Positions 1-64,000 of a stretch of DNA of 64,000 bases are shown here, piece by piece. The stretch is from Chthonomonas sp. (GTDB lineage Bacteria; Armatimonadota; Fimbriimonadia; Fimbriimonadales; Fimbriimonadaceae). Under the pieces are notes generated by a model. It was not told the origin of the DNA and did no database searches. It worked only from the letters and a program-made list of their open reading frames with translations. The stretch's first letter is position 1. Every line of letters starts with the position of its first letter. The DNA lies in NCBI GenBank assembly GCA_016788585.1, contig JAEURP010000007.1, forward strand, positions 188,001-252,000. The letters run 5' to 3'. Made by a program: the position numbers and the translations under genes.

Positions 1-64
1 GAGCACCGACGAGGGCAAGACCTGGAAGCTCAACTGGCACCTGCGCTACACGCGCGTAAAGTAG
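1..64 (+). CDS. 3' end of a truncated CDS, unknown product
   Basis: Only the last 20 codons are present, read in the frame that starts at base 2 and ends with TAG at 62-64. The fragment carries S-T-D-E-G-K-T-W, which resembles an Asp-box (SxDxGxTW) as found in BNR/sialidase-like repeats, and ends in Y-T-R-V-K. Too little remains to assign a function. The next gene is convergent. Confidence 0.5.
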   Translation, partial: STDEGKTWKLNWHLRYTRVK

Positions 65-140
65 CCCGTCCGGGATGACGATTCTGCGAAAAAAGGGGCG
101 AGCCGAAGCCCGCCCGACATGAAACCCCAGATAGAAGTCG

Positions 141-785
141 TTACGCGGCCAGTTGGATGACCTCGCCCGAGCCGCCGTCGGCCCAGATGTCGATGCCATT
201 GCTCGGCGCGGAGACCGAGGCGCCGCGGATCGCGACCACGCGGATGTAAAGCGGCGTGCCGGGGTTGCCCGAGATCGTCGCCTTGGTCTTGGTGGTCGTA
301 AAGGCAACCGACCAAGCGCCGGTCGTGCCCTCGCGGGTTTGAATGTTGTAAACCGTGCCGCTCTTGTTGCCGCCTCGCTTCCAGGTGAGGTCGATAAGAC
401 CGGTTCCGCTGAAGCTGAACGAGAGGTTCGTCGGCGGGACAGCCGGAGTCTGCGAGCCCTGAGTTTGGTGCGGAGGCACGTTCATATCGGCAAGAACCGA
501 GTCCTTGATCGCTGGGTTAGCACGCCAAGTCTTCGCGTACTGGGCGATTTGCTCGCGAACAACTGAAGCCGATTCGTTTTTGGCCGATACGGCGGCCTTC
601 GAGGCTAGCTTCGCGGCATCGACGCTGTCCATGTCCAGCGTAAACGTGTCGAAGAGCTCGCCCAAAGCTTCAATCTCGGGGGCAGTGAGGCCGAGGTCGT
701 CCGCGTTGGCGGTGGCGTTGGCCAGAAATGTTGGAAGTTGCGCCTTCAGGGCAACATCGCTTCGTGTTTCAGTTATAAACGGCAT
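141..785 (-). CDS. Fibronectin type III domain protein, hypothetical
   Basis: A 214-residue protein of unknown function. The N-terminal 110 residues look helical and Ala-rich, and resemble the helical heads of fibronectin-III proteins seen in Planctomycetes and related phyla. A proline-rich linker (PAVPPTNLS) leads into a C-terminal domain with the beta-strand pattern of a fibronectin type III fold (IDLTWKRGG, VYNIQTREG, LYIRVVAI). I chose the ATG at 785 because GGAG lies about 10 nt upstream; the frame stays open to 944, but that extension runs into the 21-bp repeat. There is no signal peptide. The head-plus-FnIII arrangement suggests a binding or structural role, which is inference. Confidence 0.7.
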   Translation of the reverse strand: MPFITETRSDVALKAQLPTFLANATANADDLGLTAPEIEALGELFDTFTLDMDSVDAAKLASKAAVSAKNESASVVREQIAQYAKTWRANPAIKDSVLADMNVPPHQTQGSQTPAVPPTNLSFSFSGTGLIDLTWKRGGNKSGTVYNIQTREGTTGAWSVAFTTTKTKATISGNPGTPLYIRVVAIRGASVSAPSNGIDIWADGGSGEVIQLAA

Positions 786-899
786 GATTGCTGTTCTCCA
801 GAGCTGCATTTGACGGCCCTTCATTGAATTTATTGGCACACTAGCGCAAAAACTGGAGTCTCGCAGAAGAATTGCGTGAAAAACGAAGACATTTCCCTG

Positions 900-1067
900 C
901 CCGCGCAAGACATTTGCGAGCACGCAAATTGGTTCCGCGGTCACGCAAATTCTTTCCGCGTGCAGGAAAAACTCTTGCGCGGGCAGGGAATTTTGTTTCT
1001 CGGGCTGGCAAATGTTGTGCGCGGGCAGGGAAAAGTGTTACGCAAGCAGGGAGATGGTTTGAGTTGA
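900..1067. repeat. Degenerate 21-bp tandem repeat, about 8 copies
   Basis: The 430-base gap between the FnIII gene and the next gene holds a head-to-tail array with an exact 21-base period. Clear units start at 921, 942, 963, 984, 1005, 1026 and 1047, and a poorer one at 900. Shared elements are CAGGGAA or CACGCAA at the start of each unit and GCGCGGG near its end. The units are diverged from one another but no insertion or deletion breaks the period. Because 21 is a multiple of three, stop-free frames cross the array and spell heptads such as A-R-A-G-K. It is probably non-coding. I see nothing else in 786-1215. Confidence 0.85.
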
Positions 1068-1215
1068 AGGCCGGAGGAAGGATGCGACCTGCGATGAACT
1101 GAGGCAGGTCGCTTGAGTACTTCTCGCTTGGCAGATTGGGATATCTTTGGCGACGGCTCAGAAATGTCTACAAAAGTTTGGTGCTTGTGAACCGATTGAT
1201 GTAACATTGCATTAC

Positions 1216-2427
1216 ATGGTTCTCGCTAACCTTGCGCTTGCAACTCTCTTGACCGATCCAACGGTCACGATTTCGGTTATTCCTGTACCTCCCTCCGGCT
1301 GGGAGGATTTGGTCGCAATTAGCAATCCCGTCAGCACTTCAACAAATCCAAGTATTTACCGAGTGATTACCCGCCGAAAGCAAGTGGCAACGGGCCCACT
1401 GCCGCTCGTCTACACACAGTTCCCGGGCATGGCCGCGCTATTTGGATATACAGTCTCTGTCAACCTTGTTCTTCCTCCTCCAACTGGGGATGATCCGATT
1501 AACAAGCCGGTCCACTTGGAAGGTTGGAATTTCATGTATGTGGAGGCACAGCACAATGTTGAGACTGATACTCCTGGTGGAAGCTCATCAGTTACTCGTT
1601 CCTGGCTTACAATGCCAAGGTTTATCGATCATCCTGCAAACAGCCCGATCCCTCTTGATGGAACTATTGCCGCAAGCGTAGCTGGGGCCGGAACTCCAGC
1701 ACAAAGAAAGCCGCAATCCGGCCGCTATCAATATCGTCGGATCGAGTCTTCCCGTTGGGGCGCAACTCCAAATGGTGGACGTTCCGCCACATTCATTTTT
1801 AATCTTGCACAGGGAATGAATCTGTCCCTACCCTTCGTTGGTCAAACGGCGTTGTCTTTTGGAGAGCATGAATTCGAGTTCTCGACTTTCACGGGTGCTT
1901 CAGGCACGAGTACGTCCGCATCTGGTACCGTAGTGCCCATAATTCCCAGCCTGCCAGGCGCTACGGTTCCACCGCTGGAAGGAGGTGTTACGATTCGACC
2001 AACATCTGGAGGATCAGTTTCCAACACAGGCACAACTTTTGTACCAGATAAGCCTGTGGACTTCCCAACCCCTTTCTTTACCGGCGGATCTTATAATGTC
2101 ATCTTCTCGACTCCCAGGTACATTTCGGTATTGGTACCCGATGAAGTAGTCGTTGGTGGAGGTCGGCAAACCCCGATAGAGGTGGAACTAATCCCTGGTG
2201 ACATTGATAGTAGTGGCGAGATTGATGCGGCGGACCTTGATGCCGCAATTGCGGCTTTTGGTAAGTCGGTCGGTGACGCCGATTGGGGGAAATATGATCC
2301 CACTTCACGAATTGTGCCGTTTTGGGCCGATGTTGACTACTCGGGAGAGGTTGATGCGGCCGATAACGATGTCATTATCGCAAACTTTGGGGCCGAGGAT
2401 GCAACCTTCCCACCGCCAGTGGAGTAG
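1216..2427 (+). CDS. Hypothetical protein with C-terminal dockerin-like calcium loops
   Basis: About 403 residues. The body is beta-rich and Pro/Thr/Ser-rich and matches no family I recognise. The last 75 residues hold two EF-hand-like loops of dockerin type, GDIDSSGEIDAADLD and ADVDYSGEVDAADND, each followed by a short helix ending in FG. The same module ends the protein at 35.9-37.1 kb. Such tails are common on exported proteins of Armatimonadota and Planctomycetes, and their role there is unclear. The start is uncertain: ATG 1216 gives a short hydrophobic N-terminus (MVLANLALATLL), while a TTG at 1147 is also in frame; neither has a good ribosome-binding site. Export is likely but not proven. 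Confidence 0.65.
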   Translation: MVLANLALATLLTDPTVTISVIPVPPSGWEDLVAISNPVSTSTNPSIYRVITRRKQVATGPLPLVYTQFPGMAALFGYTVSVNLVLPPPTGDDPINKPVHLEGWNFMYVEAQHNVETDTPGGSSSVTRSWLTMPRFIDHPANSPIPLDGTIAASVAGAGTPAQRKPQSGRYQYRRIESSRWGATPNGGRSATFIFNLAQGMNLSLPFVGQTALSFGEHEFEFSTFTGASGTSTSASGTVVPIIPSLPGATVPPLEGGVTIRPTSGGSVSNTGTTFVPDKPVDFPTPFFTGGSYNVIFSTPRYISVLVPDEVVVGGGRQTPIEVELIPGDIDSSGEIDAADLDAAIAAFGKSVGDADWGKYDPTSRIVPFWADVDYSGEVDAADNDVIIANFGAEDATFPPPVE

Positions 2428-2445
2428 ACGACTCAATCTGATCGG

Positions 2446-2475
2446 TTGAGCTCGAGCCCCGTTCTGAGCTAAAAT
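2446..2475 (+). promoter_or_regulatory. Promoter of the acyl-CoA dehydrogenase gene, leaderless type
   Basis: TTGAGC at 2446-2451 and TAAAAT at 2470-2475 are separated by 18 bases. The GTG at 2482 begins 7 bases after the -10 box, where transcription would start, so the message is probably leaderless. Confidence 0.55.
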
Positions 2476-2481
2476 AGCGCC

Positions 2482-3663
2482 GTGCCAACGCTTAGCCAGT
2501 CTCAGCGCCGAGACGAATCCATGTTTTTGAACCTCACCGACGAGGAGATTCAGTTTCTCGACCAGGTTCGCGACTTCGTAGCCAACGAGGTTTTGCCCAA
2601 CACGCGCGAGTGGGAGACGAATACGGCGTTTCCGGACGACATCTGGCCGCGGCTGGGCGAGCTTGGGCTCCTCGGCATGACCATGCCCAAGCAATGGGGC
2701 GGGCGCGAGTACTCTTGCTCGGCCTATGTGGAGGCCTGCCGCGAGCTGGCCAAGGGCGACCCCGCGCTGAGCATGAACATCGCCGCGATCAATGCGCTTT
2801 GCATCGGGCACATCGTGGTCTTTGGCACGCCCGAGCAGAAGGACAAGTACCTGCCCGGCATCGCGAAGGGCGACATCAAGCTGGCATGGGGCCTTACCGA
2901 GCCCGACGCCGGTTCCGACGCACGGCGCGTTCGCTCTGCTGCTACCGCAATTAGTGGTCGTGATGGCTGGTTCCACCTGAACGGCGAGAAGATGTTCATT
3001 ACCAATGGCGGCAAGGCCGATCTGATCATCATCGCCGCGAACTGCGATCCTTCGATTAGCGCTGACGGCAAGAGCGCCTGGCTGATGGAAACCAACCAAC
3101 CGGGCTGGGAGCTTCTGGAGCGCATCCACACGATCGGCGTGCGCGCCAGCAACACCGTGCGCTTCAAGATGACCAACGCCGAGGCCTGGCACACGCCCTG
3201 TACGTTCACGGAAGCGATCGGGCTTTTGTACCGCGGACGGCTTGGTATCGCCGCGATGGCGCTGGGAATCGCCGAGAAGGCGCACGAGCTTTCTTCGGCT
3301 TACTCGACCGAGCGCGAGCAGTTCAACCGCAAGCTGTGCGACATGCAGAGCGTGCAGAACATGATCGCGGACAGCGAAATGGAGATCGAAGCCGCGCGGC
3401 TGCTCTTGCAAAAGGGCGCGACGCTTTATGATCAGGGCAAGGACGTGGTGAAGGCGAGCTCGATGGCTAAGCTTTACGCGAGCGAAGTGGCGAACATGGT
3501 GACGAACAATGCGATTCAGATTCACGGCGGCCGCGGAATGACCTTCGAGTACCTCGTAGAGAAGCTCTGGCGCGACGCGAAACTGACCGAAATCGGTGAA
3601 GGTTGCAGCGAGATTCAGCGCATGGTCATCGCGAAACAAGTGATCAAGAGTTTGCCTGCGTAA
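2482..3663 (+). CDS. Acyl-CoA dehydrogenase
   Basis: FAD-dependent enzyme that oxidises acyl-CoA to 2-enoyl-CoA and passes electrons to electron-transfer flavoprotein (beta-oxidation or amino-acid catabolism). From GTG 2482 it has 393 residues, the usual family size. Visible signatures are the middle-domain motif LTEPDAGSDA, IHGGRGM near the C-terminus, and EGCSEIQRMVIAK, which carries the glutamate found as the catalytic base in most members. Starting at ATG 2521 (MFLNLTDEE) is the conservative alternative, but a good promoter ends 6 nt before GTG 2482. The exact acyl substrate cannot be read from sequence. It stands alone between two unrelated genes. Confidence 0.93.
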   Translation: MPTLSQSQRRDESMFLNLTDEEIQFLDQVRDFVANEVLPNTREWETNTAFPDDIWPRLGELGLLGMTMPKQWGGREYSCSAYVEACRELAKGDPALSMNIAAINALCIGHIVVFGTPEQKDKYLPGIAKGDIKLAWGLTEPDAGSDARRVRSAATAISGRDGWFHLNGEKMFITNGGKADLIIIAANCDPSISADGKSAWLMETNQPGWELLERIHTIGVRASNTVRFKMTNAEAWHTPCTFTEAIGLLYRGRLGIAAMALGIAEKAHELSSAYSTEREQFNRKLCDMQSVQNMIADSEMEIEAARLLLQKGATLYDQGKDVVKASSMAKLYASEVANMVTNNAIQIHGGRGMTFEYLVEKLWRDAKLTEIGEGCSEIQRMVIAKQVIKSLPA

Positions 3664-3714
3664 TAAAAGTCCAGGCAATCCGTCTTAGAACTGAATAAAC
3701 TGAGAATAAGATTC

Positions 3715-4740
3715 ATGCTAACCGCCCTCCTGCTATCGACCGCCATTGTGGGCCAGGCCAGCCCAGCGCCATCCAATACCGCTATCTTGTTGAACCGAAA
3801 ATTCGTCAAGGGCGAATACAACTTCTACAAGATGAACGCGTTGTTGGTCGTGGAGATCAAGGAGAAGGGCCTCGATACCTTCTTGCCATCGGAAGTTGGC
3901 TACGAGTACAGCTTTAATACGACCGTGAAGTCGCTCGATGAGGACGGTAACGCGAGCATGCGCTATGAGCGTGGCCCGACCTATCGTATCGACAGTGATA
4001 GCGAAAACCTGGGAACGAAAAAGGTCAAAGAAAGCGATCCCTTTAAGCTCGATATGATTTTGAGCCCAATCAACCACTTCATCGAAGTAAAGGAAGTGAA
4101 GGCACCAACCAAGCCTGCGCCGAAGCTAATGGCGATGCGGCCGCAGCAGGAAGTCTCGCCTACGACGATCACGCAGATTTTGGCGGGTAGCTACATCATG
4201 GAGCTTTATCGCCTATCGCTCTTTATTGGCTCTCTGGACAGCGCCTTTGACTTCAGCCCCAAGCTTCCGGATGATCCGGTGAAGGTGGGTGACACGTGGC
4301 TGACGACCGTGAGCTACCAGCCGCAAAAGACGGGCGCAAGCAGCCAAACCATGGTGCAGCGACTCGACATGAAGTATCGCTACGATGGCCCAAAAACGGT
4401 TGGAAACAAGAAGGTCGAGCGTGTCAGCGCGACCTTAAGCCTCGATAGCGAGCTAACATCCTTCATCAATAGTCAGTTTGGAATGTCGGCGAGCACGAGC
4501 CCAATCAAGGGTATGCGATTGACTTTCAAGTCCGACATTACATTTGATTTGGAACCCAAGACCTTCAAGACGCTCCGGGGCCAAGCGCTCTCGAACGGAA
4601 CCGTCAAGCTGGATTGGAAAGGAGAGGAGGGGACCTTCGCGGAGCGCAAGTGGACGGGAGAATCGAACTTTGAGCTCGCCGGGACGAAGATAGTTAAGGT
4701 GCCTGCCTCAGGAGGCGGGCGTCAAAGCCGAGCCCGATAA
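3715..4740 (+). CDS. Secreted hypothetical protein
   Basis: A 341-residue protein with a short signal peptide (MLTALLLSTAIVGQAS) followed by a beta-rich body with many alternating charged and hydrophobic strands. No catalytic motif is evident. Repeated wording such as GDTWLTTVSYQ and KVERVSATLSLDSELTSF resembles periplasmic proteins of the DUF6263 kind, but this is only a resemblance. The C-terminal Gly/Arg-rich end (GGGRQSRAR) overlaps the probable start region of the HD-GYP gene that follows. A periplasmic or outer-membrane-associated location is likely. Confidence 0.65.
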   Translation: MLTALLLSTAIVGQASPAPSNTAILLNRKFVKGEYNFYKMNALLVVEIKEKGLDTFLPSEVGYEYSFNTTVKSLDEDGNASMRYERGPTYRIDSDSENLGTKKVKESDPFKLDMILSPINHFIEVKEVKAPTKPAPKLMAMRPQQEVSPTTITQILAGSYIMELYRLSLFIGSLDSAFDFSPKLPDDPVKVGDTWLTTVSYQPQKTGASSQTMVQRLDMKYRYDGPKTVGNKKVERVSATLSLDSELTSFINSQFGMSASTSPIKGMRLTFKSDITFDLEPKTFKTLRGQALSNGTVKLDWKGEEGTFAERKWTGESNFELAGTKIVKVPASGGGRQSRAR

Positions 4741-4840
4741 CCGAGTTCGAATTGGGCTCTCTCTGACCGCGCTGGTCGCGATTGCCGCGATAGGTTGGCT
4801 TTCACCAGTTGGTCAAATCCTCTGGCCCGCCGCCGCAGTC

Positions 4841-5950
4841 TTGTTCTTCTGCGCACTCTTTGCCGAGATGCGCCCGGTTCACTTTTTGCGAGAGGGTGTC
4901 TTTCTGTCGCTTTCGCTTCCGTTCTTGGCGGGCTTACTTTTTACCGGTGGTCCCCTGGCTTCGCTGGTTGGCGAGGTCGTCGTCTTGTTGCTTGCGACAG
5001 TAGTCCGGCCAGGACGCCGCAAGGTGTTTTGGCTGGGACTAAATCTCCCCATTGTGATGACTTCTTCTGCCCTTGGTGGACTAAGCTGGTGGGCGCTAGG
5101 CGGGCAGCATTGGTCGCTGAGAATGGCCGCCTTCTTCGGTAGTTACTTGGTTGTGAACTACTTGCTCGTAAACTGGATGAACCGACAGATGGGCGCTCAA
5201 CACTTCGGGAGTCATGCGCTCGACGGATTGCGATCTGCGGTTCTTTGCTTTGGGGTCTACCTACTCACAGCGATAGGCATCGGTGTCTCGTTGCGTGGAG
5301 ATGCTCTTTGGATCGTTCCAATGATCCTAATCCCCATTGAGCTCCTGAGACGGATTATCTCGGAGCACAAGCTAATGGATGACCAGGCTTACGAGACGAT
5401 GGTCGCGCTCACCGTGATGCTGCAACGGGCCCATCCCTACACACATGGGCACTTGGAGAGAGTGGGGCGGCTTGCAGAAGACGTCGGGCGGCGCCTCGGG
5501 CTTCCGGCAACTCGCGCCACTCTTCTGCGAAAAGCGGCGGTTCTTCATGACATTGGCAAGATCGGCATCGATGAAGAAGTTCTCGACAAACCGACAAAGC
5601 TGACCGAAGCCGAGTACGAGCACGTGAAGCAGCACTCTGAGTTTGGGGCAAGAATTCTGAGCCACAGCGACCGGTTTCAGGCGATTGTCCCTTGGATCAA
5701 GCATCATCACGAGCGTCCGGACGGCAATGGTTATCCTTCGCGGTTAGGTGATAAGGAGATTCCGCTGGAGAGTAAGGTAATCGCAGTGAGCGACGCCTAC
5801 GACGCGATGGCGGGTACGGAAAAGCGCTCCTATCGAGACTCCATGACGCCCGAAGAGGCTATTGCTGAGTTGGAAAGGTGCTCTGGCACGCAATTCGATC
5901 GGCGCGTTGTTGAGGTGTTTATCGAGGCGTTGCGGGGAGGTGTCGCATGA
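4841..5950 (+). CDS. Membrane-anchored HD-GYP domain phosphohydrolase, start unresolved
   Basis: The N-terminal half is a membrane sensor with about five to six hydrophobic helices. The C-terminal half is an HD-GYP domain with LHDIGKIGI (HD pair) and HHHERPDGNGYP (the extended HHExxxGxGYP motif), so it is probably an active cyclic-di-GMP phosphodiesterase. The coordinate given is the first permitted start (TTG 4841), but the frame is open back to 4694 and encodes another obvious transmembrane segment (IGLSLTALVAIAAIGWL), so the real protein starts further upstream. AGGAGG at 4710-4715 sits 5 nt before an in-frame GTC at 4721; no ATG, GTG or TTG is available there. It overlaps the next HD gene by ATGA. 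Confidence 0.85.
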   Translation: MFFCALFAEMRPVHFLREGVFLSLSLPFLAGLLFTGGPLASLVGEVVVLLLATVVRPGRRKVFWLGLNLPIVMTSSALGGLSWWALGGQHWSLRMAAFFGSYLVVNYLLVNWMNRQMGAQHFGSHALDGLRSAVLCFGVYLLTAIGIGVSLRGDALWIVPMILIPIELLRRIISEHKLMDDQAYETMVALTVMLQRAHPYTHGHLERVGRLAEDVGRRLGLPATRATLLRKAAVLHDIGKIGIDEEVLDKPTKLTEAEYEHVKQHSEFGARILSHSDRFQAIVPWIKHHHERPDGNGYPSRLGDKEIPLESKVIAVSDAYDAMAGTEKRSYRDSMTPEEAIAELERCSGTQFDRRVVEVFIEALRGGVA

Positions 5951-6576
5951 GCCTGGGGGCGATCATCGTTCTTGCGGCAATCATCGGTTGCTCAGCGCTG
6001 ATGCTCTGGATCGTCTTGGTAGTTCTGCCGAAACGGCAACAGGATCAGCAGACCAGCTTACTGAAGGTCTTTGGAGCCGCTGTCGAGCTGAGATTCCCCG
6101 GACATGAGGGTATGACCGACCGGGTAGCCAATCTTTGCGTGGAGGTAGGTCGGGAACTCGGATTGTGTGAGCAAGGACTCCGACAACTCGAACAGGCGGC
6201 ACGGCTTCGCGACATCGGCCTTTGCGCGATTCCTTGGAAGCTAGTCAATGAACGGCCGCAAAGCGACTGGACGCAGGCGGAGCGAGCTACTTACGACCGG
6301 CACAGCGAGGTGAGCGGGGCAATGCTGGAAATGGTGCCGTCACTTTCAGATCTAGCGGCAATTGTTCGGCATCACCATGCCCCATTCAACGCCGCCGATG
6401 TTCCGCTAGCGGCGAGGATCATCGCAGTTGTCGATACGTACGTCGTCTGTGACCGCCAACAGGGAAGTCTCGTGGCGAGAACTCTCCTCGACCAACAAAA
6501 GGGAGAAGCCCTCGACCCCCACGTGGTCGAGGCATGCTTCCGAGTGCTACCATCCGATCGTGTCGCAAGCGCTTAA
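5947..6576 (+). CDS. Degenerate HD/HD-GYP-like protein with one membrane helix
   Basis: A 209-residue protein that begins with a single hydrophobic helix (IIVLAAIIGCSALMLWIVLVVL). The rest keeps the HD-GYP layout but has lost key residues: the HD pair reads R-D (LRDIGLCAIP), and the region equivalent to HHExxxGxGYP reads HHHAPFNAADVPLAARI without the GYP loop. IIAVVDTYVV matches the helix that normally carries D-x-Y-D-A-M. It overlaps the complete HD-GYP gene by ATGA, so the two are probably made together. A regulatory partner without catalysis is the simplest reading. Confidence 0.75.
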   Translation: MSLGAIIVLAAIIGCSALMLWIVLVVLPKRQQDQQTSLLKVFGAAVELRFPGHEGMTDRVANLCVEVGRELGLCEQGLRQLEQAARLRDIGLCAIPWKLVNERPQSDWTQAERATYDRHSEVSGAMLEMVPSLSDLAAIVRHHHAPFNAADVPLAARIIAVVDTYVVCDRQQGSLVARTLLDQQKGEALDPHVVEACFRVLPSDRVASA

Positions 6577-8179
6577 GTTCGGCATCCTTCTCTTCCTTGC
6601 CGCCTTGGCGATTCGCCTAGTCGGCATCGATTGGGGTTTGCCGGGGCCATTGCGCATCACGAGCCTGCACCCCGATGAGCCTATCAATTGGATGGTGACG
6701 CGGCAAGCGGCCGATCTCACGCCGAATTTCTACAACTACGGCACCCTGTTCTTCACGATTCAGAACCTTGCGTTGGGGTTGTTGCACCTTCTCGGTCTGG
6801 GGGTCTCGGCTGATGGAAGCGGCACGACAGCCGGTCTTGCTCAGGAATTTTTAACCGGACGGTTAATGAGCGCTTTAGCTGGAGCGGGCGTTGTTTGGGT
6901 TGTGTGGTCGTTCTTGTTCAAGCGCGTTCATTGGGTAGGCGCGCTTGCTGGGGCTTTGGCCGCGATGCTCTCGCCGGGAATGGTCGTGCACTCGCGGTTC
7001 ATGACCGTGGACGTAATGGCGACGCTGTTCATTGCGTTGTCGCTCTACTGGGCGTGCGAGGCACTTGAGAGCGAGACAATGAGGCCTTTCATCCTGGCTG
7101 GGCTCTTCGCTGGCCTCGCCGCGGGGGCGAAGTACAACGGGATTCTCGCTCTTGCTGCGGTGCTGCCTGCTGTCTGGCTTTCAAAAGAGAGGCTAAAGGT
7201 GGGAGCCGCCGCCCTCGGCACGGCGGTGGTCACTTTTGTCGCTTGCGTCCCTGGCGTGTTCTTGGAATCCGAGGCGTTCATGCGTGATTTCAAGTACGAG
7301 ATGTGGCACACCGGGGCGGGGCATGGCCTGGTGTTCGCCGGGACATCACCAGGCTTTTTCTACCATTGGTCAAATCTGTTCGTGGCAATGGGCTTGTTAC
7401 TCACCTGCATGGGGCTGGTCGGTTTAGGTCGGCTCGCCTATCGGCGAGTGCCATGGGTGTTTGGGCTGCTATTGTTCTTCGTTCTTTACTTCTTGCTTAT
7501 TGGCAAGGCAGAAGTGAAGTTCATGCGCTATGTGTTTCCATTGATTCCGGTGTTGGCCATCGGATTTGGTTGGCTCGTCGGTCGCATGCAAGCGCATCCC
7601 GATCGTCGAAAGTGGTCCTGGGGTGTTGCCCTTGCCATGTGTGCAATTGCTGGAATGGGAAGAGGCGGTTTGGCGGATACGACAACAGCTACCTTCTGTA
7701 TGTTAGGTACTGATCCCCGTGATCTTGCAGCGCTCATCGTCAAGAAAGATGCCAGCGTTGGACTAGTTGCCGACCCGTGGTTTTACACCGCGAGCCTCTA
7801 CCCCGAAACCGTTGCGCCACGCCCCATTCCTTTCGCAGAAAGAGAAAGGGCTCGCCTTGCTCAAACTGCGCCGAGAGTCCTCAGATATATCCCCACAAAT
7901 CCGGATGAGCGAGTGGATTGGGACGTCCGCCTTATCGACGAACTCAAGCCCGATTCAATCGTGTTTAGCTCGTTCGAACAAGAAGGCTACGAGCGTATGC
8001 CCGATGGTTCGCCCGAGAAGCAACGCTACACCGAATTCTGGATTGCGCTCAACCGCGACTACGCTTATCTGGATTTATCCCTATTGGGCAGCGGACTGCC
8101 CGAGGTGCACGACCTCATGTACATTCGTCCTAAGGTTCAGATATGGAAGAGGAAATCGACGAGTTCCTCGACACCTTAG
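6560..8179 (+). CDS. GT39-type polytopic glycosyltransferase
   Basis: About 539 residues with roughly ten membrane segments. Near the N-terminus, after the first helix, lies SLHPDEPINW, matching the acidic first-loop motif (DE) of ArnT/PMT-type GT39 enzymes that transfer sugars from polyprenyl-phosphate donors. Next come YNYGTLFF and the helical run typical of the family; the C-terminal 120 residues are a soluble extracytoplasmic tail. GTG 6560 is chosen because upstream codons fall in the preceding HD gene, whose stop it overlaps by 17 nt. The acceptor is unknown. It is probably co-transcribed with the HD genes before it and the recombinase after it. Confidence 0.8.
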   Translation: MSQALKFGILLFLAALAIRLVGIDWGLPGPLRITSLHPDEPINWMVTRQAADLTPNFYNYGTLFFTIQNLALGLLHLLGLGVSADGSGTTAGLAQEFLTGRLMSALAGAGVVWVVWSFLFKRVHWVGALAGALAAMLSPGMVVHSRFMTVDVMATLFIALSLYWACEALESETMRPFILAGLFAGLAAGAKYNGILALAAVLPAVWLSKERLKVGAAALGTAVVTFVACVPGVFLESEAFMRDFKYEMWHTGAGHGLVFAGTSPGFFYHWSNLFVAMGLLLTCMGLVGLGRLAYRRVPWVFGLLLFFVLYFLLIGKAEVKFMRYVFPLIPVLAIGFGWLVGRMQAHPDRRKWSWGVALAMCAIAGMGRGGLADTTTATFCMLGTDPRDLAALIVKKDASVGLVADPWFYTASLYPETVAPRPIPFAERERARLAQTAPRVLRYIPTNPDERVDWDVRLIDELKPDSIVFSSFEQEGYERMPDGSPEKQRYTEFWIALNRDYAYLDLSLLGSGLPEVHDLMYIRPKVQIWKRKSTSSSTP

Positions 8180-9021
8180 CGGGCGTCCGGGGTGCGAGCG
8201 AGCACACGGTTGCGGCTTATCGCACGGACCTTTTGCAGGCCGTCGAGTTCGCGGAAGGGCACGGCGTGGCTTCGTGGCAAGAGTTTGGCGACGAGGTGAC
8301 ATTGCGGTATCAGGCGTCGCTCGGCCCGCCCCTTGCGCCCAGCACGGCGCAGCGAAAGCTCTCGGCCTTGCGGTCGTTGCTCAAGTTCCTCAAGAAGAAG
8401 GGAAGGGGGATTGAGGAATTGCCCTCGACGGGCGGGTTCAAGCGCCGCCGCATCTTGCCCAAGGCACTCAGCGAATCGCAGATGACGCGCCTCCTGGGAG
8501 CCATGGATGTTCGCACCCCATCGGGCCTTCGAGACCGAGCTTTGTTTGAGCTTCTTTACGGCGCGGGCTTGCGCATCACGGAGGCCCTCACCTTGCGAAT
8601 CGAGCAGGTGAACCTGGAGGAGCATGCGTTGACCGTGACCGGCAAGCGCGAAAAGACCCGGTGGACGCCAATACCCAGCGAGACCGGTCGCTGGATCGCG
8701 CGCTACCTCGATGAATCGCGGCCGAAGCTGATGAAGCGGGCCTCGGCATTGCTCATCCTCAGCGATCGCGGCAATGCCATGAATCGCGCCGTCGCCTACG
8801 CGAACCTAGAGAAGTACGAGCGCATCGCGGGCATCGAGGCGCACGTGAGCCCGCACGTCCTGCGCCACTCCTATGCGGTTCATCTCTTGAAAGGCGGCGC
8901 AGATTTGAGGGCGGTGCAGGAACTCCTTGGTCACTCTAGCATCGAAACGACTCAGGTCTACACGCACCTCGACATGGACGAGGTCGCGAAGAATTATCGC
9001 AAAGCGCATCCTAGGGATTAA
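8143..9021 (+). CDS. xerD: Tyrosine recombinase of the XerC/XerD family
   Basis: A 292-residue site-specific recombinase that would resolve chromosome dimers at dif. The N-terminal SAM-like DNA-binding domain covers roughly residues 1-90 and the catalytic domain the remainder. The full active site is visible: Arg in GAGLRITEAL, Lys in KREKTRW, HVLRHS, the later His in LLGHSSIETT and the nucleophile Tyr in TQVYTHL. Length and the absence of an adjacent integrated element argue for a housekeeping Xer protein rather than a mobile integrase. XerC and XerD cannot be told apart here. It overlaps the glycosyltransferase gene by 37 nt. Confidence 0.9.
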   Translation: MEEEIDEFLDTLAGVRGASEHTVAAYRTDLLQAVEFAEGHGVASWQEFGDEVTLRYQASLGPPLAPSTAQRKLSALRSLLKFLKKKGRGIEELPSTGGFKRRRILPKALSESQMTRLLGAMDVRTPSGLRDRALFELLYGAGLRITEALTLRIEQVNLEEHALTVTGKREKTRWTPIPSETGRWIARYLDESRPKLMKRASALLILSDRGNAMNRAVAYANLEKYERIAGIEAHVSPHVLRHSYAVHLLKGGADLRAVQELLGHSSIETTQVYTHLDMDEVAKNYRKAHPRD

Positions 9022-9023
9022 AC

Positions 9024-9089
9024 GTACCATCGGCTTCCAGCCGATGAACTACTCAAAGCGGCAAATCATCGGCTGGAATCCGATGGTAC
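9024..9089. repeat. Pair of inverted palindromic units, REP/BIME-like or bidirectional terminator
   Basis: Two 24-base arms, 9024-9047 and 9066-9089, are inverted copies with one mismatch and an 18-base spacer. Each arm is itself a hairpin: CATCGGCT and AGCCGATG around a 3-base loop in the first, and one mismatched pair in the second. The element fills the gap between the convergent xer and dnaN genes. There is no T-tract, so a REP-like repeat is at least as likely as a terminator. Confidence 0.75.
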
Positions 9090-10193
9090 TTAGTTGAGAG
9101 CCATCGGCATGATGACGCAGAACCGGTCGCCGCCTTCTTCGATGGGCTTGAAGAGGGCGGGGCGGGAGGGCTCGGTCATTTGGGCGACGATGCTGTCGCT
9201 CTTCATGGCCTTGAGGGCGTCCATGACGTACTTGCCGTTGAAGGCAATCTCGATCTCGCCATTCTCCATGACGGCGGGGATTTCTTCTTTTGCTTCGCCT
9301 TTCTCTTCGCTGCGTGAAGACATGACGAGCTGGATCCCGGTGCCGCCGAAGCGTACTCGGTGCGCGCTGTCGCGAGCCAGAATTAGGGTTCGATCGAGAT
9401 TCTCGATCATCTCTTGACGGTCGAGTTTCCAAGTTCTGGTGAATTCAGCTGGCACGACGCGCTCCCATGCCGGATACTGACCGGCGAGCAGTTGGGAGAC
9501 AACCTTTGCGCTGCCCGCATCGACGGAGAGCCTTGTTTCGTCGAACTCAAGTTTGATCTCTTCCTCGTCACCGATGGGGAGGTTCTTGATTGCACGAAGT
9601 GCCTTTTCGGGAACCACCGCGCTGACAGAGGAGCCAATGCCTTCCTTACCAAGGCGCAGCACGGCGAGGCGATGGGTGTCGGTCGCGACCAAAGTGAGCT
9701 TTTCGCCATCGTAACTAAAGAGGACACCAGTCAGCACTGCCCGGGCATTCTCGCTCGCGACCGCATAAATCACGCCGTCGATGGCTTCGCGTAATTCGCC
9801 CATCTTGAGGGTGAGATCGCTCGCCGCGGTGATACTGGGCGGGAGAGGGAAGTCTTCGGTGTTGAGAGCCATGAGCCGCCAATCTGAAGCGCCGGCGCGA
9901 ACGAAAATTTGCCCACCCGGAGCGCGCTCCATCGAGATCGGGCCATCGGGTAGACGGGCGACCAACTCTTGCAAGATCTTGGCTTGAACGCAGGCCGTGC
10001 CGACTTCATCGACGCTAGCAAGAATGGTGCGATCGCCCCAGATTTCGCCGTCGCAAGCCGTCATTCGAAGTCCGCTATCGGCGGCTTCCATTCGAATGGT
10101 CTGGAACAAGGGTTGAGGCGAGCGCTGGCTCGCGATTGGAGCGACGAGGTTGATCGCGTCGACAAGATCTTTACGGGAACATTCGAATTTCAC
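9090..10193 (-). CDS. dnaN: DNA polymerase III beta subunit (sliding clamp)
   Basis: A 367-residue clamp made of three repeated domains of about 120 residues, which encircles DNA and tethers polymerase III. Recognisable segments are the N-terminal MKFECSRKDLVDAINLV, LVATDTHRLAVLRL in the second domain and the C-terminal VIMPMALN, which fits the usual VMPM ending of beta clamps. GTG 10193 is chosen because it aligns the N-terminus with the family; the frame upstream to 10280 looks non-coding. The gene is not next to dnaA or recF here. Its downstream end abuts the inverted repeat at 9024-9089. Confidence 0.97.
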   Translation of the reverse strand: MKFECSRKDLVDAINLVAPIASQRSPQPLFQTIRMEAADSGLRMTACDGEIWGDRTILASVDEVGTACVQAKILQELVARLPDGPISMERAPGGQIFVRAGASDWRLMALNTEDFPLPPSITAASDLTLKMGELREAIDGVIYAVASENARAVLTGVLFSYDGEKLTLVATDTHRLAVLRLGKEGIGSSVSAVVPEKALRAIKNLPIGDEEEIKLEFDETRLSVDAGSAKVVSQLLAGQYPAWERVVPAEFTRTWKLDRQEMIENLDRTLILARDSAHRVRFGGTGIQLVMSSRSEEKGEAKEEIPAVMENGEIEIAFNGKYVMDALKAMKSDSIVAQMTEPSRPALFKPIEEGGDRFCVIMPMALN

Positions 10194-10209
10194 AGTGTGG
10201 TTCTCTCTT

Positions 10210-10497
10210 TTATCCCGACATTGGCAGTTGGTACTGCGAGGCCGCAAACGCTCGTCGCGTTTCGGGGGTAGCGCCCTCAAGATACAAGCGGTAAAGAACG
10301 CGTTGATAGGATTCTTTACCGAATACTGGTGCTGACACGCTTTGCAGCGCGCTCATGGTGTGTCGCATGGATCGAATATCCTTCGCGAGCGCAGGATTCG
10401 CAAATGCTCGCGCTTGGAGATCTTCCGCCAAGTCCTCAGGCAGTTCATCTCCAACATAGAGGTCGACCAATTTTTGATAAAGCTCGTCTTGTGTCAT
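10210..10497 (-). CDS. Small protein paired with the ECF sigma gene, possible anti-sigma factor
   Basis: A 95-residue soluble protein starting MTQDELYQKLVDLYVGDELP. It is helical and acidic near the start, and the segment LQARAFANPALAKDIRSMRHTM resembles the N-terminal helices of zinc-free anti-sigma domains. There is no membrane helix and no HxxxCxxC zinc motif. It overlaps the sigma factor gene by ATGA, which is the normal arrangement for sigma/anti-sigma pairs. The role is inferred from position. Confidence 0.65.
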   Translation of the reverse strand: MTQDELYQKLVDLYVGDELPEDLAEDLQARAFANPALAKDIRSMRHTMSALQSVSAPVFGKESYQRVLYRLYLEGATPETRRAFAASQYQLPMSG

Positions 10498-11039
10498 CAC
10501 TTCCTCTCCAGCGCACCGCCCAGTTTGTCTCGAAGGGCTCGTCGTCCTCGGTAGAGCCTCGACTTGAGTGCGGGCACCGTGATTTTTAGAATCTCGGCTG
10601 CTTCCTTCGCCGAAACGTCTTCCAGATCGCAAAGAATCAGCGGCTCTCGATAGTCCTGCGGCAAGTCGGCAAGCGCCTGCTGGACCGTGACTCGGAGCGT
10701 CGTTCTGTCTTCTGGCGACCCGTATTGGGCATCGGCGGGAAGCTCCAGTAATTTATGCTGACGCATCTTGTCGATGCAAAGATTCCGAGTGATTCTAAAA
10801 AGCCACGTGCGAAAGGCTCCATCGGCTCGTAGCTCGCTTGCCCTGCGCAGAACACGCACAAAAGTCTCTGCCGTCGCGTCTTCCGCATCGCTACGGTTAC
10901 CGAGCATGCGAAACGCATACCGAAAGATCCGCTCGGCATAAAGATCATATAGGCCGCCGAGCGCACTATTGTCTCCCGCCGCGAGGGCGCTGAGATACCT
11001 GCGTTCTAAGACGGTTTCTTCGGTTGGTTCTGCTGGCAT
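10497..11039 (-). CDS. ECF-family RNA polymerase sigma factor
   Basis: A 180-residue sigma-70 family protein of the ECF type. Region 2 is clear at residues 25-95 (YDLYAERIFRYAFRMLGN, DAEDATAETFVRVLR, FRTWLFRITRNLCIDKMR) and region 4 at about 120-175 (ALADLPQDYREPLILCDLE, SAKEAAEILKITVPALKSRL). It lacks the extra C-terminal domains of large ECF groups. A TATACT box lies at 11054-11059 on the same strand, about 14 nt before the ATG, so the leader is very short. It is followed by a small overlapping gene, the likely regulator. The inducing signal is unknown. Confidence 0.93.
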   Translation of the reverse strand: MPAEPTEETVLERRYLSALAAGDNSALGGLYDLYAERIFRYAFRMLGNRSDAEDATAETFVRVLRRASELRADGAFRTWLFRITRNLCIDKMRQHKLLELPADAQYGSPEDRTTLRVTVQQALADLPQDYREPLILCDLEDVSAKEAAEILKITVPALKSRLYRGRRALRDKLGGALERK

Positions 11040-11098
11040 AAAGAACTGATCCCAGTATAACCAGTGGCACTGGCCTTGGGAAGTGGAAAACTTGGGGA

Positions 11099-11710
11099 TT
11101 AAGGCGATTCGAGAATACGCTTGGCGAGAATCTCACCTGAAAGGTCCAACTCGTACACGATTGGAATGCCGGTGGCCAGTTCGACTTGCATGATTTCTTC
11201 CCCAGTGAGCTTCTCCAGTGCCATCACGATGCTTCGATTACTATTGCCATGCGCAACGACGAGTACATTTCGGCCCTGCTTCAAATCGCCAAAAATACAG
11301 CGATCATAAAAGGGAATCGTTCGCTCGCTGGTCTGCTTCAAGGCTTCTCCATTAGGAGGCGGAACATCGAAACTACGTCTCCAAATGTGGACTTGTGCAT
11401 CACCATATTTGGCCGCGGTGTCAGCCTTGTTTAGTCCCTGAAGGTCGCCGTAGTGTCGCTCGTTTAGGGCCTCGTCGCGTATCACGGGAATGGTTATTGC
11501 CATACCCTCTTGAATGAGCGCAAGGGTGTGTTGGGCCCGAGTAAGCGCGCTGGTGTAGGCAACATCGAAGCTCATGCCAGCTAAAAGCTGTCCGGCCTGG
11601 CGTGCTTCCTGAACCCCTTGCTCGCTCAACGGCACGTCTACCCAACCAGTGAATCTATTTTGCAGATTCCAAATCGACTGACCGTGTCGAACGAGAACGA
11701 GGGTGGGCAT
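11099..11710 (-). CDS. gpmA: 2,3-bisphosphoglycerate-dependent phosphoglycerate mutase
   Basis: Interconverts 3- and 2-phosphoglycerate in glycolysis. The 203-residue protein shows the histidine-phosphatase signature LVRHGQSIWN with the phosphorylated His, NRFTGWVDVPLSEQG, the gpmA-typical ALNERHYGDLQGLNK, RRSFDVPPP, and the second catalytic His in VVAHGNSNRS. It is slightly shorter than the E. coli enzyme (about 250 residues), as in many bacteria. ATG 11710 gives the canonical MPTLVLVRHG start. Divergent from the pseudouridine synthase gene, with 29 nt between the starts. Confidence 0.93.
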   Translation of the reverse strand: MPTLVLVRHGQSIWNLQNRFTGWVDVPLSEQGVQEARQAGQLLAGMSFDVAYTSALTRAQHTLALIQEGMAITIPVIRDEALNERHYGDLQGLNKADTAAKYGDAQVHIWRRSFDVPPPNGEALKQTSERTIPFYDRCIFGDLKQGRNVLVVAHGNSNRSIVMALEKLTGEEIMQVELATGIPIVYELDLSGEILAKRILESP

Positions 11711-11727
11711 GGGAAGGTTGTACCCGG

Positions 11728-11733
11728 TACGAT
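11728..11733 (+). promoter_or_regulatory. -10 box (TACGAT) of the pseudouridine synthase gene
   Basis: TACGAT ends 6 nt before ATG 11740, which places the expected transcription start on or beside the start codon. No convincing -35 element is visible. Confidence 0.4.
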
Positions 11734-11739
11734 GAACGG

Positions 11740-12636
11740 ATGGAGTTCCGAGTCGAGTCACCAACCCGCCTTGATAAGTTCCTCGCGGAGCAGCTCCAGG
11801 GCTTTAGCCGGACGAAGCTGGTCGTTCTCATCGAGCATGAAGGAGTCTGGGTCGATGGCATCTTGCGTAAGCCAAGTTTTCGAGTTGAGCCCGGAATGGT
11901 CGTGTCGCTCGACGAAGTCGAGGCGACGCCAGCACATGACTTGACACCCGTCCCAATGGATCTCGATGTCGTATTTGAGGACTCCAGTTTCATCGTGATC
12001 AATAAGCCCAGAGGCTTGGCTTCACACCCAGCTCCCGGGCTTCGCGAACCGACGTTGGTAAATGGACTCTTGGCCCGGTGGGGAAGCTTGAGTGCCGGGT
12101 CGGCCGAGTATCGCCCAGGTATCGTCCACCGTCTCGACAAAGAAACAACCGGCCTAATGGTGGTGGCGAAGACCGATGCTGCTCATCGGCACCTCGCGGC
12201 ACAGATTGCCGAGAAGTCGGCCGAGCGCCGCTATGTTGGCTTGGCGCAAGGTGTCCTCGGGCACTCTCGACTGAAGATCGAGGCGCCAATTGGGCGAGAC
12301 AGACAAGACCGGCGTAAGATGGCTGTCGATCCTCATGGCAAGCCAGCTGTCACGCACGTAAAGGTCCTCCAAGAGTCTGGTGGTGATTCGCTCATTGCGG
12401 CGCGACTCGAAACAGGCCGTACGCACCAAATTCGGGTCCATTTGTCGGCGAGCGGTCACCCATTGAAAGGCGATACGATCTACGCAAAGGCACCATGGTC
12501 CGACGGTCCACTTCAACTGCATGCCGCCTATTTGGGATTCAAGCACCCCGAAACAGAAACGGCGGTAGCGTTCTTTGCGCTACCGCCGCCTGACTTTGAG
12601 TTTGAGGTCAGTCGCCAGCTGGTTGAAAACTGGTGA
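11740..12636 (+). CDS. rluD: RluD-type 23S rRNA pseudouridine synthase
   Basis: A 298-residue RluA-family enzyme that isomerises uridine to pseudouridine in large-subunit rRNA. An S4 RNA-binding domain spans about residues 1-65 (RLDKFLAEQL, RTKLVVLIEHEGVWVDG). The catalytic domain contains VINKPRGLASHP, the hallmark GIVHRLDKETTGLMVVAKT with the catalytic Asp, and RTHQIRVHLSASGHPLKGD. S4 plus RluA without further domains fits the RluD subgroup. The exact target uridines cannot be deduced. The stop is 1 nt from the stop of the convergent DUF4397 gene. Confidence 0.93.
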   Translation: MEFRVESPTRLDKFLAEQLQGFSRTKLVVLIEHEGVWVDGILRKPSFRVEPGMVVSLDEVEATPAHDLTPVPMDLDVVFEDSSFIVINKPRGLASHPAPGLREPTLVNGLLARWGSLSAGSAEYRPGIVHRLDKETTGLMVVAKTDAAHRHLAAQIAEKSAERRYVGLAQGVLGHSRLKIEAPIGRDRQDRRKMAVDPHGKPAVTHVKVLQESGGDSLIAARLETGRTHQIRVHLSASGHPLKGDTIYAKAPWSDGPLQLHAAYLGFKHPETETAVAFFALPPPDFEFEVSRQLVENW

Positions 12637-12637
12637 C

Positions 12638-13417
12638 TTAGAGAGAAGTGGTGAGTTCGATAAATGTGATTTGCGGCTGCAGATCAGGGTCAGCTTGACC
12701 TTCCTGCCCCGTAATGATCGCCGCATAGATCTTTCCTGAGCCAAGCGTCGTATTGGTAGACGCGTACTGAACGAGGGCATCAGTGTCCGCCCGGCGGGCG
12801 ATGAATTGGAACGAGGTGGCATCGACAGTTAATGCTCGAATAGTTCCGAACGGCATATCACGCGTGACGACCGAAGGGTTGTTGAATGGAGAAGGATCGC
12901 CCGCGTCCACGCTTTGGAAGGTCACATTTGGAGTGATAAACCCGGTTGCTCGAATAAATCCGTTTATCACATAGACTCGCGCCCGATTTCCAGTTGGAGC
13001 TGTGCGGAGAATTGGGAAGGTGAAAATCTGGCAGCGCTTGTCGAACTCGGTGCCCGGGTCGTGAAGGCCTAACGCAACAATTAGAGTATCTGTGTCTCTG
13101 TTAAAGATGGTTCCAAATCGGTCAAGTTCTTCGCCGCCATTGGGCCGGATGCTGATGTCGTAGCCATCGTCCGTACCGTCGATGTAATCAATGGTTTGGA
13201 AGTCGGGCGACGCACCATTAAACGGGACATTGTTTGCCTCGACAACGTCGTTGAGCAAGAAGTCGATGCCCGTATTGTCTGGTGAGGCGTTGATGAACTG
13301 GACTTCCGGATCTGGCAGGTTCTGCGAACCGCCGCCCCCACCGCCACCGCAACCAACCAACAACGTGGTGGCCAATACTCCTAACGCCACCGTGAATCGC
13401 ATCCCTAGCTTCTTCAT
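12638..13417 (-). CDS. DUF4397 domain lipoprotein
   Basis: A 259-residue lipoprotein. The signal peptide ends in a lipobox (LLVGC) whose Cys is followed by a run of eight glycines, a typical flexible anchor. The body carries the DUF4397 pattern, VQFINASPDNTGIDFLLND, then two beta-rich repeats with ARVYVINGF and FQFIARRADTDALV. DUF4397 proteins are cell-surface beta-sandwich proteins of unknown function. AAGGAA about 8 nt before ATG 13417 supports the start, and TATTGT lies further upstream. Confidence 0.85.
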   Translation of the reverse strand: MKKLGMRFTVALGVLATTLLVGCGGGGGGGSQNLPDPEVQFINASPDNTGIDFLLNDVVEANNVPFNGASPDFQTIDYIDGTDDGYDISIRPNGGEELDRFGTIFNRDTDTLIVALGLHDPGTEFDKRCQIFTFPILRTAPTGNRARVYVINGFIRATGFITPNVTFQSVDAGDPSPFNNPSVVTRDMPFGTIRALTVDATSFQFIARRADTDALVQYASTNTTLGSGKIYAAIITGQEGQADPDLQPQITFIELTTSL

Positions 13418-13430
13418 GCTTTTTCCTTCG

Positions 13431-13700
13431 CTACAATACCAAATCTGCTTTGTCGAGTTGGCGCCGGATCGTGTCGGCGAACGCCTCGTAACACACGGGA
13501 CAACCGAGCAAACCAGTTGCCACTAATTCATGGACGGAGAACTCGCACGCTGGGCACCGTTCCCTCGGCAATCTCTCATAACTTGATAGAGAGTCGAGGA
13601 AGACGCCAAGGCCGTCCACGCCCGTAAGACCATCGATGACATCGGGTTTGTTCGTACTTACCGGGTCTTCAAACTCCCTGCGAACGCAAAACTGGGCCAT
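13431..13700 (-). CDS. Short McsA-like zinc-ribbon protein
   Basis: An 89-residue protein whose second half carries a zinc ribbon: C49-P-A-C52 and C67-P-V-C70 in the context ELVATGLLGCPVCYEAF. That context matches the zinc modules of McsA, the activator of the arginine kinase McsB in the CtsR/ClpC system (C-x2-C, then TGxxGCxxCYxxF). Normal McsA is about twice as long, with two such modules and a UVR motif; here only one module exists and no mcsB adjoins. The gene follows ilvE by 5 nt and is probably co-transcribed with it. A ClpC adaptor role is inference. Confidence 0.65.
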   Translation of the reverse strand: MAQFCVRREFEDPVSTNKPDVIDGLTGVDGLGVFLDSLSSYERLPRERCPACEFSVHELVATGLLGCPVCYEAFADTIRRQLDKADLVL

Positions 13701-13705
13701 TTGCC

Positions 13706-14602
13706 TTACGCAGAAGCGTTGACCACGGTAGGTACCGGAGTCCCGATCTTCGTTTCCTCACGAAACAAAGTCGTCATTTGTTCGGTGACCTTGCCAGGCT
13801 TTCCGTTCCCAATTGGGCGATCGTCGAGTGATACCATTGCGATGACTTCCGCAGCGGTTCCCGTCAAGAACGCTTCATCACATGAGTGAACATCATAAAT
13901 GGTAAGGAAAGTTTCTTCAACGGTGTAGCCTGCCCTTCGAGCAATCTCAATTACCGTATTTCTGGTAATTCCGCAGAGAATGCCAGAGGATGTGTGGGGA
14001 GTTCGGATGACGCCGTCCTTGACCAAGAAAATGTTGTCTCCGGTGCATTCGGCGATGTGCCCCTGATGATTCAGCATAAGGCCTTCTCCTGCGCCTTTAG
14101 AATTGGCCTCGGCCTTCGCCATGATGTTGCTAGCGTAACGACCGATGCACTTGATTCTGGGATCGAGTGCGTCCGCTGGAATGACGCGATATGAGGTGCT
14201 GACCACATTTAGCCCGACTTCATAGTCCTCAGGCCGGTACAGCGCCAAGCTGTTGATCATAACCATCAAGTTGGGCCTACGATCGATATTTTTGGGGTCC
14301 AGCCCCAGACCGGTGCCCCGAGTTAGATTGACACGAATATACGCGTCATCGAACTCCGACTTGGCACACATTTCAACGACGACATCCTTCACGAACTGCT
14401 CTGTGGGCATTTGCTCGAAGCCCATGTGCTTTGCGCCATGAAAGAGGCGCGCGACGTGCTCGTCGAGCTTAAAGACCTTCTTGCTGTACATCCGGATGCC
14501 CTCAAAGAGGCCATCACCGTAGAGGTGGGCGTGATCGGAAACGTGGACGGTGGCCGATTCAAGTGGAGAGACGACACCATTAAGCCAAACCAGCTTGGGC
14601 AT
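13706..14602 (-). CDS. ilvE: Branched-chain amino acid aminotransferase
   Basis: A 298-residue class IV PLP aminotransferase that interconverts branched-chain amino acids and their 2-oxo acids. Signatures include VWLNGVVSPLESATVHVSDHAHLYGDG split over the N-terminus, FEGIRMY, and the PLP lysine expected in DPRIKCIGRYASNIMAK; ECTGDNIFLV and FLTGTAAEV form the cofactor loop. D-amino-acid transaminase and aminodeoxychorismate lyase are relatives, but the FEGIR motif favours IlvE. A TAAACT box ends 7 nt before the ATG. Divergent from the VanW gene. Confidence 0.9.
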   Translation of the reverse strand: MPKLVWLNGVVSPLESATVHVSDHAHLYGDGLFEGIRMYSKKVFKLDEHVARLFHGAKHMGFEQMPTEQFVKDVVVEMCAKSEFDDAYIRVNLTRGTGLGLDPKNIDRRPNLMVMINSLALYRPEDYEVGLNVVSTSYRVIPADALDPRIKCIGRYASNIMAKAEANSKGAGEGLMLNHQGHIAECTGDNIFLVKDGVIRTPHTSSGILCGITRNTVIEIARRAGYTVEETFLTIYDVHSCDEAFLTGTAAEVIAMVSLDDRPIGNGKPGKVTEQMTTLFREETKIGTPVPTVVNASA

Positions 14603-14609
14603 GATGAAT

Positions 14610-14615
14610 AGTTTA
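14610..14615 (-). promoter_or_regulatory. -10 box (TAAACT) of ilvE
   Basis: Read on the minus strand, TAAACT is followed by 7 nt and then ATG 14602, a leaderless arrangement. On the other strand TACAAT at 14645-14650 precedes the TTG start of the VanW gene by 11 nt. Confidence 0.4.
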
Positions 14616-14661
14616 CCGGATTACCTGATGTGATCCCTTCTCGGTACAATATCCGTCGAAA

Positions 14662-16062
14662 TTGTTGAGCTTTCTTGTGAAAAAGGTCGCCGTATTGTCT
14701 GCTCTTTTTGTTGGTGCCGCTGGGGGCGCTGTTGGAATCGGCGCGTCTCAGTACTCTCCAACATATCCGCCGGGCACCATGATTGGTCAGGTTCCGGTCG
14801 GAGGCCTTGATGCCGAAGGAGCCGCCAGGCGTTTGCGAATATGGTGGGATGGAGCCCGTCTCCTCACCGTAGCGATTGAAAATCCCAAGATTGAGGGCAT
14901 GCCCAATCGAGCCAATTGGGCGGAACTGGGGCTGAGAATCGATGACCAAGCATCGGTAGCGCAACTCACTCTTGAGTCATTTTGGGGTTCTGCATCGCGG
15001 ACAATAGGGATCAGATCCGAGCCGCAAAAGGTTCCTCCAATCTTTTCCCTTGATGAAGGTAGGTACGAAAAATTTGCGATCGTGATTCAAAAGGCCTCGA
15101 TCGATCGAAAGCCCGCCAAGGCGCAATGGAATGGAAAGCAAGTTCTTTATAGCTACGAAATTGCCCCCATGACTTTGGATAAGACCGGACTGGGAGAAGC
15201 GGTCAAGGAAGCATGGTTTGCTCAGGCGACATCACTTAGTATGCCTACGACAGAGGACAAGAAATCGGTGGCTAACGAGGAGCTAGAGAAGATTAAGGAG
15301 CCTATGGCGACTTTCTCAACGAAGTTCCCAACTTACAAAGTGACGCGTTGCCAAAACATCGAGCTTGCGGCAAAAACGATCGATGGTACTGTGCTCATGC
15401 CAGGACAGACTTTCTCTTTCAATGAGTTCCTTGGACCGAGGACAACCGCCAAAGGCTATAAGATCGCCGGAGTGTTTGCCAATGGTCGGCACGATGTTGG
15501 CGTCGGCGGTGGAATTTGTCAGGTGAGCACGACTCTCTATAATGCGCTCGCGTTATCTGGTCTCAAGATCGTCCAGCGTAGCAACCACAGCATGGCAGTC
15601 ACCTATGTTCCAATCGGGCGAGATGCTGCGGTCAGTTTCCCCAATCCCGACCTCAAATTCATCAACAATTTTGATTTTCCGATCGCCTTGGACTCTGTGT
15701 ACCAAAAGGGCCAGTTGACCTTTACGGTGCTAGGAATCAAAGATAAGACCCAAGAGATCAGCATAGAGCGAACCGGAGTCAGTTCGTGGGGGCGAGGCGT
15801 AAAGTACCAGCACGATCCTTCGCTTCCATACGGAAAGGTGCGACTTATCGACGCTGGTGGTGCAGGTCATAAGGCCACGACTTACAGAATCTACAAGCAG
15901 AATGGAAAGGTTGTGAAGCGTGAGCTATTGCACGTGAGCCAATATCCCGGCTCGCCAAGGCTGTATGGAAAGAACATGAGTGCGAAGCCAGCCGCGAAGT
16001 CGCCCGCTTCGGCTCCTGAAGCCGCTCCGGCCCCGATCACGCCGGATCCTAATTCCGATTAA
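14662..16062 (+). CDS. VanW family protein
   Basis: A 466-residue exported protein. A hydrophobic N-terminal segment (VAVLSALFVGAAGGAVGIGA) serves as signal or anchor. Residues about 30-210 resemble the peptidoglycan-binding-type repeats of YoaR/VanW proteins. The VanW domain follows, with LMPGQTFSFNEFLGPR, GVGGGICQVSTTLYNALALSG and RSNHSMAVTYVPIGRDAAV. VanW accompanies some vancomycin-resistance clusters, but most family members are envelope proteins of unknown function. The start is a TTG, or GTG 14677; neither has a clear ribosome-binding site. The Pro/Ala-rich tail overlaps the convergent gene by 14 nt. Confidence 0.88.
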   Translation: MLSFLVKKVAVLSALFVGAAGGAVGIGASQYSPTYPPGTMIGQVPVGGLDAEGAARRLRIWWDGARLLTVAIENPKIEGMPNRANWAELGLRIDDQASVAQLTLESFWGSASRTIGIRSEPQKVPPIFSLDEGRYEKFAIVIQKASIDRKPAKAQWNGKQVLYSYEIAPMTLDKTGLGEAVKEAWFAQATSLSMPTTEDKKSVANEELEKIKEPMATFSTKFPTYKVTRCQNIELAAKTIDGTVLMPGQTFSFNEFLGPRTTAKGYKIAGVFANGRHDVGVGGGICQVSTTLYNALALSGLKIVQRSNHSMAVTYVPIGRDAAVSFPNPDLKFINNFDFPIALDSVYQKGQLTFTVLGIKDKTQEISIERTGVSSWGRGVKYQHDPSLPYGKVRLIDAGGAGHKATTYRIYKQNGKVVKRELLHVSQYPGSPRLYGKNMSAKPAAKSPASAPEAAPAPITPDPNSD

Positions 16063-17881
16063 CTCGAACTAGGATCAGTTGATTGCCTTTGTAAACGACC
16101 TCGCCAAGTGCACTGAGATCGGCATAAGGCCAATTTGGGTAGTTCTCGACGTTGATCGAGACGACAAAGTCGGCCTTGGATCGGGCAAGAAACTCCCCTT
16201 GCGTCTTTGGAGTCGCGGTGTTCGCGAAGAGACTCACGATACTATCATCGTGGCGGCGACCATAGTCTGGTGTTTCGCTCCAATGGCCGGCATAAGTGTA
16301 GGCACCGGCGAGCCCAGACACGATCGGATTGAGGTCGGGAATGGCCGGCGACGCAAAGCGGTCTTGCTCATTTGCGACAGGATTGCGCACGCCGGGTACG
16401 GCGACCACAATCGGAGCATTCTCTTTGCTAAGAAGGCGAACGATCTCGGATCCATCGGCGGATAGAAAGGCTGGCAGGTTTGTGGTGGTTGAGACATTGT
16501 CACGAATCAGCTCGAACTCGCGCCTAAGCCAGAGCACGCTCGATGAGCAGATCAAGACGATAAAGAAGCCCGCGACCATATTTCGCTGTTGCCGCTCGAA
16601 TCTCTTCAGTAGCTCGCTGAGCCCAATAGCACCCAAGAGTCCATAGGGAATGATGAGCCCGGCGGTAAGTTTCCGCTGAAACATCTCGGGCACGAACGGG
16701 GCAAACAAGCCAAGGCTCGCCCAAGCCAACAGAAGATTCCAGACCATATCTTTGCGGGCCATGACCCAGCAAAATGTTAGCCCTGCAATGGTGAATACCG
16801 CCCAGGTCGCCCAGCTCATCAAGAACCGATTTTCTGAGTGATACGTGGCGAATCCAGCAATGGCGACTACGATCGTCCACGCAATAGTGGCCATTCGTCG
16901 CCTTTGGCCAGAATCGGGTGAAGTGTAGAACGCAATGGCGACCACGACGAGGCAAGAGGCAATGCCACCAAGAAGCGTGGGCATTCCACTGGTGTAGGTC
17001 GGCGTAGCGGCCCTAGACTGGAAGACCGGGTCGACCCGCAAAACGTGCATAAACCAGAGCGCACTTGGCACGATCCCTAGGCAAATGGTGAGAACCCGAG
17101 CCATCCATTGCCAGCTCAGGGTCCTTGTCGCGGTGGCAGTGACCAGCAGGCCGAAGAAGATCAAACCCAGAAGCAGGACATCGTAGCTATGGATGTTCAT
17201 CAGCAAGCCCATGCAGGGAACTCCCCAAATTACGGGTTGCCAAGAATCCTTAGCATCCAAGACCGTCAAGACAATCCCCAAAACGAGGCACAAACTAGCC
17301 ATGAACAGACCGTTGGTGAGCATGGATGGAAAGACAAATGCCTCGGCCTGCCAAACGTCGATGGGCAGGTGATTCCCAAAAAGGGGTGCAAAGAGCCGTG
17401 CAGGGCCATTGACAATCGCTCGTCCAAAATTGTGCCAGACGAGGAAGCCTAGCCCGCCACCAAAGGTCGCAAGAACAAGCGCGAACTTGCTAGTAAAGAG
17501 ATCCCAAGTGGTTCTTTGAACCAACTTGGCGAGAAGGATTACGAATAGAAAGGAAAGGGCAACGCGAGCGAGGGTCGTCGCTCCAACAATCCCAAAGGCT
17601 TTGCTAATGATTCCAAGAAGCCAAAAGTACAAATGGACGGTCTGGCGAGGCTGCGGATCGGTCGTAAATCGATTATCAAAAAAGAACGCTCCGTCTTGGG
17701 CCTGCTTCATCCAAGCCGCGTAGACCATATGGTCATCGGTGTTGAATGGGGTGCCGAGGTACTGGATGCCGTCTTGCTGAATTGCAAAGGCAAAGAGGGC
17801 CGGCAAGAGCGCCAGTAATGTGGCAGCGATCGCGAGCTTTAGGACAAACGGCTTGAGCAGCGCATCTCGAGATTCGTTCAC
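16049..17881 (-). CDS. Polytopic membrane protein, GT39/GT83-like glycosyltransferase
   Basis: A 610-residue membrane protein with about 12-13 hydrophobic helices and a soluble C-terminal end. The first extracytoplasmic loop carries acidic residues (FNTDDHMVYAAWMKQ), in the position of the catalytic acidic motif of GT-C fold glycosyltransferases, and aromatic-rich helices follow. The fold assignment is reasonable but no specific family motif is certain. It is the last gene of the leftward operon of five, starting with GTG 3 nt after the TPR-like gene. Confidence 0.65.
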   Translation of the reverse strand: MNESRDALLKPFVLKLAIAATLLALLPALFAFAIQQDGIQYLGTPFNTDDHMVYAAWMKQAQDGAFFFDNRFTTDPQPRQTVHLYFWLLGIISKAFGIVGATTLARVALSFLFVILLAKLVQRTTWDLFTSKFALVLATFGGGLGFLVWHNFGRAIVNGPARLFAPLFGNHLPIDVWQAEAFVFPSMLTNGLFMASLCLVLGIVLTVLDAKDSWQPVIWGVPCMGLLMNIHSYDVLLLGLIFFGLLVTATATRTLSWQWMARVLTICLGIVPSALWFMHVLRVDPVFQSRAATPTYTSGMPTLLGGIASCLVVVAIAFYTSPDSGQRRRMATIAWTIVVAIAGFATYHSENRFLMSWATWAVFTIAGLTFCWVMARKDMVWNLLLAWASLGLFAPFVPEMFQRKLTAGLIIPYGLLGAIGLSELLKRFERQQRNMVAGFFIVLICSSSVLWLRREFELIRDNVSTTTNLPAFLSADGSEIVRLLSKENAPIVVAVPGVRNPVANEQDRFASPAIPDLNPIVSGLAGAYTYAGHWSETPDYGRRHDDSIVSLFANTATPKTQGEFLARSKADFVVSINVENYPNWPYADLSALGEVVYKGNQLILVRVNRN

Positions 17882-17884
17882 GAT

Positions 17885-18241
17885 TTATTTGGGGATGGGT
17901 CGTCCCATCGAGCGATAAATATCCTCGATCATCGCCTTGTTGGCCTTGGCTTCCTTATTTGCCGGATCCAGTTTAAGGGCCTCTCGGTATAGGCTCAACG
18001 CTCTTGGGTACTTGGCTCTTGGCGCCAAGATTGGCGAATTCATAACGATCGTGCCGAGACTCACGGTGGCATTGATGTAAGCCTTGCGCTTCGTCTTATT
18101 CGCTTTGTCCTTGCCCCAGGCAAGCTTGGTCACAGAATAAGCCTTCTCGGCCCTCTGTAGCTTCAACTGGTCAGGGTTTGGCTTCTGTGCGATCGCCAAT
18201 GCCGAAAGCACCGCAAGCGCGAAACCAATCGAAGTTCTCAT
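17885..18241 (-). CDS. Small exported TPR-like protein
   Basis: A 118-residue protein with a signal peptide (MRTSIGFALAVLSALAIAQ). The mature part is helical, and YPRALSLYREALKLDPANKEAKA is an evident tetratricopeptide unit, preceded by a weaker one (AYINATVSLGTIVMN). Two TPR-like units usually mediate protein contacts. It lies between DUF4350 (4 nt upstream) and the membrane protein (3 nt downstream) and so belongs to the same operon. Confidence 0.7.
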   Translation of the reverse strand: MRTSIGFALAVLSALAIAQKPNPDQLKLQRAEKAYSVTKLAWGKDKANKTKRKAYINATVSLGTIVMNSPILAPRAKYPRALSLYREALKLDPANKEAKANKAMIEDIYRSMGRPIPK

Positions 18242-18245
18242 GCGC

Positions 18246-19355
18246 CTATTTTGCACTCCGATGCTCGCTGATTGCTTTCCTAAGCCGCGAAATGGCAGCA
18301 AGTGTGGAAGGATGACTAATGTCGCCTCTGGCGGCAATAAGGTCGCTCATCAACTCGGGCGCTAAGCGCGCTTCCAGTTGGGAGTCGGTGGCTTTGGCCG
18401 GCAGCGATGCTAATCTCAGCAAATCTCGCCGCAAAGCAGAAACCATCAAGCCTTGAGCCATGCGGTTGCTTTTCGTTCGGCCCAGCATCTTTGCAAGCGC
18501 TTCCATGAGGTCGCGAACTCCAGCCTGCCGTCGCCTTCTAGCGTAGGGAAGACCGAAGGTGATCGCCGAAGTCCATGCAATGACTCCGAAGAGCAAGTAG
18601 CCTTGCCAAACCGAGGCCCTAGCCCAGCCTCCCAAAGCTGAGATCATGCCTTCATCAGAGATGTTGCCGAAGCTGGCTTCGGTAAACACGACCTTTCGGT
18701 TTGTTCCTGCCATCGATGAGATCAAGGTGGCGAAGAAGGCTGCATTGTCAGCTTGGTCAATGAAACGGTTCGTAAAGGCTACGCCATCGTGGACCTGGGC
18801 GATCACCCCGGAACCGAGACTCTCGTAGCTCACGAGGGCAGAATTGGATTTACCGCCGATCCAGACATTAATTGGCTCCCCATCGCCAAGTCCGCTACCC
18901 AATCCGTCCACGGAATCGAGGTTCGCGTGAACGTTATAGGGTTTCGATCTGGCAAATGAGCGATTGAAAGTGTCGACAACAGCCGCTCTAGACGCAAGGT
19001 TAAAATCTGGGCCCAAGCGAATCAACACCAAGTTTCGACCACTGGCAACGGCCTTCTTAAGATTGAGCCGAATACGGCTCCCGCCACCCCATGGGTTGCC
19101 CCAGCGGCGATCGGCAACCACGAAGGCGACAATGAGTTCGTCGGTGCCGATTTGCGGCGACTGGTTTAAGTCTTGCCGAACTTTGAATCCGTTTGACTCC
19201 AGGATGTCTCCCGCCAGCCGGATTCCGCTGGGCTTGCTACTCGTGACTGAGGGCATGACCTCGTTCGCGGTTCGCCCCAAAACCACCAGTAAGGTTGTAA
19301 AGCTGAGCGCGATGCAGAGCCAGACCGTGATTCGACGGAGAGTTGCACCAGTCAT
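18246..19355 (-). CDS. DUF4350 domain membrane protein
   Basis: A 369-residue protein with an N-terminal membrane helix (VWLCIALSFTTLLVVLG), an extracytoplasmic DUF4350 domain (PSGIRLAGDILESNGFKVRQD, then a GATase-like beta/alpha region ending in RNLVLIRLG), a second helix (QGYLLFGVIAWTSAITFGLPY) and a basic cytoplasmic tail. DUF4350 proteins commonly sit beside MoxR ATPase, DUF58 and DUF4129 genes. It overlaps DUF4129 by ATGA. The function of the family is not established. Confidence 0.8.
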   Translation of the reverse strand: MTGATLRRITVWLCIALSFTTLLVVLGRTANEVMPSVTSSKPSGIRLAGDILESNGFKVRQDLNQSPQIGTDELIVAFVVADRRWGNPWGGGSRIRLNLKKAVASGRNLVLIRLGPDFNLASRAAVVDTFNRSFARSKPYNVHANLDSVDGLGSGLGDGEPINVWIGGKSNSALVSYESLGSGVIAQVHDGVAFTNRFIDQADNAAFFATLISSMAGTNRKVVFTEASFGNISDEGMISALGGWARASVWQGYLLFGVIAWTSAITFGLPYARRRRQAGVRDLMEALAKMLGRTKSNRMAQGLMVSALRRDLLRLASLPAKATDSQLEARLAPELMSDLIAARGDISHPSTLAAISRLRKAISEHRSAK

Positions 19356-20278
19356 GCCGGCCTCCGATCTCCGAGCGCGGTGAGCAACTGGTTGTAATAG
19401 CCTCTAAATCGTTCTGCATCTTCGAGCCCGCGAGTGCGATTTCCGTACCAAATGGTGTCGAACTCTTGGGTTGGAGGCTTTAAGTCGAAGGCAGGTTGGC
19501 CGATGCCCGTTGCGTATCGGTTGTAGTGTTCCCAATTCGTCTCATGTCTTCGAAAATCGAGGGCCTTTGCTTGGTCGAGACGGAGCAGGCACGCCACATA
19601 AAGGCAGCGCACGGCCTCCCGGAATTCACCTTTTGCGATCAGCGCATCGGCCTTGGCAAGCCATTCGTCGAGTGTCAATGTTGCTTCCTCGTCGGACATA
19701 ATGCCCTTTGCACGGGAAACCGCCCTTCGGGAGCGTGCGATTAAGTGAATCGCTAAGGCACCGGCGGCAATGGCAATTACCCCTACGACTATCCAAACAA
19801 TCGTCGTCAGCACTTCGGGAAGAATGCCAAAGTTTGGGGGTGCGGCCGTTGGGGTCTGCCGCTCTTTCGGCTTGAACAAACTTCCTAGCCATTCGCCCAA
19901 GGATTCGAGGCTCTTCTGCAGCCAGTTTGCCTCGGTTCGCGTTCCTGGGTCGTTGTAGATGGGAGACGACTTCGCCCGCTTAAGCTTGCTCACATCTGCC
20001 TTTCCAACACTGGTGGCTTCGCTTGCAAACGCTCGAAGCCGCACATCAGCACGAATCTCCTTGATTAGCTCGGAGCTTGGTAGCGGAACTGCGACCGCCT
20101 GTCCGGCTTTGTCGGCCAAAACGGCGTCGGCTTCATTGGCAACGTTGTGTTCTCTTAACACCCGTTGTACCGATTGGTGGCCCTTCGCCTTGTCAAGGTC
20201 AGAATGCAACTGGGCGTAGTCGATCGCGAGGACAACTCTAACAAAAACAAAGAGCAGGCAAATCACAATGGGTCTCAT
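19352..20278 (-). CDS. DUF4129 domain membrane protein
   Basis: A 308-residue protein with a signal peptide (ICLLFVFVRVVLA), a periplasmic helical region, one membrane helix near residue 165-190 (TIVWIVVGVIAIAAGALAIHL) and a cytoplasmic DUF4129 domain: DEWLAKADALIAKGEFREAVRCLYVACLLRL followed by the aromatic-rich WYGNRTRG. The same domain often forms the tail of bacterial transglutaminase-like membrane proteins. It overlaps the upstream and downstream genes by ATGA, so translational coupling is likely. Confidence 0.85.
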   Translation of the reverse strand: MRPIVICLLFVFVRVVLAIDYAQLHSDLDKAKGHQSVQRVLREHNVANEADAVLADKAGQAVAVPLPSSELIKEIRADVRLRAFASEATSVGKADVSKLKRAKSSPIYNDPGTRTEANWLQKSLESLGEWLGSLFKPKERQTPTAAPPNFGILPEVLTTIVWIVVGVIAIAAGALAIHLIARSRRAVSRAKGIMSDEEATLTLDEWLAKADALIAKGEFREAVRCLYVACLLRLDQAKALDFRRHETNWEHYNRYATGIGQPAFDLKPPTQEFDTIWYGNRTRGLEDAERFRGYYNQLLTALGDRRPA

Positions 20279-21321
20279 CGCTTCACCCTCAGTTCGTCGT
20301 GGAGCAGGCTGATATCGTAGCCCTCAAGGCGTATCTTGCGCTCGAAAAAGACGAGTGTCGTGCCTACGCTATAGATCGGCACGATTACCCAAAAGGCAAA
20401 GAGATAGGGAAGCCCGGTAGCGAGTGACATCGCGATTTCCCCCCACCAATGGCGTCCCAGCACGTTCGTGAGCCACGGAATGACTCCCAAGGTTCCGTAA
20501 ATGGCTTCGATTCCACCCCAAAAGCAGAGGCCAAGCAGCGTAAGGGATAGCCCAATCGCAACGATGGAATCGTCTCCAGAACCGGCTCCACGGTAGGTGC
20601 GCAACAGTTGGATACTGCGCCGCGGTGCTTCGTGATTCGGTGCATTCTCGAGTAGCGCCGCAGCTGGCGCCAGGCTGTGACGTACCAACACATAGAGAAA
20701 AATCGCTAGTGCAACGACGCTTGAGAAAATGGCAATTCCTCCGGCAACTGCCGACAAATCCGGACGAATGTCGTTCAACAAAGCACTCGCGAGCAGAAGA
20801 AACAAAGTGATGAGGAGTCCGCTGCAGGCGAAGACCAACGTTCGTAAGGTCAGCCACATCGTCAATTTGAGGCTCTGATCAGACCGAGCCTGCCTTTCGC
20901 CTTCGTGCACCCAACGGTTTGAAACGTAGTCCGCAGTGGCATGCACGGAGTGTGTGATGATGATTGATAAACCGATAACCAAGATCGGAAGGGCCGTAAA
21001 GATGCCTAGAACGACCGTGGTCGCGACTTCAGATACCTGACTTGAAACGCTGTGTGGTGCCCGTGTCGTGAACATCTGGGGCAAGATCAGCTGAGTCATC
21101 ATCATGAACGCAACATAGACCAGGGTTGCGGCGCTGAAGGTGGGTCGAAGAATCGCCATGCCAATTTCGCGAAATGCCATGGTCGTCAGATTCAGGATTT
21201 CTCCAGACGTCATCGGCCGCAACGACTCCATTCGTTGGACTCGGTGCATTGCGGGGGTATAGATGTCTTCTTCTTCGAAAGGCATAGGACCCAATTCGAT
21301 GAATCTTAGGGGAGAATTCAT
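20275..21321 (-). CDS. Multi-pass membrane protein heading the DUF4129/DUF4350 operon
   Basis: A 348-residue protein with about five or six hydrophobic segments after an 80-residue cytoplasmic N-terminus. I see no catalytic motif. Comparable polytopic proteins head DUF4129/DUF4350/MoxR clusters in other phyla, and some resemble glycerophosphoryl-diester-phosphodiesterase membrane domains. It is the first gene of the leftward operon and is divergent from the LolA-like gene, with 17 nt between the start codons. Confidence 0.7.
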   Translation of the reverse strand: MNSPLRFIELGPMPFEEEDIYTPAMHRVQRMESLRPMTSGEILNLTTMAFREIGMAILRPTFSAATLVYVAFMMMTQLILPQMFTTRAPHSVSSQVSEVATTVVLGIFTALPILVIGLSIIITHSVHATADYVSNRWVHEGERQARSDQSLKLTMWLTLRTLVFACSGLLITLFLLLASALLNDIRPDLSAVAGGIAIFSSVVALAIFLYVLVRHSLAPAAALLENAPNHEAPRRSIQLLRTYRGAGSGDDSIVAIGLSLTLLGLCFWGGIEAIYGTLGVIPWLTNVLGRHWWGEIAMSLATGLPYLFAFWVIVPIYSVGTTLVFFERKIRLEGYDISLLHDELRVKR

Positions 21322-21338
21322 CGTTTGTACTATCAGTT

Positions 21339-22064
21339 ATGTTGACATTATCTGCCCTTGCGGCAATGAGTTTGGTGGCTACCCCGCAAAGCCAAGATAT
21401 CAAGAACTACGTCCAGGGGTCCTTCGAAGATGCTCAGTTCACGGTCGTTACCGGAGAACACTCGATTTCTGAGCTGGCCAAGATCAGTAAAGACTTCTCT
21501 CAGAGCTACCGTTTCAAGTCCTCGCAAGTGTGGATAAAAGAGCCATTCAAGCTCCGAATGATGTCGGAGGTCGATGATTCAACGATCCTCTACGTCGTTA
21601 ATGGCGGCAAACGAATGTATAAGATCCCACGCAGTGGACTGTCGCAAACCGATGACATCAGCAAGGCTCCAGGCAAGCGTCAAACCGCATTTGACTTTGG
21701 CATTTTGACTCCAGCTCTCGTTAACAACTACTTTGTTGCGGATTTTGTCCGGATGGACAGAGCCAGTGGCGATGCGGTCTTTGACCTCACGTACGCCTCG
21801 CATCTCATGGATTCTAGTCGCCATCGTATCTGGGTCGATCCTCAAACTAAGGTCATTACCAAGCGTGAATGGTACGCCCAGCGCCGAAACAATGGTCGTC
21901 TTATGGCGACATTTATTTACTCGAACATCAAAAAGGTCGGGTCGGTTTCTTTAGCCACTTCCGCGGTGGTGAACAATGCTGACAACAAGCGAGCCGGGTC
22001 CCTGAGCTATACCAATATGAAGGTTAACACGGGCCTCGCCGATTCGTTGTTTGCGCTCAAATAG
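21339..22064 (+). CDS. LolA/RseB-like exported lipoprotein-binding-fold protein
   Basis: A 241-residue protein with a short signal sequence (MLTLSALAAMSLVATPQSQ). The mature part shows alternating beta strands with FKSSQVWIKEPFKLRMMSE, YVVNGGKRMYKIP and HRIWVDPQTKVITKREWY, the layout of the half-barrel LolA/MucB fold that binds lipoproteins or lipid. That suggests outer-membrane lipoprotein handling, but close LolA identity is not evident. TACTAT ends 5 nt before the ATG. The 3' end overlaps the convergent hrcA by 8 nt. Confidence 0.75.
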   Translation: MLTLSALAAMSLVATPQSQDIKNYVQGSFEDAQFTVVTGEHSISELAKISKDFSQSYRFKSSQVWIKEPFKLRMMSEVDDSTILYVVNGGKRMYKIPRSGLSQTDDISKAPGKRQTAFDFGILTPALVNNYFVADFVRMDRASGDAVFDLTYASHLMDSSRHRIWVDPQTKVITKREWYAQRRNNGRLMATFIYSNIKKVGSVSLATSAVVNNADNKRAGSLSYTNMKVNTGLADSLFALK

Positions 22065-23109
22065 ACTCGCCCGGAAGTAATTTTGTCAAGGATTGCCCAA
22101 TCGCTTCGGCGGTGAATCGTAATAGGGCAATCCCCGACTGATAATCTTGTCGCGTGGTGCCGATGATCGCGAGGGTGCCCGCTTCTTCGGAACCTAAATA
22201 GAAGGAGTGACGCAGGATGCTGAGCTTGTGCATTCCCGGGGCATCGTTTTCGCGGCCAATCGTGATTAGCATTGGCTGCCCACTTGCGTTCTGAATCGCA
22301 GAGGAAAGCAGGTCCTCATTCTCAAGGTTGTCGAGTACCTCTTTGAGGAGGCCAGTATCTCGTTGCAACTCTGGCTGAGCCAAGATGTATTCCTCGCCCT
22401 CCATCACCAGGTGGCCTCGCGACAAGTCCTTGCCAATGGACCGAAGGGTCGCGAAGACGCTCGCAACAAACTTGTCATAGGCCGCCTTTCCAGTTGTGGC
22501 CGGGGTTTTGAGTCGGGTTAGTCCGCGGGCGCTGAGATTCACCAGCAGCCCGGGAAGAAGCTCGTTTAGACGACCGAAGTCCTCTAAGCTGAGTCCAGAT
22601 GGAAACTCAAGGATTCGGCTCTGCGCATCATTGTTGTTGAGAGCCACGACAAGCATCGCTCGTGTCGGGCCGAGAGCCGTTACGATGGCGCTGTGGACCT
22701 TTACGGACGCCCCGGCGGATGTTGTTGCAGCAGCCAATTGATGTGTCAGGCGGCTCAGGGTCTTTGTCGTGTCTTGCAGCACTGCCTTAAGAAACTCTGA
22801 GCGCTGGGTCGCGTCGTTTACGCGCTGTTGCTGGACTCGGTCTGGCGTCGAACTCTCGACCATGTGATCGACATAGTAGCGATAGCCGGCATCGCTAGGA
22901 ACTCTCCCGGCGCTCGTATGGGGCTGCTCCAGGTATCCCAGTTCGCTCATTTCAGCAAGCTCGTTCCGAATAGTTGCGCTTCGAACACCGAGCTCATACT
23001 TCTGGGCGATAAGCTCCGAACCAACCGGCTCGCCTTCGGCGACGTACTCGAAAATCACTGCACGCAAAATGATGCGCTTTCGAGGATCGAGGGCTTCCGG
23101 ATCGTTCAT
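22057..23109 (-). CDS. hrcA: Heat-inducible transcription repressor HrcA
   Basis: A 350-residue repressor that binds CIRCE inverted repeats and controls chaperone genes. An N-terminal winged helix carries RKRIILRAVIFEYVAEGEPVG, ATIRNELAEMSELGYLEQPHTSAGRVPS and DAGYRYYVD, the HrcA hallmark. The GAF-like core and the C-terminal part with AIIGTTRQDYQSGIALLRF complete it. In most bacteria hrcA heads grpE-dnaK-dnaJ; here it follows a glycosyltransferase gene by ATGA overlap and no such genes are in the window. I find no CIRCE near it. Confidence 0.95.
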   Translation of the reverse strand: MNDPEALDPRKRIILRAVIFEYVAEGEPVGSELIAQKYELGVRSATIRNELAEMSELGYLEQPHTSAGRVPSDAGYRYYVDHMVESSTPDRVQQQRVNDATQRSEFLKAVLQDTTKTLSRLTHQLAAATTSAGASVKVHSAIVTALGPTRAMLVVALNNNDAQSRILEFPSGLSLEDFGRLNELLPGLLVNLSARGLTRLKTPATTGKAAYDKFVASVFATLRSIGKDLSRGHLVMEGEEYILAQPELQRDTGLLKEVLDNLENEDLLSSAIQNASGQPMLITIGRENDAPGMHKLSILRHSFYLGSEEAGTLAIIGTTRQDYQSGIALLRFTAEAIGQSLTKLLPGESI

Positions 23110-24305
23110 TGTTGGTCTGACGAATTGGGGTTGGCGGCTGATTCGATGGCATCGGCGATGCAGTCGCCAAACCTTTGAGGTGTATGGAGGTTAGCGAACT
23201 CAGGTCCCGCCTGTGCGAATTCTTGTTTCAGAACTACATTTGAACTGATAAGGTCAATTGCTTCTTTGACTGCTGATGAATCAGATATGTCTATGACGAG
23301 TCCCAGATTGTACTTTTTGACAAGGCTTGGGATGAGACCCTCGCAATGGCAAATTACTGGCTTGCGCGCAATGGCGGCCAGAATCAAAACCCCGCTCATC
23401 CCAAGCCAGTTCCTATAGCCAAGCCAAACGACATCGCAGGCATGGAAGGCGAGGCTCTCTTGGCGGTCATCCAGAAATCCCTTAATCTCGCAAAGGCGCC
23501 CCTTCGATCGTAAGCTGGTGGCAGTTTCGCCCTGTAGCAGCGCTTCGACTTCGGTGTCTCGCCTTCCGGCAAGGACAACGCAAGCCTTTTCACTCAAGCT
23601 CGTACCTGCTAGCACCTCAGCCACACCCTTGCGCAGACTTAGTGCGCCGTAGGCAAGGACCAAGAAGGCATCCTTGGGCAGGCCCAACTCTGAGCGTGGG
23701 TCGGTGTTGGGACCGGTGTTTGCCAGGTAACCCACATCGGGTGAATGAACGACCTTTTCGGCACCCTTCCAAGACCGCACGTACTCGACCAACTGGCCAT
23801 CGAGGATGAGTAGCTTGCGTAGCCTTGGTAGCTTCAATAATCGCCGAAAGACTGGGCGAAATATCCGATCCCTCAGCTTGTTGCCAGCGTGGAATTGACG
23901 CCCAATCAACATTCCGGCAAACGGAGTCTTACCAAATGGGCTCCCCTTAACTGCAATCGCGAGATCAGCTTGATCGATATTCACCATATAGATAGAGTCG
24001 ATCTTCTCCCTGCGGACCAAATCCAGATAACCCTGGTGGTAATTCCACCGCCGTCGGAACTGTGCGATAAGCCGCGCTGCATCACCTTCCTCGGGTTTGG
24101 TCGGCGAGTCTGGCATCAAGTGCGTCTCAAAAGCCAAACCATCGTCGACGAGTGCCTGAAAAGCTTCGTGCTTGGTCGACCGCTCGGTCGTAACCAAGTG
24201 GACTCTATGCCCACGTTGATTAAGCGTACGGATAATCGTTCGGGTGTAGAGGGCGAGGTGATGACCATCGGCTTCCGGCTCAAAAATCGCCACATTCAAA
24301 CCCAT
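23106..24305 (-). CDS. GT4-like (GT-B fold) glycosyltransferase
   Basis: A 399-residue cytoplasmic or membrane-associated enzyme of the GT-B fold. The N-terminal Rossmann half begins VAIFEPEADGHHLALYTRTII; the C-terminal half has VLAYGALSLRKGVAEVL, CVVLAGRRD and YRNWLGMSGVLILAAIARKPVI, where the usual acidic ExxE sugar-nucleotide motif is replaced by a Gly/Ala stretch. Donor and acceptor are unknown. It is translationally coupled to hrcA by ATGA, an odd pairing. The frame is intact and the length is normal for GT4. Confidence 0.78.
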   Translation of the reverse strand: MGLNVAIFEPEADGHHLALYTRTIIRTLNQRGHRVHLVTTERSTKHEAFQALVDDGLAFETHLMPDSPTKPEEGDAARLIAQFRRRWNYHQGYLDLVRREKIDSIYMVNIDQADLAIAVKGSPFGKTPFAGMLIGRQFHAGNKLRDRIFRPVFRRLLKLPRLRKLLILDGQLVEYVRSWKGAEKVVHSPDVGYLANTGPNTDPRSELGLPKDAFLVLAYGALSLRKGVAEVLAGTSLSEKACVVLAGRRDTEVEALLQGETATSLRSKGRLCEIKGFLDDRQESLAFHACDVVWLGYRNWLGMSGVLILAAIARKPVICHCEGLIPSLVKKYNLGLVIDISDSSAVKEAIDLISSNVVLKQEFAQAGPEFANLHTPQRFGDCIADAIESAANPNSSDQQ

Positions 24306-24343
24306 CGGGTTCCATTATGGGCAATATCACGTACTGTAGTAAG

Positions 24344-25633
24344 ATGGCAAATACAATGGTACGCCGACATGGTTTGTTTTGTTGTGGTTTGATCCTGTTG
24401 GCCTTAGTGGGATGCAAGCAACAAAGCGTTGTCCTTAGCGACGAAGAGTTAAAGAGCTTCAAGGAGGGATCGACTAATCCACAAAATCCCGGTGGCCCTC
24501 CACCTGAGGGTTCTCAACCCGGCAACCCCGACAATCCAGTTTCAGATGCCCCTGGTCAACCGGGCCCAGATTCTGACGGCGAGCCGAACATGCCGCCAAG
24601 CTCAGCGCAGTCGTCACCGGCGAACCCGGGCCGTCCAGGTGGAGGAGGTTTGGGCGTTAATCCCGATGTCGAGGCGAACGCAACGAGGCCAAATCGCCCC
24701 AACGGGAATCCTCGACCGAATGGCGGCGGCAGTGGTCGACCGCAAATGCCGCGTCGCGAAGCTGATCGTGTGGAGAGTGGTGACTTTACGGTCGCCGGCG
24801 CCAAAGTGGCGGTCACAGGAGCATTCAAGCTCAATGATGGGAAGATCGTGGCATGGAAGGCAGACGGCAGCGCGAATCCGTCGCTCAAGACCGAAGTTGA
24901 AGCGCAGCTCGACAAGCTCCCAGAGGGAATGCTGGACCGAATTGGGCAGGGCCCCAGCGGCAATGTCGTCTTTGTCGTTAGTCAAGTCACGGGGAGTAAA
25001 CGCCCAAACATGGTCCAATCGGAATTCGGCGGCATGGGTGGCGGGCTCGGCCGCCTTTTCGGCGGAGATGCCGCTAATAAGATTTTCTCCTTCGCGAATG
25101 TTCAAGAGGGCGCAAGTACGGTCTCGATTCGTTATCGAATCGAGGAACAAGCACCAATGACAGGTACGTTGGCCTTCAAGGAGGGATCATCTGCCAAGTT
25201 GGGCACGGGAACGATCACGTTGCAATCCCTGAGCGATCAGCCAGCTCCCGAGCCACAAGGTGAGGGTGATGAACGACGGCGGGGCGGAATGGGTGATGCG
25301 AAACCCACCGGGCACCTTGTGTTTTTGAAGGCCGGATTGCCAAGAGCCCCATTCTCACTGCAGTTGGTGGGCAAGGACGGTAAGGCCTTCACTCTCGTCG
25401 ACAAGGATGGCAAGCCGACGGCCATGCCTCAAATGACACCCGGTCAAAGACCAAGCGGGCAGGGAATGGAGCGGATGCGTGACATCCGGCCGGCCTACTT
25501 CTTGGTGAGCAATGATGAAGGGTCGGTTGTGGTTAACCTTTTGGTTAAGAGGGAGCTCATTAGTAGCATCAAGGTTACGATCACCCCGCAGACGATTATC
25601 GAGCGCAAAGGGATTGCGGCTAAGCCCAAGTAG
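24344..25633 (+). CDS. Pro/Gly/Asn-rich lipoprotein of unknown function
   Basis: About 429 residues. The signal peptide ends in a lipobox (LLALVGC). A 110-residue low-complexity linker rich in Pro, Gly, Asn and Ser follows (e.g. NPGGPPPEGSQPGNPDNP), then two beta-rich regions around GDFTVAGAKVAVTGAFKLND and VSIRYRIEE. No family recognised. ATG 24344 is preferred over 24317 because TACTGT ends 6 nt upstream of it and it gives a compact signal peptide; ATG 24356 is also possible. A strong hairpin terminator follows, shared with the convergent clpC. Confidence 0.7.
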   Translation: MANTMVRRHGLFCCGLILLALVGCKQQSVVLSDEELKSFKEGSTNPQNPGGPPPEGSQPGNPDNPVSDAPGQPGPDSDGEPNMPPSSAQSSPANPGRPGGGGLGVNPDVEANATRPNRPNGNPRPNGGGSGRPQMPRREADRVESGDFTVAGAKVAVTGAFKLNDGKIVAWKADGSANPSLKTEVEAQLDKLPEGMLDRIGQGPSGNVVFVVSQVTGSKRPNMVQSEFGGMGGGLGRLFGGDAANKIFSFANVQEGASTVSIRYRIEEQAPMTGTLAFKEGSSAKLGTGTITLQSLSDQPAPEPQGEGDERRRGGMGDAKPTGHLVFLKAGLPRAPFSLQLVGKDGKAFTLVDKDGKPTAMPQMTPGQRPSGQGMERMRDIRPAYFLVSNDEGSVVVNLLVKRELISSIKVTITPQTIIERKGIAAKPK

Positions 25634-25648
25634 ATTGCTGAACTTAAC

Positions 25649-25680
25649 AAAGCGGGGCACTCAAAGAGTGCCCCGCTTTT
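25649..25680. terminator. Bidirectional intrinsic terminator
   Basis: A perfect 14-bp stem (AAAGCGGGGCACTC against GAGTGCCCCGCTTT) with an AAA loop ends in a run of T on the + strand, with a matching A-run on the other side. It sits between the convergent lipoprotein and clpC genes. Confidence 0.9.
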
Positions 25681-25697
25681 CCTTGTAGTGTCGATGC

Positions 25698-28208
25698 CTA
25701 GTTCTTGACTAGTTCCTTCTTTTCTTTTTTGGCAGTCTTCTTGATGAAGATCACCTTTTCAGAATCATCGGGTGAAATGTCGGCCAAGATGTGGTCACCT
25801 TCCTTGAACTTGCCAAGTAGGAAATCCTCGCTGAGCGGATCTTCGATGAATCGTTGAACTGCGCGACGCAATGGTCGGGCACCAAGATTAGGATCGTAGC
25901 CAGAACTAACGAGCAAGTCCTTCACCTTGTCGCTGAGTTCGATGGTAATGCCCAATTCTCCGGCCTGGTTGTTGACCCGTTTGAGATAGAGATCGGCAAC
26001 CTGGAGAATCTCTTCGCGTCGAAGGTGCTCGAATACGATCACTTCATCCACACGGTTGAGGAATTCGGGCCGGAAGAGCTTCTTCATCTCGTCTTGCATC
26101 CGCTTCTTCATCGCTTCATAGACCTTAGGATCGTTGGGATCTTCCTTGGTTTCTCGGAAGCCGAGACCCTTATCGAGTTCGATTGGTCGAACGCCGACGT
26201 TGGAGGTCATGATGATGAGCGTATTGCGGAAGTCCACAGTTCGGCCCTGACTATCCGTCAAGTGGCCGTCTTCAAGGACTTGCAAGAGAATGTTGAAGAC
26301 TTCTGGGTGAGCCTTTTCGATTTCGTCGAGCAGGACCACGCAATAGGGATTGCGACGAACCTGTTCTGTGAGCTGACCACCCTCATCGTATCCGACGTAT
26401 CCGGGAGGCGCGCCTACCAAGCGGCTGACCGCAAACCGCTCCATGTACTCGGACATGTCGATCCGGACGATGTTGCTGTCTTTCTCATAGAGGTAGGCAG
26501 CGAGCGCCTTGGCAAGCTCCGTTTTACCAACACCGGTTGGCCCAAGGAAGATGAAGCTACCCATTGGGCGATTCGGATCCTTAAGACCGGAACGGCTTCG
26601 GCGAATTGCTCGAGAAACGGCGCTGACCGCGTCCTTCTGACCAATGATCCGCTTATGAAGATCGTCCTCCATGTGAAGAAGCTTCTCGCTTTCCGTCGCA
26701 ACCAATCGAGTGACTGGAATACCGGTCCAACTCTGAACGATCAAGGCGATTTCATCTTCGCCAACGACCGCGTCAGGCTTGATTTCGGACTCCCAGGCAT
26801 CTTCGCGGGTACCGATGGAATCTTCGAGTTCGTCAATTTCGTTGTTCAGCTTGCCAATTTGGTCAGCATCTTCTTCTTTGTTTCGACGATTAAGGTGATC
26901 AAGGTCGGCGCGAAGCTTGGTTACCTTGACCTTGTCCGCTCGTACATCGGCGGGTGGCATGCTGAGTTGCAATCGTGCTCGGCTCGCAGCCTCATCGATG
27001 AGGTCGATGGCCTTGTCCGGCAACGTGCGATCCGTGATATAGCGATTGCTGAGGCTAACAGCAGCTGCAATGGCGGCATCCGTAATCTCAACGTTGTGGT
27101 GGGCTTCGTAGCGTTCCCGCAGACCCTTTAAGATGTCGATCGCTTCGTCTTGGTTCGGTTCCCTCACCTTGACGGATTGGAAGCGTCGCTCAAGGGCCGC
27201 ATCGCGCTCGATGTACTTGCGGAATTCGTCTTGCGTCGTTGCGCCGATGCACTGCAATTCGCCACGAGCCAATGCTGGCTTCATGATGTTGCTAGCATCG
27301 ATAGCTCCTTCGGCGGCTCCAGCACCTACCAAGGTGTGAAGTTCATCGACGAAGAGGATGATCGAGCCTTCGCTACGGCGCACCTCTTCCATGACCTTCT
27401 TCATACGCTCCTCAAACTCGCCACGATACTTAGTTCCGGCAACGAGGCCGGCGAGATCTAAGGCGATCAAGCGCTTGTCTTTCAAGAGGTTAGGGACGTC
27501 GCCCGAAACGATACGCAAGGCAAGCCCTTCGGCAATGGCGGTCTTTCCGACGCCGGGATCGCCAACTAGGCAAGGATTGTTCTTGGTTCGTCGGCTGAGA
27601 ATCTGCATGACTCGCTCAATTTCTTGAGCACGACCGACTACGGGGTCAAGTTTGCCTTCGCGAGCTAACTCGGTTAGGTCCCGACCGAATTCATCCAAGG
27701 TGGCTGTCTTGACTTGGCCGCTGTTCGAGCTACCGCGCGAACTGCTTCCGCCAGACGCCTTACCGGTCGACGATTCGTTATCTTGGAGTGCTCCAACCTC
27801 GCGGCGAGCACGCTCAATATCCACGCCGAGCTTGGCCAAAACACGGCCCGCCAAACCATCGCCTTCGCGAATCAGGCCCAATAAGAGGTGCTCGGTTCCG
27901 ATGTAATTGTTGTTCAGGTTACGAGCCTCGTCGTAGGCCAAGTCGATCACGCGCTTGGCACGAGGGGTAAGAGTCATATCCTGGGAAGGCCGGGCATCGC
28001 CACGGGGAAGTTGCTTTTCGACCTCAGCCCGAATTCGGCTCAGGGAAACCCCGAGTCGCTCAAGGACCCGTGCCGCGACGCTATCTGACTCGCGGACCAA
28101 TCCTAAGAGTAGGTGTTCCGTCGAAACATAGCCTTCACCGAACTTCTGCGCTTCTTCTTGCGCGTAGAAGACGACTTTGCGAGCTCTTTCTGTAAAGCGT
28201 TGCCACAT
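25698..28208 (-). CDS. clpC: ATP-dependent Clp protease ATP-binding subunit ClpC
   Basis: An 836-residue Hsp100 unfoldase that feeds ClpP. The double Clp-N domain covers residues 1-145, the first AAA+ module has [13 protein letters not shown], the coiled-coil M-domain lies near 420-480 ([18 protein letters not shown]), and the second AAA+ module has [13 protein letters not shown]. The GLGF in [10 protein letters not shown] is the ClpP-docking loop, which distinguishes ClpC from the disaggregase ClpB. The C-terminus is Lys-rich. No ctsR, mcsA or mcsB adjoins, but a short McsA-like gene lies at 13.4 kb. AGGAGG lies 16 nt before the ATG, further than usual. Confidence 0.97.
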
Positions 28209-28465
28209 TTTGTTTTGTTTTCAGCCTCCTGCTGACCTTTCGGTTTCCCTCCGTGATTTAGACCACTGAACTGTCATCGTCGGTTCTACGCCACGATATC
28301 AAGCCTTGTTTTGAGCTTACGCCCTACTAGGACCTTTGCTAGTCAGGATACCTGCCGTGAGTTCTGCCGTACTGGGATAATTGGCTGTGGCCCGCGATTC
28401 CATCAGCCCATAATGTTACGAGGTTCATCCTTTGAACCAGTTTCGAACGTAACTAGGAGTAGGTT
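28209..28465. other. Divergent intergenic region, clpC / MlaD gene
   Basis: The 257-base gap must hold promoters for both genes. A small palindrome, GGTTCA and TGAACC around 5 bases, lies at 28422-28438 just before the MlaD ribosome-binding site. I see no CIRCE-like or CtsR-like operator and no ORF. Confidence 0.4.
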
Positions 28466-29875
28466 ATGCAGGGTGCGGTCAAGGTCGGGATGTTGGTTGT
28501 CGGGTTCATTGCTGCTTTGCTGGCAGCCTATGCCGTCCTTGGTCGTAGTATTTTCGCGGAAAAGATCGATTTGTATTCGGCGACGTTTAAGGATGCATCT
28601 GGGATGGTCGCTGGTTCAGACGTCACCCTTAGCGGTGTACGAGTGGGTCGAATTGCAAGCATCGAGTTGGAGAGTCCCGGCCGCGCAATCATGACTCTGG
28701 AAGTGAAGAAGGGAACAAAAATTCCCGTGGGGACCAAAGCTGTTATCGCTGGGTCGCTCATAGGAATTGGTGATCGTCCTCTCGATCTGCGACCACCCGC
28801 AACAATTGGCGAAATGGCACCACCTGGTGCCCAATTGGAAGGTGTCACGCAAGGTGCCTTGGGTGCGCTCGGCCCCGAAGGGGAAGAGACAATCAAGGCC
28901 CTCAATCAGACCTTGATTGCCACGAAGAACCTGATCGAAGACGAAAAGTTGCGGTCGCGTGTGGACACTTTGCTAGTGTCGAGCAACAAGACCATTACAC
29001 AGTTTGGTGCTCTGGCGAGCCAGATTAACCAAATGGTTGGCGCGAATCAGGCGCAAGTGCAACTGGCCATGAAGAAGGCCGTTGCGATGATGAGCGACCT
29101 TCAAGTAGCCACTAAATCAATCGCCAGAATCGCTGGCGACGGCAAGCTCGAAGCGCAGATGAACGGTTTGATCGCTGAGATGAACGCAACAATGCGTGAG
29201 AGTAACCTACTGATTGCCGATCTACGCAAGACCGTCAATGACCCCGAACTAAGGGACCCCATGAAGGACATCCTTGCCAACACGAAGGCGATGTCTGATT
29301 CGGGAACGAAAATCGCTGCCGACGCAGAGTTGATGGCTAAGAATGGGGTGACGGTTAGCGAGCAAGCCATTACGGTGATGGACAAGGCCAGCAAGCTTGC
29401 CGACGAATTGAGCGAAGTACTGAAGAAGTTCAACGAAACCCTGGGCGGGGTTGCTGGGCTTGCCAGCGGTGGTAAAGGCGTTGGCAAGATCGACACGGAG
29501 TTTGGATTAACTTATGAATCTGAGCCCCGCGAACTCAGGACCGATTTCGAAGCCTCAACTGTATTGGGGGGTAGCCGGCTGTACTTGGGTCTGTACGATG
29601 CATTTGAGACAAACGGTTTGATCGCACAGATTGGTCGACCGATTTCGGCGAGAAGTGACCTGAGATACGGAGTTTATGCAGGAAAGCCGGGCCTTGGGGT
29701 ATCATATCGCCTCGCGCCCGGGGCAATTCTTCGAGGTGATCTTTTCGACATAAACAATCCGCGGTTCAATGCGCGAGCAAGGATCGACTTCAACAAGGAG
29801 ATAAGCGGATGGTTTGGAGTCGAAAACATCTTCGACGATCCGTACCCAACCATTGGGTTTAGTATCCGGCGCTGA
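28466..29875 (+). CDS. MlaD/MCE family protein with beta-rich C-terminus
   Basis: A 469-residue lipid-transport type protein. One N-terminal membrane helix (VGMLVVGFIAALLAAYAVLG) is followed by the MCE/MlaD domain (SATFKDASGMVAGSDVTLSGVRVGRI, then VIAGSLIGIGDRPLDL) and a helical region up to about residue 340. The last 110 residues are a run of short strands ending FSIRR, resembling an outer-membrane beta-barrel or porin-like segment. MCE proteins carry phospholipid between the membranes, normally with MlaE and MlaF, which are absent here. AGGAG lies 8 nt before the ATG. Confidence 0.88.
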   Translation: MQGAVKVGMLVVGFIAALLAAYAVLGRSIFAEKIDLYSATFKDASGMVAGSDVTLSGVRVGRIASIELESPGRAIMTLEVKKGTKIPVGTKAVIAGSLIGIGDRPLDLRPPATIGEMAPPGAQLEGVTQGALGALGPEGEETIKALNQTLIATKNLIEDEKLRSRVDTLLVSSNKTITQFGALASQINQMVGANQAQVQLAMKKAVAMMSDLQVATKSIARIAGDGKLEAQMNGLIAEMNATMRESNLLIADLRKTVNDPELRDPMKDILANTKAMSDSGTKIAADAELMAKNGVTVSEQAITVMDKASKLADELSEVLKKFNETLGGVAGLASGGKGVGKIDTEFGLTYESEPRELRTDFEASTVLGGSRLYLGLYDAFETNGLIAQIGRPISARSDLRYGVYAGKPGLGVSYRLAPGAILRGDLFDINNPRFNARARIDFNKEISGWFGVENIFDDPYPTIGFSIRR

Positions 29876-29888
29876 AGGATTTGCGTCA

Positions 29889-30467
29889 ATGAAGGTCATT
29901 TTGAAGGAAACCGTCCCTAATCTTGGGAAGTCCGGCCAAGTTGTCAATGTAAAAGACGGCTACGCTCGAAACTACTTGTTCCCCAAGGGGCTCGCCACCG
30001 TTGCTGAGCGAAATCAGATCAGCGCTCTCGAGAAACTTAACGCGAGAATGGCCGCCAAGCAAGCTGAATCAAAGGCCTCCGCCGAATCGCTGAAAGAGAA
30101 ATTGGACGGCGTCACTGTTAAGATCGAAGGCAAAGTTGGACGCGACCACGGAAAGTTATTCGGTGCGATTACTTCGCAAGACATCGTTGACGTCATCAAG
30201 AAGGATCTCAAGATCGATGTCGAAAAGAAACAAGTTGTGCTTCACGACCCGATCAAGCGGCTCGGCCGAACTAAGGTTTTGGTTGATCTCCACCGCGAAG
30301 TGGACGCCCACATCACCGTTCACGTTTGGAACGCTGCTTTCCCTGAGTTCGACGAGGAAGTAGTTGCGGCCGCGCCCGCCGAGGCTGTAGCCGAAGAGGT
30401 AGCTGCAGAAGTTGATGCTCCTGCCGAAGCAGAAGTGAAGGCAGAAGAGCCCGCTGAAGTTTCCTGA
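29889..30467 (+). CDS. rplI: Large ribosomal subunit protein bL9 with acidic extension
   Basis: bL9 binds 23S rRNA at the base of the L1 stalk. The N-terminal domain MKVILKETVPNLGKSGQVV, DGYARNYLFPKGLA is diagnostic; a long helix and the C-terminal domain (VGRDHGKLFGAITSQDIV, HITVHVW) follow. The protein has 192 residues against about 150 in most bacteria: after FPEF come some 38 extra residues made almost entirely of Ala, Glu, Val and Pro. GAAGGA lies about 9 nt before the ATG. A terminator follows at 30485. Confidence 0.96.
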   Translation: MKVILKETVPNLGKSGQVVNVKDGYARNYLFPKGLATVAERNQISALEKLNARMAAKQAESKASAESLKEKLDGVTVKIEGKVGRDHGKLFGAITSQDIVDVIKKDLKIDVEKKQVVLHDPIKRLGRTKVLVDLHREVDAHITVHVWNAAFPEFDEEVVAAAPAEAVAEEVAAEVDAPAEAEVKAEEPAEVS

Positions 30468-30484
30468 TCTCCGAATGATGAATG

Positions 30485-30515
30485 AGTCCCGCTAGAATGC
30501 CTAGCGGGACTTTTC
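30485..30515. terminator. Intrinsic terminator after rplI
   Basis: AGTCCCGCTAG and CTAGCGGGACT form an 11-bp stem around a 5-base loop, followed by TTTTC on the + strand. The right arm contains the stop codon of the convergent holA gene (30501-30503). Confidence 0.85.
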
Positions 30516-31568
30516 ATTTAAGATTTCAGCTAATCGCATGATGAGGCGCTCCATCGTGTCCTCGTCGCTTGCGGCGGGCTCGACTCCCTTGAGTCGACTG
30601 TCCGCGAGGCGAATTTCTTGGAAGCACTGTTCAATCTGAGCCAGGGTGACCTTCTTAGCTTGCGGAATGATCCGGTTGGTTGTTCCTGACTTTTCGTCGG
30701 TCCACCGAGGCTTGTTTGGAAACTGGCTGGCGATAGCCTCCGGAACTGCAGTTGGATTCGCGCCTGCCTCAATGGCAACCCTTGCTTGCCAAAGCAGTCT
30801 GAAGTATCGCGAAAACTGCGGAAGCACGTTCACGATGGCGACTTCGGACATCTTCTTGTTGGATGCAACAACGATACGAAGTTGCCGAACCGCTTCTCCA
30901 ACTCTCTTCTCGCGTACGGCATCGAGGAGTGCCCAAATGTTCCACTCTGGGTTAGCTACAACGGAAGCCCGGACATGCTCTTCACGAATTTCAGCCTCGT
31001 CACCAGCGTACATCGCCAGCTTTTCAACTTCGCCAATGCCGCGCGAATAGCTACCGCTCATCATTTCGGTAAGCAACGCGGCTGCCGGGCGTGACATGGA
31101 CTTGCCCAGCGACGCTGCATGAGCAATGAACTCTCCGGCAAGTTTCGCTTGGTCGATCTCGCATGTGATCGTCATCCCCTTTGCATCTTTTACGGCTTTC
31201 GCCCAGGCGGCCTTGACCTTCTTGGTTTTGTCAGCATTCGCGGGATCCTCGTCGGTAACGAGGATCAAACGCCCCGTCTCTGGCACGTCACTTAGCATTC
31301 TCAGTTTCGCCGTATCCTCTGGTAGGTACCGAAGAAGGTTTCGAACAATCACCGTTCTTCGCTCGGAAAGAAATGGGATGGTAGAGGCGGCGCCAACCCA
31401 TTCGATGAGGGCTTGCTCATCGGCATTAACGGTTTCAGAGTCGTAATCGTCGCCATCGATGCCACTGGCTTCAAGCAGTTCCTTCAGGGCTCGTCGCCTC
31501 AGCATGTCTTCTGGGCCCTCGATGAGAACCACGGAATGCTTGAGTGCTTCGTCAATCTGAAGCCTCAT
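30501..31568 (-). CDS. holA: DNA polymerase III delta subunit
   Basis: The delta subunit is the clamp-loader wrench that opens the beta clamp. The 355-residue protein has the family layout: an AAA-like N-terminal domain without a P-loop (SVVLIEGPEDMLRRRALKELLE, FLSERRTVIVRNLLRYLP), a helical middle (LLTEMMSGSYSRGIGEVEKLAMYAG) and a C-terminal collar domain (NIWALLDAVREKRVGEAVRQLR). The start is ATG 31568, overlapping the transglutaminase gene by ATGA, so it ends the MoxR-DUF58-transglutaminase transcription unit. The stop lies inside the rplI terminator stem. Confidence 0.9.
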   Translation of the reverse strand: MRLQIDEALKHSVVLIEGPEDMLRRRALKELLEASGIDGDDYDSETVNADEQALIEWVGAASTIPFLSERRTVIVRNLLRYLPEDTAKLRMLSDVPETGRLILVTDEDPANADKTKKVKAAWAKAVKDAKGMTITCEIDQAKLAGEFIAHAASLGKSMSRPAAALLTEMMSGSYSRGIGEVEKLAMYAGDEAEIREEHVRASVVANPEWNIWALLDAVREKRVGEAVRQLRIVVASNKKMSEVAIVNVLPQFSRYFRLLWQARVAIEAGANPTAVPEAIASQFPNKPRWTDEKSGTTNRIIPQAKKVTLAQIEQCFQEIRLADSRLKGVEPAASDEDTMERLIMRLAEILNEKSR

Positions 31569-33619
31569 GATCGCTTTTTCACCTGTCGAAATGCCTCCTT
31601 GACCTGATCAAGGAACTTGATCGCTTCGCCGTCTTTTGGACCAGCAGGGGCAAAGAGTAAACGGTCGATCGCCGAAGCAAAGGTAACTTGGTCCACGCCA
31701 GCTTCTGGAATCATCTGATTCAATCTTGTCGCATATTCCATCGTGGTTTCTTCAAAGCGGCGCGGAATGCGGCTATATCTTTCTAACGCCTCGAGGGTGC
31801 TAGCGGCTGCGGCAGTCCGCGCGTCCGCGATCATCTGGTGTTTACCCGCTAGGCGAGGCTTTCGCTTTCGAATGAGGTCCCAGAAGAATGCACTGACCAA
31901 CCCGATAAGGCAAAGGCCAATGAGTCCATTAGCAGCCGTACTGCCCCAAGATGTTTGCCACCACGATGGCAGAGGTCGCCATTCGTCACCGCGTCCGAAG
32001 CCGTCCACCTCGTCGGCCCCGTCCGTCGCGTCGAACTTAACCCATCCGGCATTCTCGAAGTAGATTTCGGTCCAGATGTGATAATCGGATTCGCGCACTT
32101 GATAGAGGTTTCCGCGGCGGCGACTCGTCTCGCTCACAAGGTAACCCGACGCTACTCGTGAAGGTAAGCCTGCATAGCGAGCAAGGATCGCAAGCGTGGT
32201 CGCAAAGACATCGCAATAGCCTTCCTTAGTTCCGAAGAGGGCGTTTTCGACCACGCTGGTGCCATCCGGCACCATTGCCGCTTGCAAATTGTAAGTAACG
32301 GTTCTCGCCACTAGGGATCGTAGACGGTCGGCCTTTTCAAGATCGGTTTCGGCCCCGCGCAGCGTTTGATTCACAAGGACTTTGGCTTCGTTTGAGATTT
32401 CAACCACGCCGTATGACTGCTGCCAATAATCAGGCGCAACCGCCTTGCCTACATTGTCATGGTCGACTTCATAGGAAAGTCCACGAGCACTGGAGCCGAC
32501 GCTTTCGGCAGATGCACGTACGATCCCGTCCTCTCGAATCGAGGCGCGTCCCCGTCCGCCGAGTTGGACCTGAGCTGGAATCCCCGGGAAATAGGGGCCA
32601 GGGAGATTGCGGGACATCGAAGTCAGTTCGTAGCTAAAGCTGGTGAGGCCGGGGAGCCGGGCCTCGGAGTTCAATGTGACGAGATTTGAGACGCCTGACT
32701 CGCGAGGCAGCCGAGTTGAATCCAAGTCGCTAGACCACCAGCGGTTATCTGAGAATCGGTAGTACGCCTCTCCCCGCAAGTATCGTGCTTTGTCCATGAC
32801 CGCGTGCAGAATCACATTCTTGCTTGGCCGTCCAAATGGGCCAGAACCCACTCGTAAATTATCTCGATTTGGGTTAGGAGTCCCGGAGCCAAGTGAGGAT
32901 AGTGCAGTTGGTGAATTGGCCGGGTTTGATCTAACGGGAACTCTCAGCGGCGCGGTGGCCCCTTGGACGCTTGCCCGAATGAACGGAGCACCGATGGCGC
33001 TAAAAATGACAATACCTACGGCAGAAGCTAGGGCCCATTCAGGACCGGCTAGTCCTTTCCATTCATATCTTCTCAGCCGTTGAAGGTCTGATTCTCCGGC
33101 TGCCGAGGCCATCCGTAACATCCCCCGAAGGTGGCTTCGGGCGAAGAGCATCCCAGTCGAGACTAGGAACAAGAAGAACATGAATGGCGCCGCCGGGAAG
33201 GTATCGAACGCGCCAACTAAGCCGTAGAGAGCGATTGCCGGTACACCGAGAAAGAGTAATGTCGAATCTCGCCAGGCGAAGAAGCTGGCGAAGGCGATTG
33301 CCCAGCACAGACCAGCCGTATAGAGGAGCTGGGGAGGGAATCCCTCATTGGGCAAGATGCGATTCAGTTCGCCAGCGAAAGCAATTGAGATTGCAGCCGC
33401 CAAGGCGAAGACGATCGTATCGGGAGATACGCGGTTCCAGGCTTTCTCGATGCGCGGCCCAACAGCAGAAACAAGGTGGCCAACTAAGGCGACGCTTGCG
33501 AAGATAAATCCTGATTCACTGTTTCGGACGCTGAATCCCGCCGAAAGCAGAACGGAAACGGTCGCAATGGCGCTCAAAAAGTAGTCGAGCCAACCAAGAT
33601 CGAGCGACTTCTGCCTCAT
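31565..33619 (-). CDS. Transglutaminase-like membrane protein
   Basis: A 684-residue protein of the TgpA/YebA type. About six N-terminal membrane helices are followed by an extracytoplasmic transglutaminase-like domain with the Cys-His-Asp triad in EGYCDVFATTLAIL, SDYHIWTEIYF and VKFDATDG. Another helix (ANGLIGLCLIGLVSAFFWDL) leads to a cytoplasmic DUF4129-like tail. Such proteins are encoded beside MoxR and DUF58 genes, as here: it overlaps DUF58 and holA by ATGA. A role in processing envelope or surface proteins is inferred. Confidence 0.9.
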   Translation of the reverse strand: MRQKSLDLGWLDYFLSAIATVSVLLSAGFSVRNSESGFIFASVALVGHLVSAVGPRIEKAWNRVSPDTIVFALAAAISIAFAGELNRILPNEGFPPQLLYTAGLCWAIAFASFFAWRDSTLLFLGVPAIALYGLVGAFDTFPAAPFMFFLFLVSTGMLFARSHLRGMLRMASAAGESDLQRLRRYEWKGLAGPEWALASAVGIVIFSAIGAPFIRASVQGATAPLRVPVRSNPANSPTALSSLGSGTPNPNRDNLRVGSGPFGRPSKNVILHAVMDKARYLRGEAYYRFSDNRWWSSDLDSTRLPRESGVSNLVTLNSEARLPGLTSFSYELTSMSRNLPGPYFPGIPAQVQLGGRGRASIREDGIVRASAESVGSSARGLSYEVDHDNVGKAVAPDYWQQSYGVVEISNEAKVLVNQTLRGAETDLEKADRLRSLVARTVTYNLQAAMVPDGTSVVENALFGTKEGYCDVFATTLAILARYAGLPSRVASGYLVSETSRRRGNLYQVRESDYHIWTEIYFENAGWVKFDATDGADEVDGFGRGDEWRPLPSWWQTSWGSTAANGLIGLCLIGLVSAFFWDLIRKRKPRLAGKHQMIADARTAAAASTLEALERYSRIPRRFEETTMEYATRLNQMIPEAGVDQVTFASAIDRLLFAPAGPKDGEAIKFLDQVKEAFRQVKKRS

Positions 33620-34785
33620 TTTAGGACTCCACTCTCAAGGACTTGGACTCTTACTCCGGCTTCTTCGAGCGTGCGAATATGGTCGCGGCCTCCTGCTGAT
33701 TGGCCTCTAAACGTAGGTTGAAAGGCTTTGGCATCGTAAACAAAGGCATGAATCGAATTGACGGGTGCCAATCGAATTGCCTCAAGTAGCTCGGCTTCGC
33801 CGACAGCGAGGAAAATGAATACTCGGCCTGCTCCATCTGGGTCCTGAAGGGCGTGCGCAAGTTCACTGGCGAGGCTTGGGCCATTCGCTCGGAGTTCTGC
33901 AAGCGAGTTTAGGTAGGGAAGAAGAGGATTTGAAGGAGAATGAAACTCGGGCTGGACGTTCAGGCTGACATGGCTGCAACGTGGTAGAAGCTGTTCAATA
34001 AGGAAGGCCGCGTGCCCGCACATTTGGTCGAGCGAAGAATGGCCTTCGCCAATGTCGGAACCGGGAGTGCGCTGGACCAAGACGGTCGCCCGCGATCCAG
34101 CCTGAGACTCAAAATCCCTGACCATGAGCCGGTTCGAGCGCGCGGTGCTTGGCCAGTGAATATGCCGCACTTGATCACCGGTAGAGAATTCGCGCACGCC
34201 GCGCGCGTCGAGCGAGTTCGCTGGGCTGCGGACGGAAGCCGAGTCTTCATAGCCAGCGCCATGCAACATCGTCATGTCCAGCTCAAATGGAATCGGTGCA
34301 GGAAGAACTTTGAGTTCAGTTTGACCGGCAGAGTGCACAAGTTCGGCTGAGCTGAGCCCAAGGGCATCGGTGCCCATAACACTCACGTCGCTCCACTTGA
34401 ATATCCCGCGACGCAATGGCTTGATTTGATACTTGATTTGTACGGGTTGCTGGTAGCTGGGTGCGACGGGTACCGGGTGTCGTATCCAGTCTCTCACCAT
34501 TCGGTTCGGCAATTGGTCTTCGATGAGTAAAAGCGGTCGCGTGAACCGATTTTCGCTTTCGATAGCTAAAGACACCGTGATCGGCTCGCCAATGACGGAC
34601 ATCGCCGGAGCTGTTCGCGAGAGTTTGAGATTGCGAACCGCATATCGAGCCTGAAATTTCGCCGCCACAATCGTCCCAATGAGCGCAGTTCCCATGTAAA
34701 AGAGGGCGGGCGAATTCACGAGCACCGCAACGACCGCCAGAAAGAAACTGGCAAGGATCAGCGTTAGGCTGGCGGTGTTCCTCAC
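33616..34785 (-). CDS. DUF58 domain protein
   Basis: A 389-residue protein with two N-terminal membrane helices, a beta-rich segment and the DUF58 signature in EFSTGDQVRHIHWPSTARSNRLMVRDFE. DUF58 proteins have a von Willebrand-like C-terminal half and work with MoxR ATPases in a presumed chaperone or maturation role. It overlaps the transglutaminase gene by ATGA and follows moxR by 9 nt, so these three genes form one unit. Confidence 0.93.
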   Translation of the reverse strand: MRNTASLTLILASFFLAVVAVLVNSPALFYMGTALIGTIVAAKFQARYAVRNLKLSRTAPAMSVIGEPITVSLAIESENRFTRPLLLIEDQLPNRMVRDWIRHPVPVAPSYQQPVQIKYQIKPLRRGIFKWSDVSVMGTDALGLSSAELVHSAGQTELKVLPAPIPFELDMTMLHGAGYEDSASVRSPANSLDARGVREFSTGDQVRHIHWPSTARSNRLMVRDFESQAGSRATVLVQRTPGSDIGEGHSSLDQMCGHAAFLIEQLLPRCSHVSLNVQPEFHSPSNPLLPYLNSLAELRANGPSLASELAHALQDPDGAGRVFIFLAVGEAELLEAIRLAPVNSIHAFVYDAKAFQPTFRGQSAGGRDHIRTLEEAGVRVQVLESGVLK

Positions 34786-34794
34786 GATCTTAGT

Positions 34795-35745
34795 TTAACG
34801 GACAGGAAGCGGAGTGGGAACGGAGTTCAGAACGCTGGTAATAATGTCGCTGGCCGCGTCGCCACGGCTTCGACTCTCTCCCCGTGGGATGATGCGATGG
34901 GCAAGTACCATCGTGGCAACCGCCTTGACATCGTCGGGAACGACGTAGTCCATGCCTTGCCACGCCGCATGGGCTTGGGCGGCATGTTGAAGGTGCAGCG
35001 AAGCGCGAGGCGATGCGCCCAATCCGACGTGGCTATGATCACGAGTAGCCCTCACGAGCGAAACGATGTAGTCCTGCAGTTTTTGGTCGACGTGGATGCT
35101 TCGAACAGCCTTCTGAGCGTCCACCAATTCTTGAGTAGTGACGACCGGCGACAAGTGGTCGACTGGCCTTGTTTCGCGTTGCTGCTCGAGCATTTGGGTC
35201 TCAGCTTCACGATCTGGGTACCCCAGGGAGATGCGCCCGAAGAACCGATCCATTTGTGCTTCGGGTAGGGGGTACGTTCCGCTCATTTCAACATTGTTTT
35301 GGGTTGCCACCACCATAAATGGTGAAGGAAGAGGCCGCTCTTCGCCGTCAGCAGTCACCGTCCGCTCTTCCATGGCTTCCAAAAGAGCACTCTGAGTTTT
35401 TGGCGTCGCTCGGTTGATTTCATCAGCCAAAAGTACGTTAGCAAAAACTGGCCCCGGCCGGAACTCAAAGGTCATCTCCTTTTGATTGTAAAGTGGGCTG
35501 CCCGTCACATCGGCGGGCAACAGGTCCGGCGTAAATTGAATTCGCGAGAAACTTCCGCCAATGGACTTGGCAAGCGCCTTGGCAAGGGTCGTTTTGCCAA
35601 CGCCGGGAACATCCTCGACCAGCAGGTGCCCTTCGCAAAGCAGAATAATCACCGCGTCACGCGTGGCGTCTGACTTGCCAGCAATCACATGATTGAGTTG
35701 GCCCGCAATGGCCTGAGCGAATTTGGCGACAGCAGAGATTTCCAT
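34795..35745 (-). CDS. MoxR-family AAA+ ATPase
   Basis: A 316-residue AAA+ protein. Walker A reads EDVPGVGKTTLAKA, the segment SRIQFTPDLLPADVTGS is typical of MoxR, Walker B is VLLADEINRATPKTQSALLEAMEE, and ATQNN carries the sensor residue. MoxR ATPases act as chaperone-like maturation factors with VWA or DUF58 partners; the DUF58 gene follows by 9 nt. No clear ribosome-binding site precedes the ATG. First gene of its operon. Confidence 0.95.
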   Translation of the reverse strand: MEISAVAKFAQAIAGQLNHVIAGKSDATRDAVIILLCEGHLLVEDVPGVGKTTLAKALAKSIGGSFSRIQFTPDLLPADVTGSPLYNQKEMTFEFRPGPVFANVLLADEINRATPKTQSALLEAMEERTVTADGEERPLPSPFMVVATQNNVEMSGTYPLPEAQMDRFFGRISLGYPDREAETQMLEQQRETRPVDHLSPVVTTQELVDAQKAVRSIHVDQKLQDYIVSLVRATRDHSHVGLGASPRASLHLQHAAQAHAAWQGMDYVVPDDVKAVATMVLAHRIIPRGESRSRGDAASDIITSVLNSVPTPLPVR

Positions 35746-35810
35746 AGATGTTTTGAGCCTTGGACGCGAAAAGCTATCATGAAAGTTGATCGCTGTTTAT
35801 TGATACGCAA

Positions 35811-35844
35811 ATTGACCGCTGTCTGCAACCAGCCAGCGGTCAAT
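35811..35844. terminator. Inverted repeat, possible terminator of the dockerin-like gene
   Basis: ATTGACCGCTG and CAGCGGTCAAT are perfect 11-base inverted copies around a 12-base loop, 21 nt beyond the stop of the leftward gene. On that strand the stem is followed by only a few Ts, so termination is uncertain. The remainder of 35746-35865 holds nothing I recognise. Confidence 0.5.
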
Positions 35845-35865
35845 AAGGATTAGTTGGACTAAAGA

Positions 35866-37128
35866 CTAGCCGTCAACTCCGCCAAAGTTCGCAATGATAA
35901 TGTCAATATCGGCGGCATCGACTTCGCCACTAACATCAGCATCGGTCGCGCTAACGGCAACAGATCCAAAGTCGGCAATGACGAGGTCAATATCAGCAGC
36001 ATCGGCTTCGCCTGAGTTATCAACGTCTCCGTTCTGCACGGCGATGGCTCCCATGTTTTGGCTCGTGCCATTTAGATTCAAATTCGTCGTCTTCTTCAAG
36101 AACGAAGAACCGTCGAAAATGAGCTGAGTAGCACCCGCAAGAGACGTTGGCAATGCTATGCTAAACGGGGTCGACTGGCTACTTGCTGAAATCGTGCCAG
36201 AAGCAACGGTCGTATTTCCTTGCATCACAGCGAAAGACATCGTGCGAGCGGCTGCAAATGGCGCGACCGTGTCACTTAGAACCAAGTCTCCATTGAGTTG
36301 CTGCGTCGCAGCCGAGCCTTGAAGGGAGAAGAATCGCCCGCCGCCTGTGTAAACCTGCGTTGAGGTCGCCGTCGCGACGTTGTAAACGTGCGCGCCTGCG
36401 CTATTCGACCACAAGATGTTGCCGTTCGACAATTGGTACACCCCTCGGCAATCATTTACAACGTACGCCGTGAGTTCAGCACCGGTAGTTGGGTTGTGCA
36501 CAGAAATGCGATCTGAAGTGAACCAGCCGACGAGAACATTACCGCTTGGATCAATAGCCATCTGCTCTGCAAAGCTATAGGCACCATTGTAGAACACGCC
36601 TGCGCTCGATCCGTCCATGTTGAAGCGATGCACATCGTTGTTTGGGTTGGCCGATGAAGTGAGCAAAGTACCATTCAGCTCCATCACGTAGAACGGTCCC
36701 GTGTTGAAACCCGCGGTCGAATAGTTTCCAAGGTGATTGCCGCTGGTATCAAACCGGGCGATCGTATCTGCCGAGCCGAACTGTGTGCCATCTTGAGGAG
36801 CATAGATGACGCCATCGATTAGCGTAAGCCCGCGGCAGTTATCGAGCACACCAACCCCAACGGTGCCGAGCAAAGTGCCGGTGCCGTCGTATCGGGAGAT
36901 CTTGTCGCCAATTTGCTCGCTCACCCAAATCTCACTTCCGACAGCAATGGCAGAGATTGGTGTGGTTCCGGATGGGATTGGGAAAAGGCTTGAATTAATT
37001 AAACTGCCATCAACCGGGCTAAAAGTGACGATACGATTGTTTGTGCTGTCCGGCATCAAAACAACGGACTGAGCCGAGGCAACACCCGCAATACAAACCG
37101 CAAACGAGGAGAGAATAAGAGTCTTCAT
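35866..37128 (-). CDS. Exported beta-propeller-like protein with dockerin-like tail
   Basis: About 420 residues with a clear signal peptide (MKTLILSSFAVCIAGVASAQ). The body repeats strand patterns such as NNRIVTFSPVDGSLI, DKISRYDGTGTLLG, DTIARFDTSGNHLG and NDVHRFNMDGSSAG, about 45 residues apart, as expected of a six- or seven-bladed propeller. The C-terminus holds two calcium loops, GDVDNSGEADAADID and TDADVSGEVDAADID. It likely sits at the cell surface; no catalytic residues are evident. ATG 37128 is preferred to 37134 because it places Lys directly after Met. Confidence 0.78.
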   Translation of the reverse strand: MKTLILSSFAVCIAGVASAQSVVLMPDSTNNRIVTFSPVDGSLINSSLFPIPSGTTPISAIAVGSEIWVSEQIGDKISRYDGTGTLLGTVGVGVLDNCRGLTLIDGVIYAPQDGTQFGSADTIARFDTSGNHLGNYSTAGFNTGPFYVMELNGTLLTSSANPNNDVHRFNMDGSSAGVFYNGAYSFAEQMAIDPSGNVLVGWFTSDRISVHNPTTGAELTAYVVNDCRGVYQLSNGNILWSNSAGAHVYNVATATSTQVYTGGGRFFSLQGSAATQQLNGDLVLSDTVAPFAAARTMSFAVMQGNTTVASGTISASSQSTPFSIALPTSLAGATQLIFDGSSFLKKTTNLNLNGTSQNMGAIAVQNGDVDNSGEADAADIDLVIADFGSVAVSATDADVSGEVDAADIDIIIANFGGVDG

Positions 37129-37190
37129 TAGCATTGCACGTTCAACTAGTCTAACAACACATCCGCAAAAGTGGGAGTCATACTCTCCCC

Positions 37191-38207
<1,017 letters not shown>

Positions 38208-38252
38208 GTCACTGAAGAGACATTTTCAAATAATTCGACAATCATCAAACTA

Positions 38253-38275
38253 TTCGATGAGTATCGAAGTATAAT
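38253..38275 (+). promoter_or_regulatory. Promoter and operator of the ArsR/metallothionein unit
   Basis: TATAAT, a perfect -10 box, lies at 38270-38275. Directly before it, TTCGAT and ATCGAA form a perfect palindrome around GAGT at 38253-38268, so a bound repressor would cover the space between -35 and -10. A second ATTCGA lies 19 bases upstream at 38233-38238. The GTG at 38282 begins 7 nt after the -10 box, predicting a leaderless transcript. Confidence 0.7.
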
Positions 38276-38281
38276 GTCATT

Positions 38282-38599
38282 GTGGACGAGGCCCTTAAGA
38301 TCTTTCAGGCGCTGAGCGATTCGACGCGGCTCGCGGTGTTTCAGTGCATTCGCGGGTGCGGCGGCGAGACGGCTTATGACACCGAGACCGGCTGCTGCGA
38401 TGCGACCGAGCCGGGGGCCGTGGCGCTTTGCGATGTGAAATGCCAGGTGCCGTGCTCGCCCAGCACGCTGACGCATCACCTGAACGTGCTTCGCGACGCC
38501 GGGATTATTGAGACTGATCGGCGCGGTAGGCAGGTTTATGTGCAGATCAATGGCGCGGCGCTGGCGAAGGTCGCGAGCTTCTTGGTGAACACAAAGTGA
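38282..38599 (+). CDS. ArsR/SmtB-family metal-sensing repressor, cysteine-rich
   Basis: A 105-residue winged-helix repressor. IFQALSDSTRLAVFQCI is the family's first helix pair, SPSTLTHHLNVLRDAGII the recognition helix, and DRRGRQVYVQI the wing. An unusual Cys-rich stretch between them holds C22, C26, C38, C39, C50, C54 and C58; the last three (C-x3-C-x3-C) sit just before the recognition helix, where ArsR proteins bind thiophilic ions. The metal cannot be told. The start is GTG, likely leaderless. The palindrome in its own promoter suggests autorepression and control of the small Cys-rich gene 41 nt downstream. Confidence 0.9.
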   Translation: MDEALKIFQALSDSTRLAVFQCIRGCGGETAYDTETGCCDATEPGAVALCDVKCQVPCSPSTLTHHLNVLRDAGIIETDRRGRQVYVQINGAALAKVASFLVNTK

Positions 38600-38640
38600 C
38601 AGGTTTTGGCCTTCACCGGCTGAAAAAGGAGAAGAAAACT

Positions 38641-38724
38641 ATGGAAAACAACAACTCCTGCGGATGCGGTTGCGTATGCTGCGGAAATGGTTGCTGTGGC
38701 AAGTGCTCTTGCTGCGGCGGCTAA
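38641..38724 (+). CDS. 27-residue metallothionein-like protein
   Basis: A tiny ORF with a very good ribosome-binding site: AAGGAG at 38626-38631, 9 nt before ATG. It encodes 27 residues, ten of them Cys (positions 7, 9, 11, 13, 14, 18, 19, 22, 24, 25) and eight Gly, with only one Lys and one Glu as charged side chains. C-x-C, C-C and C-x2-C spacing is that of metallothioneins, which sequester Cu(I), Zn(II) or Cd(II) as thiolate clusters. Known bacterial examples (SmtA, MymT) are about twice this size; the closest size match is fungal copper metallothionein. It follows an ArsR-type repressor and precedes a strong terminator. Confidence 0.8.
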   Translation: MENNNSCGCGCVCCGNGCCGKCSCCGG

Positions 38725-38731
38725 TCTTAGT

Positions 38732-38757
38732 GGGGCTGGTCGCAAGGCCGGCCCCTT
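38732..38757 (+). terminator. Hairpin ending the ArsR/metallothionein unit
   Basis: GGGGCTGGTC and GGCCGGCCCC pair over 10 bp, with two T-G wobbles, around a GCAA tetraloop, 7 nt after the metallothionein stop. The T-run after it is short (TT, then TTCTT). Confidence 0.75.
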
Positions 38758-38832
38758 AGGTTCTTAGTTTGTCGCGGTCTAAGTTGCGGGCGACTCCGAA
38801 GGCGTGGGCGGTGCTTCGCCACAAGATAACGA

Positions 38833-39171
38833 TTAGAAGTACGAAGACAAGCTGGATCGGGTGTGGCGGTTGGATATCAGAAGAAGCGACGAGGCAGAAA
38901 TAACTAATAGGACCGTCCCGATCGCGAGATACCACCCTTGAACCCGCCAGAGTCCGGAGTTACTGCGATTAAGAACTGGCACGAAGATGAAGAGAAAAGG
39001 CAGGACTAAGGCGCCCATAAAGAAAAAGAGTGGCAGGATCGCAAACCAAGAGACCACATAACACGCGACGTCGACGGTCTCTAGCCATTTCTTTCCTGTA
39101 GCCGGGAAGAGCCTTGGATAAGGCGAAGCCATGGGCTCGATCTTCTCATCCTCGTCCGGTTCACCCTTCAT
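38833..39171 (-). CDS. Small two-helix membrane protein
   Basis: A 112-residue protein with an acidic N-terminus (MKGEPDEDEKIEPM) and two hydrophobic helices near residues 35-62 and 75-97, followed by a Ser/Arg-rich tail. I do not recognise a family. ATG 39171 is used because the longer frame to 39405 is antisense to mutM. It is divergent from mutM with 9 nt between the starts. Confidence 0.65.
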   Translation of the reverse strand: MKGEPDEDEKIEPMASPYPRLFPATGKKWLETVDVACYVVSWFAILPLFFFMGALVLPFLFIFVPVLNRSNSGLWRVQGWYLAIGTVLLVISASSLLLISNRHTRSSLSSYF

Positions 39172-39180
39172 AATCCTATC

Positions 39181-40023
39181 ATGCCTGAATTGCCCGAAGT
39201 TGAAACCGTCCGCCGCGTGATGGAGCGGGCGCTGGTGGGGCATACGATCAAGGAAGTCGAGGTTGCGCCGGACGAGATCGTGCTGGGGCGGTTCCCGAAC
39301 AAGGCGATGGAGGAGCATCTGAAGGGCGCGAAGGTGGCCGGGGTCGGGCGCAAAGGGAAGTATTGGTGGATCGAGCTCGATAAGAAGCCCTGGCTCTTCG
39401 GGCACCTCGGCATGGCCGGCTGGATTCGCGAGATGGGAGAGCCGACGATCCGCATCCGCGAGATGGGCAACATGCCGCTCGATGACGAGGAGGGCCGCCC
39501 GCGGTTTCTAAAGCTAATGCTGACCACCGAAGAGGGAAGGCGCATCGCGATGACCGACGGTCGGCGACTGGCCCGCCTGTGGCTGAGCGACTCGCCCGAG
39601 AAAGACAAGCGAGTCGGGGCATTGGGCTTTGATTCTTGGAAGGGCTTGCCTTCTTCTTCTGAATTGCACGCGTTGCTAAAGAAGCGAAAGGCGCCGCTGA
39701 AGGCGATCCTGCTTGATCAGGCGCTGTTCGCCGGAGTCGGCAATTGGATCGCCGACGAAGTGATGCTGGAAGCGCGCCTATCGCCTCACCGGCTAGGGAC
39801 TTCTTTGACGGAAAAGGAGGCCGGAGCCTTGAAGAAGGCGATCGAAGATGTGATTAGCCTGGCTGTCGAGAAGGGCGCGGATAAGGATCAGTTCCCGGCA
39901 GACTGGCTGTTCCATGTGCGCTGGGGCGGCAAGAAGGGCATTCCGCAGTTCGATGGGCACGACATTATTCGTGAGCAGGTGGGCGGTCGGACGACTGCCT
40001 GGGTGCCGGATCTTCAACGATAG
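39181..40023 (+). CDS. mutM: Formamidopyrimidine-DNA glycosylase, zincless type
   Basis: A 280-residue base-excision repair enzyme that removes 8-oxoguanine and formamidopyrimidines. The N-terminal catalytic PELPEVETV, RKGKYWW with the beta-clamp lysine, FGHLGMAG and VGNWIADEVMLEA are intact. The usual C-terminal zinc finger (four Cys) is missing: the segment reads HVRWGGKKGIPQFDGHDII and ends GGRTTAWVPDLQR. That ending matches the zincless finger of plant and fungal Fpg (GGRTTAYVPELQ), and the Arg in GGRTT is the DNA-binding one. The enzyme should be functional. The ATG lies 4 nt after TAATCC. Confidence 0.93.
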   Translation: MPELPEVETVRRVMERALVGHTIKEVEVAPDEIVLGRFPNKAMEEHLKGAKVAGVGRKGKYWWIELDKKPWLFGHLGMAGWIREMGEPTIRIREMGNMPLDDEEGRPRFLKLMLTTEEGRRIAMTDGRRLARLWLSDSPEKDKRVGALGFDSWKGLPSSSELHALLKKRKAPLKAILLDQALFAGVGNWIADEVMLEARLSPHRLGTSLTEKEAGALKKAIEDVISLAVEKGADKDQFPADWLFHVRWGGKKGIPQFDGHDIIREQVGGRTTAWVPDLQR

Positions 40024-40052
40024 AGGGACAGTAGAGGGATATTGAGTGACCG

Positions 40053-40103
40053 TTGAGGGACAATGGCTGACAACATCCCTCCATGTCCAGCCACATCCCT
40101 CAA
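40053..40103. repeat. Imperfect inverted repeat between mutM and glyQ
   Basis: TTGAGGGA and TCCCTCAA form the outer arms and TGGCTG and CAGCCA the inner arms of a 51-base interrupted hairpin. Just before it AGAGGGA occurs twice. It may be the mutM terminator, although no T-run follows. The TATCCT at 40128-40133 is the likely glyQ -10 box. Confidence 0.5.
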
Positions 40104-40146
40104 TTGTCCAGCCTCGCTCCGTCCCGGTATCCTCTCACCGTAACCC

Positions 40147-41076
40147 ATGGTCACCTTCCAAGAAATCATCCGCCGACTCGACGAGTACTGGGCCGCGCAG
40201 GGGTGCGCGATCTTGCAAGGGTATGACGTCGAGGTCGGGGCGGGGACGATGCACCCAGCGACGACGCTGCGCTGCCTTGGGCCGGAAAGTTGGAATGTCG
40301 CCTATGTGCAGCCGAGCCGCCGACCGGCAGATGGCCGCTACACGCGCAACCCGATGCGCAACCAACGCTACTACCAATACCAAGTGGTGATGAAGCCAAG
40401 CCCGGACAATATCGTGGACCTCTACATGGAGAGCCTGAACGCGATCGGCTTTGACACGAAGAAAAACGACATTCGCCTCGTCGAGGACGATTGGGAGAGC
40501 CAGGCGGCGGGCGCGGCGGGCGTGGGCTGGGAAGTTTGGGTAGACGGCACCGAGGTCACTCAGTTCACGTTTTTTCAGCAGATGGGCGGTTACGATTGCG
40601 ATCCGGTCTGCGCCGAGATCACCTACGGGCCCGAGCGGCTGTGCCTGATGCTCAATAACCAGAATTCGTTCTGGACGGACCTCCAATGGAATGAGGCGAT
40701 GAGCTACAAGGACACCGAATACGACCTGGAGATGCAACACAACGTGTACAACTTCGAGGTTGCTTCGACCGAGATGCTGTTGCAGGTCTTTGATCTGTAC
40801 GAGGCGGAAAGCAAGCGCGTGATTGAGACGCCGGTCTTCTGGGACGAAGAACTGGACATCCTCACGACTCGGGAAGCGAGCGAAAAGAAGGGTGCGTTGG
40901 TCTATCCGGCGCTGGATTTGGCGTTGAAATGTTCGCACATCTTCAACATCCTCGACGCACGCGGCGCGATCAGTGTGACCGAGCGCGCCGCTTACATCAA
41001 CCGCATTCGCGGACGAATTCGCGCTTGCTGCGGCAAGTACCTCGAGAAGTTCAAGGTCTCGGCGCCGGCAAGCTAG
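40147..41076 (+). CDS. glyQ: Glycine-tRNA ligase alpha subunit
   Basis: The alpha chain of the bacterial heterotetrameric glycyl-tRNA synthetase, carrying the class II catalytic core. The 309-residue protein has TFQEIIRRLDEYWAAQGCAI, the diagnostic GAGTMHPATTLRCLGPE, YVQPSRRPADGRYTRNPMR and YQYQVVMKPSP, and matches the family end to end. The beta chain gene glyS, usually directly downstream, is not here; the next gene runs the other way, and the two stop codons overlap in CTAG (41073-41076). Confidence 0.97.
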   Translation: MVTFQEIIRRLDEYWAAQGCAILQGYDVEVGAGTMHPATTLRCLGPESWNVAYVQPSRRPADGRYTRNPMRNQRYYQYQVVMKPSPDNIVDLYMESLNAIGFDTKKNDIRLVEDDWESQAAGAAGVGWEVWVDGTEVTQFTFFQQMGGYDCDPVCAEITYGPERLCLMLNNQNSFWTDLQWNEAMSYKDTEYDLEMQHNVYNFEVASTEMLLQVFDLYEAESKRVIETPVFWDEELDILTTREASEKKGALVYPALDLALKCSHIFNILDARGAISVTERAAYINRIRGRIRACCGKYLEKFKVSAPAS

Positions 41077-42563
41077 ATTCCGTATACGCCGCGATACTTT
41101 TCGCCCAATCGAGCGAGGTAGTCGGAGGCCCCCATTGGCTTGCCCGTGACCATAGGGACGAGCGTCTGCGGCGGGAACTTTGAGCCGTGGCGATAGATCT
41201 TTTCGACCAGCCAGTCAAGAATTGGCTTGAAATTGCCGCTCGCGATAAGAGCATTTGTATCTCCAAGGTCCCTCTCAAGGCAGTTCCAGAACTGGTAGCT
41301 CAGCAGGTTGCCCATCGTGTAAGTAGGGAAGTAACCAATGCTTCCCATGCTCCAGTGGACGTCTTGAAGGCAACCTTCACTATCTGTCCTGGGTGTGATA
41401 CCGAGATATTCCTCGTACTTACTGTTCCAGAACTCCGGCATGTCATTCACATTCAACTTGCCTTCGAGGACGGCGCACTCGACTTCGAAGCGCACCATGA
41501 TATGTAGGTTGTAGGTCACTTCGTCGGCTTCGACGCGGATATAGGATGGCTCCACTTTGTTGATCGCTCGGTACATCGTGGCAGGAGCGACTCCGGCGAG
41601 CGAAGGGAAGTAAGACGAAAGCTTTGGAAGCATCCAGGTGACAAACGCCTCGCTTCGCCCCACGATGTTTTCCCATAGGCGGCTTTGGCTTTCGTGAATG
41701 CCAAGTGAGACTCCGCCAGCCAGCGGGGTTCGGTCCCATGACATCGGGCTACCCTGTTCGTACATACCATGCCCAGCCTCATGAAGAGTTCCAAAGAGCG
41801 CGCTCGGTAGATAGTCTTTGAACCTTGTTGTAAGGCGAATGTCACCAACCGACCAGCCGGTGCAGAACGGGTGGGGAGCCGTGTCTTGCCGTCCTCGGTC
41901 CATGTCGAAACCAATCTGATTCAATAGCCACTCGGTAAATTCTCGTTGCTTGTCGTTCGCCCAATCGCCATACAGGAAGCTGTCATCAGGTTGATTTGGT
42001 GAATCCTTAATGTCCCTAACCAATTGGACAATAGGGCCACGAATCTCGTCGAAGATCGCTTGGCATTGAGCGTGGGTCGCGCCTTCCTCGTACATATCGA
42101 TGAGAGCATCGTAAATGTGGTTCTGGTAGCCCAGGAGATTCGCCTCTTCCTTGGTGATCTCGAACAGTTCGGCGAGAATCGGTGCAAAGGTCTTGAAATC
42201 GTTGTTGGCGCGTGCAGTAACCCAGGCTTCGTGGCCCTCGGCGCTCAACTTGCTCTTTCGCGCCACGAGTTCGGCTGGAAACTTCGTGCGTAGCTTCATG
42301 TCGCGCTGGGTGTTTCGGACCAAGGCGGCTTCATCGGAGTCTGGAGCGACTTCTTTCGCCGCATTTTCAAGGGCACGTTGGGTTTCGTCGCTGACAAAGG
42401 TCTCGTGGGCCATGCGAGCAAGGATGCTACTGTGCTCCGCTCGGGCATTGGCGCCTCCCTTGGGCATGTAGGTCTGTTGATCCCAGTCCAGCATGCTCAT
42501 CGCAGCATGAAGAGCATTGACATCGAAGAGCTTGGTTTTTAGTTCGTCTAAAGCAGTTGGCAT
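41073..42563 (-). CDS. M32 family metallocarboxypeptidase
   Basis: A 496-residue carboxypeptidase of the Taq/Pfu type that removes C-terminal residues. The zinc site is HEAGHGMYEQG (HExxH) with the downstream glutamate in LGIHESQSRLWEN; DPHPFCTG is represented as DTAPHPFCTGWSVGD and the M32 marker YRAINKVEPSYIRVEADEVTYN follows. Length is normal. It is cytoplasmic (no signal peptide). TAGTCT lies 10 nt before the ATG. Convergent with glyQ. Confidence 0.94.
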   Translation of the reverse strand: MPTALDELKTKLFDVNALHAAMSMLDWDQQTYMPKGGANARAEHSSILARMAHETFVSDETQRALENAAKEVAPDSDEAALVRNTQRDMKLRTKFPAELVARKSKLSAEGHEAWVTARANNDFKTFAPILAELFEITKEEANLLGYQNHIYDALIDMYEEGATHAQCQAIFDEIRGPIVQLVRDIKDSPNQPDDSFLYGDWANDKQREFTEWLLNQIGFDMDRGRQDTAPHPFCTGWSVGDIRLTTRFKDYLPSALFGTLHEAGHGMYEQGSPMSWDRTPLAGGVSLGIHESQSRLWENIVGRSEAFVTWMLPKLSSYFPSLAGVAPATMYRAINKVEPSYIRVEADEVTYNLHIMVRFEVECAVLEGKLNVNDMPEFWNSKYEEYLGITPRTDSEGCLQDVHWSMGSIGYFPTYTMGNLLSYQFWNCLERDLGDTNALIASGNFKPILDWLVEKIYRHGSKFPPQTLVPMVTGKPMGASDYLARLGEKYRGVYGI

Positions 42564-42613
42564 AAGTCATCAAAGACTACCGCAACTCTTGTGATAACGT
42601 TCCTGGTGCGTCG

Positions 42614-42619
42614 TATACT
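42614..42619 (+). promoter_or_regulatory. -10 box (TATACT) of the BON-like gene
   Basis: TATACT is followed by 5 nt and ATG 42625, predicting a leaderless transcript. No clear -35 element. Confidence 0.45.
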
Positions 42620-42624
42620 AAGGC

Positions 42625-42873
42625 ATGGCTGACCCGAATGATGTTGCCGCTACGAAGTTACTCCGCCGCGAGTTCGCGCGCAAGCCGATTGACATTTCGC
42701 AGGCCGACCTTCGCGTTTCGCATGGTGTTGCTTATGTGCGGGGCGTTTTGAAGCCGATGAAGGGTTCCGCCGAGCCTATGCAAGCGATGCTGGACCATAT
42801 CTCAAAGGCGCTGCGGAGCCGGGGCGAGTTTCGCGATGTCGTGATTGATTGCGTCATTCGCGGCGAAGGCTAA
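42625..42873 (+). CDS. Small BON-like protein
   Basis: An 82-residue protein. DISQADLRVSHGVAYVRGVLKP and the alternating helix before FRDVVIDCVIRG follow the BON pattern (strand, glycine, strand, helix, strand), which binds lipid or hydrophobic ligands in other proteins. No signal peptide is visible, so it would be cytoplasmic. The assignment is by pattern only. Its TAA stop overlaps the stop of the convergent folC gene by 3 nt. Confidence 0.65.
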   Translation: MADPNDVAATKLLRREFARKPIDISQADLRVSHGVAYVRGVLKPMKGSAEPMQAMLDHISKALRSRGEFRDVVIDCVIRGEG

Positions 42874-44123
42874 TTTAGGAGCAATCCCGCCTCGCCGACG
42901 AGGTAGAAGCTGCCCGTGACAACGACGGCGCGATTCGACTGAAGCGCCGCGTCGAGACCATCTTTAACCGTTTGGTGAACAGTCGTTGGGATGCCGAGAT
43001 GGGCGATTTTGGTCGCAATTTCCTCCGGCGGCACCGCGCGATGGAAGTTGATCGGCACGAGGTGAAGCTCGGCAATGATTTCCTTAAGAGGCTCGAAGAA
43101 CGCGATCGGATCGTGACCCGCGACCATGCCAGCGACGACAGTGAATTTGTCACCGAACCCGAGTAGCGCATAACCGAGCGCAACGGCCGCGTCGTGATTG
43201 TGCGCGCCATCGAGGATGACACGGTGCCCTGCGACTTGGCGCTGCTCCATCCGACCGGGCAAACGCACATTTTGAACACCGTCATTGATGAGAACGGGGT
43301 CGCGAATCGCCCCTGCCACCTCGCAAGCGGCGATCGCGACGGCCATATTTGCACTCTGATGCGGGCCGGCGAGAACTGGAGGCCCGACATGGTGCTTCGC
43401 AACTGGCGTTTCGATGATATGGTCTCCGACCCGACCAATGAAGTTAACTTCCTCGCCAAGACGCCAAACTGCACTCGCTCCCTTTGATTCAGCCTCCTTC
43501 AGAATGGTCGCCTCGGCCTCCTCCGGCACGGCGCCAACGACGACCGGCTTGCCCGGCTTGATGATCCCCGCCTTCTCGAACGCGATTTCCGCGAGAGTAT
43601 TGCCGAGGACCGAGGTGTGGTCGAGGCCGATACTGGTGATGACGGCGACCTCACCGGTGATGACGTTGGTCGCGTCGAGGCGGCCGCCGAGACCGACTTC
43701 GAGCGCGACCCATTCGCACTCGGCTTCTTGCCAAGCCGCGAACCCGATGGCGGTCTTCATTTCGAACTCAGTGATGCCTCCGTACTCTGTCCCCTCGAAT
43801 TCCTCGGCGACTTTGAATAGCCTCGTCGCGTGACGTGCGAAGTCTTGCGGCGAGATGTACTCGCGCCCGATCTGGATGCGCTCCATTGGGTCGTAAACGA
43901 ACGGGCTGAAGTACGCGCCGGTCTTGTAGCCCTGCTCGATAAGAATGCTCTGCACAGTCGCGGTAACGCTGCCTTTGCCATTGGTGCCGGCTACGTGAAT
44001 GAACTTTGCTGTCGGTTTATCGAGCCCGGCGAGCTCGACGAACTTCTGCATACGGTCAAGCCCCATCCTCCACCCACGCGGTGCCAGCGCGGTGACGGCC
44101 TCCATGGCTTCTAGATAGTTCAC
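42870..44123 (-). CDS. folC: Folylpolyglutamate/dihydrofolate synthase
   Basis: A 417-residue Mur-ligase-like enzyme that adds glutamate to folates (and often makes dihydrofolate). The P-loop is VAGTNGKGSVTATVQSIL, GAYFSPFVYDPMERIQIG is the FolC signature, and VALEVGLGGRLDATNVI and SIGLDHTSVLGNTLAEIAFEKAGI provide the magnesium and substrate sites; LDGAHNHDAA marks the C-terminal domain. The start is GTG 44123, 7 nt after a TAAACT box. Confidence 0.95.
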   Translation of the reverse strand: MNYLEAMEAVTALAPRGWRMGLDRMQKFVELAGLDKPTAKFIHVAGTNGKGSVTATVQSILIEQGYKTGAYFSPFVYDPMERIQIGREYISPQDFARHATRLFKVAEEFEGTEYGGITEFEMKTAIGFAAWQEAECEWVALEVGLGGRLDATNVITGEVAVITSIGLDHTSVLGNTLAEIAFEKAGIIKPGKPVVVGAVPEEAEATILKEAESKGASAVWRLGEEVNFIGRVGDHIIETPVAKHHVGPPVLAGPHQSANMAVAIAACEVAGAIRDPVLINDGVQNVRLPGRMEQRQVAGHRVILDGAHNHDAAVALGYALLGFGDKFTVVAGMVAGHDPIAFFEPLKEIIAELHLVPINFHRAVPPEEIATKIAHLGIPTTVHQTVKDGLDAALQSNRAVVVTGSFYLVGEAGLLLN

Positions 44124-44130
44124 GTTGGGC

Positions 44131-44136
44131 AGTTTA
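44131..44136 (-). promoter_or_regulatory. -10 box (TAAACT) of folC
   Basis: On the minus strand TAAACT is followed by 7 nt and then the GTG start codon of folC, a leaderless arrangement. Confidence 0.45.
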
Positions 44137-44180
44137 CGGCATGCGCAACCTGAATTCGTCTTGAAGCGTCACCTAGTTAG

Positions 44181-44360
44181 ATGGAACTGATAGCGGGAGC
44201 GTTAGTCGGTGCGATACTAGTCGTCTTTCTCGTTTTGTTCAAAGCTCGAAAAGCTGGCGGATCGAATAGTTCGGATACGGACCCAACTGGGTGGGGTTGC
44301 TCAGGAGGTGATCACTACGTTGACGGCGGCGGTGATGGTGGTGGGTGCGGCGCCGACTAG
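44181..44360 (+). CDS. 59-residue single-helix protein with Gly/Cys tail
   Basis: One N-terminal membrane helix (LIAGALVGAILVVFLVLF), a short basic step (KARKAG), an acidic linker and a tail of Gly and Asp with two Cys (WGCSGGDHYVDGGGDGGGCG). Not a known family. The following gene has the same architecture, which supports both being real. The ATG has no clear ribosome-binding site. First of three small membrane-protein genes in a row. Confidence 0.6.
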   Translation: MELIAGALVGAILVVFLVLFKARKAGGSNSSDTDPTGWGCSGGDHYVDGGGDGGGCGAD

Positions 44361-44382
44361 AGTTTAATCACTTGACAAGATC

Positions 44383-44607
44383 ATGCTAGTTTTCATCCTC
44401 GTTTTGTTCGCCCTATTTATTCTTGGATTCTTTGTATTCATCGCTGCGAACGCCGGTCGGGGTCGTGATGACTGGAATTCGATGAACTCTTGGTCGGATA
44501 CCAGTTCGACGACCGTCGATGACAATTCTGGAACGGGTTGCGAGAGTTCCGAGGGTTGTGAAAGCTCAAGTGGGGATTGCGGCGGAGACGGAGGTGGCGG
44601 CGATTGA
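44383..44607 (+). CDS. 74-residue single-helix protein with Cys/Gly tail
   Basis: A strongly hydrophobic N-terminal helix (MLVFILVLFALFILGFFVFI) is followed by a Ser/Asp/Asn-rich linker and a tail with CESSEGCESSSGDCGGDGGGGD split by single residues (three Cys in all). The layout copies the neighbour at 44181-44360, with 22 nt between the genes. Similar GDGGGG endings occur on small hypothetical proteins of many bacteria; their role is unknown. Confidence 0.65.
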   Translation: MLVFILVLFALFILGFFVFIAANAGRGRDDWNSMNSWSDTSSTTVDDNSGTGCESSEGCESSSGDCGGDGGGGD

Positions 44608-44612
44608 GTCCG

Positions 44613-44930
44613 ATGGCAAATGCATTGCTAGTCATCTTGGGCCTCGCTATGGTAGGAGTGATCTGGGTTGCGATCAAAGCTAGGGAGCCATTGCGTAATC
44701 CCGAGCTGATGAAGGAACTACTTGACGCCGATCGCGGGATGAAGGCTCGTGTGGGTGACGGTAGAGTGGTTTCAGAAGATCATGCAATGGACATTGGATT
44801 ACCCGAGGATTACAAAACGCCAGCGGAGTTTCCGCCCGGCATCGATGACAAAGGGAATGCCCAACATGTGAGTTGGGAGCGGCTCCGCGGCGAGGGACAC
44901 CCGATTCGCACGGAAGACCAAGACTCATAA
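44613..44930 (+). CDS. Small membrane-anchored hypothetical protein
   Basis: A 105-residue protein with one N-terminal helix (ALLVILGLAMVGVIWVAI) and a charged soluble part (NPELMKELLDADRGMKARVG, DIGLPEDYKTPAEFPPGIDDKG). No family recognised. ATG 44613 follows the previous stop by 5 nt; a TTG at 44604 that overlaps the TGA is a possible alternative. It precedes the tRNA-Pro promoter. Confidence 0.6.
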   Translation: MANALLVILGLAMVGVIWVAIKAREPLRNPELMKELLDADRGMKARVGDGRVVSEDHAMDIGLPEDYKTPAEFPPGIDDKGNAQHVSWERLRGEGHPIRTEDQDS

Positions 44931-44946
44931 GCAAGACGCGCTAAGG

Positions 44947-44952
44947 TACAAT
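44947..44952 (+). promoter_or_regulatory. -10 box (TACAAT) of tRNA-Pro
   Basis: TACAAT ends 11 nt before the mature 5' end of the tRNA. The tRNA-Met gene has TAGACT in exactly the same position. Confidence 0.5.
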
Positions 44953-44963
44953 TCTTGCTCCGT

Positions 44964-45040
44964 CGGGGTGTAGCTCAGCTTGGTAGAGCGCGTGCTTTGG
45001 GAGCATGAGGCCGCAGGTTCGAATCCTGTCGCCCCGACCA
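44964..45040 (+). tRNA. tRNA-Pro (anticodon TGG)
   Basis: The cloverleaf is complete. CGGGGTG pairs with CGCCCCG in the acceptor stem, the D arm is GCTC...GAGC, the anticodon stem CGTGC/GCATG encloses TTTGGGA, and the T arm is CAGGTTCGAATCCTG. Discriminator A and an encoded CCA end the gene. TGG reads CCA and most other proline codons. Confidence 0.96.
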
Positions 45041-45086
45041 TCCGTTCGGAACGACCTGGTTTTGCTGGTCGTATTAACGTAAAGCT

Positions 45087-45593
45087 ATGAAAGCCCCATT
45101 GTTTGCCCTCGCCGCTCTGCTCATCGCGCCCGCCATGGCGCAAACCCCACCGGCCAGCGAATTCGTCGGCAAGCCGATGCCGGCCTTCACGATGAAGGGA
45201 CTTGATGGCAAAACGCACTCGAACGCGACCCTAAAAGGCAAAGTTGTTGTTCTTGACTTCTGGGCCACTTGGTGCGGGCCGTGCAAGGCCATTTCGCCAA
45301 TGATCGAGAAGTTGCACAAGGCCTACAAGGGCAAGCCAGTTGCCATCTTTGGTGCAAATGTCTGGGAGCGCGGCGACAAGACTGGTGCTAAGGCCAAGGC
45401 CTATTCCAAGGAGCACAAGTACACGTATCCGATGACTATAGGCAATGAGGCCCTCGCGACTAAGTTAAAAATCCAAGGCATCCCGACACTCGTTGTGATG
45501 GATAAGAAGGGTGTGATCCGCAATTTCTATCTCGGGTTTGATCCCGCCAATGAGGCAAAGCTTAGAAAGGTAATCGACGGCTTACTAAAGTAG
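45087..45593 (+). CDS. TlpA/ResA-like exported thioredoxin
   Basis: A 168-residue thiol-disulfide oxidoreductase. The signal peptide ([19 protein letters not shown]) is followed by a thioredoxin fold with [17 protein letters not shown], the active site [14 protein letters not shown] and [14 protein letters not shown] with the cis-Pro. Such proteins reduce disulfides outside the cytoplasm, for instance in cytochrome maturation; no partner gene adjoins. Start chosen at the first ATG, which gives the signal peptide. Confidence 0.92.
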
Positions 45594-45606
45594 TTGGGCT
45601 CCTTTT

Positions 45607-46290
45607 TCAGATAGGTACAGGATTGGCAGCCCGTACGTCGAGAAACTTCGCGAAGTGCAGGAGGGGTTCTATGTTTGGAAGCTGGAGTCCGATCGCATCT
45701 AACATGGAGTTGTGCTCTATCTCGGCAACGGCTAGTTGCAGTGGCCAAGGATCATGCTGAATATCGCCCCTAAGTACGCGGCCGCGCCTTTGTGAGAAGA
45801 GACAGTAGCGCTCCGTTAGAAACTCCTCTAAACTTCCTGCTAAGGCCCGAAATGGTTCACTGGTGGGCCGGTATCCGATTTCGAGTTTCGCGTGTGGAGC
45901 TCCTCGATGATAACGAGTGCTTGAGTACCCAATCGCATCTTCACAATGGGCGACAGCCATGACGGCATCGAAGTAGGGTAGCCCAAAAGTGAAGCGGGCG
46001 CCCCGTACCGTGAGCCAGCTTTCGGCATCGAGGCTGAAAAACCATACACCCCTCTTGTCATGATGCTTAACGTACGTGCGAACGTTGAGTTCGGGAAACG
46101 ACATCGCCTTCGGGAAGAGTGGATGCTTGACGCCCGTCATGTGAAACGGGACGATTGCAATCCAAGCCTGGCCATCGTACGTGTCGATTTCCAGAGGCTC
46201 TGGAATGAGAGGACGTAAATCCGAGACACCGATTGGCCAATGCGCAAAGAGCAGGTCGTGCCACTTCATCTGGATTGGAAACCGGCTCAT
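45607..46290 (-). CDS. DUF2071 (YqjF-like) protein
   Basis: A 227-residue cytoplasmic protein. The family signature is complete: MKWHDLLFAHWPIGVSDLRPLIP, IDTYDGQAWIAIVPFHMTGV, FPELNVRTYVKHHDKRGVWFFSLDAES and ARFTFGLPYF. DUF2071/YqjF proteins have an acetoacetate-decarboxylase-like fold and no settled function. It is convergent with the thioredoxin gene (13 nt apart) and divergent from the pyrophosphatase gene. Confidence 0.92.
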   Translation of the reverse strand: MSRFPIQMKWHDLLFAHWPIGVSDLRPLIPEPLEIDTYDGQAWIAIVPFHMTGVKHPLFPKAMSFPELNVRTYVKHHDKRGVWFFSLDAESWLTVRGARFTFGLPYFDAVMAVAHCEDAIGYSSTRYHRGAPHAKLEIGYRPTSEPFRALAGSLEEFLTERYCLFSQRRGRVLRGDIQHDPWPLQLAVAEIEHNSMLDAIGLQLPNIEPLLHFAKFLDVRAANPVPI

Positions 46291-46404
46291 CCTAGGTCAG
46301 CCCTACGCTCTCCAACGCTGAAAGGTTGCAATTCTGGTATCTTATGCGCGTTTGCTGACGCGCCGATTGGCGCGCCTGCAATTTAGGGGGTCCCCAAAAC
46401 CGGA

Positions 46405-49400
46405 ATGATTTCGAAACAAAAGAACGACTATAAGCCAGCCCAAGGAATCGGGCGGCTGTTCAGTGTGCTTCTCGCTTTCGCTGCAATGCTCGTGCCTTCG
46501 ATGGCATTCGCATCGGGCGGAGAGAATGTTCACCTAGAATTTGCTCCAAGCGACATGTACTTCTTGTATGCGTCGCTTCTTTTTGGCATTATCGCCGTTG
46601 CCGCTGGTTTCTACTACCGCGCCAAGGTCACTGCCGTTGATCCTGGTGATGAGAAGATGCAGGAAGTTGGCAAGGCGATCCGCGATGGCGCCTTGGCCTA
46701 CCTGCAAACGCAAGGAAAGACGATTGCGATCTTTATCCTGCTTTTGGGTGCTGGCCTTTATGCGCTTTATGCACCGAAGTATGAACCGATGGTGGCGCTT
46801 GCCTTGGTTGTCTGCTTTGTTCTCGGCGTGGCCGCAAGCTATATTGCTGGCTATGTCGGCATGGACATGGCGGTCAAGGCAAACATGCGAACCGCTGCCT
46901 CGGCTCTGACGAGCTACAAGAAGGCTACGGAGGTTGCATTCCACGCAGGTGCGGTTGCTGGTCTATTGACCGTTGGCATGGGTCTCCTTGGCGCCACCCT
47001 TATTTTCATCGCTTCACCGCAGAACGCTATGAAGCTGCTTGTTGGCTTCGGCTTCGGTGGATCGCTCGCCGCGCTCTTCATGCGTGTTGGTGGCGGTATC
47101 TACACCAAGGCTGCCGACGTCGGTGCTGACCTCGTAGGTAAGGTCGAAGCCGGTATCCCCGAGGACGACGAGCGGAACCCAGCTGTGATCGCCGACAACG
47201 TTGGTGACAATGTTGGCGACTGCGCTGGCATGGCCGCCGACGTTTTCGAATCGTACGAAGTAACCCTCGTCGCTGCCATTGTTCTTGGTGCCGCGACGGC
47301 CGCAATCTTCCCGACTGCGGTTTGGATGAAACTCATTCTGTTTGCCCTAATGGCGCGCGGAGTTGGAGTCATTGCCTCGATCTTTGGCATTGCTATGGTC
47401 AAGGGTACGGATGACGTCGATGCTGATCCTTTGAAGCCAATTCAGAAGGGCTTCAAGGCTTCGGCTGTTGCCGCTGCGGTCTTAACGGCTGTCGTCGCTT
47501 ATATGATGATGGGCGGCATGCCATCGATGTCACCGGAGATTCAAGCCTCGACGCTGACATCGGTTCAGAAGTACCAGCGAGCCGAGCAAGGCCCCATCCG
47601 ATCGGTTCAGAACGAATTGGCTGGCAAGCTCAGTTCGGTCAAGACTGAACTGAACACCATCATCGTGGACATCGCCAAGAAGTCCTACAAGGGCGACACC
47701 AAGTTGGTTACGGCAGACGATGTCATGAAGGACAGCCGAACCGCTGGTCTTATGAGCCAATTCGGATTCAATACGCTTGCTGCTAGCGCAGTCAAGGGTG
47801 CAGAAACCGCTGAGCAGAAGGAGCAATTCTTCACGCCGGAAGAGTTTAAGACCGGCGTTGTTGCCAGTGTTGTCGGAAAAGAAATCAAGGCCGGCGATAA
47901 GGTTGTTGCAACCGCTCAAGACGTGACTAAGGAACTCGTCGCTGAAGATCCGCGCATCATCGAGATGGCTAAGTCGCAGGAGATGCCGATCGATCAGTTC
48001 CGCGAGGGTGTTGTTTCCCAAGCTGTCGCGATCGATCCCTCAGTTCCGCAGCCCGACATCCCAAAGATGGACGGCTACTCCAAGCTAGACTGGAACGATC
48101 CGCGAATCAAGGACTACACGGTGGCGATTACTTCCGGCTTTGGCGCCCCGCCAACCTTGGACAGCTTTGTCACTAAGTACAAGAATCCGAAGCCTGAAGA
48201 CGAATTCGTCGTTTACAAGCTGAAAATCACTCAGACCCCAGCTGCGACAGGCCCCGAAAAGCCAAAGGCAATGGTTCAAACCATCTACTACGGCCCGATC
48301 GGAAAGAAGGCGGCTGATGATCAGATCAACCAAGCTGTTCAGCAGCAAGGTCAGAATCTTAAAGTTGAAAAGCTCGCCCTGTTCCCAACTGAGTTCCTAA
48401 TCAACAAGGACGGAAAGCTGGCGCTGGGCGTGGTTACCAAGTCTAAGTCCGGAGTAGCCGGAGTAGTGGAGCAGGGAACCGTCAATATGACGAATCCTCA
48501 ACGCATCAGCGGCTTTGCCGGCCTCCAGTACTACAAGGAAGCAAAGTCGGTCGTCGAGGCCGCACAAGCAAACCCGGCTTCTGGCATCCGTCCGCAGACC
48601 GCTGAGTTTGGAATTAGCCAAACTCAAACGGCCGACTGGTGGAAATTCTTCGCTTGCATCTTCTTCGGCATTCTCATGGCCTTTGCCTTTGAGCAACTCA
48701 CTGATTACTATGTGAGTACCCACCGCAAGCCGACGCAAGAAGTTGCCGATGTCGCTTCCGCTGGCCCTGCCCCGATGATCATCCAAGGCTTCGCCCTTGG
48801 TGCTGAGTCGAGCGTGTTCTCGGTCTTTGCGATCGTAATCTCGCTAATGATGCCGATCTGGATCTTCCCGCCGGCAGAATATGGTGGCTATGTGCTGAGC
48901 TTCTATGGCATCGCACTGGTCGGCCTTGGCCTGTTGACGACGACTGGTTACATCCTCGCGATGGATACCTTTGGTCCGATTAGCGATAATGCGCAAGGCG
49001 TCTTTGAGATGTCTGGCGCTGGCCACACGCATCCTGAAGCAGCGCTTGCTGTTCAGCGACTCGATGCAGCCGGTAACACGACCAAGGCGCTTACCAAGGG
49101 CTTCGCTATCGCGACAGCCGTGGTTGCTGCGGTTGCTCTGTTCCACAGCTACATCGAAGCTTCGATGCTCACTTCGTCGGGAATGCCGCTCGAACTGCCG
49201 CACATCTTCATCGGTCTTCTGATCGGTGGCGCGGCACCGTTCCTGTTCTGTGCGTTCTTGATTAACGCCGTCGGTCGAGCTTCGTTCGAGTTGATCGGTG
49301 AAGTCCGACGCCAATTCGCTGCCGATCCTGGCATCATGAAGCGCGAAAGCAAGCCCGATTACGGCGCATGCGTTGCGATCGTGACACGAGCGGCTCAGCG

Positions 49401-49923
49401 CGAACTCATCGGTCCCGGTATCCTCGCCATCGCGCTTCCATTGCTGGTCGTTTTCGGCCTGGCCATTGGAGCCGAGACAGTGAACGTCGGTGGACAAGAA
49501 TACAACCTCGCCGGTGCGCAAGCACTGGGTGGCTTCCTTGCCGGAACAATCCTCTCAGGTCAGCTTATGGCCGTGCTGCTTGCTAACTCGGGCGGCATTT
49601 GGGATAACGCCAAGAAGATCATCGAAGATGGTCTTCACGGAGGCAAGGGAACCGAAGCTCACAAGGCAGGTGTCGTTTGCGACACCGTCGGCGATCCGTT
49701 CAAGGATACGGCTGGCCCAGCGCTTAACCCGCTGATCAAGGTGATGAACCTCATTGCCCTGCTTCTCGCTCCTTACGTGATCTTCCCAGGTAACGACACC
49801 GTCCGCTATGTTGGCGCCGGCGTCTCCTTGGTCGCCCTCTACTTCGCGTTCTACGTGAGCAAGAAGGGCAGCCTCGCCTCGGGTATGGCAAGCGTCAAGG
49901 CCGAGACCGAAGCCCAAAGCTAA
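46405..49923 (+). CDS. hppA: Membrane-bound proton pyrophosphatase with large insertion
   Basis: An ion-pumping pyrophosphatase of 1172 residues against about 700 in typical members. The substrate motif DVGADLVGKVEAGIPEDD, then DNVGDNVGDCAGMAADVFE, is at residues 238-282, and DTVGDPFKDTAGPALNPLIK is near 1093. GNTTKALTKGF (Lys894) is the pattern of potassium-independent, proton-pumping enzymes. Residues about 373-743 are extra: a hydrophilic Lys/Glu/Gln/Pro-rich segment between two membrane helices (VLTAVVAYMMMGG and WWKFFACIFFGILMAFAF), on the side opposite the catalytic site. The N-terminus has a signal-like helix before SGGENVHLEF. A terminator follows. Confidence 0.95.
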   Translation: MISKQKNDYKPAQGIGRLFSVLLAFAAMLVPSMAFASGGENVHLEFAPSDMYFLYASLLFGIIAVAAGFYYRAKVTAVDPGDEKMQEVGKAIRDGALAYLQTQGKTIAIFILLLGAGLYALYAPKYEPMVALALVVCFVLGVAASYIAGYVGMDMAVKANMRTAASALTSYKKATEVAFHAGAVAGLLTVGMGLLGATLIFIASPQNAMKLLVGFGFGGSLAALFMRVGGGIYTKAADVGADLVGKVEAGIPEDDERNPAVIADNVGDNVGDCAGMAADVFESYEVTLVAAIVLGAATAAIFPTAVWMKLILFALMARGVGVIASIFGIAMVKGTDDVDADPLKPIQKGFKASAVAAAVLTAVVAYMMMGGMPSMSPEIQASTLTSVQKYQRAEQGPIRSVQNELAGKLSSVKTELNTIIVDIAKKSYKGDTKLVTADDVMKDSRTAGLMSQFGFNTLAASAVKGAETAEQKEQFFTPEEFKTGVVASVVGKEIKAGDKVVATAQDVTKELVAEDPRIIEMAKSQEMPIDQFREGVVSQAVAIDPSVPQPDIPKMDGYSKLDWNDPRIKDYTVAITSGFGAPPTLDSFVTKYKNPKPEDEFVVYKLKITQTPAATGPEKPKAMVQTIYYGPIGKKAADDQINQAVQQQGQNLKVEKLALFPTEFLINKDGKLALGVVTKSKSGVAGVVEQGTVNMTNPQRISGFAGLQYYKEAKSVVEAAQANPASGIRPQTAEFGISQTQTADWWKFFACIFFGILMAFAFEQLTDYYVSTHRKPTQEVADVASAGPAPMIIQGFALGAESSVFSVFAIVISLMMPIWIFPPAEYGGYVLSFYGIALVGLGLLTTTGYILAMDTFGPISDNAQGVFEMSGAGHTHPEAALAVQRLDAAGNTTKALTKGFAIATAVVAAVALFHSYIEASMLTSSGMPLELPHIFIGLLIGGAAPFLFCAFLINAVGRASFELIGEVRRQFAADPGIMKRESKPDYGACVAIVTRAAQRELIGPGILAIALPLLVVFGLAIGAETVNVGGQEYNLAGAQALGGFLAGTILSGQLMAVLLANSGGIWDNAKKIIEDGLHGGKGTEAHKAGVVCDTVGDPFKDTAGPALNPLIKVMNLIALLLAPYVIFPGNDTVRYVGAGVSLVALYFAFYVSKKGSLASGMASVKAETEAQS

Positions 49924-49941
49924 GGCTTATCGATCAAAATG

Positions 49942-49969
49942 AGGGCCTCCTGCAACTGCAGGGGGCCTT
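49942..49969 (+). terminator. Intrinsic terminator after hppA
   Basis: AGGGCCTCCTGCA pairs with TGCAGGGGGCCTT over 13 positions with one T-G wobble and a tight loop, followed by a T-rich stretch. Confidence 0.8.
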
Positions 49970-50028
49970 TGCTTTGAAGTGCGGCGAGCCATCGTCGCAT
50001 GTTTGCATCGTCGGGAACAAAGCTAGAG

Positions 50029-50054
50029 ACAAATTTGTTTATTTGCATATGCAA
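50029..50054 (+). promoter_or_regulatory. Two short palindromes before the MhqO-like gene
   Basis: ACAAATTTGT (50029-50038) and TTGCATATGCAA (50043-50054) are perfect palindromes 4 nt apart; the second overlaps the ATG at 50049. They could form an operator for a repressor encoded elsewhere. Confidence 0.4.
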
Positions 50055-51005
50055 CAAAATGTGACTGGACTTCACCACGTGACGGCCATGAGCAGCCATC
50101 CGCAGCGAAACGTGGACTTCTACCACGGCGTCCTCGGCCTGCGACTCGTCAAGGTCTCGGTGAATCAGGACGACCCGGACACTTATCACCTTTTCTACGG
50201 CGACGGCAAGGGCACGCCTGGCTCGGCGATCACATTCTTCCCGTGGATGAACATGCGCCCCGGCTACGTCGGTGCACGTCAGGTTGGTGTCACAGCGTTT
50301 AGCGTCCCCAAGACCTCCATTCCGTTTTGGAAGACGCGTCTTGAGGAAGCTGGCCTCCACCCTCAGCAGGAAGAGCGCTTCGGTGACCCGGTGCTTCTCT
50401 TTTCCGACCCGGATAGCCTGTTGCTCGAGATCGTCGGTACGACGAATGACCCACGTCCCGCTTGGGCCGAGAGCCATGTGCCGCAAGAACATGGCATTCA
50501 TGGCTTCCACAGAGTTGACCTCTGGGAGAAGGAGGTCGGGCCAACCCGGGAGTTCTTGACCAATGTTTTCAAGGCGACCCAAGCCGAGCAAGATGGCGAC
50601 CGGACGCGCTTCGTGTTTGGCGATGGATTGCCGGGGCAAGTCGTGGACGTCATCGAGTTGCCGGGCCGACCTAGTGGGCACATGGGCGTTGGCACCGTGC
50701 ACCATGTCGCGTTCCGAACTCCGACGCCCGAGAACGAAATCGCCACGCGCGAGGCCGTCGTCGCCAGCGGTTTGCAGCCAACTGAGGTGATAGACCGCTT
50801 CTGGTTCAAGAGCGTGTACTTCCGTGAGCCGGGCGGGGTGCTGTTTGAGCTCGCAACCGACACGCCGGGGTTCGATGTAGACGAGCACGCCGAAAAGCTC
50901 GGCGAGAAGCTCATCCTGCCGCCATGGCTGGAGGCGCGAAGGTCGTTGCTCGAGAAGAGCCTGGTTCACTTCGAGTTGCCAAACGGAGTATCGTTCCCGG
51001 TATGA
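50049..51005 (+). CDS. Glyoxalase-fold ring-cleaving dioxygenase, MhqO-like
   Basis: A 318-residue protein with two vicinal-oxygen-chelate units. VTGLHHVTAMSSHPQRNVDFYHGVLGLRLVK, with the first metal His, opens the N-terminal unit, and GIHGFHRVDLWEKE opens the second; VHHVAFRTP and VLFELATDTPGF complete the metal site with a Glu. The family includes MhqO/LinE-type enzymes acting on hydroquinones and catechols. ATG 50049 is chosen for the family N-terminus. It overlaps the hydrolase gene by ATGA. Confidence 0.9.
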   Translation: MQQNVTGLHHVTAMSSHPQRNVDFYHGVLGLRLVKVSVNQDDPDTYHLFYGDGKGTPGSAITFFPWMNMRPGYVGARQVGVTAFSVPKTSIPFWKTRLEEAGLHPQQEERFGDPVLLFSDPDSLLLEIVGTTNDPRPAWAESHVPQEHGIHGFHRVDLWEKEVGPTREFLTNVFKATQAEQDGDRTRFVFGDGLPGQVVDVIELPGRPSGHMGVGTVHHVAFRTPTPENEIATREAVVASGLQPTEVIDRFWFKSVYFREPGGVLFELATDTPGFDVDEHAEKLGEKLILPPWLEARRSLLEKSLVHFELPNGVSFPV

Positions 51006-51595
51006 GCTTTATCACGCATGCGGAACGGACCGATGGGCGCATTATTCTCGGCTTTCATGGCACGGGCGGCGACGAGTTGCAAATGCTCGGCATCGTCCGC
51101 GCCATAGATCCCAATGCGGCCTACTTTTCCCCTCGAGGCAAGGCCCTCGAGGGCGGCGTTCACGCTCGCTACTTCCGTCGTTTCGAGGAGGGGGTTCTTG
51201 ATATTCCCGACCTCATGGAGAAGGCCGCGGAATTGGCAGAGTGGCTGCCTGGCGCGTTGGAAAAGCTCGATATGGATAGCCGCCCGAGAACATCGGTGGG
51301 TTACTCCAATGGGGCTACGATCTCTTCGGCCTTGCTCCTGCTTTATCCTGACCTGCTCGATCAAGTCATCCTTCTTCGCCCGATGGTTCCGTTCGTGCCC
51401 GAGGTCGCGCCGGACCTTACCGGAAGGCGCGTGCTAATTTGCGCCTCGCCAACGGACCAAATAACGCCATTTGAGGGCGGGGAAGAGCTGGCGCGTATGC
51501 TCGAAAGCTTCGGTGCCGAAGTCATATTCGCTGCTGTACCCGGCGGGCATGGACTGGGGCAACCTGATATTGAAGCGGCACAGAACTTTCTGTGA
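51002..51595 (+). CDS. Alpha/beta-hydrolase, MhqD-like carboxylesterase
   Basis: A 197-residue esterase of the phospholipase/carboxylesterase family. LGFHGTGGDE holds the oxyanion loop, GYSNGAT the nucleophile Ser, ASPTDQITPFEGG the Asp and VPGGHGLGQPD the His. In Bacillus subtilis the similar mhqE-mhqD pair (dioxygenase plus hydrolase) protects against catechols and quinones, and the ATGA overlap with an MhqO-like gene repeats that pairing. The substrate is not known. It is convergent with the kinase gene, 3 nt apart. Confidence 0.88.
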   Translation: MSFITHAERTDGRIILGFHGTGGDELQMLGIVRAIDPNAAYFSPRGKALEGGVHARYFRRFEEGVLDIPDLMEKAAELAEWLPGALEKLDMDSRPRTSVGYSNGATISSALLLLYPDLLDQVILLRPMVPFVPEVAPDLTGRRVLICASPTDQITPFEGGEELARMLESFGAEVIFAAVPGGHGLGQPDIEAAQNFL

Positions 51596-51598
51596 TCG

Positions 51599-52402
51599 CT
51601 AGGCATGCTCGTCCGCGACGAAGAGCTTTGGAAGTGTGCCGGCATCTGTACTCCCCGGGAAGGCATATTCGGGATAAGCTGATGCTAGCTTACGGATGTC
51701 GATTCCAATAGGCATGATGCTCTCGTCAGCCTGATAGCCAAGCGTGTAGTTTTCACGCTTTAATTCATCGATAAGAGACGGGAGGTCCAAGAATCCGGAA
51801 GAGTAATCGGAAACCAAGTGGGCCAGCATGCGCGTGAAGAGGGCTCTCCGGTAGGTGAAGTCAACGACGACGTCTGCATTCTGCCGAGATGGCGCGACAA
51901 AAATGTGATAGCTCGGGCGGACGAACCGCTGGTAGCGGTCAACAATCTCGTTGACGCCATGTTCGCGTTCGCTGACATCCCGCAGAATGCGCCCCAGAAG
52001 TCTCTGATCATCGGCAACATCGAGGAAACAGGCCATGTCCATCAGGTCGACGACGGGTGAAGAGAGAACGAAGAGCCCCTCGATGATGATCACCGGTTTT
52101 GGAGTTATTCGAATCGCCTCGACCTGCTGAGTCCGTTTGGCAAAGTCGTAGCTGGGCGTCATGACCGCCTCCCCCGACTTCAACTGTTTCAAGTGATCCA
52201 CTAGCAGATCGAGATCGAGGTGATTAGGGTGATCGAAATTGAGGTCCTGGACACTGCGGTATTCGCTGGACCGAAAATACTGATCCATGGAAATGACGGC
52301 TGCATTTTCCTGCCCCGCCATGGTGCACACTTGCCGAGCAAGGTAGGTCTTTCCCGATCCCGAGCCGCCAGCAATTCCCAGAAAGACCGTTTCTTTGGTC
52401 AT
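51599..52402 (-). CDS. Uridine kinase-like P-loop kinase
   Basis: A 267-residue kinase. The Walker A loop is GIAGGSGSGKTYLARQV and ISMDQYFRS and NFDHPNHLDLDLLVDHL are the uridine/cytidine kinase signature; VIIIEGLFVLSSP and CFLDVADDQRLLGRILRD follow. The N-terminal 200 residues match Udk; the last 70 (LGYQADESIMPIGIDIRKLASAYPE) are an additional part I do not recognise. It overlaps the acyl-CoA dehydrogenase gene by ATGA, so both are expressed together, although the functions are unrelated. Confidence 0.85.
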   Translation of the reverse strand: MTKETVFLGIAGGSGSGKTYLARQVCTMAGQENAAVISMDQYFRSSEYRSVQDLNFDHPNHLDLDLLVDHLKQLKSGEAVMTPSYDFAKRTQQVEAIRITPKPVIIIEGLFVLSSPVVDLMDMACFLDVADDQRLLGRILRDVSEREHGVNEIVDRYQRFVRPSYHIFVAPSRQNADVVVDFTYRRALFTRMLAHLVSDYSSGFLDLPSLIDELKRENYTLGYQADESIMPIGIDIRKLASAYPEYAFPGSTDAGTLPKLFVADEHA

Positions 52403-54021
52403 CAATGGGCCACGATTGGAATTCGGCGATCATAGACCGCGCGGGCCAGGTCGGAGATATCAACGCGTGCCCATTCGGGGAGCATGACGCTCTCGCCGAT
52501 CGCAACTTGATAGGCCCGCGCTGCTTGACCAGTGGCCCAATTGGTGAAATGTGCCGCTAATGACTCGTTGATCCCGCCCGTTTGGGATGCTCGCAATCGG
52601 GCCGATTGCTCGGCATAGTTGAGAGCAAGGAGATCGCTCAGGGCCCCAAGATGAACCTGCGACACCTTCTTGCCGAAGCCGTCGGTGCCGTAAGTCTCGA
52701 CAAACGCGGTGAAAGCCTTGTTGCAAAGATCCGAGATAAAGGAATCAGCCCGGCCACTTAGCGAAGTCTTGCCCTCGACAGCGCGGCGAACATGTCGATC
52801 CGCCATGAAGATGCGGTTGATCTCGTTCGTGCCTTCGTAAATCCTGCTGATCCGTGCGTCGCGGTAAATGCGGGCAACCGGGAACTCTTCGGTAAAGCCA
52901 TAGCCGCCGTAGACTTGCAGCGCCTCGTCCACGATTAAGGACTCAAGCTCCGTCGAGAGCACCTTGCACGCTGAGCATTCGACCGCGAACTCCTCAGCGG
53001 CCAATCGGTTGCCGTCCGGCGTCCCGCCCAGTGCAGAGAAAGCCGAATCAATATCCGCGCCGCAGCGGTAGATCATGCTTTCCGCCGCGTAGAACCAGGC
53101 CGCCATGTCGGCGAACTTCTTCTCGATGAGGCCAAAAGAAGAGATCGGAACGCCGAATTGCCGCCGATCTTGCGCATAGTCGGCTGCGACGCGCAAAGCC
53201 TCCCGCGCAGGGCCAATCGACATCGAAGAAAGCTTGAATCGCCCAAGGTTCAGCGCATTGAAGGCAACCTGGTGCCCCTTCCCAACCTCGTGCAACAAGT
53301 TAGCAGCAGGAACCTCCGCGTTCTCCAAAACAAGCCGCGCGGTCGAGGAGCCCTTCAGGCCCATCTTGTGCTCCTCGCGAGCGACCGAGACGCCAGGAAA
53401 GTCGCGCTCCACGATAAATGCGCTCACTTTCTCGCCGCCCACCTTCGCCATCACCAAAAATTGATCGGCCCATTTCGCGTTGCTGATCCACATCTTCGTC
53501 CCCGTCAAGATGTATTTGTCGCCCTTCTCATCGGCGCGCGTGGTCATGCTGAGGGCGTCGCTGCCGCTGTTCGGTTCGCTCAGGGCATATGCGCCGATCT
53601 GCTCGCCGCTGGTCAGTGAAGGCAGGTATTGCGCCTTCTGTTCGGGCGTGCCGAAGAGGTTCAGCCCGACCTGGCTAATGCCGCTCGTAATGCCAATCGT
53701 CACGCTAAACGACGCGTTCAAAGAGAGCATCTCCAGCATCCGCGCGGCAAGGTTTTTGGGCAGTCCGAGCCCGCCATAGTCCTCGCTCGTATCGGCGCCG
53801 CAGAATCCCAGCTCGCCCGCCTTGCGCACCAAATCGCGCATCAGGGGCTCCTCCTGCGCGTCGAGCCGCTCCTGAATCGGCAGCACCTCCTTGCGGCTAA
53901 ATTCCTCCGCCGTGCGCACCATCAGCGCATCATCGCCGCGAAAATCCTCGGCGGTGAAGATTCGGTCGGGAGTGCGGCAGAAAAAGTCCCCGCCGCGAGC
54001 GGTAAGAGCCTCGGTGCTCAT
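52402..54021 (-). CDS. Long-form acyl-CoA dehydrogenase
   Basis: A 539-residue flavoenzyme, longer than usual by about 150 C-terminal residues, as in very-long-chain and ACAD9-like enzymes. Visible are ALSEPNSGSDALSMTTRA, GTKMWISNAKWAD, HKMGLKGSSTARLVLENAEVP, QVYGGYGFTEEFPVARIYRDARI and YEGTNEINRIF with the expected catalytic Glu. The extra tail is helical (AFTAFVETYGTDGF, NYAEQSARLRASQTGG). A TATCCT box ends 7 nt before the ATG. Confidence 0.95.
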   Translation of the reverse strand: MSTEALTARGGDFFCRTPDRIFTAEDFRGDDALMVRTAEEFSRKEVLPIQERLDAQEEPLMRDLVRKAGELGFCGADTSEDYGGLGLPKNLAARMLEMLSLNASFSVTIGITSGISQVGLNLFGTPEQKAQYLPSLTSGEQIGAYALSEPNSGSDALSMTTRADEKGDKYILTGTKMWISNAKWADQFLVMAKVGGEKVSAFIVERDFPGVSVAREEHKMGLKGSSTARLVLENAEVPAANLLHEVGKGHQVAFNALNLGRFKLSSMSIGPAREALRVAADYAQDRRQFGVPISSFGLIEKKFADMAAWFYAAESMIYRCGADIDSAFSALGGTPDGNRLAAEEFAVECSACKVLSTELESLIVDEALQVYGGYGFTEEFPVARIYRDARISRIYEGTNEINRIFMADRHVRRAVEGKTSLSGRADSFISDLCNKAFTAFVETYGTDGFGKKVSQVHLGALSDLLALNYAEQSARLRASQTGGINESLAAHFTNWATGQAARAYQVAIGESVMLPEWARVDISDLARAVYDRRIPIVAH

Positions 54022-54028
54022 GTGCGCT

Positions 54029-54034
54029 AGGATA
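54029..54034 (-). promoter_or_regulatory. -10 box (TATCCT) of the acyl-CoA dehydrogenase/kinase operon
   Basis: On the minus strand TATCCT is followed by 7 nt and the ATG at 54021, another leaderless layout. Confidence 0.4.
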
Positions 54035-54112
54035 CCGGGCGATCGTGTTGGGTGTTTCGTTTTTCAGTGTTCAGTTTCAGCTATGAGGCCATAGACCCTA
54101 ACTCAAACTTGG

Positions 54113-54118
54113 TAGACT
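54113..54118 (+). promoter_or_regulatory. -10 box (TAGACT) of tRNA-Met
   Basis: TAGACT ends 11 nt before the mature 5' end of the tRNA, the same spacing as at tRNA-Pro. Confidence 0.45.
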
Positions 54119-54129
54119 CGTACGAGCGT

Positions 54130-54205
54130 GGGGCTGTAGCTCAGTGGTTAGAGCTGTCGGCTCATAACCGATCGGTCGCGGGTTCAAGTCCCGCCGGCCC
54201 CACCA
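54130..54205 (+). tRNA. tRNA-Met (anticodon CAT), elongator type
   Basis: GGGGCTG pairs with CGGCCCC, the anticodon stem TCGG/CCGA encloses CTCATAA, and the T arm is GCGGGTTCAAGTCCCGC. The encoded CCA is present. The G1-C72 pair excludes a bacterial initiator. An isoleucine tRNA with a lysidine-modified CAT is the alternative, but the body matches elongator Met. Confidence 0.93.
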
Positions 54206-54227
54206 AAAACCAATTGGTAATCTCGAA

Positions 54228-54995
54228 TTAGGAATTGGGAATTGCGGAGCCTTCGCGCAATTCTGCTGCGAAGGCGTGGTCCGTCCAATCTAAACTTACC
54301 GGCGTGATGCTGACGAAGCCATTCGACACGGCGTGGACGTCCGTCGTTTCGTCCTCGGACCTCATCACGGCGATTCCGCCTTGCCAGAAGTAACGTCGTC
54401 CCCAAGGATCGGCGCGCTCCTCCACACGATCCTCATAAACCCGTCGGCCCATGCTGGTGATCCTGTGTCCCGCCAGTTCATCGAAGGCAATCGCCGGCAC
54501 ATTAACGTTGAGAAGGGTGCGGTCTCTCTTGATAGCAACCAGCATTTCAAAGTTCTCCTTTAGCCACCGGGTGCCGGTTTCGAAGTGAAAAGGGGCACCG
54601 TCGACAAAAGTCGCCATGCTGATCGCGATACTTGAAATGCCATTGATGCAGCCTTCCATCGCCCCGCCGACGGTACCGGAGTAAGTGACATCGTAACCGA
54701 GATTTGGGCCATTATTGATGCCGCTGAGCACGAGATCGCAGCCCTCCGGATAAGCAATGGTAAGGGCGACATTCACGCAATCCACAGGGAAACCGTTCAC
54801 TTCGTAGCCTGCCAAGCCGTGAAAGTCCACTTCCTTTACTCGGAGAGGATCGCGGAGCGTCATTGCATGGGCGCAAGCGCTTCGCTCTCGATCTGGCGCC
54901 GAAACCTTCACCTCGCCAAAGTCTCTAATGGCATCGGCTAAAGCAAGAAGGCCTGGAGCATGGATACCATCGTCATTGGTGAGGAGAATGCGCAT
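54228..54995 (-). CDS. surE: 5'/3'-nucleotidase SurE
   Basis: A 255-residue phosphatase acting on nucleoside monophosphates and exopolyphosphate. The metal site MRILLTNDDGIHAPGL, the catalytic loop APDRERSACAHAMTLR, YEVNGFPVDCVNVAL and VLSGINNGPNLGYDVTYSGTVGGAMEG are all intact and in order. The start codon lies in CATG with the ATG of the divergent VanZ-like gene. The 3' end is 22 nt from tRNA-Met. Confidence 0.96.
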   Translation of the reverse strand: MRILLTNDDGIHAPGLLALADAIRDFGEVKVSAPDRERSACAHAMTLRDPLRVKEVDFHGLAGYEVNGFPVDCVNVALTIAYPEGCDLVLSGINNGPNLGYDVTYSGTVGGAMEGCINGISSIAISMATFVDGAPFHFETGTRWLKENFEMLVAIKRDRTLLNVNVPAIAFDELAGHRITSMGRRVYEDRVEERADPWGRRYFWQGGIAVMRSEDETTDVHAVSNGFVSITPVSLDWTDHAFAAELREGSAIPNS

Positions 54996-55671
54996 GCAGA
55001 AGATTATGTCGGGCGGAGAATTGTGGCGCGCGCTCTTGCCATCAGCCTTGGTCCTTTTTGCATGGAGCTTTACGGGCTTTCACTGGCTCTATCCCCTGGC
55101 TTGTGCAGTTTTGGGGACTTGCGTACTCGCAATGATTATGCTGTGGCCGAGGTTTTCCCTTTACGGAGGCGTGCATCTCGGCTTGTTTGCTTTTGCGGCT
55201 TGGTCGAGTGTCAGTTTCTTTTATCTCGCTGCTGGAATGACGGTTCCATTAGTTGCTTGGTGCTTCATTCGTGGGCCCACGCGCCCTTTCATATTGGCAC
55301 TGATTGTGGCATTACCAATTGCTGCGCTCTCTGGGGGAACGGGCTCAGCCAATGGTTGGCAAGAGACCTTGATGTCGTGGTTCAATTTGACCTTCGCTCA
55401 AGCCGATCTAGCGGTTATCGGGATTCGTCGCACCATTCATTTCACTGCTTATGGCCTCATCGCCCTGACTCTTTTCCGATCGGCGGCAGATTTGACGGAT
55501 CGACGCCAGCTCGCGGTAACCGCTCTTTGGGTTGCCGGTCACGCTGCTTTTGATGAGCTACGTCAATTCATGACACCTGGTCGAAGTGGGCGACTTGAGG
55601 ACTTCTTAATCGATATGATTGGTGCGGCTACGTTTGTTTCTCTCTATATCTGGCGTCAGCGCAAGGGATAG
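54994..55671 (+). CDS. VanZ-like membrane protein
   Basis: A 225-residue membrane protein with about five helices. The C-terminal half has the VanZ pattern: RRTIHFTAYGLIALTLFRS, an Asp/Glu-containing helix (HAAFDELRQFMTPGRSGRLEDFLID) and a last helix. VanZ proteins were named from a teicoplanin-resistance gene, and most have no known role. ATG 54994 is chosen for GAGGAG 7 nt upstream; ATG 54988 and 55006 are alternatives. With 54994 the start codon overlaps that of surE on the other strand by two bases. Confidence 0.78.
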   Translation: MQKIMSGGELWRALLPSALVLFAWSFTGFHWLYPLACAVLGTCVLAMIMLWPRFSLYGGVHLGLFAFAAWSSVSFFYLAAGMTVPLVAWCFIRGPTRPFILALIVALPIAALSGGTGSANGWQETLMSWFNLTFAQADLAVIGIRRTIHFTAYGLIALTLFRSAADLTDRRQLAVTALWVAGHAAFDELRQFMTPGRSGRLEDFLIDMIGAATFVSLYIWRQRKG

Positions 55672-55689
55672 CGGGTACCGTAAACCCTA

Positions 55690-58380
55690 GTGCGTTTCCT
55701 TTTTGGTTTTGTAGCTTTGGTTGTGTTTTCAAGTGTGTCTTGGGGGCAATGGACAGTTGCCGAAAGAAAGGCGATTACCGACACGCTTTCGCTAGGCAAC
55801 CTCGTCGAAGCCGACCTCTTCTGGGATCGACGCCCCTTCACGGACAACTGGCGACATCCGTTCATCGACGAGGGTATCGATCATCCGCTGGCAAGTTCGG
55901 ACGCGCTGATGAGTCTAAGTAGCCAATTGGCCAGTTCGTCGGTACCGAACGCCTTGCGATTGCTTGATGGTACGTACCCGCAGTGGAACAGTTTGGTGAG
56001 CATTTTTCCCGACACATCGGCCGCCTCTTTTGAGCCCGCTGCTTTGCGATCACCAATCGTTGCGTTGGTATCCAGTATTGTCCGAGCGGATGAAGAGATC
56101 AAAGCAGCCTTGAAGGGGCTGACGGACGCTGAGAGACAGCAATTGTTGGCCTCGTTGCCTGCGATCATGGGAGAGGAATTTGCACCCAGCTTCGACTTTA
56201 CAAAGAGCAAACCCATCTCGCTTTCGGCTGCGCTTGGCTTGCTGACAAAGGTGGACCACCGACGAATTATGCGAGCATCAATAAAGTTGGCCGAAGATAC
56301 GGAGGGCGCAATGCGCCAGATCGAGAAGTTTAACGGCGATGTTCAAAAGCCGGTAACGCAAACTGTTCTTGGACGAAAAGTCTATCTGTTTGGCCGAGGC
56401 GATGATGTCCACCGCGAAGTCGATGGCGACTTAGTGATTGACCTGGGAGGAGATGATCGTTATCTGGGCCGGGCGGGATCAGGCATGGCCGCGAGTGGCG
56501 TGTTGCTCGATATTGGAGCTGGCGACGATCTCTACCAAACAAAGGATCTTAGTTTAGGCGCTGGGCTTCTAGGTATCGGTATTGCCCGAGATGAAGGCGG
56601 AAATGATGTCTACCGCACGGGTGCCCTTTCGCTAGGAGTTGGAGTGGCTGGCGTCGGCGTGTTTAGCGATGCGCACGGAAGTGACCTCTATCAAAGCAAG
56701 GCAATGAGCCAAGCCTACGCAGCTTTTGGGATCGGATTGATGATCGACGCCAAAGGCGATGACTTTTATGATTTACCGGTTTATGGGCAGGGCATGGCCC
56801 GAACGCAAGGGTTCGCTGTACTCGTCGATCGTAGCGGCAGAGATGTTTATCGAGCAGGCGGCTCCGCCTTGAACTCACCCCTATTCACCGATGTACATTA
56901 CAGCTTTGCCCAAGGCATAGGCATGGGCTTTCGGGAGGATACGGGTGGCACCAGCGGAGGTATTGGCATGCTGCTCGATGGAGGCGGTGACGATGCCTAT
57001 CTTGCCGAGACTTATGCACAGGCGGCCTCCTACTGGTTTGGATTAGGTGTCCTGTGGGACCGAAGTGGTCACGATCAATATAGCGCTTATCATTACGCTC
57101 AATCAAGCGCAATGCACCTAACAGCAGCCTACCTCTTTGATTTGGCAGGTGACGACGCTTACAGTTTGAAGTTTGGTGCCGGGCATGCCATTGGGCACGA
57201 CTATGGCGTTGCCGTCCTCCTCGATCGCGCTGGTAACGATGTCTATGCCGCTCGCGACAGCAACCCGAGCACGGGGAACGCGAATGGTCTTGGACTATTT
57301 GTGGATTCAGCCGGTGACGACCGCTATGCGGGACCTCCCGGGCGCGGAAACGCGGCACGTGGCACCGGGTCGCTCGGAATTTTCATTGATATGAATGGGC
57401 AGGACAAGTACCGAGAGGGCTTGGGGGATGCGACAGCTGTCATTACCGATTCTTGGGGAATTGGATTTGACATTGAATCAGCTCGAGTCGTCGGTAACGC
57501 AACAGCCCCAACCGAGCGACCTCAGCCTGGAACCATCGCTCGCCCCACCGACACCGAGCTTGAGACTATTTATCGTAAGGCGACGCAGTGGGGAGTCGGT
57601 AGCGCGCAGTCGGAAGTCGAGCAGAGCATTGGTCAATTGATCGGCATTGGCTTACCTGCGGTGGAATGGATGCTGCTGAACAAACTGGGAAGCGCGGACC
57701 GACTGCAGATTCGCGCCTTCACTGCCGTTATCGGGGCAGTCGGATCTCCAGCGCGTAACGCGCTGGCGGCCAAGGCCGCGACTGGAAGCCTCAATGAGAA
57801 ACGCAATGCGCTCAGCATCGCCGTTGATGGACGTGTTTCCGAATTGGCCCCAGTGGTGCCCGCTTTGATTGCTCAGCCAGAATTACGGCTACAGGCGATC
57901 CGAGCCGCCGGGGCATTGGCCAGCAGAGAGAGCGTGGTCGCTCTGTTACCCCTAACGCTGGGGACAGATAATGTCGCAGTTGCCGCTGCCGTTTCATTGG
58001 CGCAAATCGGCGATGAACGGGCGGTTGGTACGGCCGAAAGCTGGCTCAATTCTCCCAATCTGCCGATAAGGAAGGCTGCATTCCAAGTCCTCGCTCGATA
58101 CCCGTTGCAAGGACTCGACGTAGGTCGCCGGCTTTTGGGTGACCGGGTCGAGCGGCGAGCCCGATTGGGTATCGAGCTACTCGGACTTATCTCTAGTCCA
58201 GAGTCCTTAAACCTAGTTGCGGATCGTTTACTCGATCCGTCTCCTGGCATCCGCATCCAGTGCCTGATCGCACTAAACGGGAAGTGCCCGGAAGAGCGCC
58301 GCCTCACACTTGTCGCATTACGCAATGACCCCGATGCTAATGTTCGGGCAGTTGCCCAGCGCATCGACCCGGGCCGGTAA
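55690..58380 (+). CDS. Exported GDDxY-repeat solenoid protein with HEAT-like repeats
   Basis: An 896-residue protein with a signal peptide (MRFLFGFVALVVFSSVSWGQ). Residues 20-230 are helical. From about 237 to 595 twelve motifs of the form G-[DNSRHQ]-D-x-Y recur, with Tyr at 258, 282, 308, 334, 360, 387, 437, 464, 491, 519, 546 and 574; each is preceded by strand-rich Gly/Ala-Leu-Ile segments. That is a 26-28-residue beta-solenoid period with probable calcium-binding turns. Residues 620-896 form HEAT-like helical pairs (AAAVSLAQIGDERAVG, IRIQCLIALNG). GTG is the start. No enzyme motif. Function unknown. Confidence 0.82.
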   Translation: MRFLFGFVALVVFSSVSWGQWTVAERKAITDTLSLGNLVEADLFWDRRPFTDNWRHPFIDEGIDHPLASSDALMSLSSQLASSSVPNALRLLDGTYPQWNSLVSIFPDTSAASFEPAALRSPIVALVSSIVRADEEIKAALKGLTDAERQQLLASLPAIMGEEFAPSFDFTKSKPISLSAALGLLTKVDHRRIMRASIKLAEDTEGAMRQIEKFNGDVQKPVTQTVLGRKVYLFGRGDDVHREVDGDLVIDLGGDDRYLGRAGSGMAASGVLLDIGAGDDLYQTKDLSLGAGLLGIGIARDEGGNDVYRTGALSLGVGVAGVGVFSDAHGSDLYQSKAMSQAYAAFGIGLMIDAKGDDFYDLPVYGQGMARTQGFAVLVDRSGRDVYRAGGSALNSPLFTDVHYSFAQGIGMGFREDTGGTSGGIGMLLDGGGDDAYLAETYAQAASYWFGLGVLWDRSGHDQYSAYHYAQSSAMHLTAAYLFDLAGDDAYSLKFGAGHAIGHDYGVAVLLDRAGNDVYAARDSNPSTGNANGLGLFVDSAGDDRYAGPPGRGNAARGTGSLGIFIDMNGQDKYREGLGDATAVITDSWGIGFDIESARVVGNATAPTERPQPGTIARPTDTELETIYRKATQWGVGSAQSEVEQSIGQLIGIGLPAVEWMLLNKLGSADRLQIRAFTAVIGAVGSPARNALAAKAATGSLNEKRNALSIAVDGRVSELAPVVPALIAQPELRLQAIRAAGALASRESVVALLPLTLGTDNVAVAAAVSLAQIGDERAVGTAESWLNSPNLPIRKAAFQVLARYPLQGLDVGRRLLGDRVERRARLGIELLGLISSPESLNLVADRLLDPSPGIRIQCLIALNGKCPEERRLTLVALRNDPDANVRAVAQRIDPGR

Positions 58381-58393
58381 ACTGGCGGGAGCC

Positions 58394-59482
58394 GTGTACC
58401 TTGTTCTCAGCGATGGAACTGCCTTCTCCGGGCGACGACTCGGAGCTGAGGGCGATGCCATTGGCGAAGTGGTCTTCAACACAGGAATGACCGGTTACCA
58501 AGAGATACTCACCGATCCAAGCTACGCTGGCCAATTGGTGACACTCACGTATCCGCTCATCGGAAACTACGGAATCAACCGCGATGACTTTCAGTCGGAT
58601 CGCTTGCAGCCAGTTGGCTTGATTGTGCGCGAGGCTTGCGCGAAGCCTTCGAATTGGCGTTCAACCATGACTCTCGACGAACTGCTGAAAGAGCGCGGTA
58701 TGGTGGCTATTCAAGGAATTGACACTCGGGCTCTGACCAGACACATTCGTAGCGCTGGCGTCACGATGGGCATCCTAACGAGCGACCCGTCATCGGCCGC
58801 TCAGAAGCTGGCAGAGACTGATTCCTATGATGACGAGGACTTCGTCTACAAGGTGACGACACGGGCCCCATATGCATGGGGTCGAGAGGGAAGGGAGGCA
58901 GTCGATAGCCCGAGTGACGTACTCCCTTACAAAGTTGTTGCCCTCGACTGTGGGCTGAAACATAACATTCTCAATCGCCTCGCTTCGCTGGGCGCGCGAA
59001 CGATTGTGTTACCAGCGACGAGTACAGCGGACGAAGTTCTTGCATGGAATCCGGACGGCATCCTCCTTTCTCCGGGGCCAGGCGATCCAGCGAGACTCGG
59101 ATCCGTAATCGAGACCGTGAAGGCTCTGCTGGGCGAACGCCCGATCTTCGGAATTTGCCTGGGTAATCAACTCCTCTGCCGAGCGCTGGGTGGCGAGACC
59201 TATAAGCTCAAGTACGGGCATCGTGGTGCGAACCATCCGGTCAAAGATCTGCTCGATGGGACCGTAACGATTACGAGCCAGAACCATGGCTATGCAGTTA
59301 ATCCCGAGACGCTGGAGGGTACTGGTGCAGAGATTACGCAGATTAATCTTAATGACAACACGGTGGAAGGGCTACGCCATGTTAAGCATCAGGCAGTGAG
59401 CATCCAGTATCACCCCGAAGCCGCCCCCGGCCCCTGGGATTCGCGGAAGTACTTCACGCAGTTTATAGAAATGTTGAAATGA
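58394..59482 (+). CDS. carA: Carbamoyl-phosphate synthase small subunit
   Basis: The glutaminase subunit that supplies ammonia for pyrimidine and arginine synthesis. The N-terminal CPSase domain starts LVLSDGTAFSGRRLGAEG and includes NTGMTGYQEILTDPSYAGQ; the class I glutamine amidotransferase domain has GICLGNQLL with the catalytic Cys, and the His-Glu pair in YHPEAAPGP. GTG 58394 follows a GGGAG and gives the family start. The 362-residue length is normal. carB is not adjacent: radC follows by ATGA overlap. Confidence 0.96.
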   Translation: MYLVLSDGTAFSGRRLGAEGDAIGEVVFNTGMTGYQEILTDPSYAGQLVTLTYPLIGNYGINRDDFQSDRLQPVGLIVREACAKPSNWRSTMTLDELLKERGMVAIQGIDTRALTRHIRSAGVTMGILTSDPSSAAQKLAETDSYDDEDFVYKVTTRAPYAWGREGREAVDSPSDVLPYKVVALDCGLKHNILNRLASLGARTIVLPATSTADEVLAWNPDGILLSPGPGDPARLGSVIETVKALLGERPIFGICLGNQLLCRALGGETYKLKYGHRGANHPVKDLLDGTVTITSQNHGYAVNPETLEGTGAEITQINLNDNTVEGLRHVKHQAVSIQYHPEAAPGPWDSRKYFTQFIEMLK

Positions 59483-60099
59483 GCGACTATGAGAGCCTTG
59501 GTGCGCCGATGCTCATAGCGGCGCTGGTCGCGAGTGGAAACGACGTCTCGGACGTGACGCTGAAGAAGGCAACAAACTTCCTAAGAACGAGAGGAATCAA
59601 CGGAATCCAAGACCTCAGCCGAGGCGACTTAGAAGAACTCGGGCTAACCAATGCCGAAGAGATCGGCAGAATTCTCGCGGCCTTCGAACTTGGCCGACGA
59701 GCTGGGGGCAGTAACAAGGGGCAGAAGAAGAAGGCGAGTCGGGCTTCAGATATTGCCCGCGACTTCGAGTACCTTCGAGACGAAAACCAGGAACACTTGT
59801 GCGCTGTCTTTCTGGACTCTCAGAATGGGCGGCTCGGAACGAAGACAATTCATATCGGCACCTTAACCATGACCGTCGTAAGCGCGCGTGACGTTTTTCG
59901 AGAGGCATTGCGCCTTGGTGCTTCGGGGGTCGTGGTTGTACACAACCATCCAAGCGGCGACCCCTCACCAAGTCCGGAAGATATTGCAACCACCAAGAAG
60001 CTCAGCGAAGGGGGCAAGCTAATCGAAGTGGATATTGTCGATCACATCATCATCGGGCATCATAGCTACTTTAGTTTTGCGGAGAAAAAAATGTTATGA
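59479..60099 (+). CDS. radC: RadC-family JAB/MPN domain protein
   Basis: A 206-residue protein with an N-terminal helix-hairpin-helix-like region (NFLRTRGINGIQDLSRGDLEELGLTNAEEIG) and a C-terminal JAB/MPN metallo-domain: HLCAVFLDSQNGR, the metal motif VVHNHPSGDPSPSPED and VDIVDHIIIGHHSYFSFAE. RadC proteins resemble metalloproteases/deubiquitinases and, despite the name, have no proven repair role. The gene is fused translationally to carA and to the translin-like gene by ATGA overlaps. Confidence 0.93.
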   Translation: MSDYESLGAPMLIAALVASGNDVSDVTLKKATNFLRTRGINGIQDLSRGDLEELGLTNAEEIGRILAAFELGRRAGGSNKGQKKKASRASDIARDFEYLRDENQEHLCAVFLDSQNGRLGTKTIHIGTLTMTVVSARDVFREALRLGASGVVVVHNHPSGDPSPSPEDIATTKKLSEGGKLIEVDIVDHIIIGHHSYFSFAEKKML

Positions 60100-60707
60100 C
60101 TTGGAAGGAAAACGTGGCAAAGCTACGGGATGATATGGACGCCCAACACAAGCGCAGGGAACTCGCCCTGTCTGGTTCTCGAAAGATCATTCAAACGGCG
60201 AGCAAGTGCATCCGGCACGTTCATCGAAAACAATTCGATGAGGCAAAGGGTCTGCTGGAACAAGGAATCCAGCAATCTCGCACACTGCGAGCGGAGGTCC
60301 AAGACGCCCCTGGCATTTTGTACGCCGGTTACATTCAGGATGCCGAGAAGGAACTGGTCGAAGCCGCCGCAGTCTTAGCGGCTGTCCTCGATCAGCCAGT
60401 CCCGACCTGCGAAGACCTCGGCATCGATATTGCGCCGTACTTAAATGGCCTTGCAGAAGCGGCAAGCGAGTGCAGACGGACAGTCTTAGACGAATTGAGG
60501 CATGGGTCAATTGCCGAAGCCGAACGGATGATGATCTGGATGGAAGAAATTTATGAGGAACTGATCAGTTTCGATTTTCCCGATGCCTTGACTGGCGGCC
60601 TCAGACGAACGTGCGATGCCCTACGTGCTGTACTGGAAAGGACGCGAAGTGACCTCACTTTGACGATCAATCAACGCGTCTTGCTAGACGAGTTGAAGCG
60701 GCACTAG
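60096..60707 (+). CDS. Translin-family nucleic-acid-binding protein
   Basis: A 203-residue all-helical protein. The segments SRKIIQTASKCIRHVHRKQFDEAKGLLEQ, ILYAGYIQDAEKELVEAAAVLAA and LGIDIAPYLNGLAEAASECRRTVLDELRHGSIAEAE match translin, whose eukaryotic members form octameric single-stranded DNA/RNA binders. Bacterial and archaeal members are known but barely studied. It overlaps radC by ATGA and ends in CTAG, shared with the convergent redoxin gene. Confidence 0.82.
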   Translation: MTWKENVAKLRDDMDAQHKRRELALSGSRKIIQTASKCIRHVHRKQFDEAKGLLEQGIQQSRTLRAEVQDAPGILYAGYIQDAEKELVEAAAVLAAVLDQPVPTCEDLGIDIAPYLNGLAEAASECRRTVLDELRHGSIAEAERMMIWMEEIYEELISFDFPDALTGGLRRTCDALRAVLERTRSDLTLTINQRVLLDELKRH

Positions 60708-61357
60708 AAGAAGGCACAGCCCGCGGTCAGTTCCGTGGGTGCATCGGAATCGTCAAACTCCTTAGGACCCGCTTTGCTGAGCGTTCCCAATAAGAAATTC
60801 AGCTGGCGGAGGACATCGCGGTTGTAGCCGGGCCACGCTTTGACAATGCTCCCGGAGCCGTCGACAAGTGCAATGCTGGCCGAAGCAGTCATCTTAAAAC
60901 TCGTGGGGAGGCCCTTCTTGGGGTCGCAGATAATTGGGAACGTCACGACATTGGCCTGAGCGTAAAGGGAGGCCACCTTTGGTTCAGCATCGATGACGCC
61001 AAAAAAATGAGCGTCGCCGCCAAAGGCTTTCGCGACATTATTGAACAGCGGTTGGGCCTCAATGCTGCATGGGCAGCCTTCCTTAATGAAGAAGAGAACG
61101 CTTGGCTTACCGGTCTTAAGATTTGGGGTGCCGACCTGATTGCTGTCTTGATCGACCAGCATGAATGAAGGGACGGGCGTGCGCCTTAATGACGCGGCAG
61201 CCGCTTCCATTTCCTTGGTGACCGGGTGCCGCGATGGAATGCTGTATTGCGAAGCGCCGGCTGTCTTTGCCGAACTAGAAACATGCATCAGCCAAAAGCC
61301 ACCAGCCGCAATGACTAAGCTACACGGGATTGCGAAATAGGGCAATCGCATTCGCAT
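60704..61357 (-). CDS. Redoxin-like exported protein with CxC motif
   Basis: About 217 residues. One N-terminal membrane helix (YFAIPCSLVIAAGGFWLM) is followed by a thioredoxin/peroxiredoxin-like fold with VPSFMLVDQDSNQVGTPNL and PSVLFFIKEGCPCSIEAQPLF. The active site reads C-P-C rather than CxxC. It may be a peroxide or disulfide enzyme acting outside the cytoplasm. It is the third gene after GH5 and PAP2, 2 nt from PAP2. ATG 61357 or 61351 starts it. Confidence 0.7.
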   Translation of the reverse strand: MRMRLPYFAIPCSLVIAAGGFWLMHVSSSAKTAGASQYSIPSRHPVTKEMEAAAASLRRTPVPSFMLVDQDSNQVGTPNLKTGKPSVLFFIKEGCPCSIEAQPLFNNVAKAFGGDAHFFGVIDAEPKVASLYAQANVVTFPIICDPKKGLPTSFKMTASASIALVDGSGSIVKAWPGYNRDVLRQLNFLLGTLSKAGPKEFDDSDAPTELTAGCAFF

Positions 61358-61359
61358 AC

Positions 61360-62028
61360 CTAATTGTACTCGGACACAAGTACGGGCCACTTCTTGAGGG
61401 AATAGAGCTTGATCGCGGCCGCGACCGAGGCGCCAAGCCCTGCAGCAGCCAGTACGTCGCTTGGCCAATGGACTCCAACATAAACGCGGCTCAAGCAAAC
61501 GAGAGCGGCCCAAAGCAGAGCGAACCATCCAAGGGCACGGTTCTCGAGAGAAAATAAAAAGATGACGCCTATCGCAACCGCGGTCGTTGCGTGACCACTT
61601 GGAAAGCTATGTGTCGTGTAAACACTCTCCATCGGGCCCGACCATAGGAAGTTGCTTGGTCGATCTCGCTGGCTAACGGCTTTGAGGATCAGGTGTATCC
61701 CTCCGCTGAGCAGAAAGGCAGCAATCCCTTCGATGCAGGTTCGGCGTTCAAGGCGCCAAAAGATAGCAAGGAGTAATGCAAAGACCCCCAGCTCAACCCA
61801 TGAGTCGCCTGTCTTAAAGCCGACGTAATAGACGGCAACTGAAATAAGTAGAAGCGCTCCGATGAAGTAGCTTCGGAGATCGCGCAACGCGACGCACAAG
61901 AGCGCACCTGCATGGACAATGCCGACGCCTGTAAAGCTGATGAACAGCATGACCGGGTCGAGCCACGGTGCCTTGTAACCTAGATGGAGCGCCCGAAAAA
62001 GCTCGCGATCAAGCCCCCACCAATCCAT
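61360..62028 (-). CDS. PAP2-family membrane phosphatase
   Basis: A 222-residue polytopic lipid phosphatase. The three PAP2 motifs are complete: KAVSQRDRP, PSGHATT and SRVYVGVHWPSDVLA. This class includes undecaprenyl-diphosphate phosphatases and phosphatidate phosphatases; the substrate cannot be read from sequence. It has about six helices. GH5 lies 13 nt upstream and the redoxin 2 nt downstream, so the three form an operon. Confidence 0.93.
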   Translation of the reverse strand: MDWWGLDRELFRALHLGYKAPWLDPVMLFISFTGVGIVHAGALLCVALRDLRSYFIGALLLISVAVYYVGFKTGDSWVELGVFALLLAIFWRLERRTCIEGIAAFLLSGGIHLILKAVSQRDRPSNFLWSGPMESVYTTHSFPSGHATTAVAIGVIFLFSLENRALGWFALLWAALVCLSRVYVGVHWPSDVLAAAGLGASVAAAIKLYSLKKWPVLVSEYN

Positions 62029-62041
62029 AGCCTATTTTGGC

Positions 62042-63220
62042 TTAGCGGAGATTTGGGCGTTTCCACCCTAGGGCGTCGATGAAGCGCCAGTCCACGGTGC
62101 TTCGGGCACCCGGAGCTGTAATCTCGCCATAGTGCATTCCCATTCCGCCCCGCCATTCGTAAACCGACCACCCGATTCCAAATTCCTCGAAGGCGTTACG
62201 CACGTCCCGGAGCCATGTCGCACGGCTCATCGAATCCACGGATTCGCGAAGGGTTCCAAACTCGTTGCAGGTGATTTTGGCATCATACTTTTTGGCCCAA
62301 TCAGCCATCAATTTGATTCGATCACGAATTCGAGCCGCATTCCAAGGCTTTGCCGCAAAGTCATCGTATGCGCGCTGCTTGTTTGGGCTCGTGATTTGGT
62401 TGCGAAGGCTCAGCAGGTTGTCTTCTCTCGTTGGATACAGGATGCCTCGCCATGCTCCCTGTTCATAACCTACCCACTTGGCTCCTTGGTGGGTGAATAT
62501 GAAAGGATCGTAAAAGTGAAAGGTGTAGATGACGTTTTTGTCTGAGTAAGGCGCGCGAGGTCGCGTTTCGTCGATGGCCGCCCACTTTGCCGCTTGGGCA
62601 ATGATCGTGTGCTTTGGAGCAATGGATCGGATTTCGGAGATGACGGCCTTCTGAATGCTCCACCATAACTCGCCGTCCTCGACCACTGGTTCGCTGAGCA
62701 CTTCGAAAGCAAGAAACTCGGGATCGAAGTCTTTAAGCTCAGTCGCAACGACTCTCCAGAACGCTTTTAGCCGTTTCACTGGCTCCGTGCTCGTCCCCAT
62801 ACCCTTGGCCAGCCGAGTGCCATCGTGCAGGTCGAGCTGCACGAGGATGCCTTCGTCCTTAAAGTCTTCGAGAACGCGGCGGAGATTTGCGACCTTTGCA
62901 GGGTCAAGGATTGGCGGATCGTAAGATGTTGTTATCGCTTCCGGAACGAAGGGCAGGCGGACATTCCGAATCCCCATTTGACGCATGATGCGAATCTCCT
63001 GCCTGCTGAGAAACATCCGCTGCTTGGCGATGGTCTGGTTTTCAAGTAGGGTGAAGCCATGGGGGACATTTGTGCCGCTGAACATTCGTTGCCAGCGCGA
63101 TGCCGGTATCTCATCGACTGGCGCGGAGAGAGCATGTCCAGCGATAAGGAGCTTCGTCAAGATTGTTGAAACCATCCAATTCAAGAACGCATAAGGCGTA
63201 CCAACTGTTTCCGGCGGCAT
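62042..63220 (-). CDS. GH5 cellulase-like glycoside hydrolase
   Basis: About 392 residues of the (beta/alpha)8 GH5 type. NVRLPFVPEAITTSYDPPILDPAKV is a typical early strand region, FEVLSEPVVE carries the probable acid-base Glu (SEP in place of the usual NEP), HFYDPFIFTHQG fits the family YHxY/HFY site and TCNEFGTLRES holds the nucleophile Glu. The start is uncertain: ATG 63220 (used here) or ATG 63175, which gives a compact signal-like N-terminus (MVSTILTKLLIAGHALSAP). Substrate unproven; related enzymes act on beta-1,4-glucans. Confidence 0.85.
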   Translation of the reverse strand: MPPETVGTPYAFLNWMVSTILTKLLIAGHALSAPVDEIPASRWQRMFSGTNVPHGFTLLENQTIAKQRMFLSRQEIRIMRQMGIRNVRLPFVPEAITTSYDPPILDPAKVANLRRVLEDFKDEGILVQLDLHDGTRLAKGMGTSTEPVKRLKAFWRVVATELKDFDPEFLAFEVLSEPVVEDGELWWSIQKAVISEIRSIAPKHTIIAQAAKWAAIDETRPRAPYSDKNVIYTFHFYDPFIFTHQGAKWVGYEQGAWRGILYPTREDNLLSLRNQITSPNKQRAYDDFAAKPWNAARIRDRIKLMADWAKKYDAKITCNEFGTLRESVDSMSRATWLRDVRNAFEEFGIGWSVYEWRGGMGMHYGEITAPGARSTVDWRFIDALGWKRPNLR

Positions 63221-63225
63221 AATTA
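63220..63225 (+). promoter_or_regulatory. -10 box (TAATTA) of leuB, weak
   Basis: TAATTA ends 7 nt before ATG 63233, the same layout as several other genes here, but it differs from TANNNT in its last base. Confidence 0.3.
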
Positions 63226-63232
63226 AGGCCCT

Positions 63233-64000
63233 ATGGCGTTTAAGGTTGCGGTTATCGCAGGCGATGGGATCGGACCCGAAGTTACCGAGCAAGCCGTTCG
63301 AGTTTTACGGCATGTTCGGGCCGATATTGAGTTTGAGCATGCCCTGGTTGGCGGAGCGGCGTACGATGCGACAGGGCACCCCTTACCGACACAAACGCTT
63401 GATTTGTGCCGAAGCGCCGATGCGGTTTTACTTGGGGCAGTCGGCGGCCCAAAGTGGGACCAGATTCCGGACCCCAAACTCCGCCCCGAAGTTGGCGCAT
63501 TGCTGCCGCTAAGGAGCGAACTGAACCTCTATGCCAATGTCCGACCAGCAAAGGCGTTCAAAGCGCTCGTCGACTCGTCGCCAGTGAAACTCGGTCCCAA
63601 TGGCATTGATCTGATTGTGATGCGCGAACTGACCGGTGGAATCTACTTCGGTCAGCCGCGAGAACGCCGCGACAATGGCAACCTGGCCCTGGATTCCATG
63701 GTCTACCACCGTAGTGAGGTCGAACGAATCACCGAGCGAGCCATCGAGGTCGCACGAACGCGGTCAAAACGGATCGTCAGTGTCGATAAGGCCAATGTTC
63801 TCGAAACGAGCCGCCTTTGGCGAGAAGTTGTCGATGAAATGGCGAAGGCAAACTCCGACATTTCGGTGAGCCATATGCTCGTCGATAACTGTGCCATGCA
63901 ACTCGTACGCGATCCTGGGCAGTTCGACGTCATCCTGACTGAGAACATGTTTGGCGACATCCTGAGCGATGAAGCCGCCATGATCACGGGATCGCTGGGT
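63233..64000 (+). CDS. leuB: 3-isopropylmalate dehydrogenase, 5' part
   Basis: 256 codons are present and the gene runs off the window with no stop. It oxidises 3-isopropylmalate in leucine synthesis. MAFKVAVIAGDGIGPEVTE is the NAD-domain start, LLGAVGGPKWDQ, LPLRSELNLYANVRP and the substrate-binding ELTGGIYFGQPR follow, then the catalytic Lys in SVDKANVLETSRLWR and VDNCAMQLVRDPGQFDVILTENMFGDILSDEAA. LTGGIYFG and the Glu-Leu pair distinguish it from isocitrate dehydrogenase. Homoisocitrate dehydrogenase is less likely. Confidence 0.95.
   Translation, partial: MAFKVAVIAGDGIGPEVTEQAVRVLRHVRADIEFEHALVGGAAYDATGHPLPTQTLDLCRSADAVLLGAVGGPKWDQIPDPKLRPEVGALLPLRSELNLYANVRPAKAFKALVDSSPVKLGPNGIDLIVMRELTGGIYFGQPRERRDNGNLALDSMVYHRSEVERITERAIEVARTRSKRIVSVDKANVLETSRLWREVVDEMAKANSDISVSHMLVDNCAMQLVRDPGQFDVILTENMFGDILSDEAAMITGSLG

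Follow-up and report, generated by a model that had tools for sequence, protein, structure and literature searches.

A 27-codon metallothionein-like gene behind an ArsR/SmtB-family repressor in Chthonomonas sp. and its likely place in a two-promoter regulon

The window (the whole 64-kb stretch of DNA that was analysed) carries on one strand a compact unit that can be read from the sequence: a tandem operator, a -10 hexamer, an arsR gene, a ribosome-binding site (RBS), a 27-codon ORF (mt27), and a hairpin. Its features are as follows.

38234..38249, no strand assigned: O2, an additional, imperfect copy of the operator, TTCGACAATCATCAAA, lying 19 bp upstream of O1 across the -35 region
38253..38268, no strand assigned: O1, a perfect palindromic operator, TTCGATGAGTATCGAA, a unique pattern in the genome
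38270..38275, + strand: -10 hexamer TATAAT, one base past O1, read from the sequence and with its layout kept in relatives
38282..38599, + strand: ArsR/SmtB-family repressor, 105 aa, GTG start at 38282, based on profile matches and a structure model
38623..38632, + strand: RBS of mt27, AAAAAGGAG, read from the sequence
38641..38724, + strand: mt27, a single-module metallothionein-like ORF, MENNNSCGCGCVCCGNGCCGKCSCCGG, 27 aa with ten Cys
38732..38755, + strand: hairpin with a GCAA loop, the probable 3′ end of the operon, -24.4 kcal/mol, z -3.96

The initial annotation had described the palindrome, TATAAT, the 105-residue repressor with seven Cys, the RBS, the 27-codon ORF with ten Cys, and the GCAA hairpin, and all of these hold when read directly. 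It had missed O2 and the fact that the start codon lies roughly where transcription is predicted to begin, and it needs correcting in that no TTGACA-like -35 hexamer is found at the arsR promoter.

The ORF mt27 begins with ATG at 38641, ends with the stop codon at 38722-38724, and follows arsR co-directionally after a gap of 41 bp. Gene callers skip genes of fewer than about 50 codons. Cysteines make up more than one-third of the product (10/27 residues), and mt27 is the only ORF in the window with at least eight Cys and at least 25% Cys; 30 dinucleotide shuffles of the window gave no ORF with at least eight Cys and 25% Cys. Downstream, terminator prediction did not call the hairpin at 38732-38755 an intrinsic terminator, its U tract being weak. 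Inverted repeats occupy the same place in several other repressor-peptide operons.

With the 27-mer as query, a paralogous gene, mt45, was found elsewhere in the same genome (G000:C17:8159-8296). It encodes 45 residues with 17 Cys arranged in two modules, MENETKTCGCACCADGCCEKCTCTTGGPCGCECCADGCCENCTCC, and is 56% identical to mt27. A profile built from all peptides missed the window's own copy, which marks the limit of short Cys-rich profiles; it was the direct 27-mer search that recovered mt45. Further 27-mer matches in G064, G262, G195, G184, and G091 were read and are not credible genes of the mt27 kind. Neither mt27 nor mt45 contains His or aromatic residues, as read from the sequence, and both meet the broad traits of metallothioneins, being small and Cys-rich, with CxC/CC motifs and few or no aromatics. 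About 1.7 kb from mt45 lies a P-type ATPase gene of the CadA/ZntA type (TIGR01512, 489 bits against a cut-off of 313.5; the copper model stays under its cut-off), and a CusA/CzcA pump gene comes next after it. Between mt45 and the ATPase gene, a minus-strand frame (L208:9278-9901) combines signal-peptide-like with CC/CCC-rich stretches, possibly marking exported Cys-rich proteins; a comparable frame in G008 has 91 aa (L155:4573-4848).

The operator pattern connects the two Cys-rich genes. The sequence upstream of mt45 is TTTGATGAACATCGAAGTATAAT and the window counterpart is TTCGATGAGTATCGAAGTATAAT. Within the window, TTYGAYN4RTYRAA occurs at O1 and O2 only, and across the whole 2.38-Mb genome (G000) TTYGATN4ATCRAA has two copies, one before arsR-mt27 and the other before mt45. 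The genome is a draft of 27 contigs with mt45 on a contig of 13.7 kb, and mis-binning of that contig is conceivable; it is argued against because mt45 and arsR-mt27 have the operator in common. The exact palindrome TTCGATN4ATCGAA has one copy per genome in G000, G118, G119, and G120, each before this repressor gene, and a reversed control pattern has zero copies in these four genomes. G120 and G144 have the tandem arrangement as well, again at 19-bp spacing. Operator-like sites away from arsR in G020, G080, G120, G144, and G112 were rejected, as they are without a Cys-rich gene and lie mostly within coding frames. The palindrome is confined to these promoters and overlaps them, and we infer from the sequence, without binding data, that it is an operator through which the repressor would regulate its own gene. 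Moreover, the arsR start codon lies only 6 nt past the -10 hexamer and that of mt45 9 nt past. The -10/start layout of arsR is the same in G120, G118, G119, and G116 and similar before mt45, and the 6-nt spacing also appears in several relatives. The start codon thus falls at about the predicted transcription start, and it is therefore likely, as inferred from the sequence, that both the arsR and mt45 messages are leaderless.

Several lines of evidence place the repressor in the ArsR/SmtB family. It matches NCBIfam HTH_metalloreg (NF033788; 58.6 bits, cut-off 55) and, above their cut-offs, both Pfam HTH_20 (PF12840) and HTH_5 (PF01022). The AlphaFold model (pLDDT 78) shows a winged helix with a two-strand wing and helices at residues 3-11, 14-26, 49-55, 60-72, and 91-103; part of the loop 27-45 is modelled with low confidence. 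The PDB matches include SrnR, ArsR-like proteins, CzrA, CadC, and SmtB. The seven Cys are placed at the end of helix 2 (22/26), in the loop (38/39), in helix 3 (50/54), and just before helix 4 (58). Compared with SmtB, the repressor is Cys-rich and is without the alpha-5 Zn site, its last helix (91-103) having no His, Asp, or Glu. It shares the winged helix and Cys in helix 3 with the CadC/ArsR-type (LCVC) repressors; however, the ELCVCDL motif of these sensors is absent, ALCDVKCQVPC stands in its place in helix 3, and there are extra Cys at the end of helix 2 and in the long loop.

Close relatives of the repressor occur in 13/291 genomes of the phylum, the own genome included. Directly behind the repressor gene lies a Cys-rich ORF of 27 aa in G000, 28 aa in G111, 25 aa in G120, and 26 aa in G118 and G119, and in G008, which belongs to another family, one of 43 aa with 13 Cys. 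The pairing of the repressor with a Cys-rich ORF of 25-43 aa is thus found in six genomes, which are spread over different genera and reach into one further family. In the tree all six peptide-linked repressors fall into one clade of 11 (support 100/99), none is among the 15 other relatives, two of which precede arsM-like genes, and five of the 11 clade members have no such ORF. A search of 603 kb of repressor-profile loci from a public genome collection gave ORFs above the same Cys thresholds in only three, each directly behind this repressor type. A single-protein scan of genome contigs gave no match; an alignment scan returned mainly the same Armatimonadota loci together with distant ArsR genes from other phyla, the latter without such ORFs. 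Plasmid ArsR matches were rejected as close relatives, those listed being at most 35% identical. In G144 (L186:6615-7343) and G116 (L187:9369-10097), the position of the Cys-rich ORF is taken by a pseudopilin-like gene whose start codon forms an ATGA overlap with the stop codon of the repressor gene. The peptides encoded after the repressor vary in Cys spacing between genera, and they may not all be homologous. For the same reason of spacing, the common ancestry of the CGC-type peptides of the own genome and the CPCC-type peptides of the relatives is undecided.

The peptides themselves form a wider family. A search with a 26-aa relative revealed two-module proteins (42-48 aa, 14-16 Cys) in nine genomes: G113, G114, and G115 of the same genus, G127, G129, G130, and G138, then G142 and G155. 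The relatives thus comprise one-module versions of 25-28 aa and two-module versions of 42-48 aa. Related two-module proteins keep 16/16 Cys in six species, and in the six genes compared every difference in a Cys codon is the synonymous TGC/TGT exchange. A second ArsR type, with an LCVC motif, is paired with the peptide family in G118, G119, G129, G130, and G138. It precedes the two-module gene in G129, G130, and G138, and probably in G142, as inferred there from an overlapping antisense frame; no ArsR gene adjoins the two-module gene in G113-G115, G127, and G155. We take it that the peptide family has here been linked independently to a different repressor. Examples of this second ArsR type, LCVCEMVDALELGQSTLS, directly before one- or two-module ORFs are seen at L143:1777-2166 and 2115-2243 and at L145, L146, and L150 (G119, G138, G129, and G130). 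In five genomes the Cys-rich ORF is followed by a gene whose small product carries RPRWR and GTSSDRIFSP-like motifs (L169:1451-1933, L168:5616-6032, L150:2642-3103, L151:799-1302, and L165:3788-4264), the one tested having no Pfam match. Similar frames lie behind the repressor in G080 and G008, and the protein is possibly an outer-membrane partner. No relatives of the two-module peptides were found in plasmids and viral contigs, the only places searched outside the phylum.

No Pfam or NCBIfam model is matched by the peptides, and seven of them gave no match to PF02069, the SmtA family, to which an SmtA control matches at 1.5e-20. Fungal and mycobacterial metallothioneins, used as further controls, likewise match no Pfam or NCBIfam model; the missing match is therefore no argument against a metallothionein.

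Near relatives show something of the local history. In G114, whose Fpg is 95% identical, the ROK and Fpg sides are conserved with other genes between them, and in G113 another gene occupies the arsR-mt27 position. The whole arsR-mt27 unit is absent between the same flanking genes in these nearest relatives, and it was therefore gained here or lost there. Could the 27-codon ORF then be a chance open frame? In favour are its very small size, the lack of a match to any family model, and its absence from the same spot in near relatives. Against this stand the shuffles, which never gave such an ORF, a paralogue under the same operator, and the recurrence behind the same repressor clade, and we consider chance practically ruled out.

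The initial annotation had claimed that an ArsR repressor controls a metallothionein-like protein, a claim to be refuted if no ORF were conserved at this spot in relatives or if the Cys codons showed no protein constraint. The claim is supported by the recurrence, by an operator found at two Cys-rich genes only, and by the synonymous Cys-codon changes. Conservation at the same spot fails literally, the nearest relatives being without the unit, but the unit recurs elsewhere. Constraint on Cys codons holds in the related two-module family, where changes are synonymous only; mt27 itself has no close orthologue, so that for its own Cys codons constraint is inferred from comparison with the paralogue. 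The claim that the unit follows SmtB/SmtA logic is likewise supported, with the refinements that there is a second promoter with a 45-aa paralogue, that the peptides are not of the SmtA family, and that the repressor has no alpha-5 site.

The identity of the metal can only be inferred from neighbour genes, which point to Zn/Cd in some genomes, to Cu in G080, and to As in the sister clade. In G119, and in G118 as far as read, the LCVC-type ArsR gene and the 26-aa peptide gene are followed by a cluster of TolC-like, CzcB-like, CzcA, and Cd/Zn-type ATPase genes. The repressor lies beside a CzcA pump and a P-II gene in G024 and near a CzcA-like cluster in G008. In G024 the P-II family gene (L189:4588-4911) comes directly behind the CusA/CzcA-type pump gene, and by metal loci in G129 (L168:4962-5606) and G080 (L188:6244-6948) a weak YHS-domain match is fused to a thioredoxin-like domain. 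We favour Zn/Cd, with Cu next and As still possible.

Two rival metals were weighed. In a copper unit, the repressor would sense Cu(I) and the peptide would be a counterpart of the short fungal Cu(I) metallothionein. In size and Cys density the peptide is similar to that fungal protein of roughly 25 residues, and in G080 genes for a CopA-type ATPase and for a regulator of the CsoR family lie near the repressor gene. However, the ATPase near mt45 is of the Cd/Zn type with the copper model under its cut-off, and the same holds for G119; copper may nevertheless be the metal. In an arsenic unit, the Cys cluster of the repressor would serve to sense As(III), and the peptide would act as an As(III)-thiolate buffer. 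This would fit the sister clade, where the repressor gene stands before arsM-like methyltransferase genes (G217 and G220), and As(III)-responsive ArsR structures are also among the PDB matches. However, no arsenic gene was seen beside the peptide-linked members, around which stand genes for CzcA-type pumps, for ATPases of the CadA/ZntA or CopA type, and for a CsoR-family protein, and the Cys pattern of the sister-clade repressors differs from that of the window repressor. We find the arsenic reading improbable. A third reading dispenses with metal storage altogether and makes the ORF product a thiol/redox buffer or a precursor from which a modified peptide is made. High Cys content alone does not discriminate here; however, the neighbourhoods read contain no obvious peptide-modifying enzyme, there is no leader-core layout, and the genes are linked to metal pumps and metal-type repressors, which leaves this reading with very little in its favour.

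The preferred reading, a metallothionein unit, has known counterparts. SmtB/SmtA of Synechococcus and BxmR/BmtA and AzuR/NmtA of other cyanobacteria likewise combine an ArsR/SmtB repressor with inverted-repeat operator(s) at a metallothionein promoter, and in Anabaena the targets of AzuR include an unlinked metallothionein gene (PMC8790569). The differences are clear: the operator here is 6-4-6 (TTCGAT-N4-ATCGAA) and the SmtB-type operator 12-2-12, and the genes here are co-directional whereas smtB/smtA are divergent. Unlike SmtA, the peptides have 25-48 aa and no PF02069 match, and mt27 and mt45, being without His, do not meet the SmtA criterion of His ligands and a zinc-finger subdomain. By analogy, the function would parallel that of SmtB/SmtA, yet the peptides are not SmtA-family members. 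MymT of Mycobacterium tuberculosis, a small copper metallothionein rich in Cys, does not belong to the SmtA family (PMC10612145, PMC7387436), and in being small, bacterial, Cys-rich, and outside that family the peptides resemble it; no sequence relation is seen. MymT has about 53 aa and fewer Cys. The Neurospora crassa copper metallothionein has about 25 residues, one module, CxC motifs, and 7 Cys; it is eukaryotic, and the likeness is of size and composition only. The open-licence literature searched gave nothing relevant on the smallest metallothionein, the short fungal one, or metallothioneins in Armatimonadetes.

Collectively, arsR-mt27 and mt45 likely constitute a two-promoter metallothionein regulon, although metal binding, repression, and expression are inferred. 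In the proposed mechanism, the apo-repressor would occupy O1 and O2 and block RNA polymerase. A thiophilic metal, most likely Zn(II)/Cd(II) and next Cu(I), would bind the thiolates of Cys 22/26, 38/39 (in the flexible loop), and 50/54/58, the putative sensing region; the metal-bound repressor would then release the DNA, giving largely leaderless mRNA, and mt27 and mt45 would both be made. With the 27-aa protein taken as one module and the 45-aa protein as two, each module may bind about three to four divalent ions in thiolate clusters, or a larger number in the case of Cu(I), and the peptides would serve as a metal buffer until the ions are exported by the pumps.

Few families of metallothioneins have been described in bacteria. 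A bolder reading is that the peptides represent an undescribed single-module family (9-10 Cys in ~25 residues), smaller than any other known from bacteria, with a two-module form, two types of ArsR partner, and a complete two-promoter leaderless regulon in this genome; taking all these parts jointly, we consider it more likely than not. With mt27 and the two-module mt45 under the same switch, the organism would possess a natural minimal metallothionein, and the pair suggests module duplication within one genome. The search rule that follows, a Cys-rich micro-ORF behind an ArsR gene, may reveal many more.
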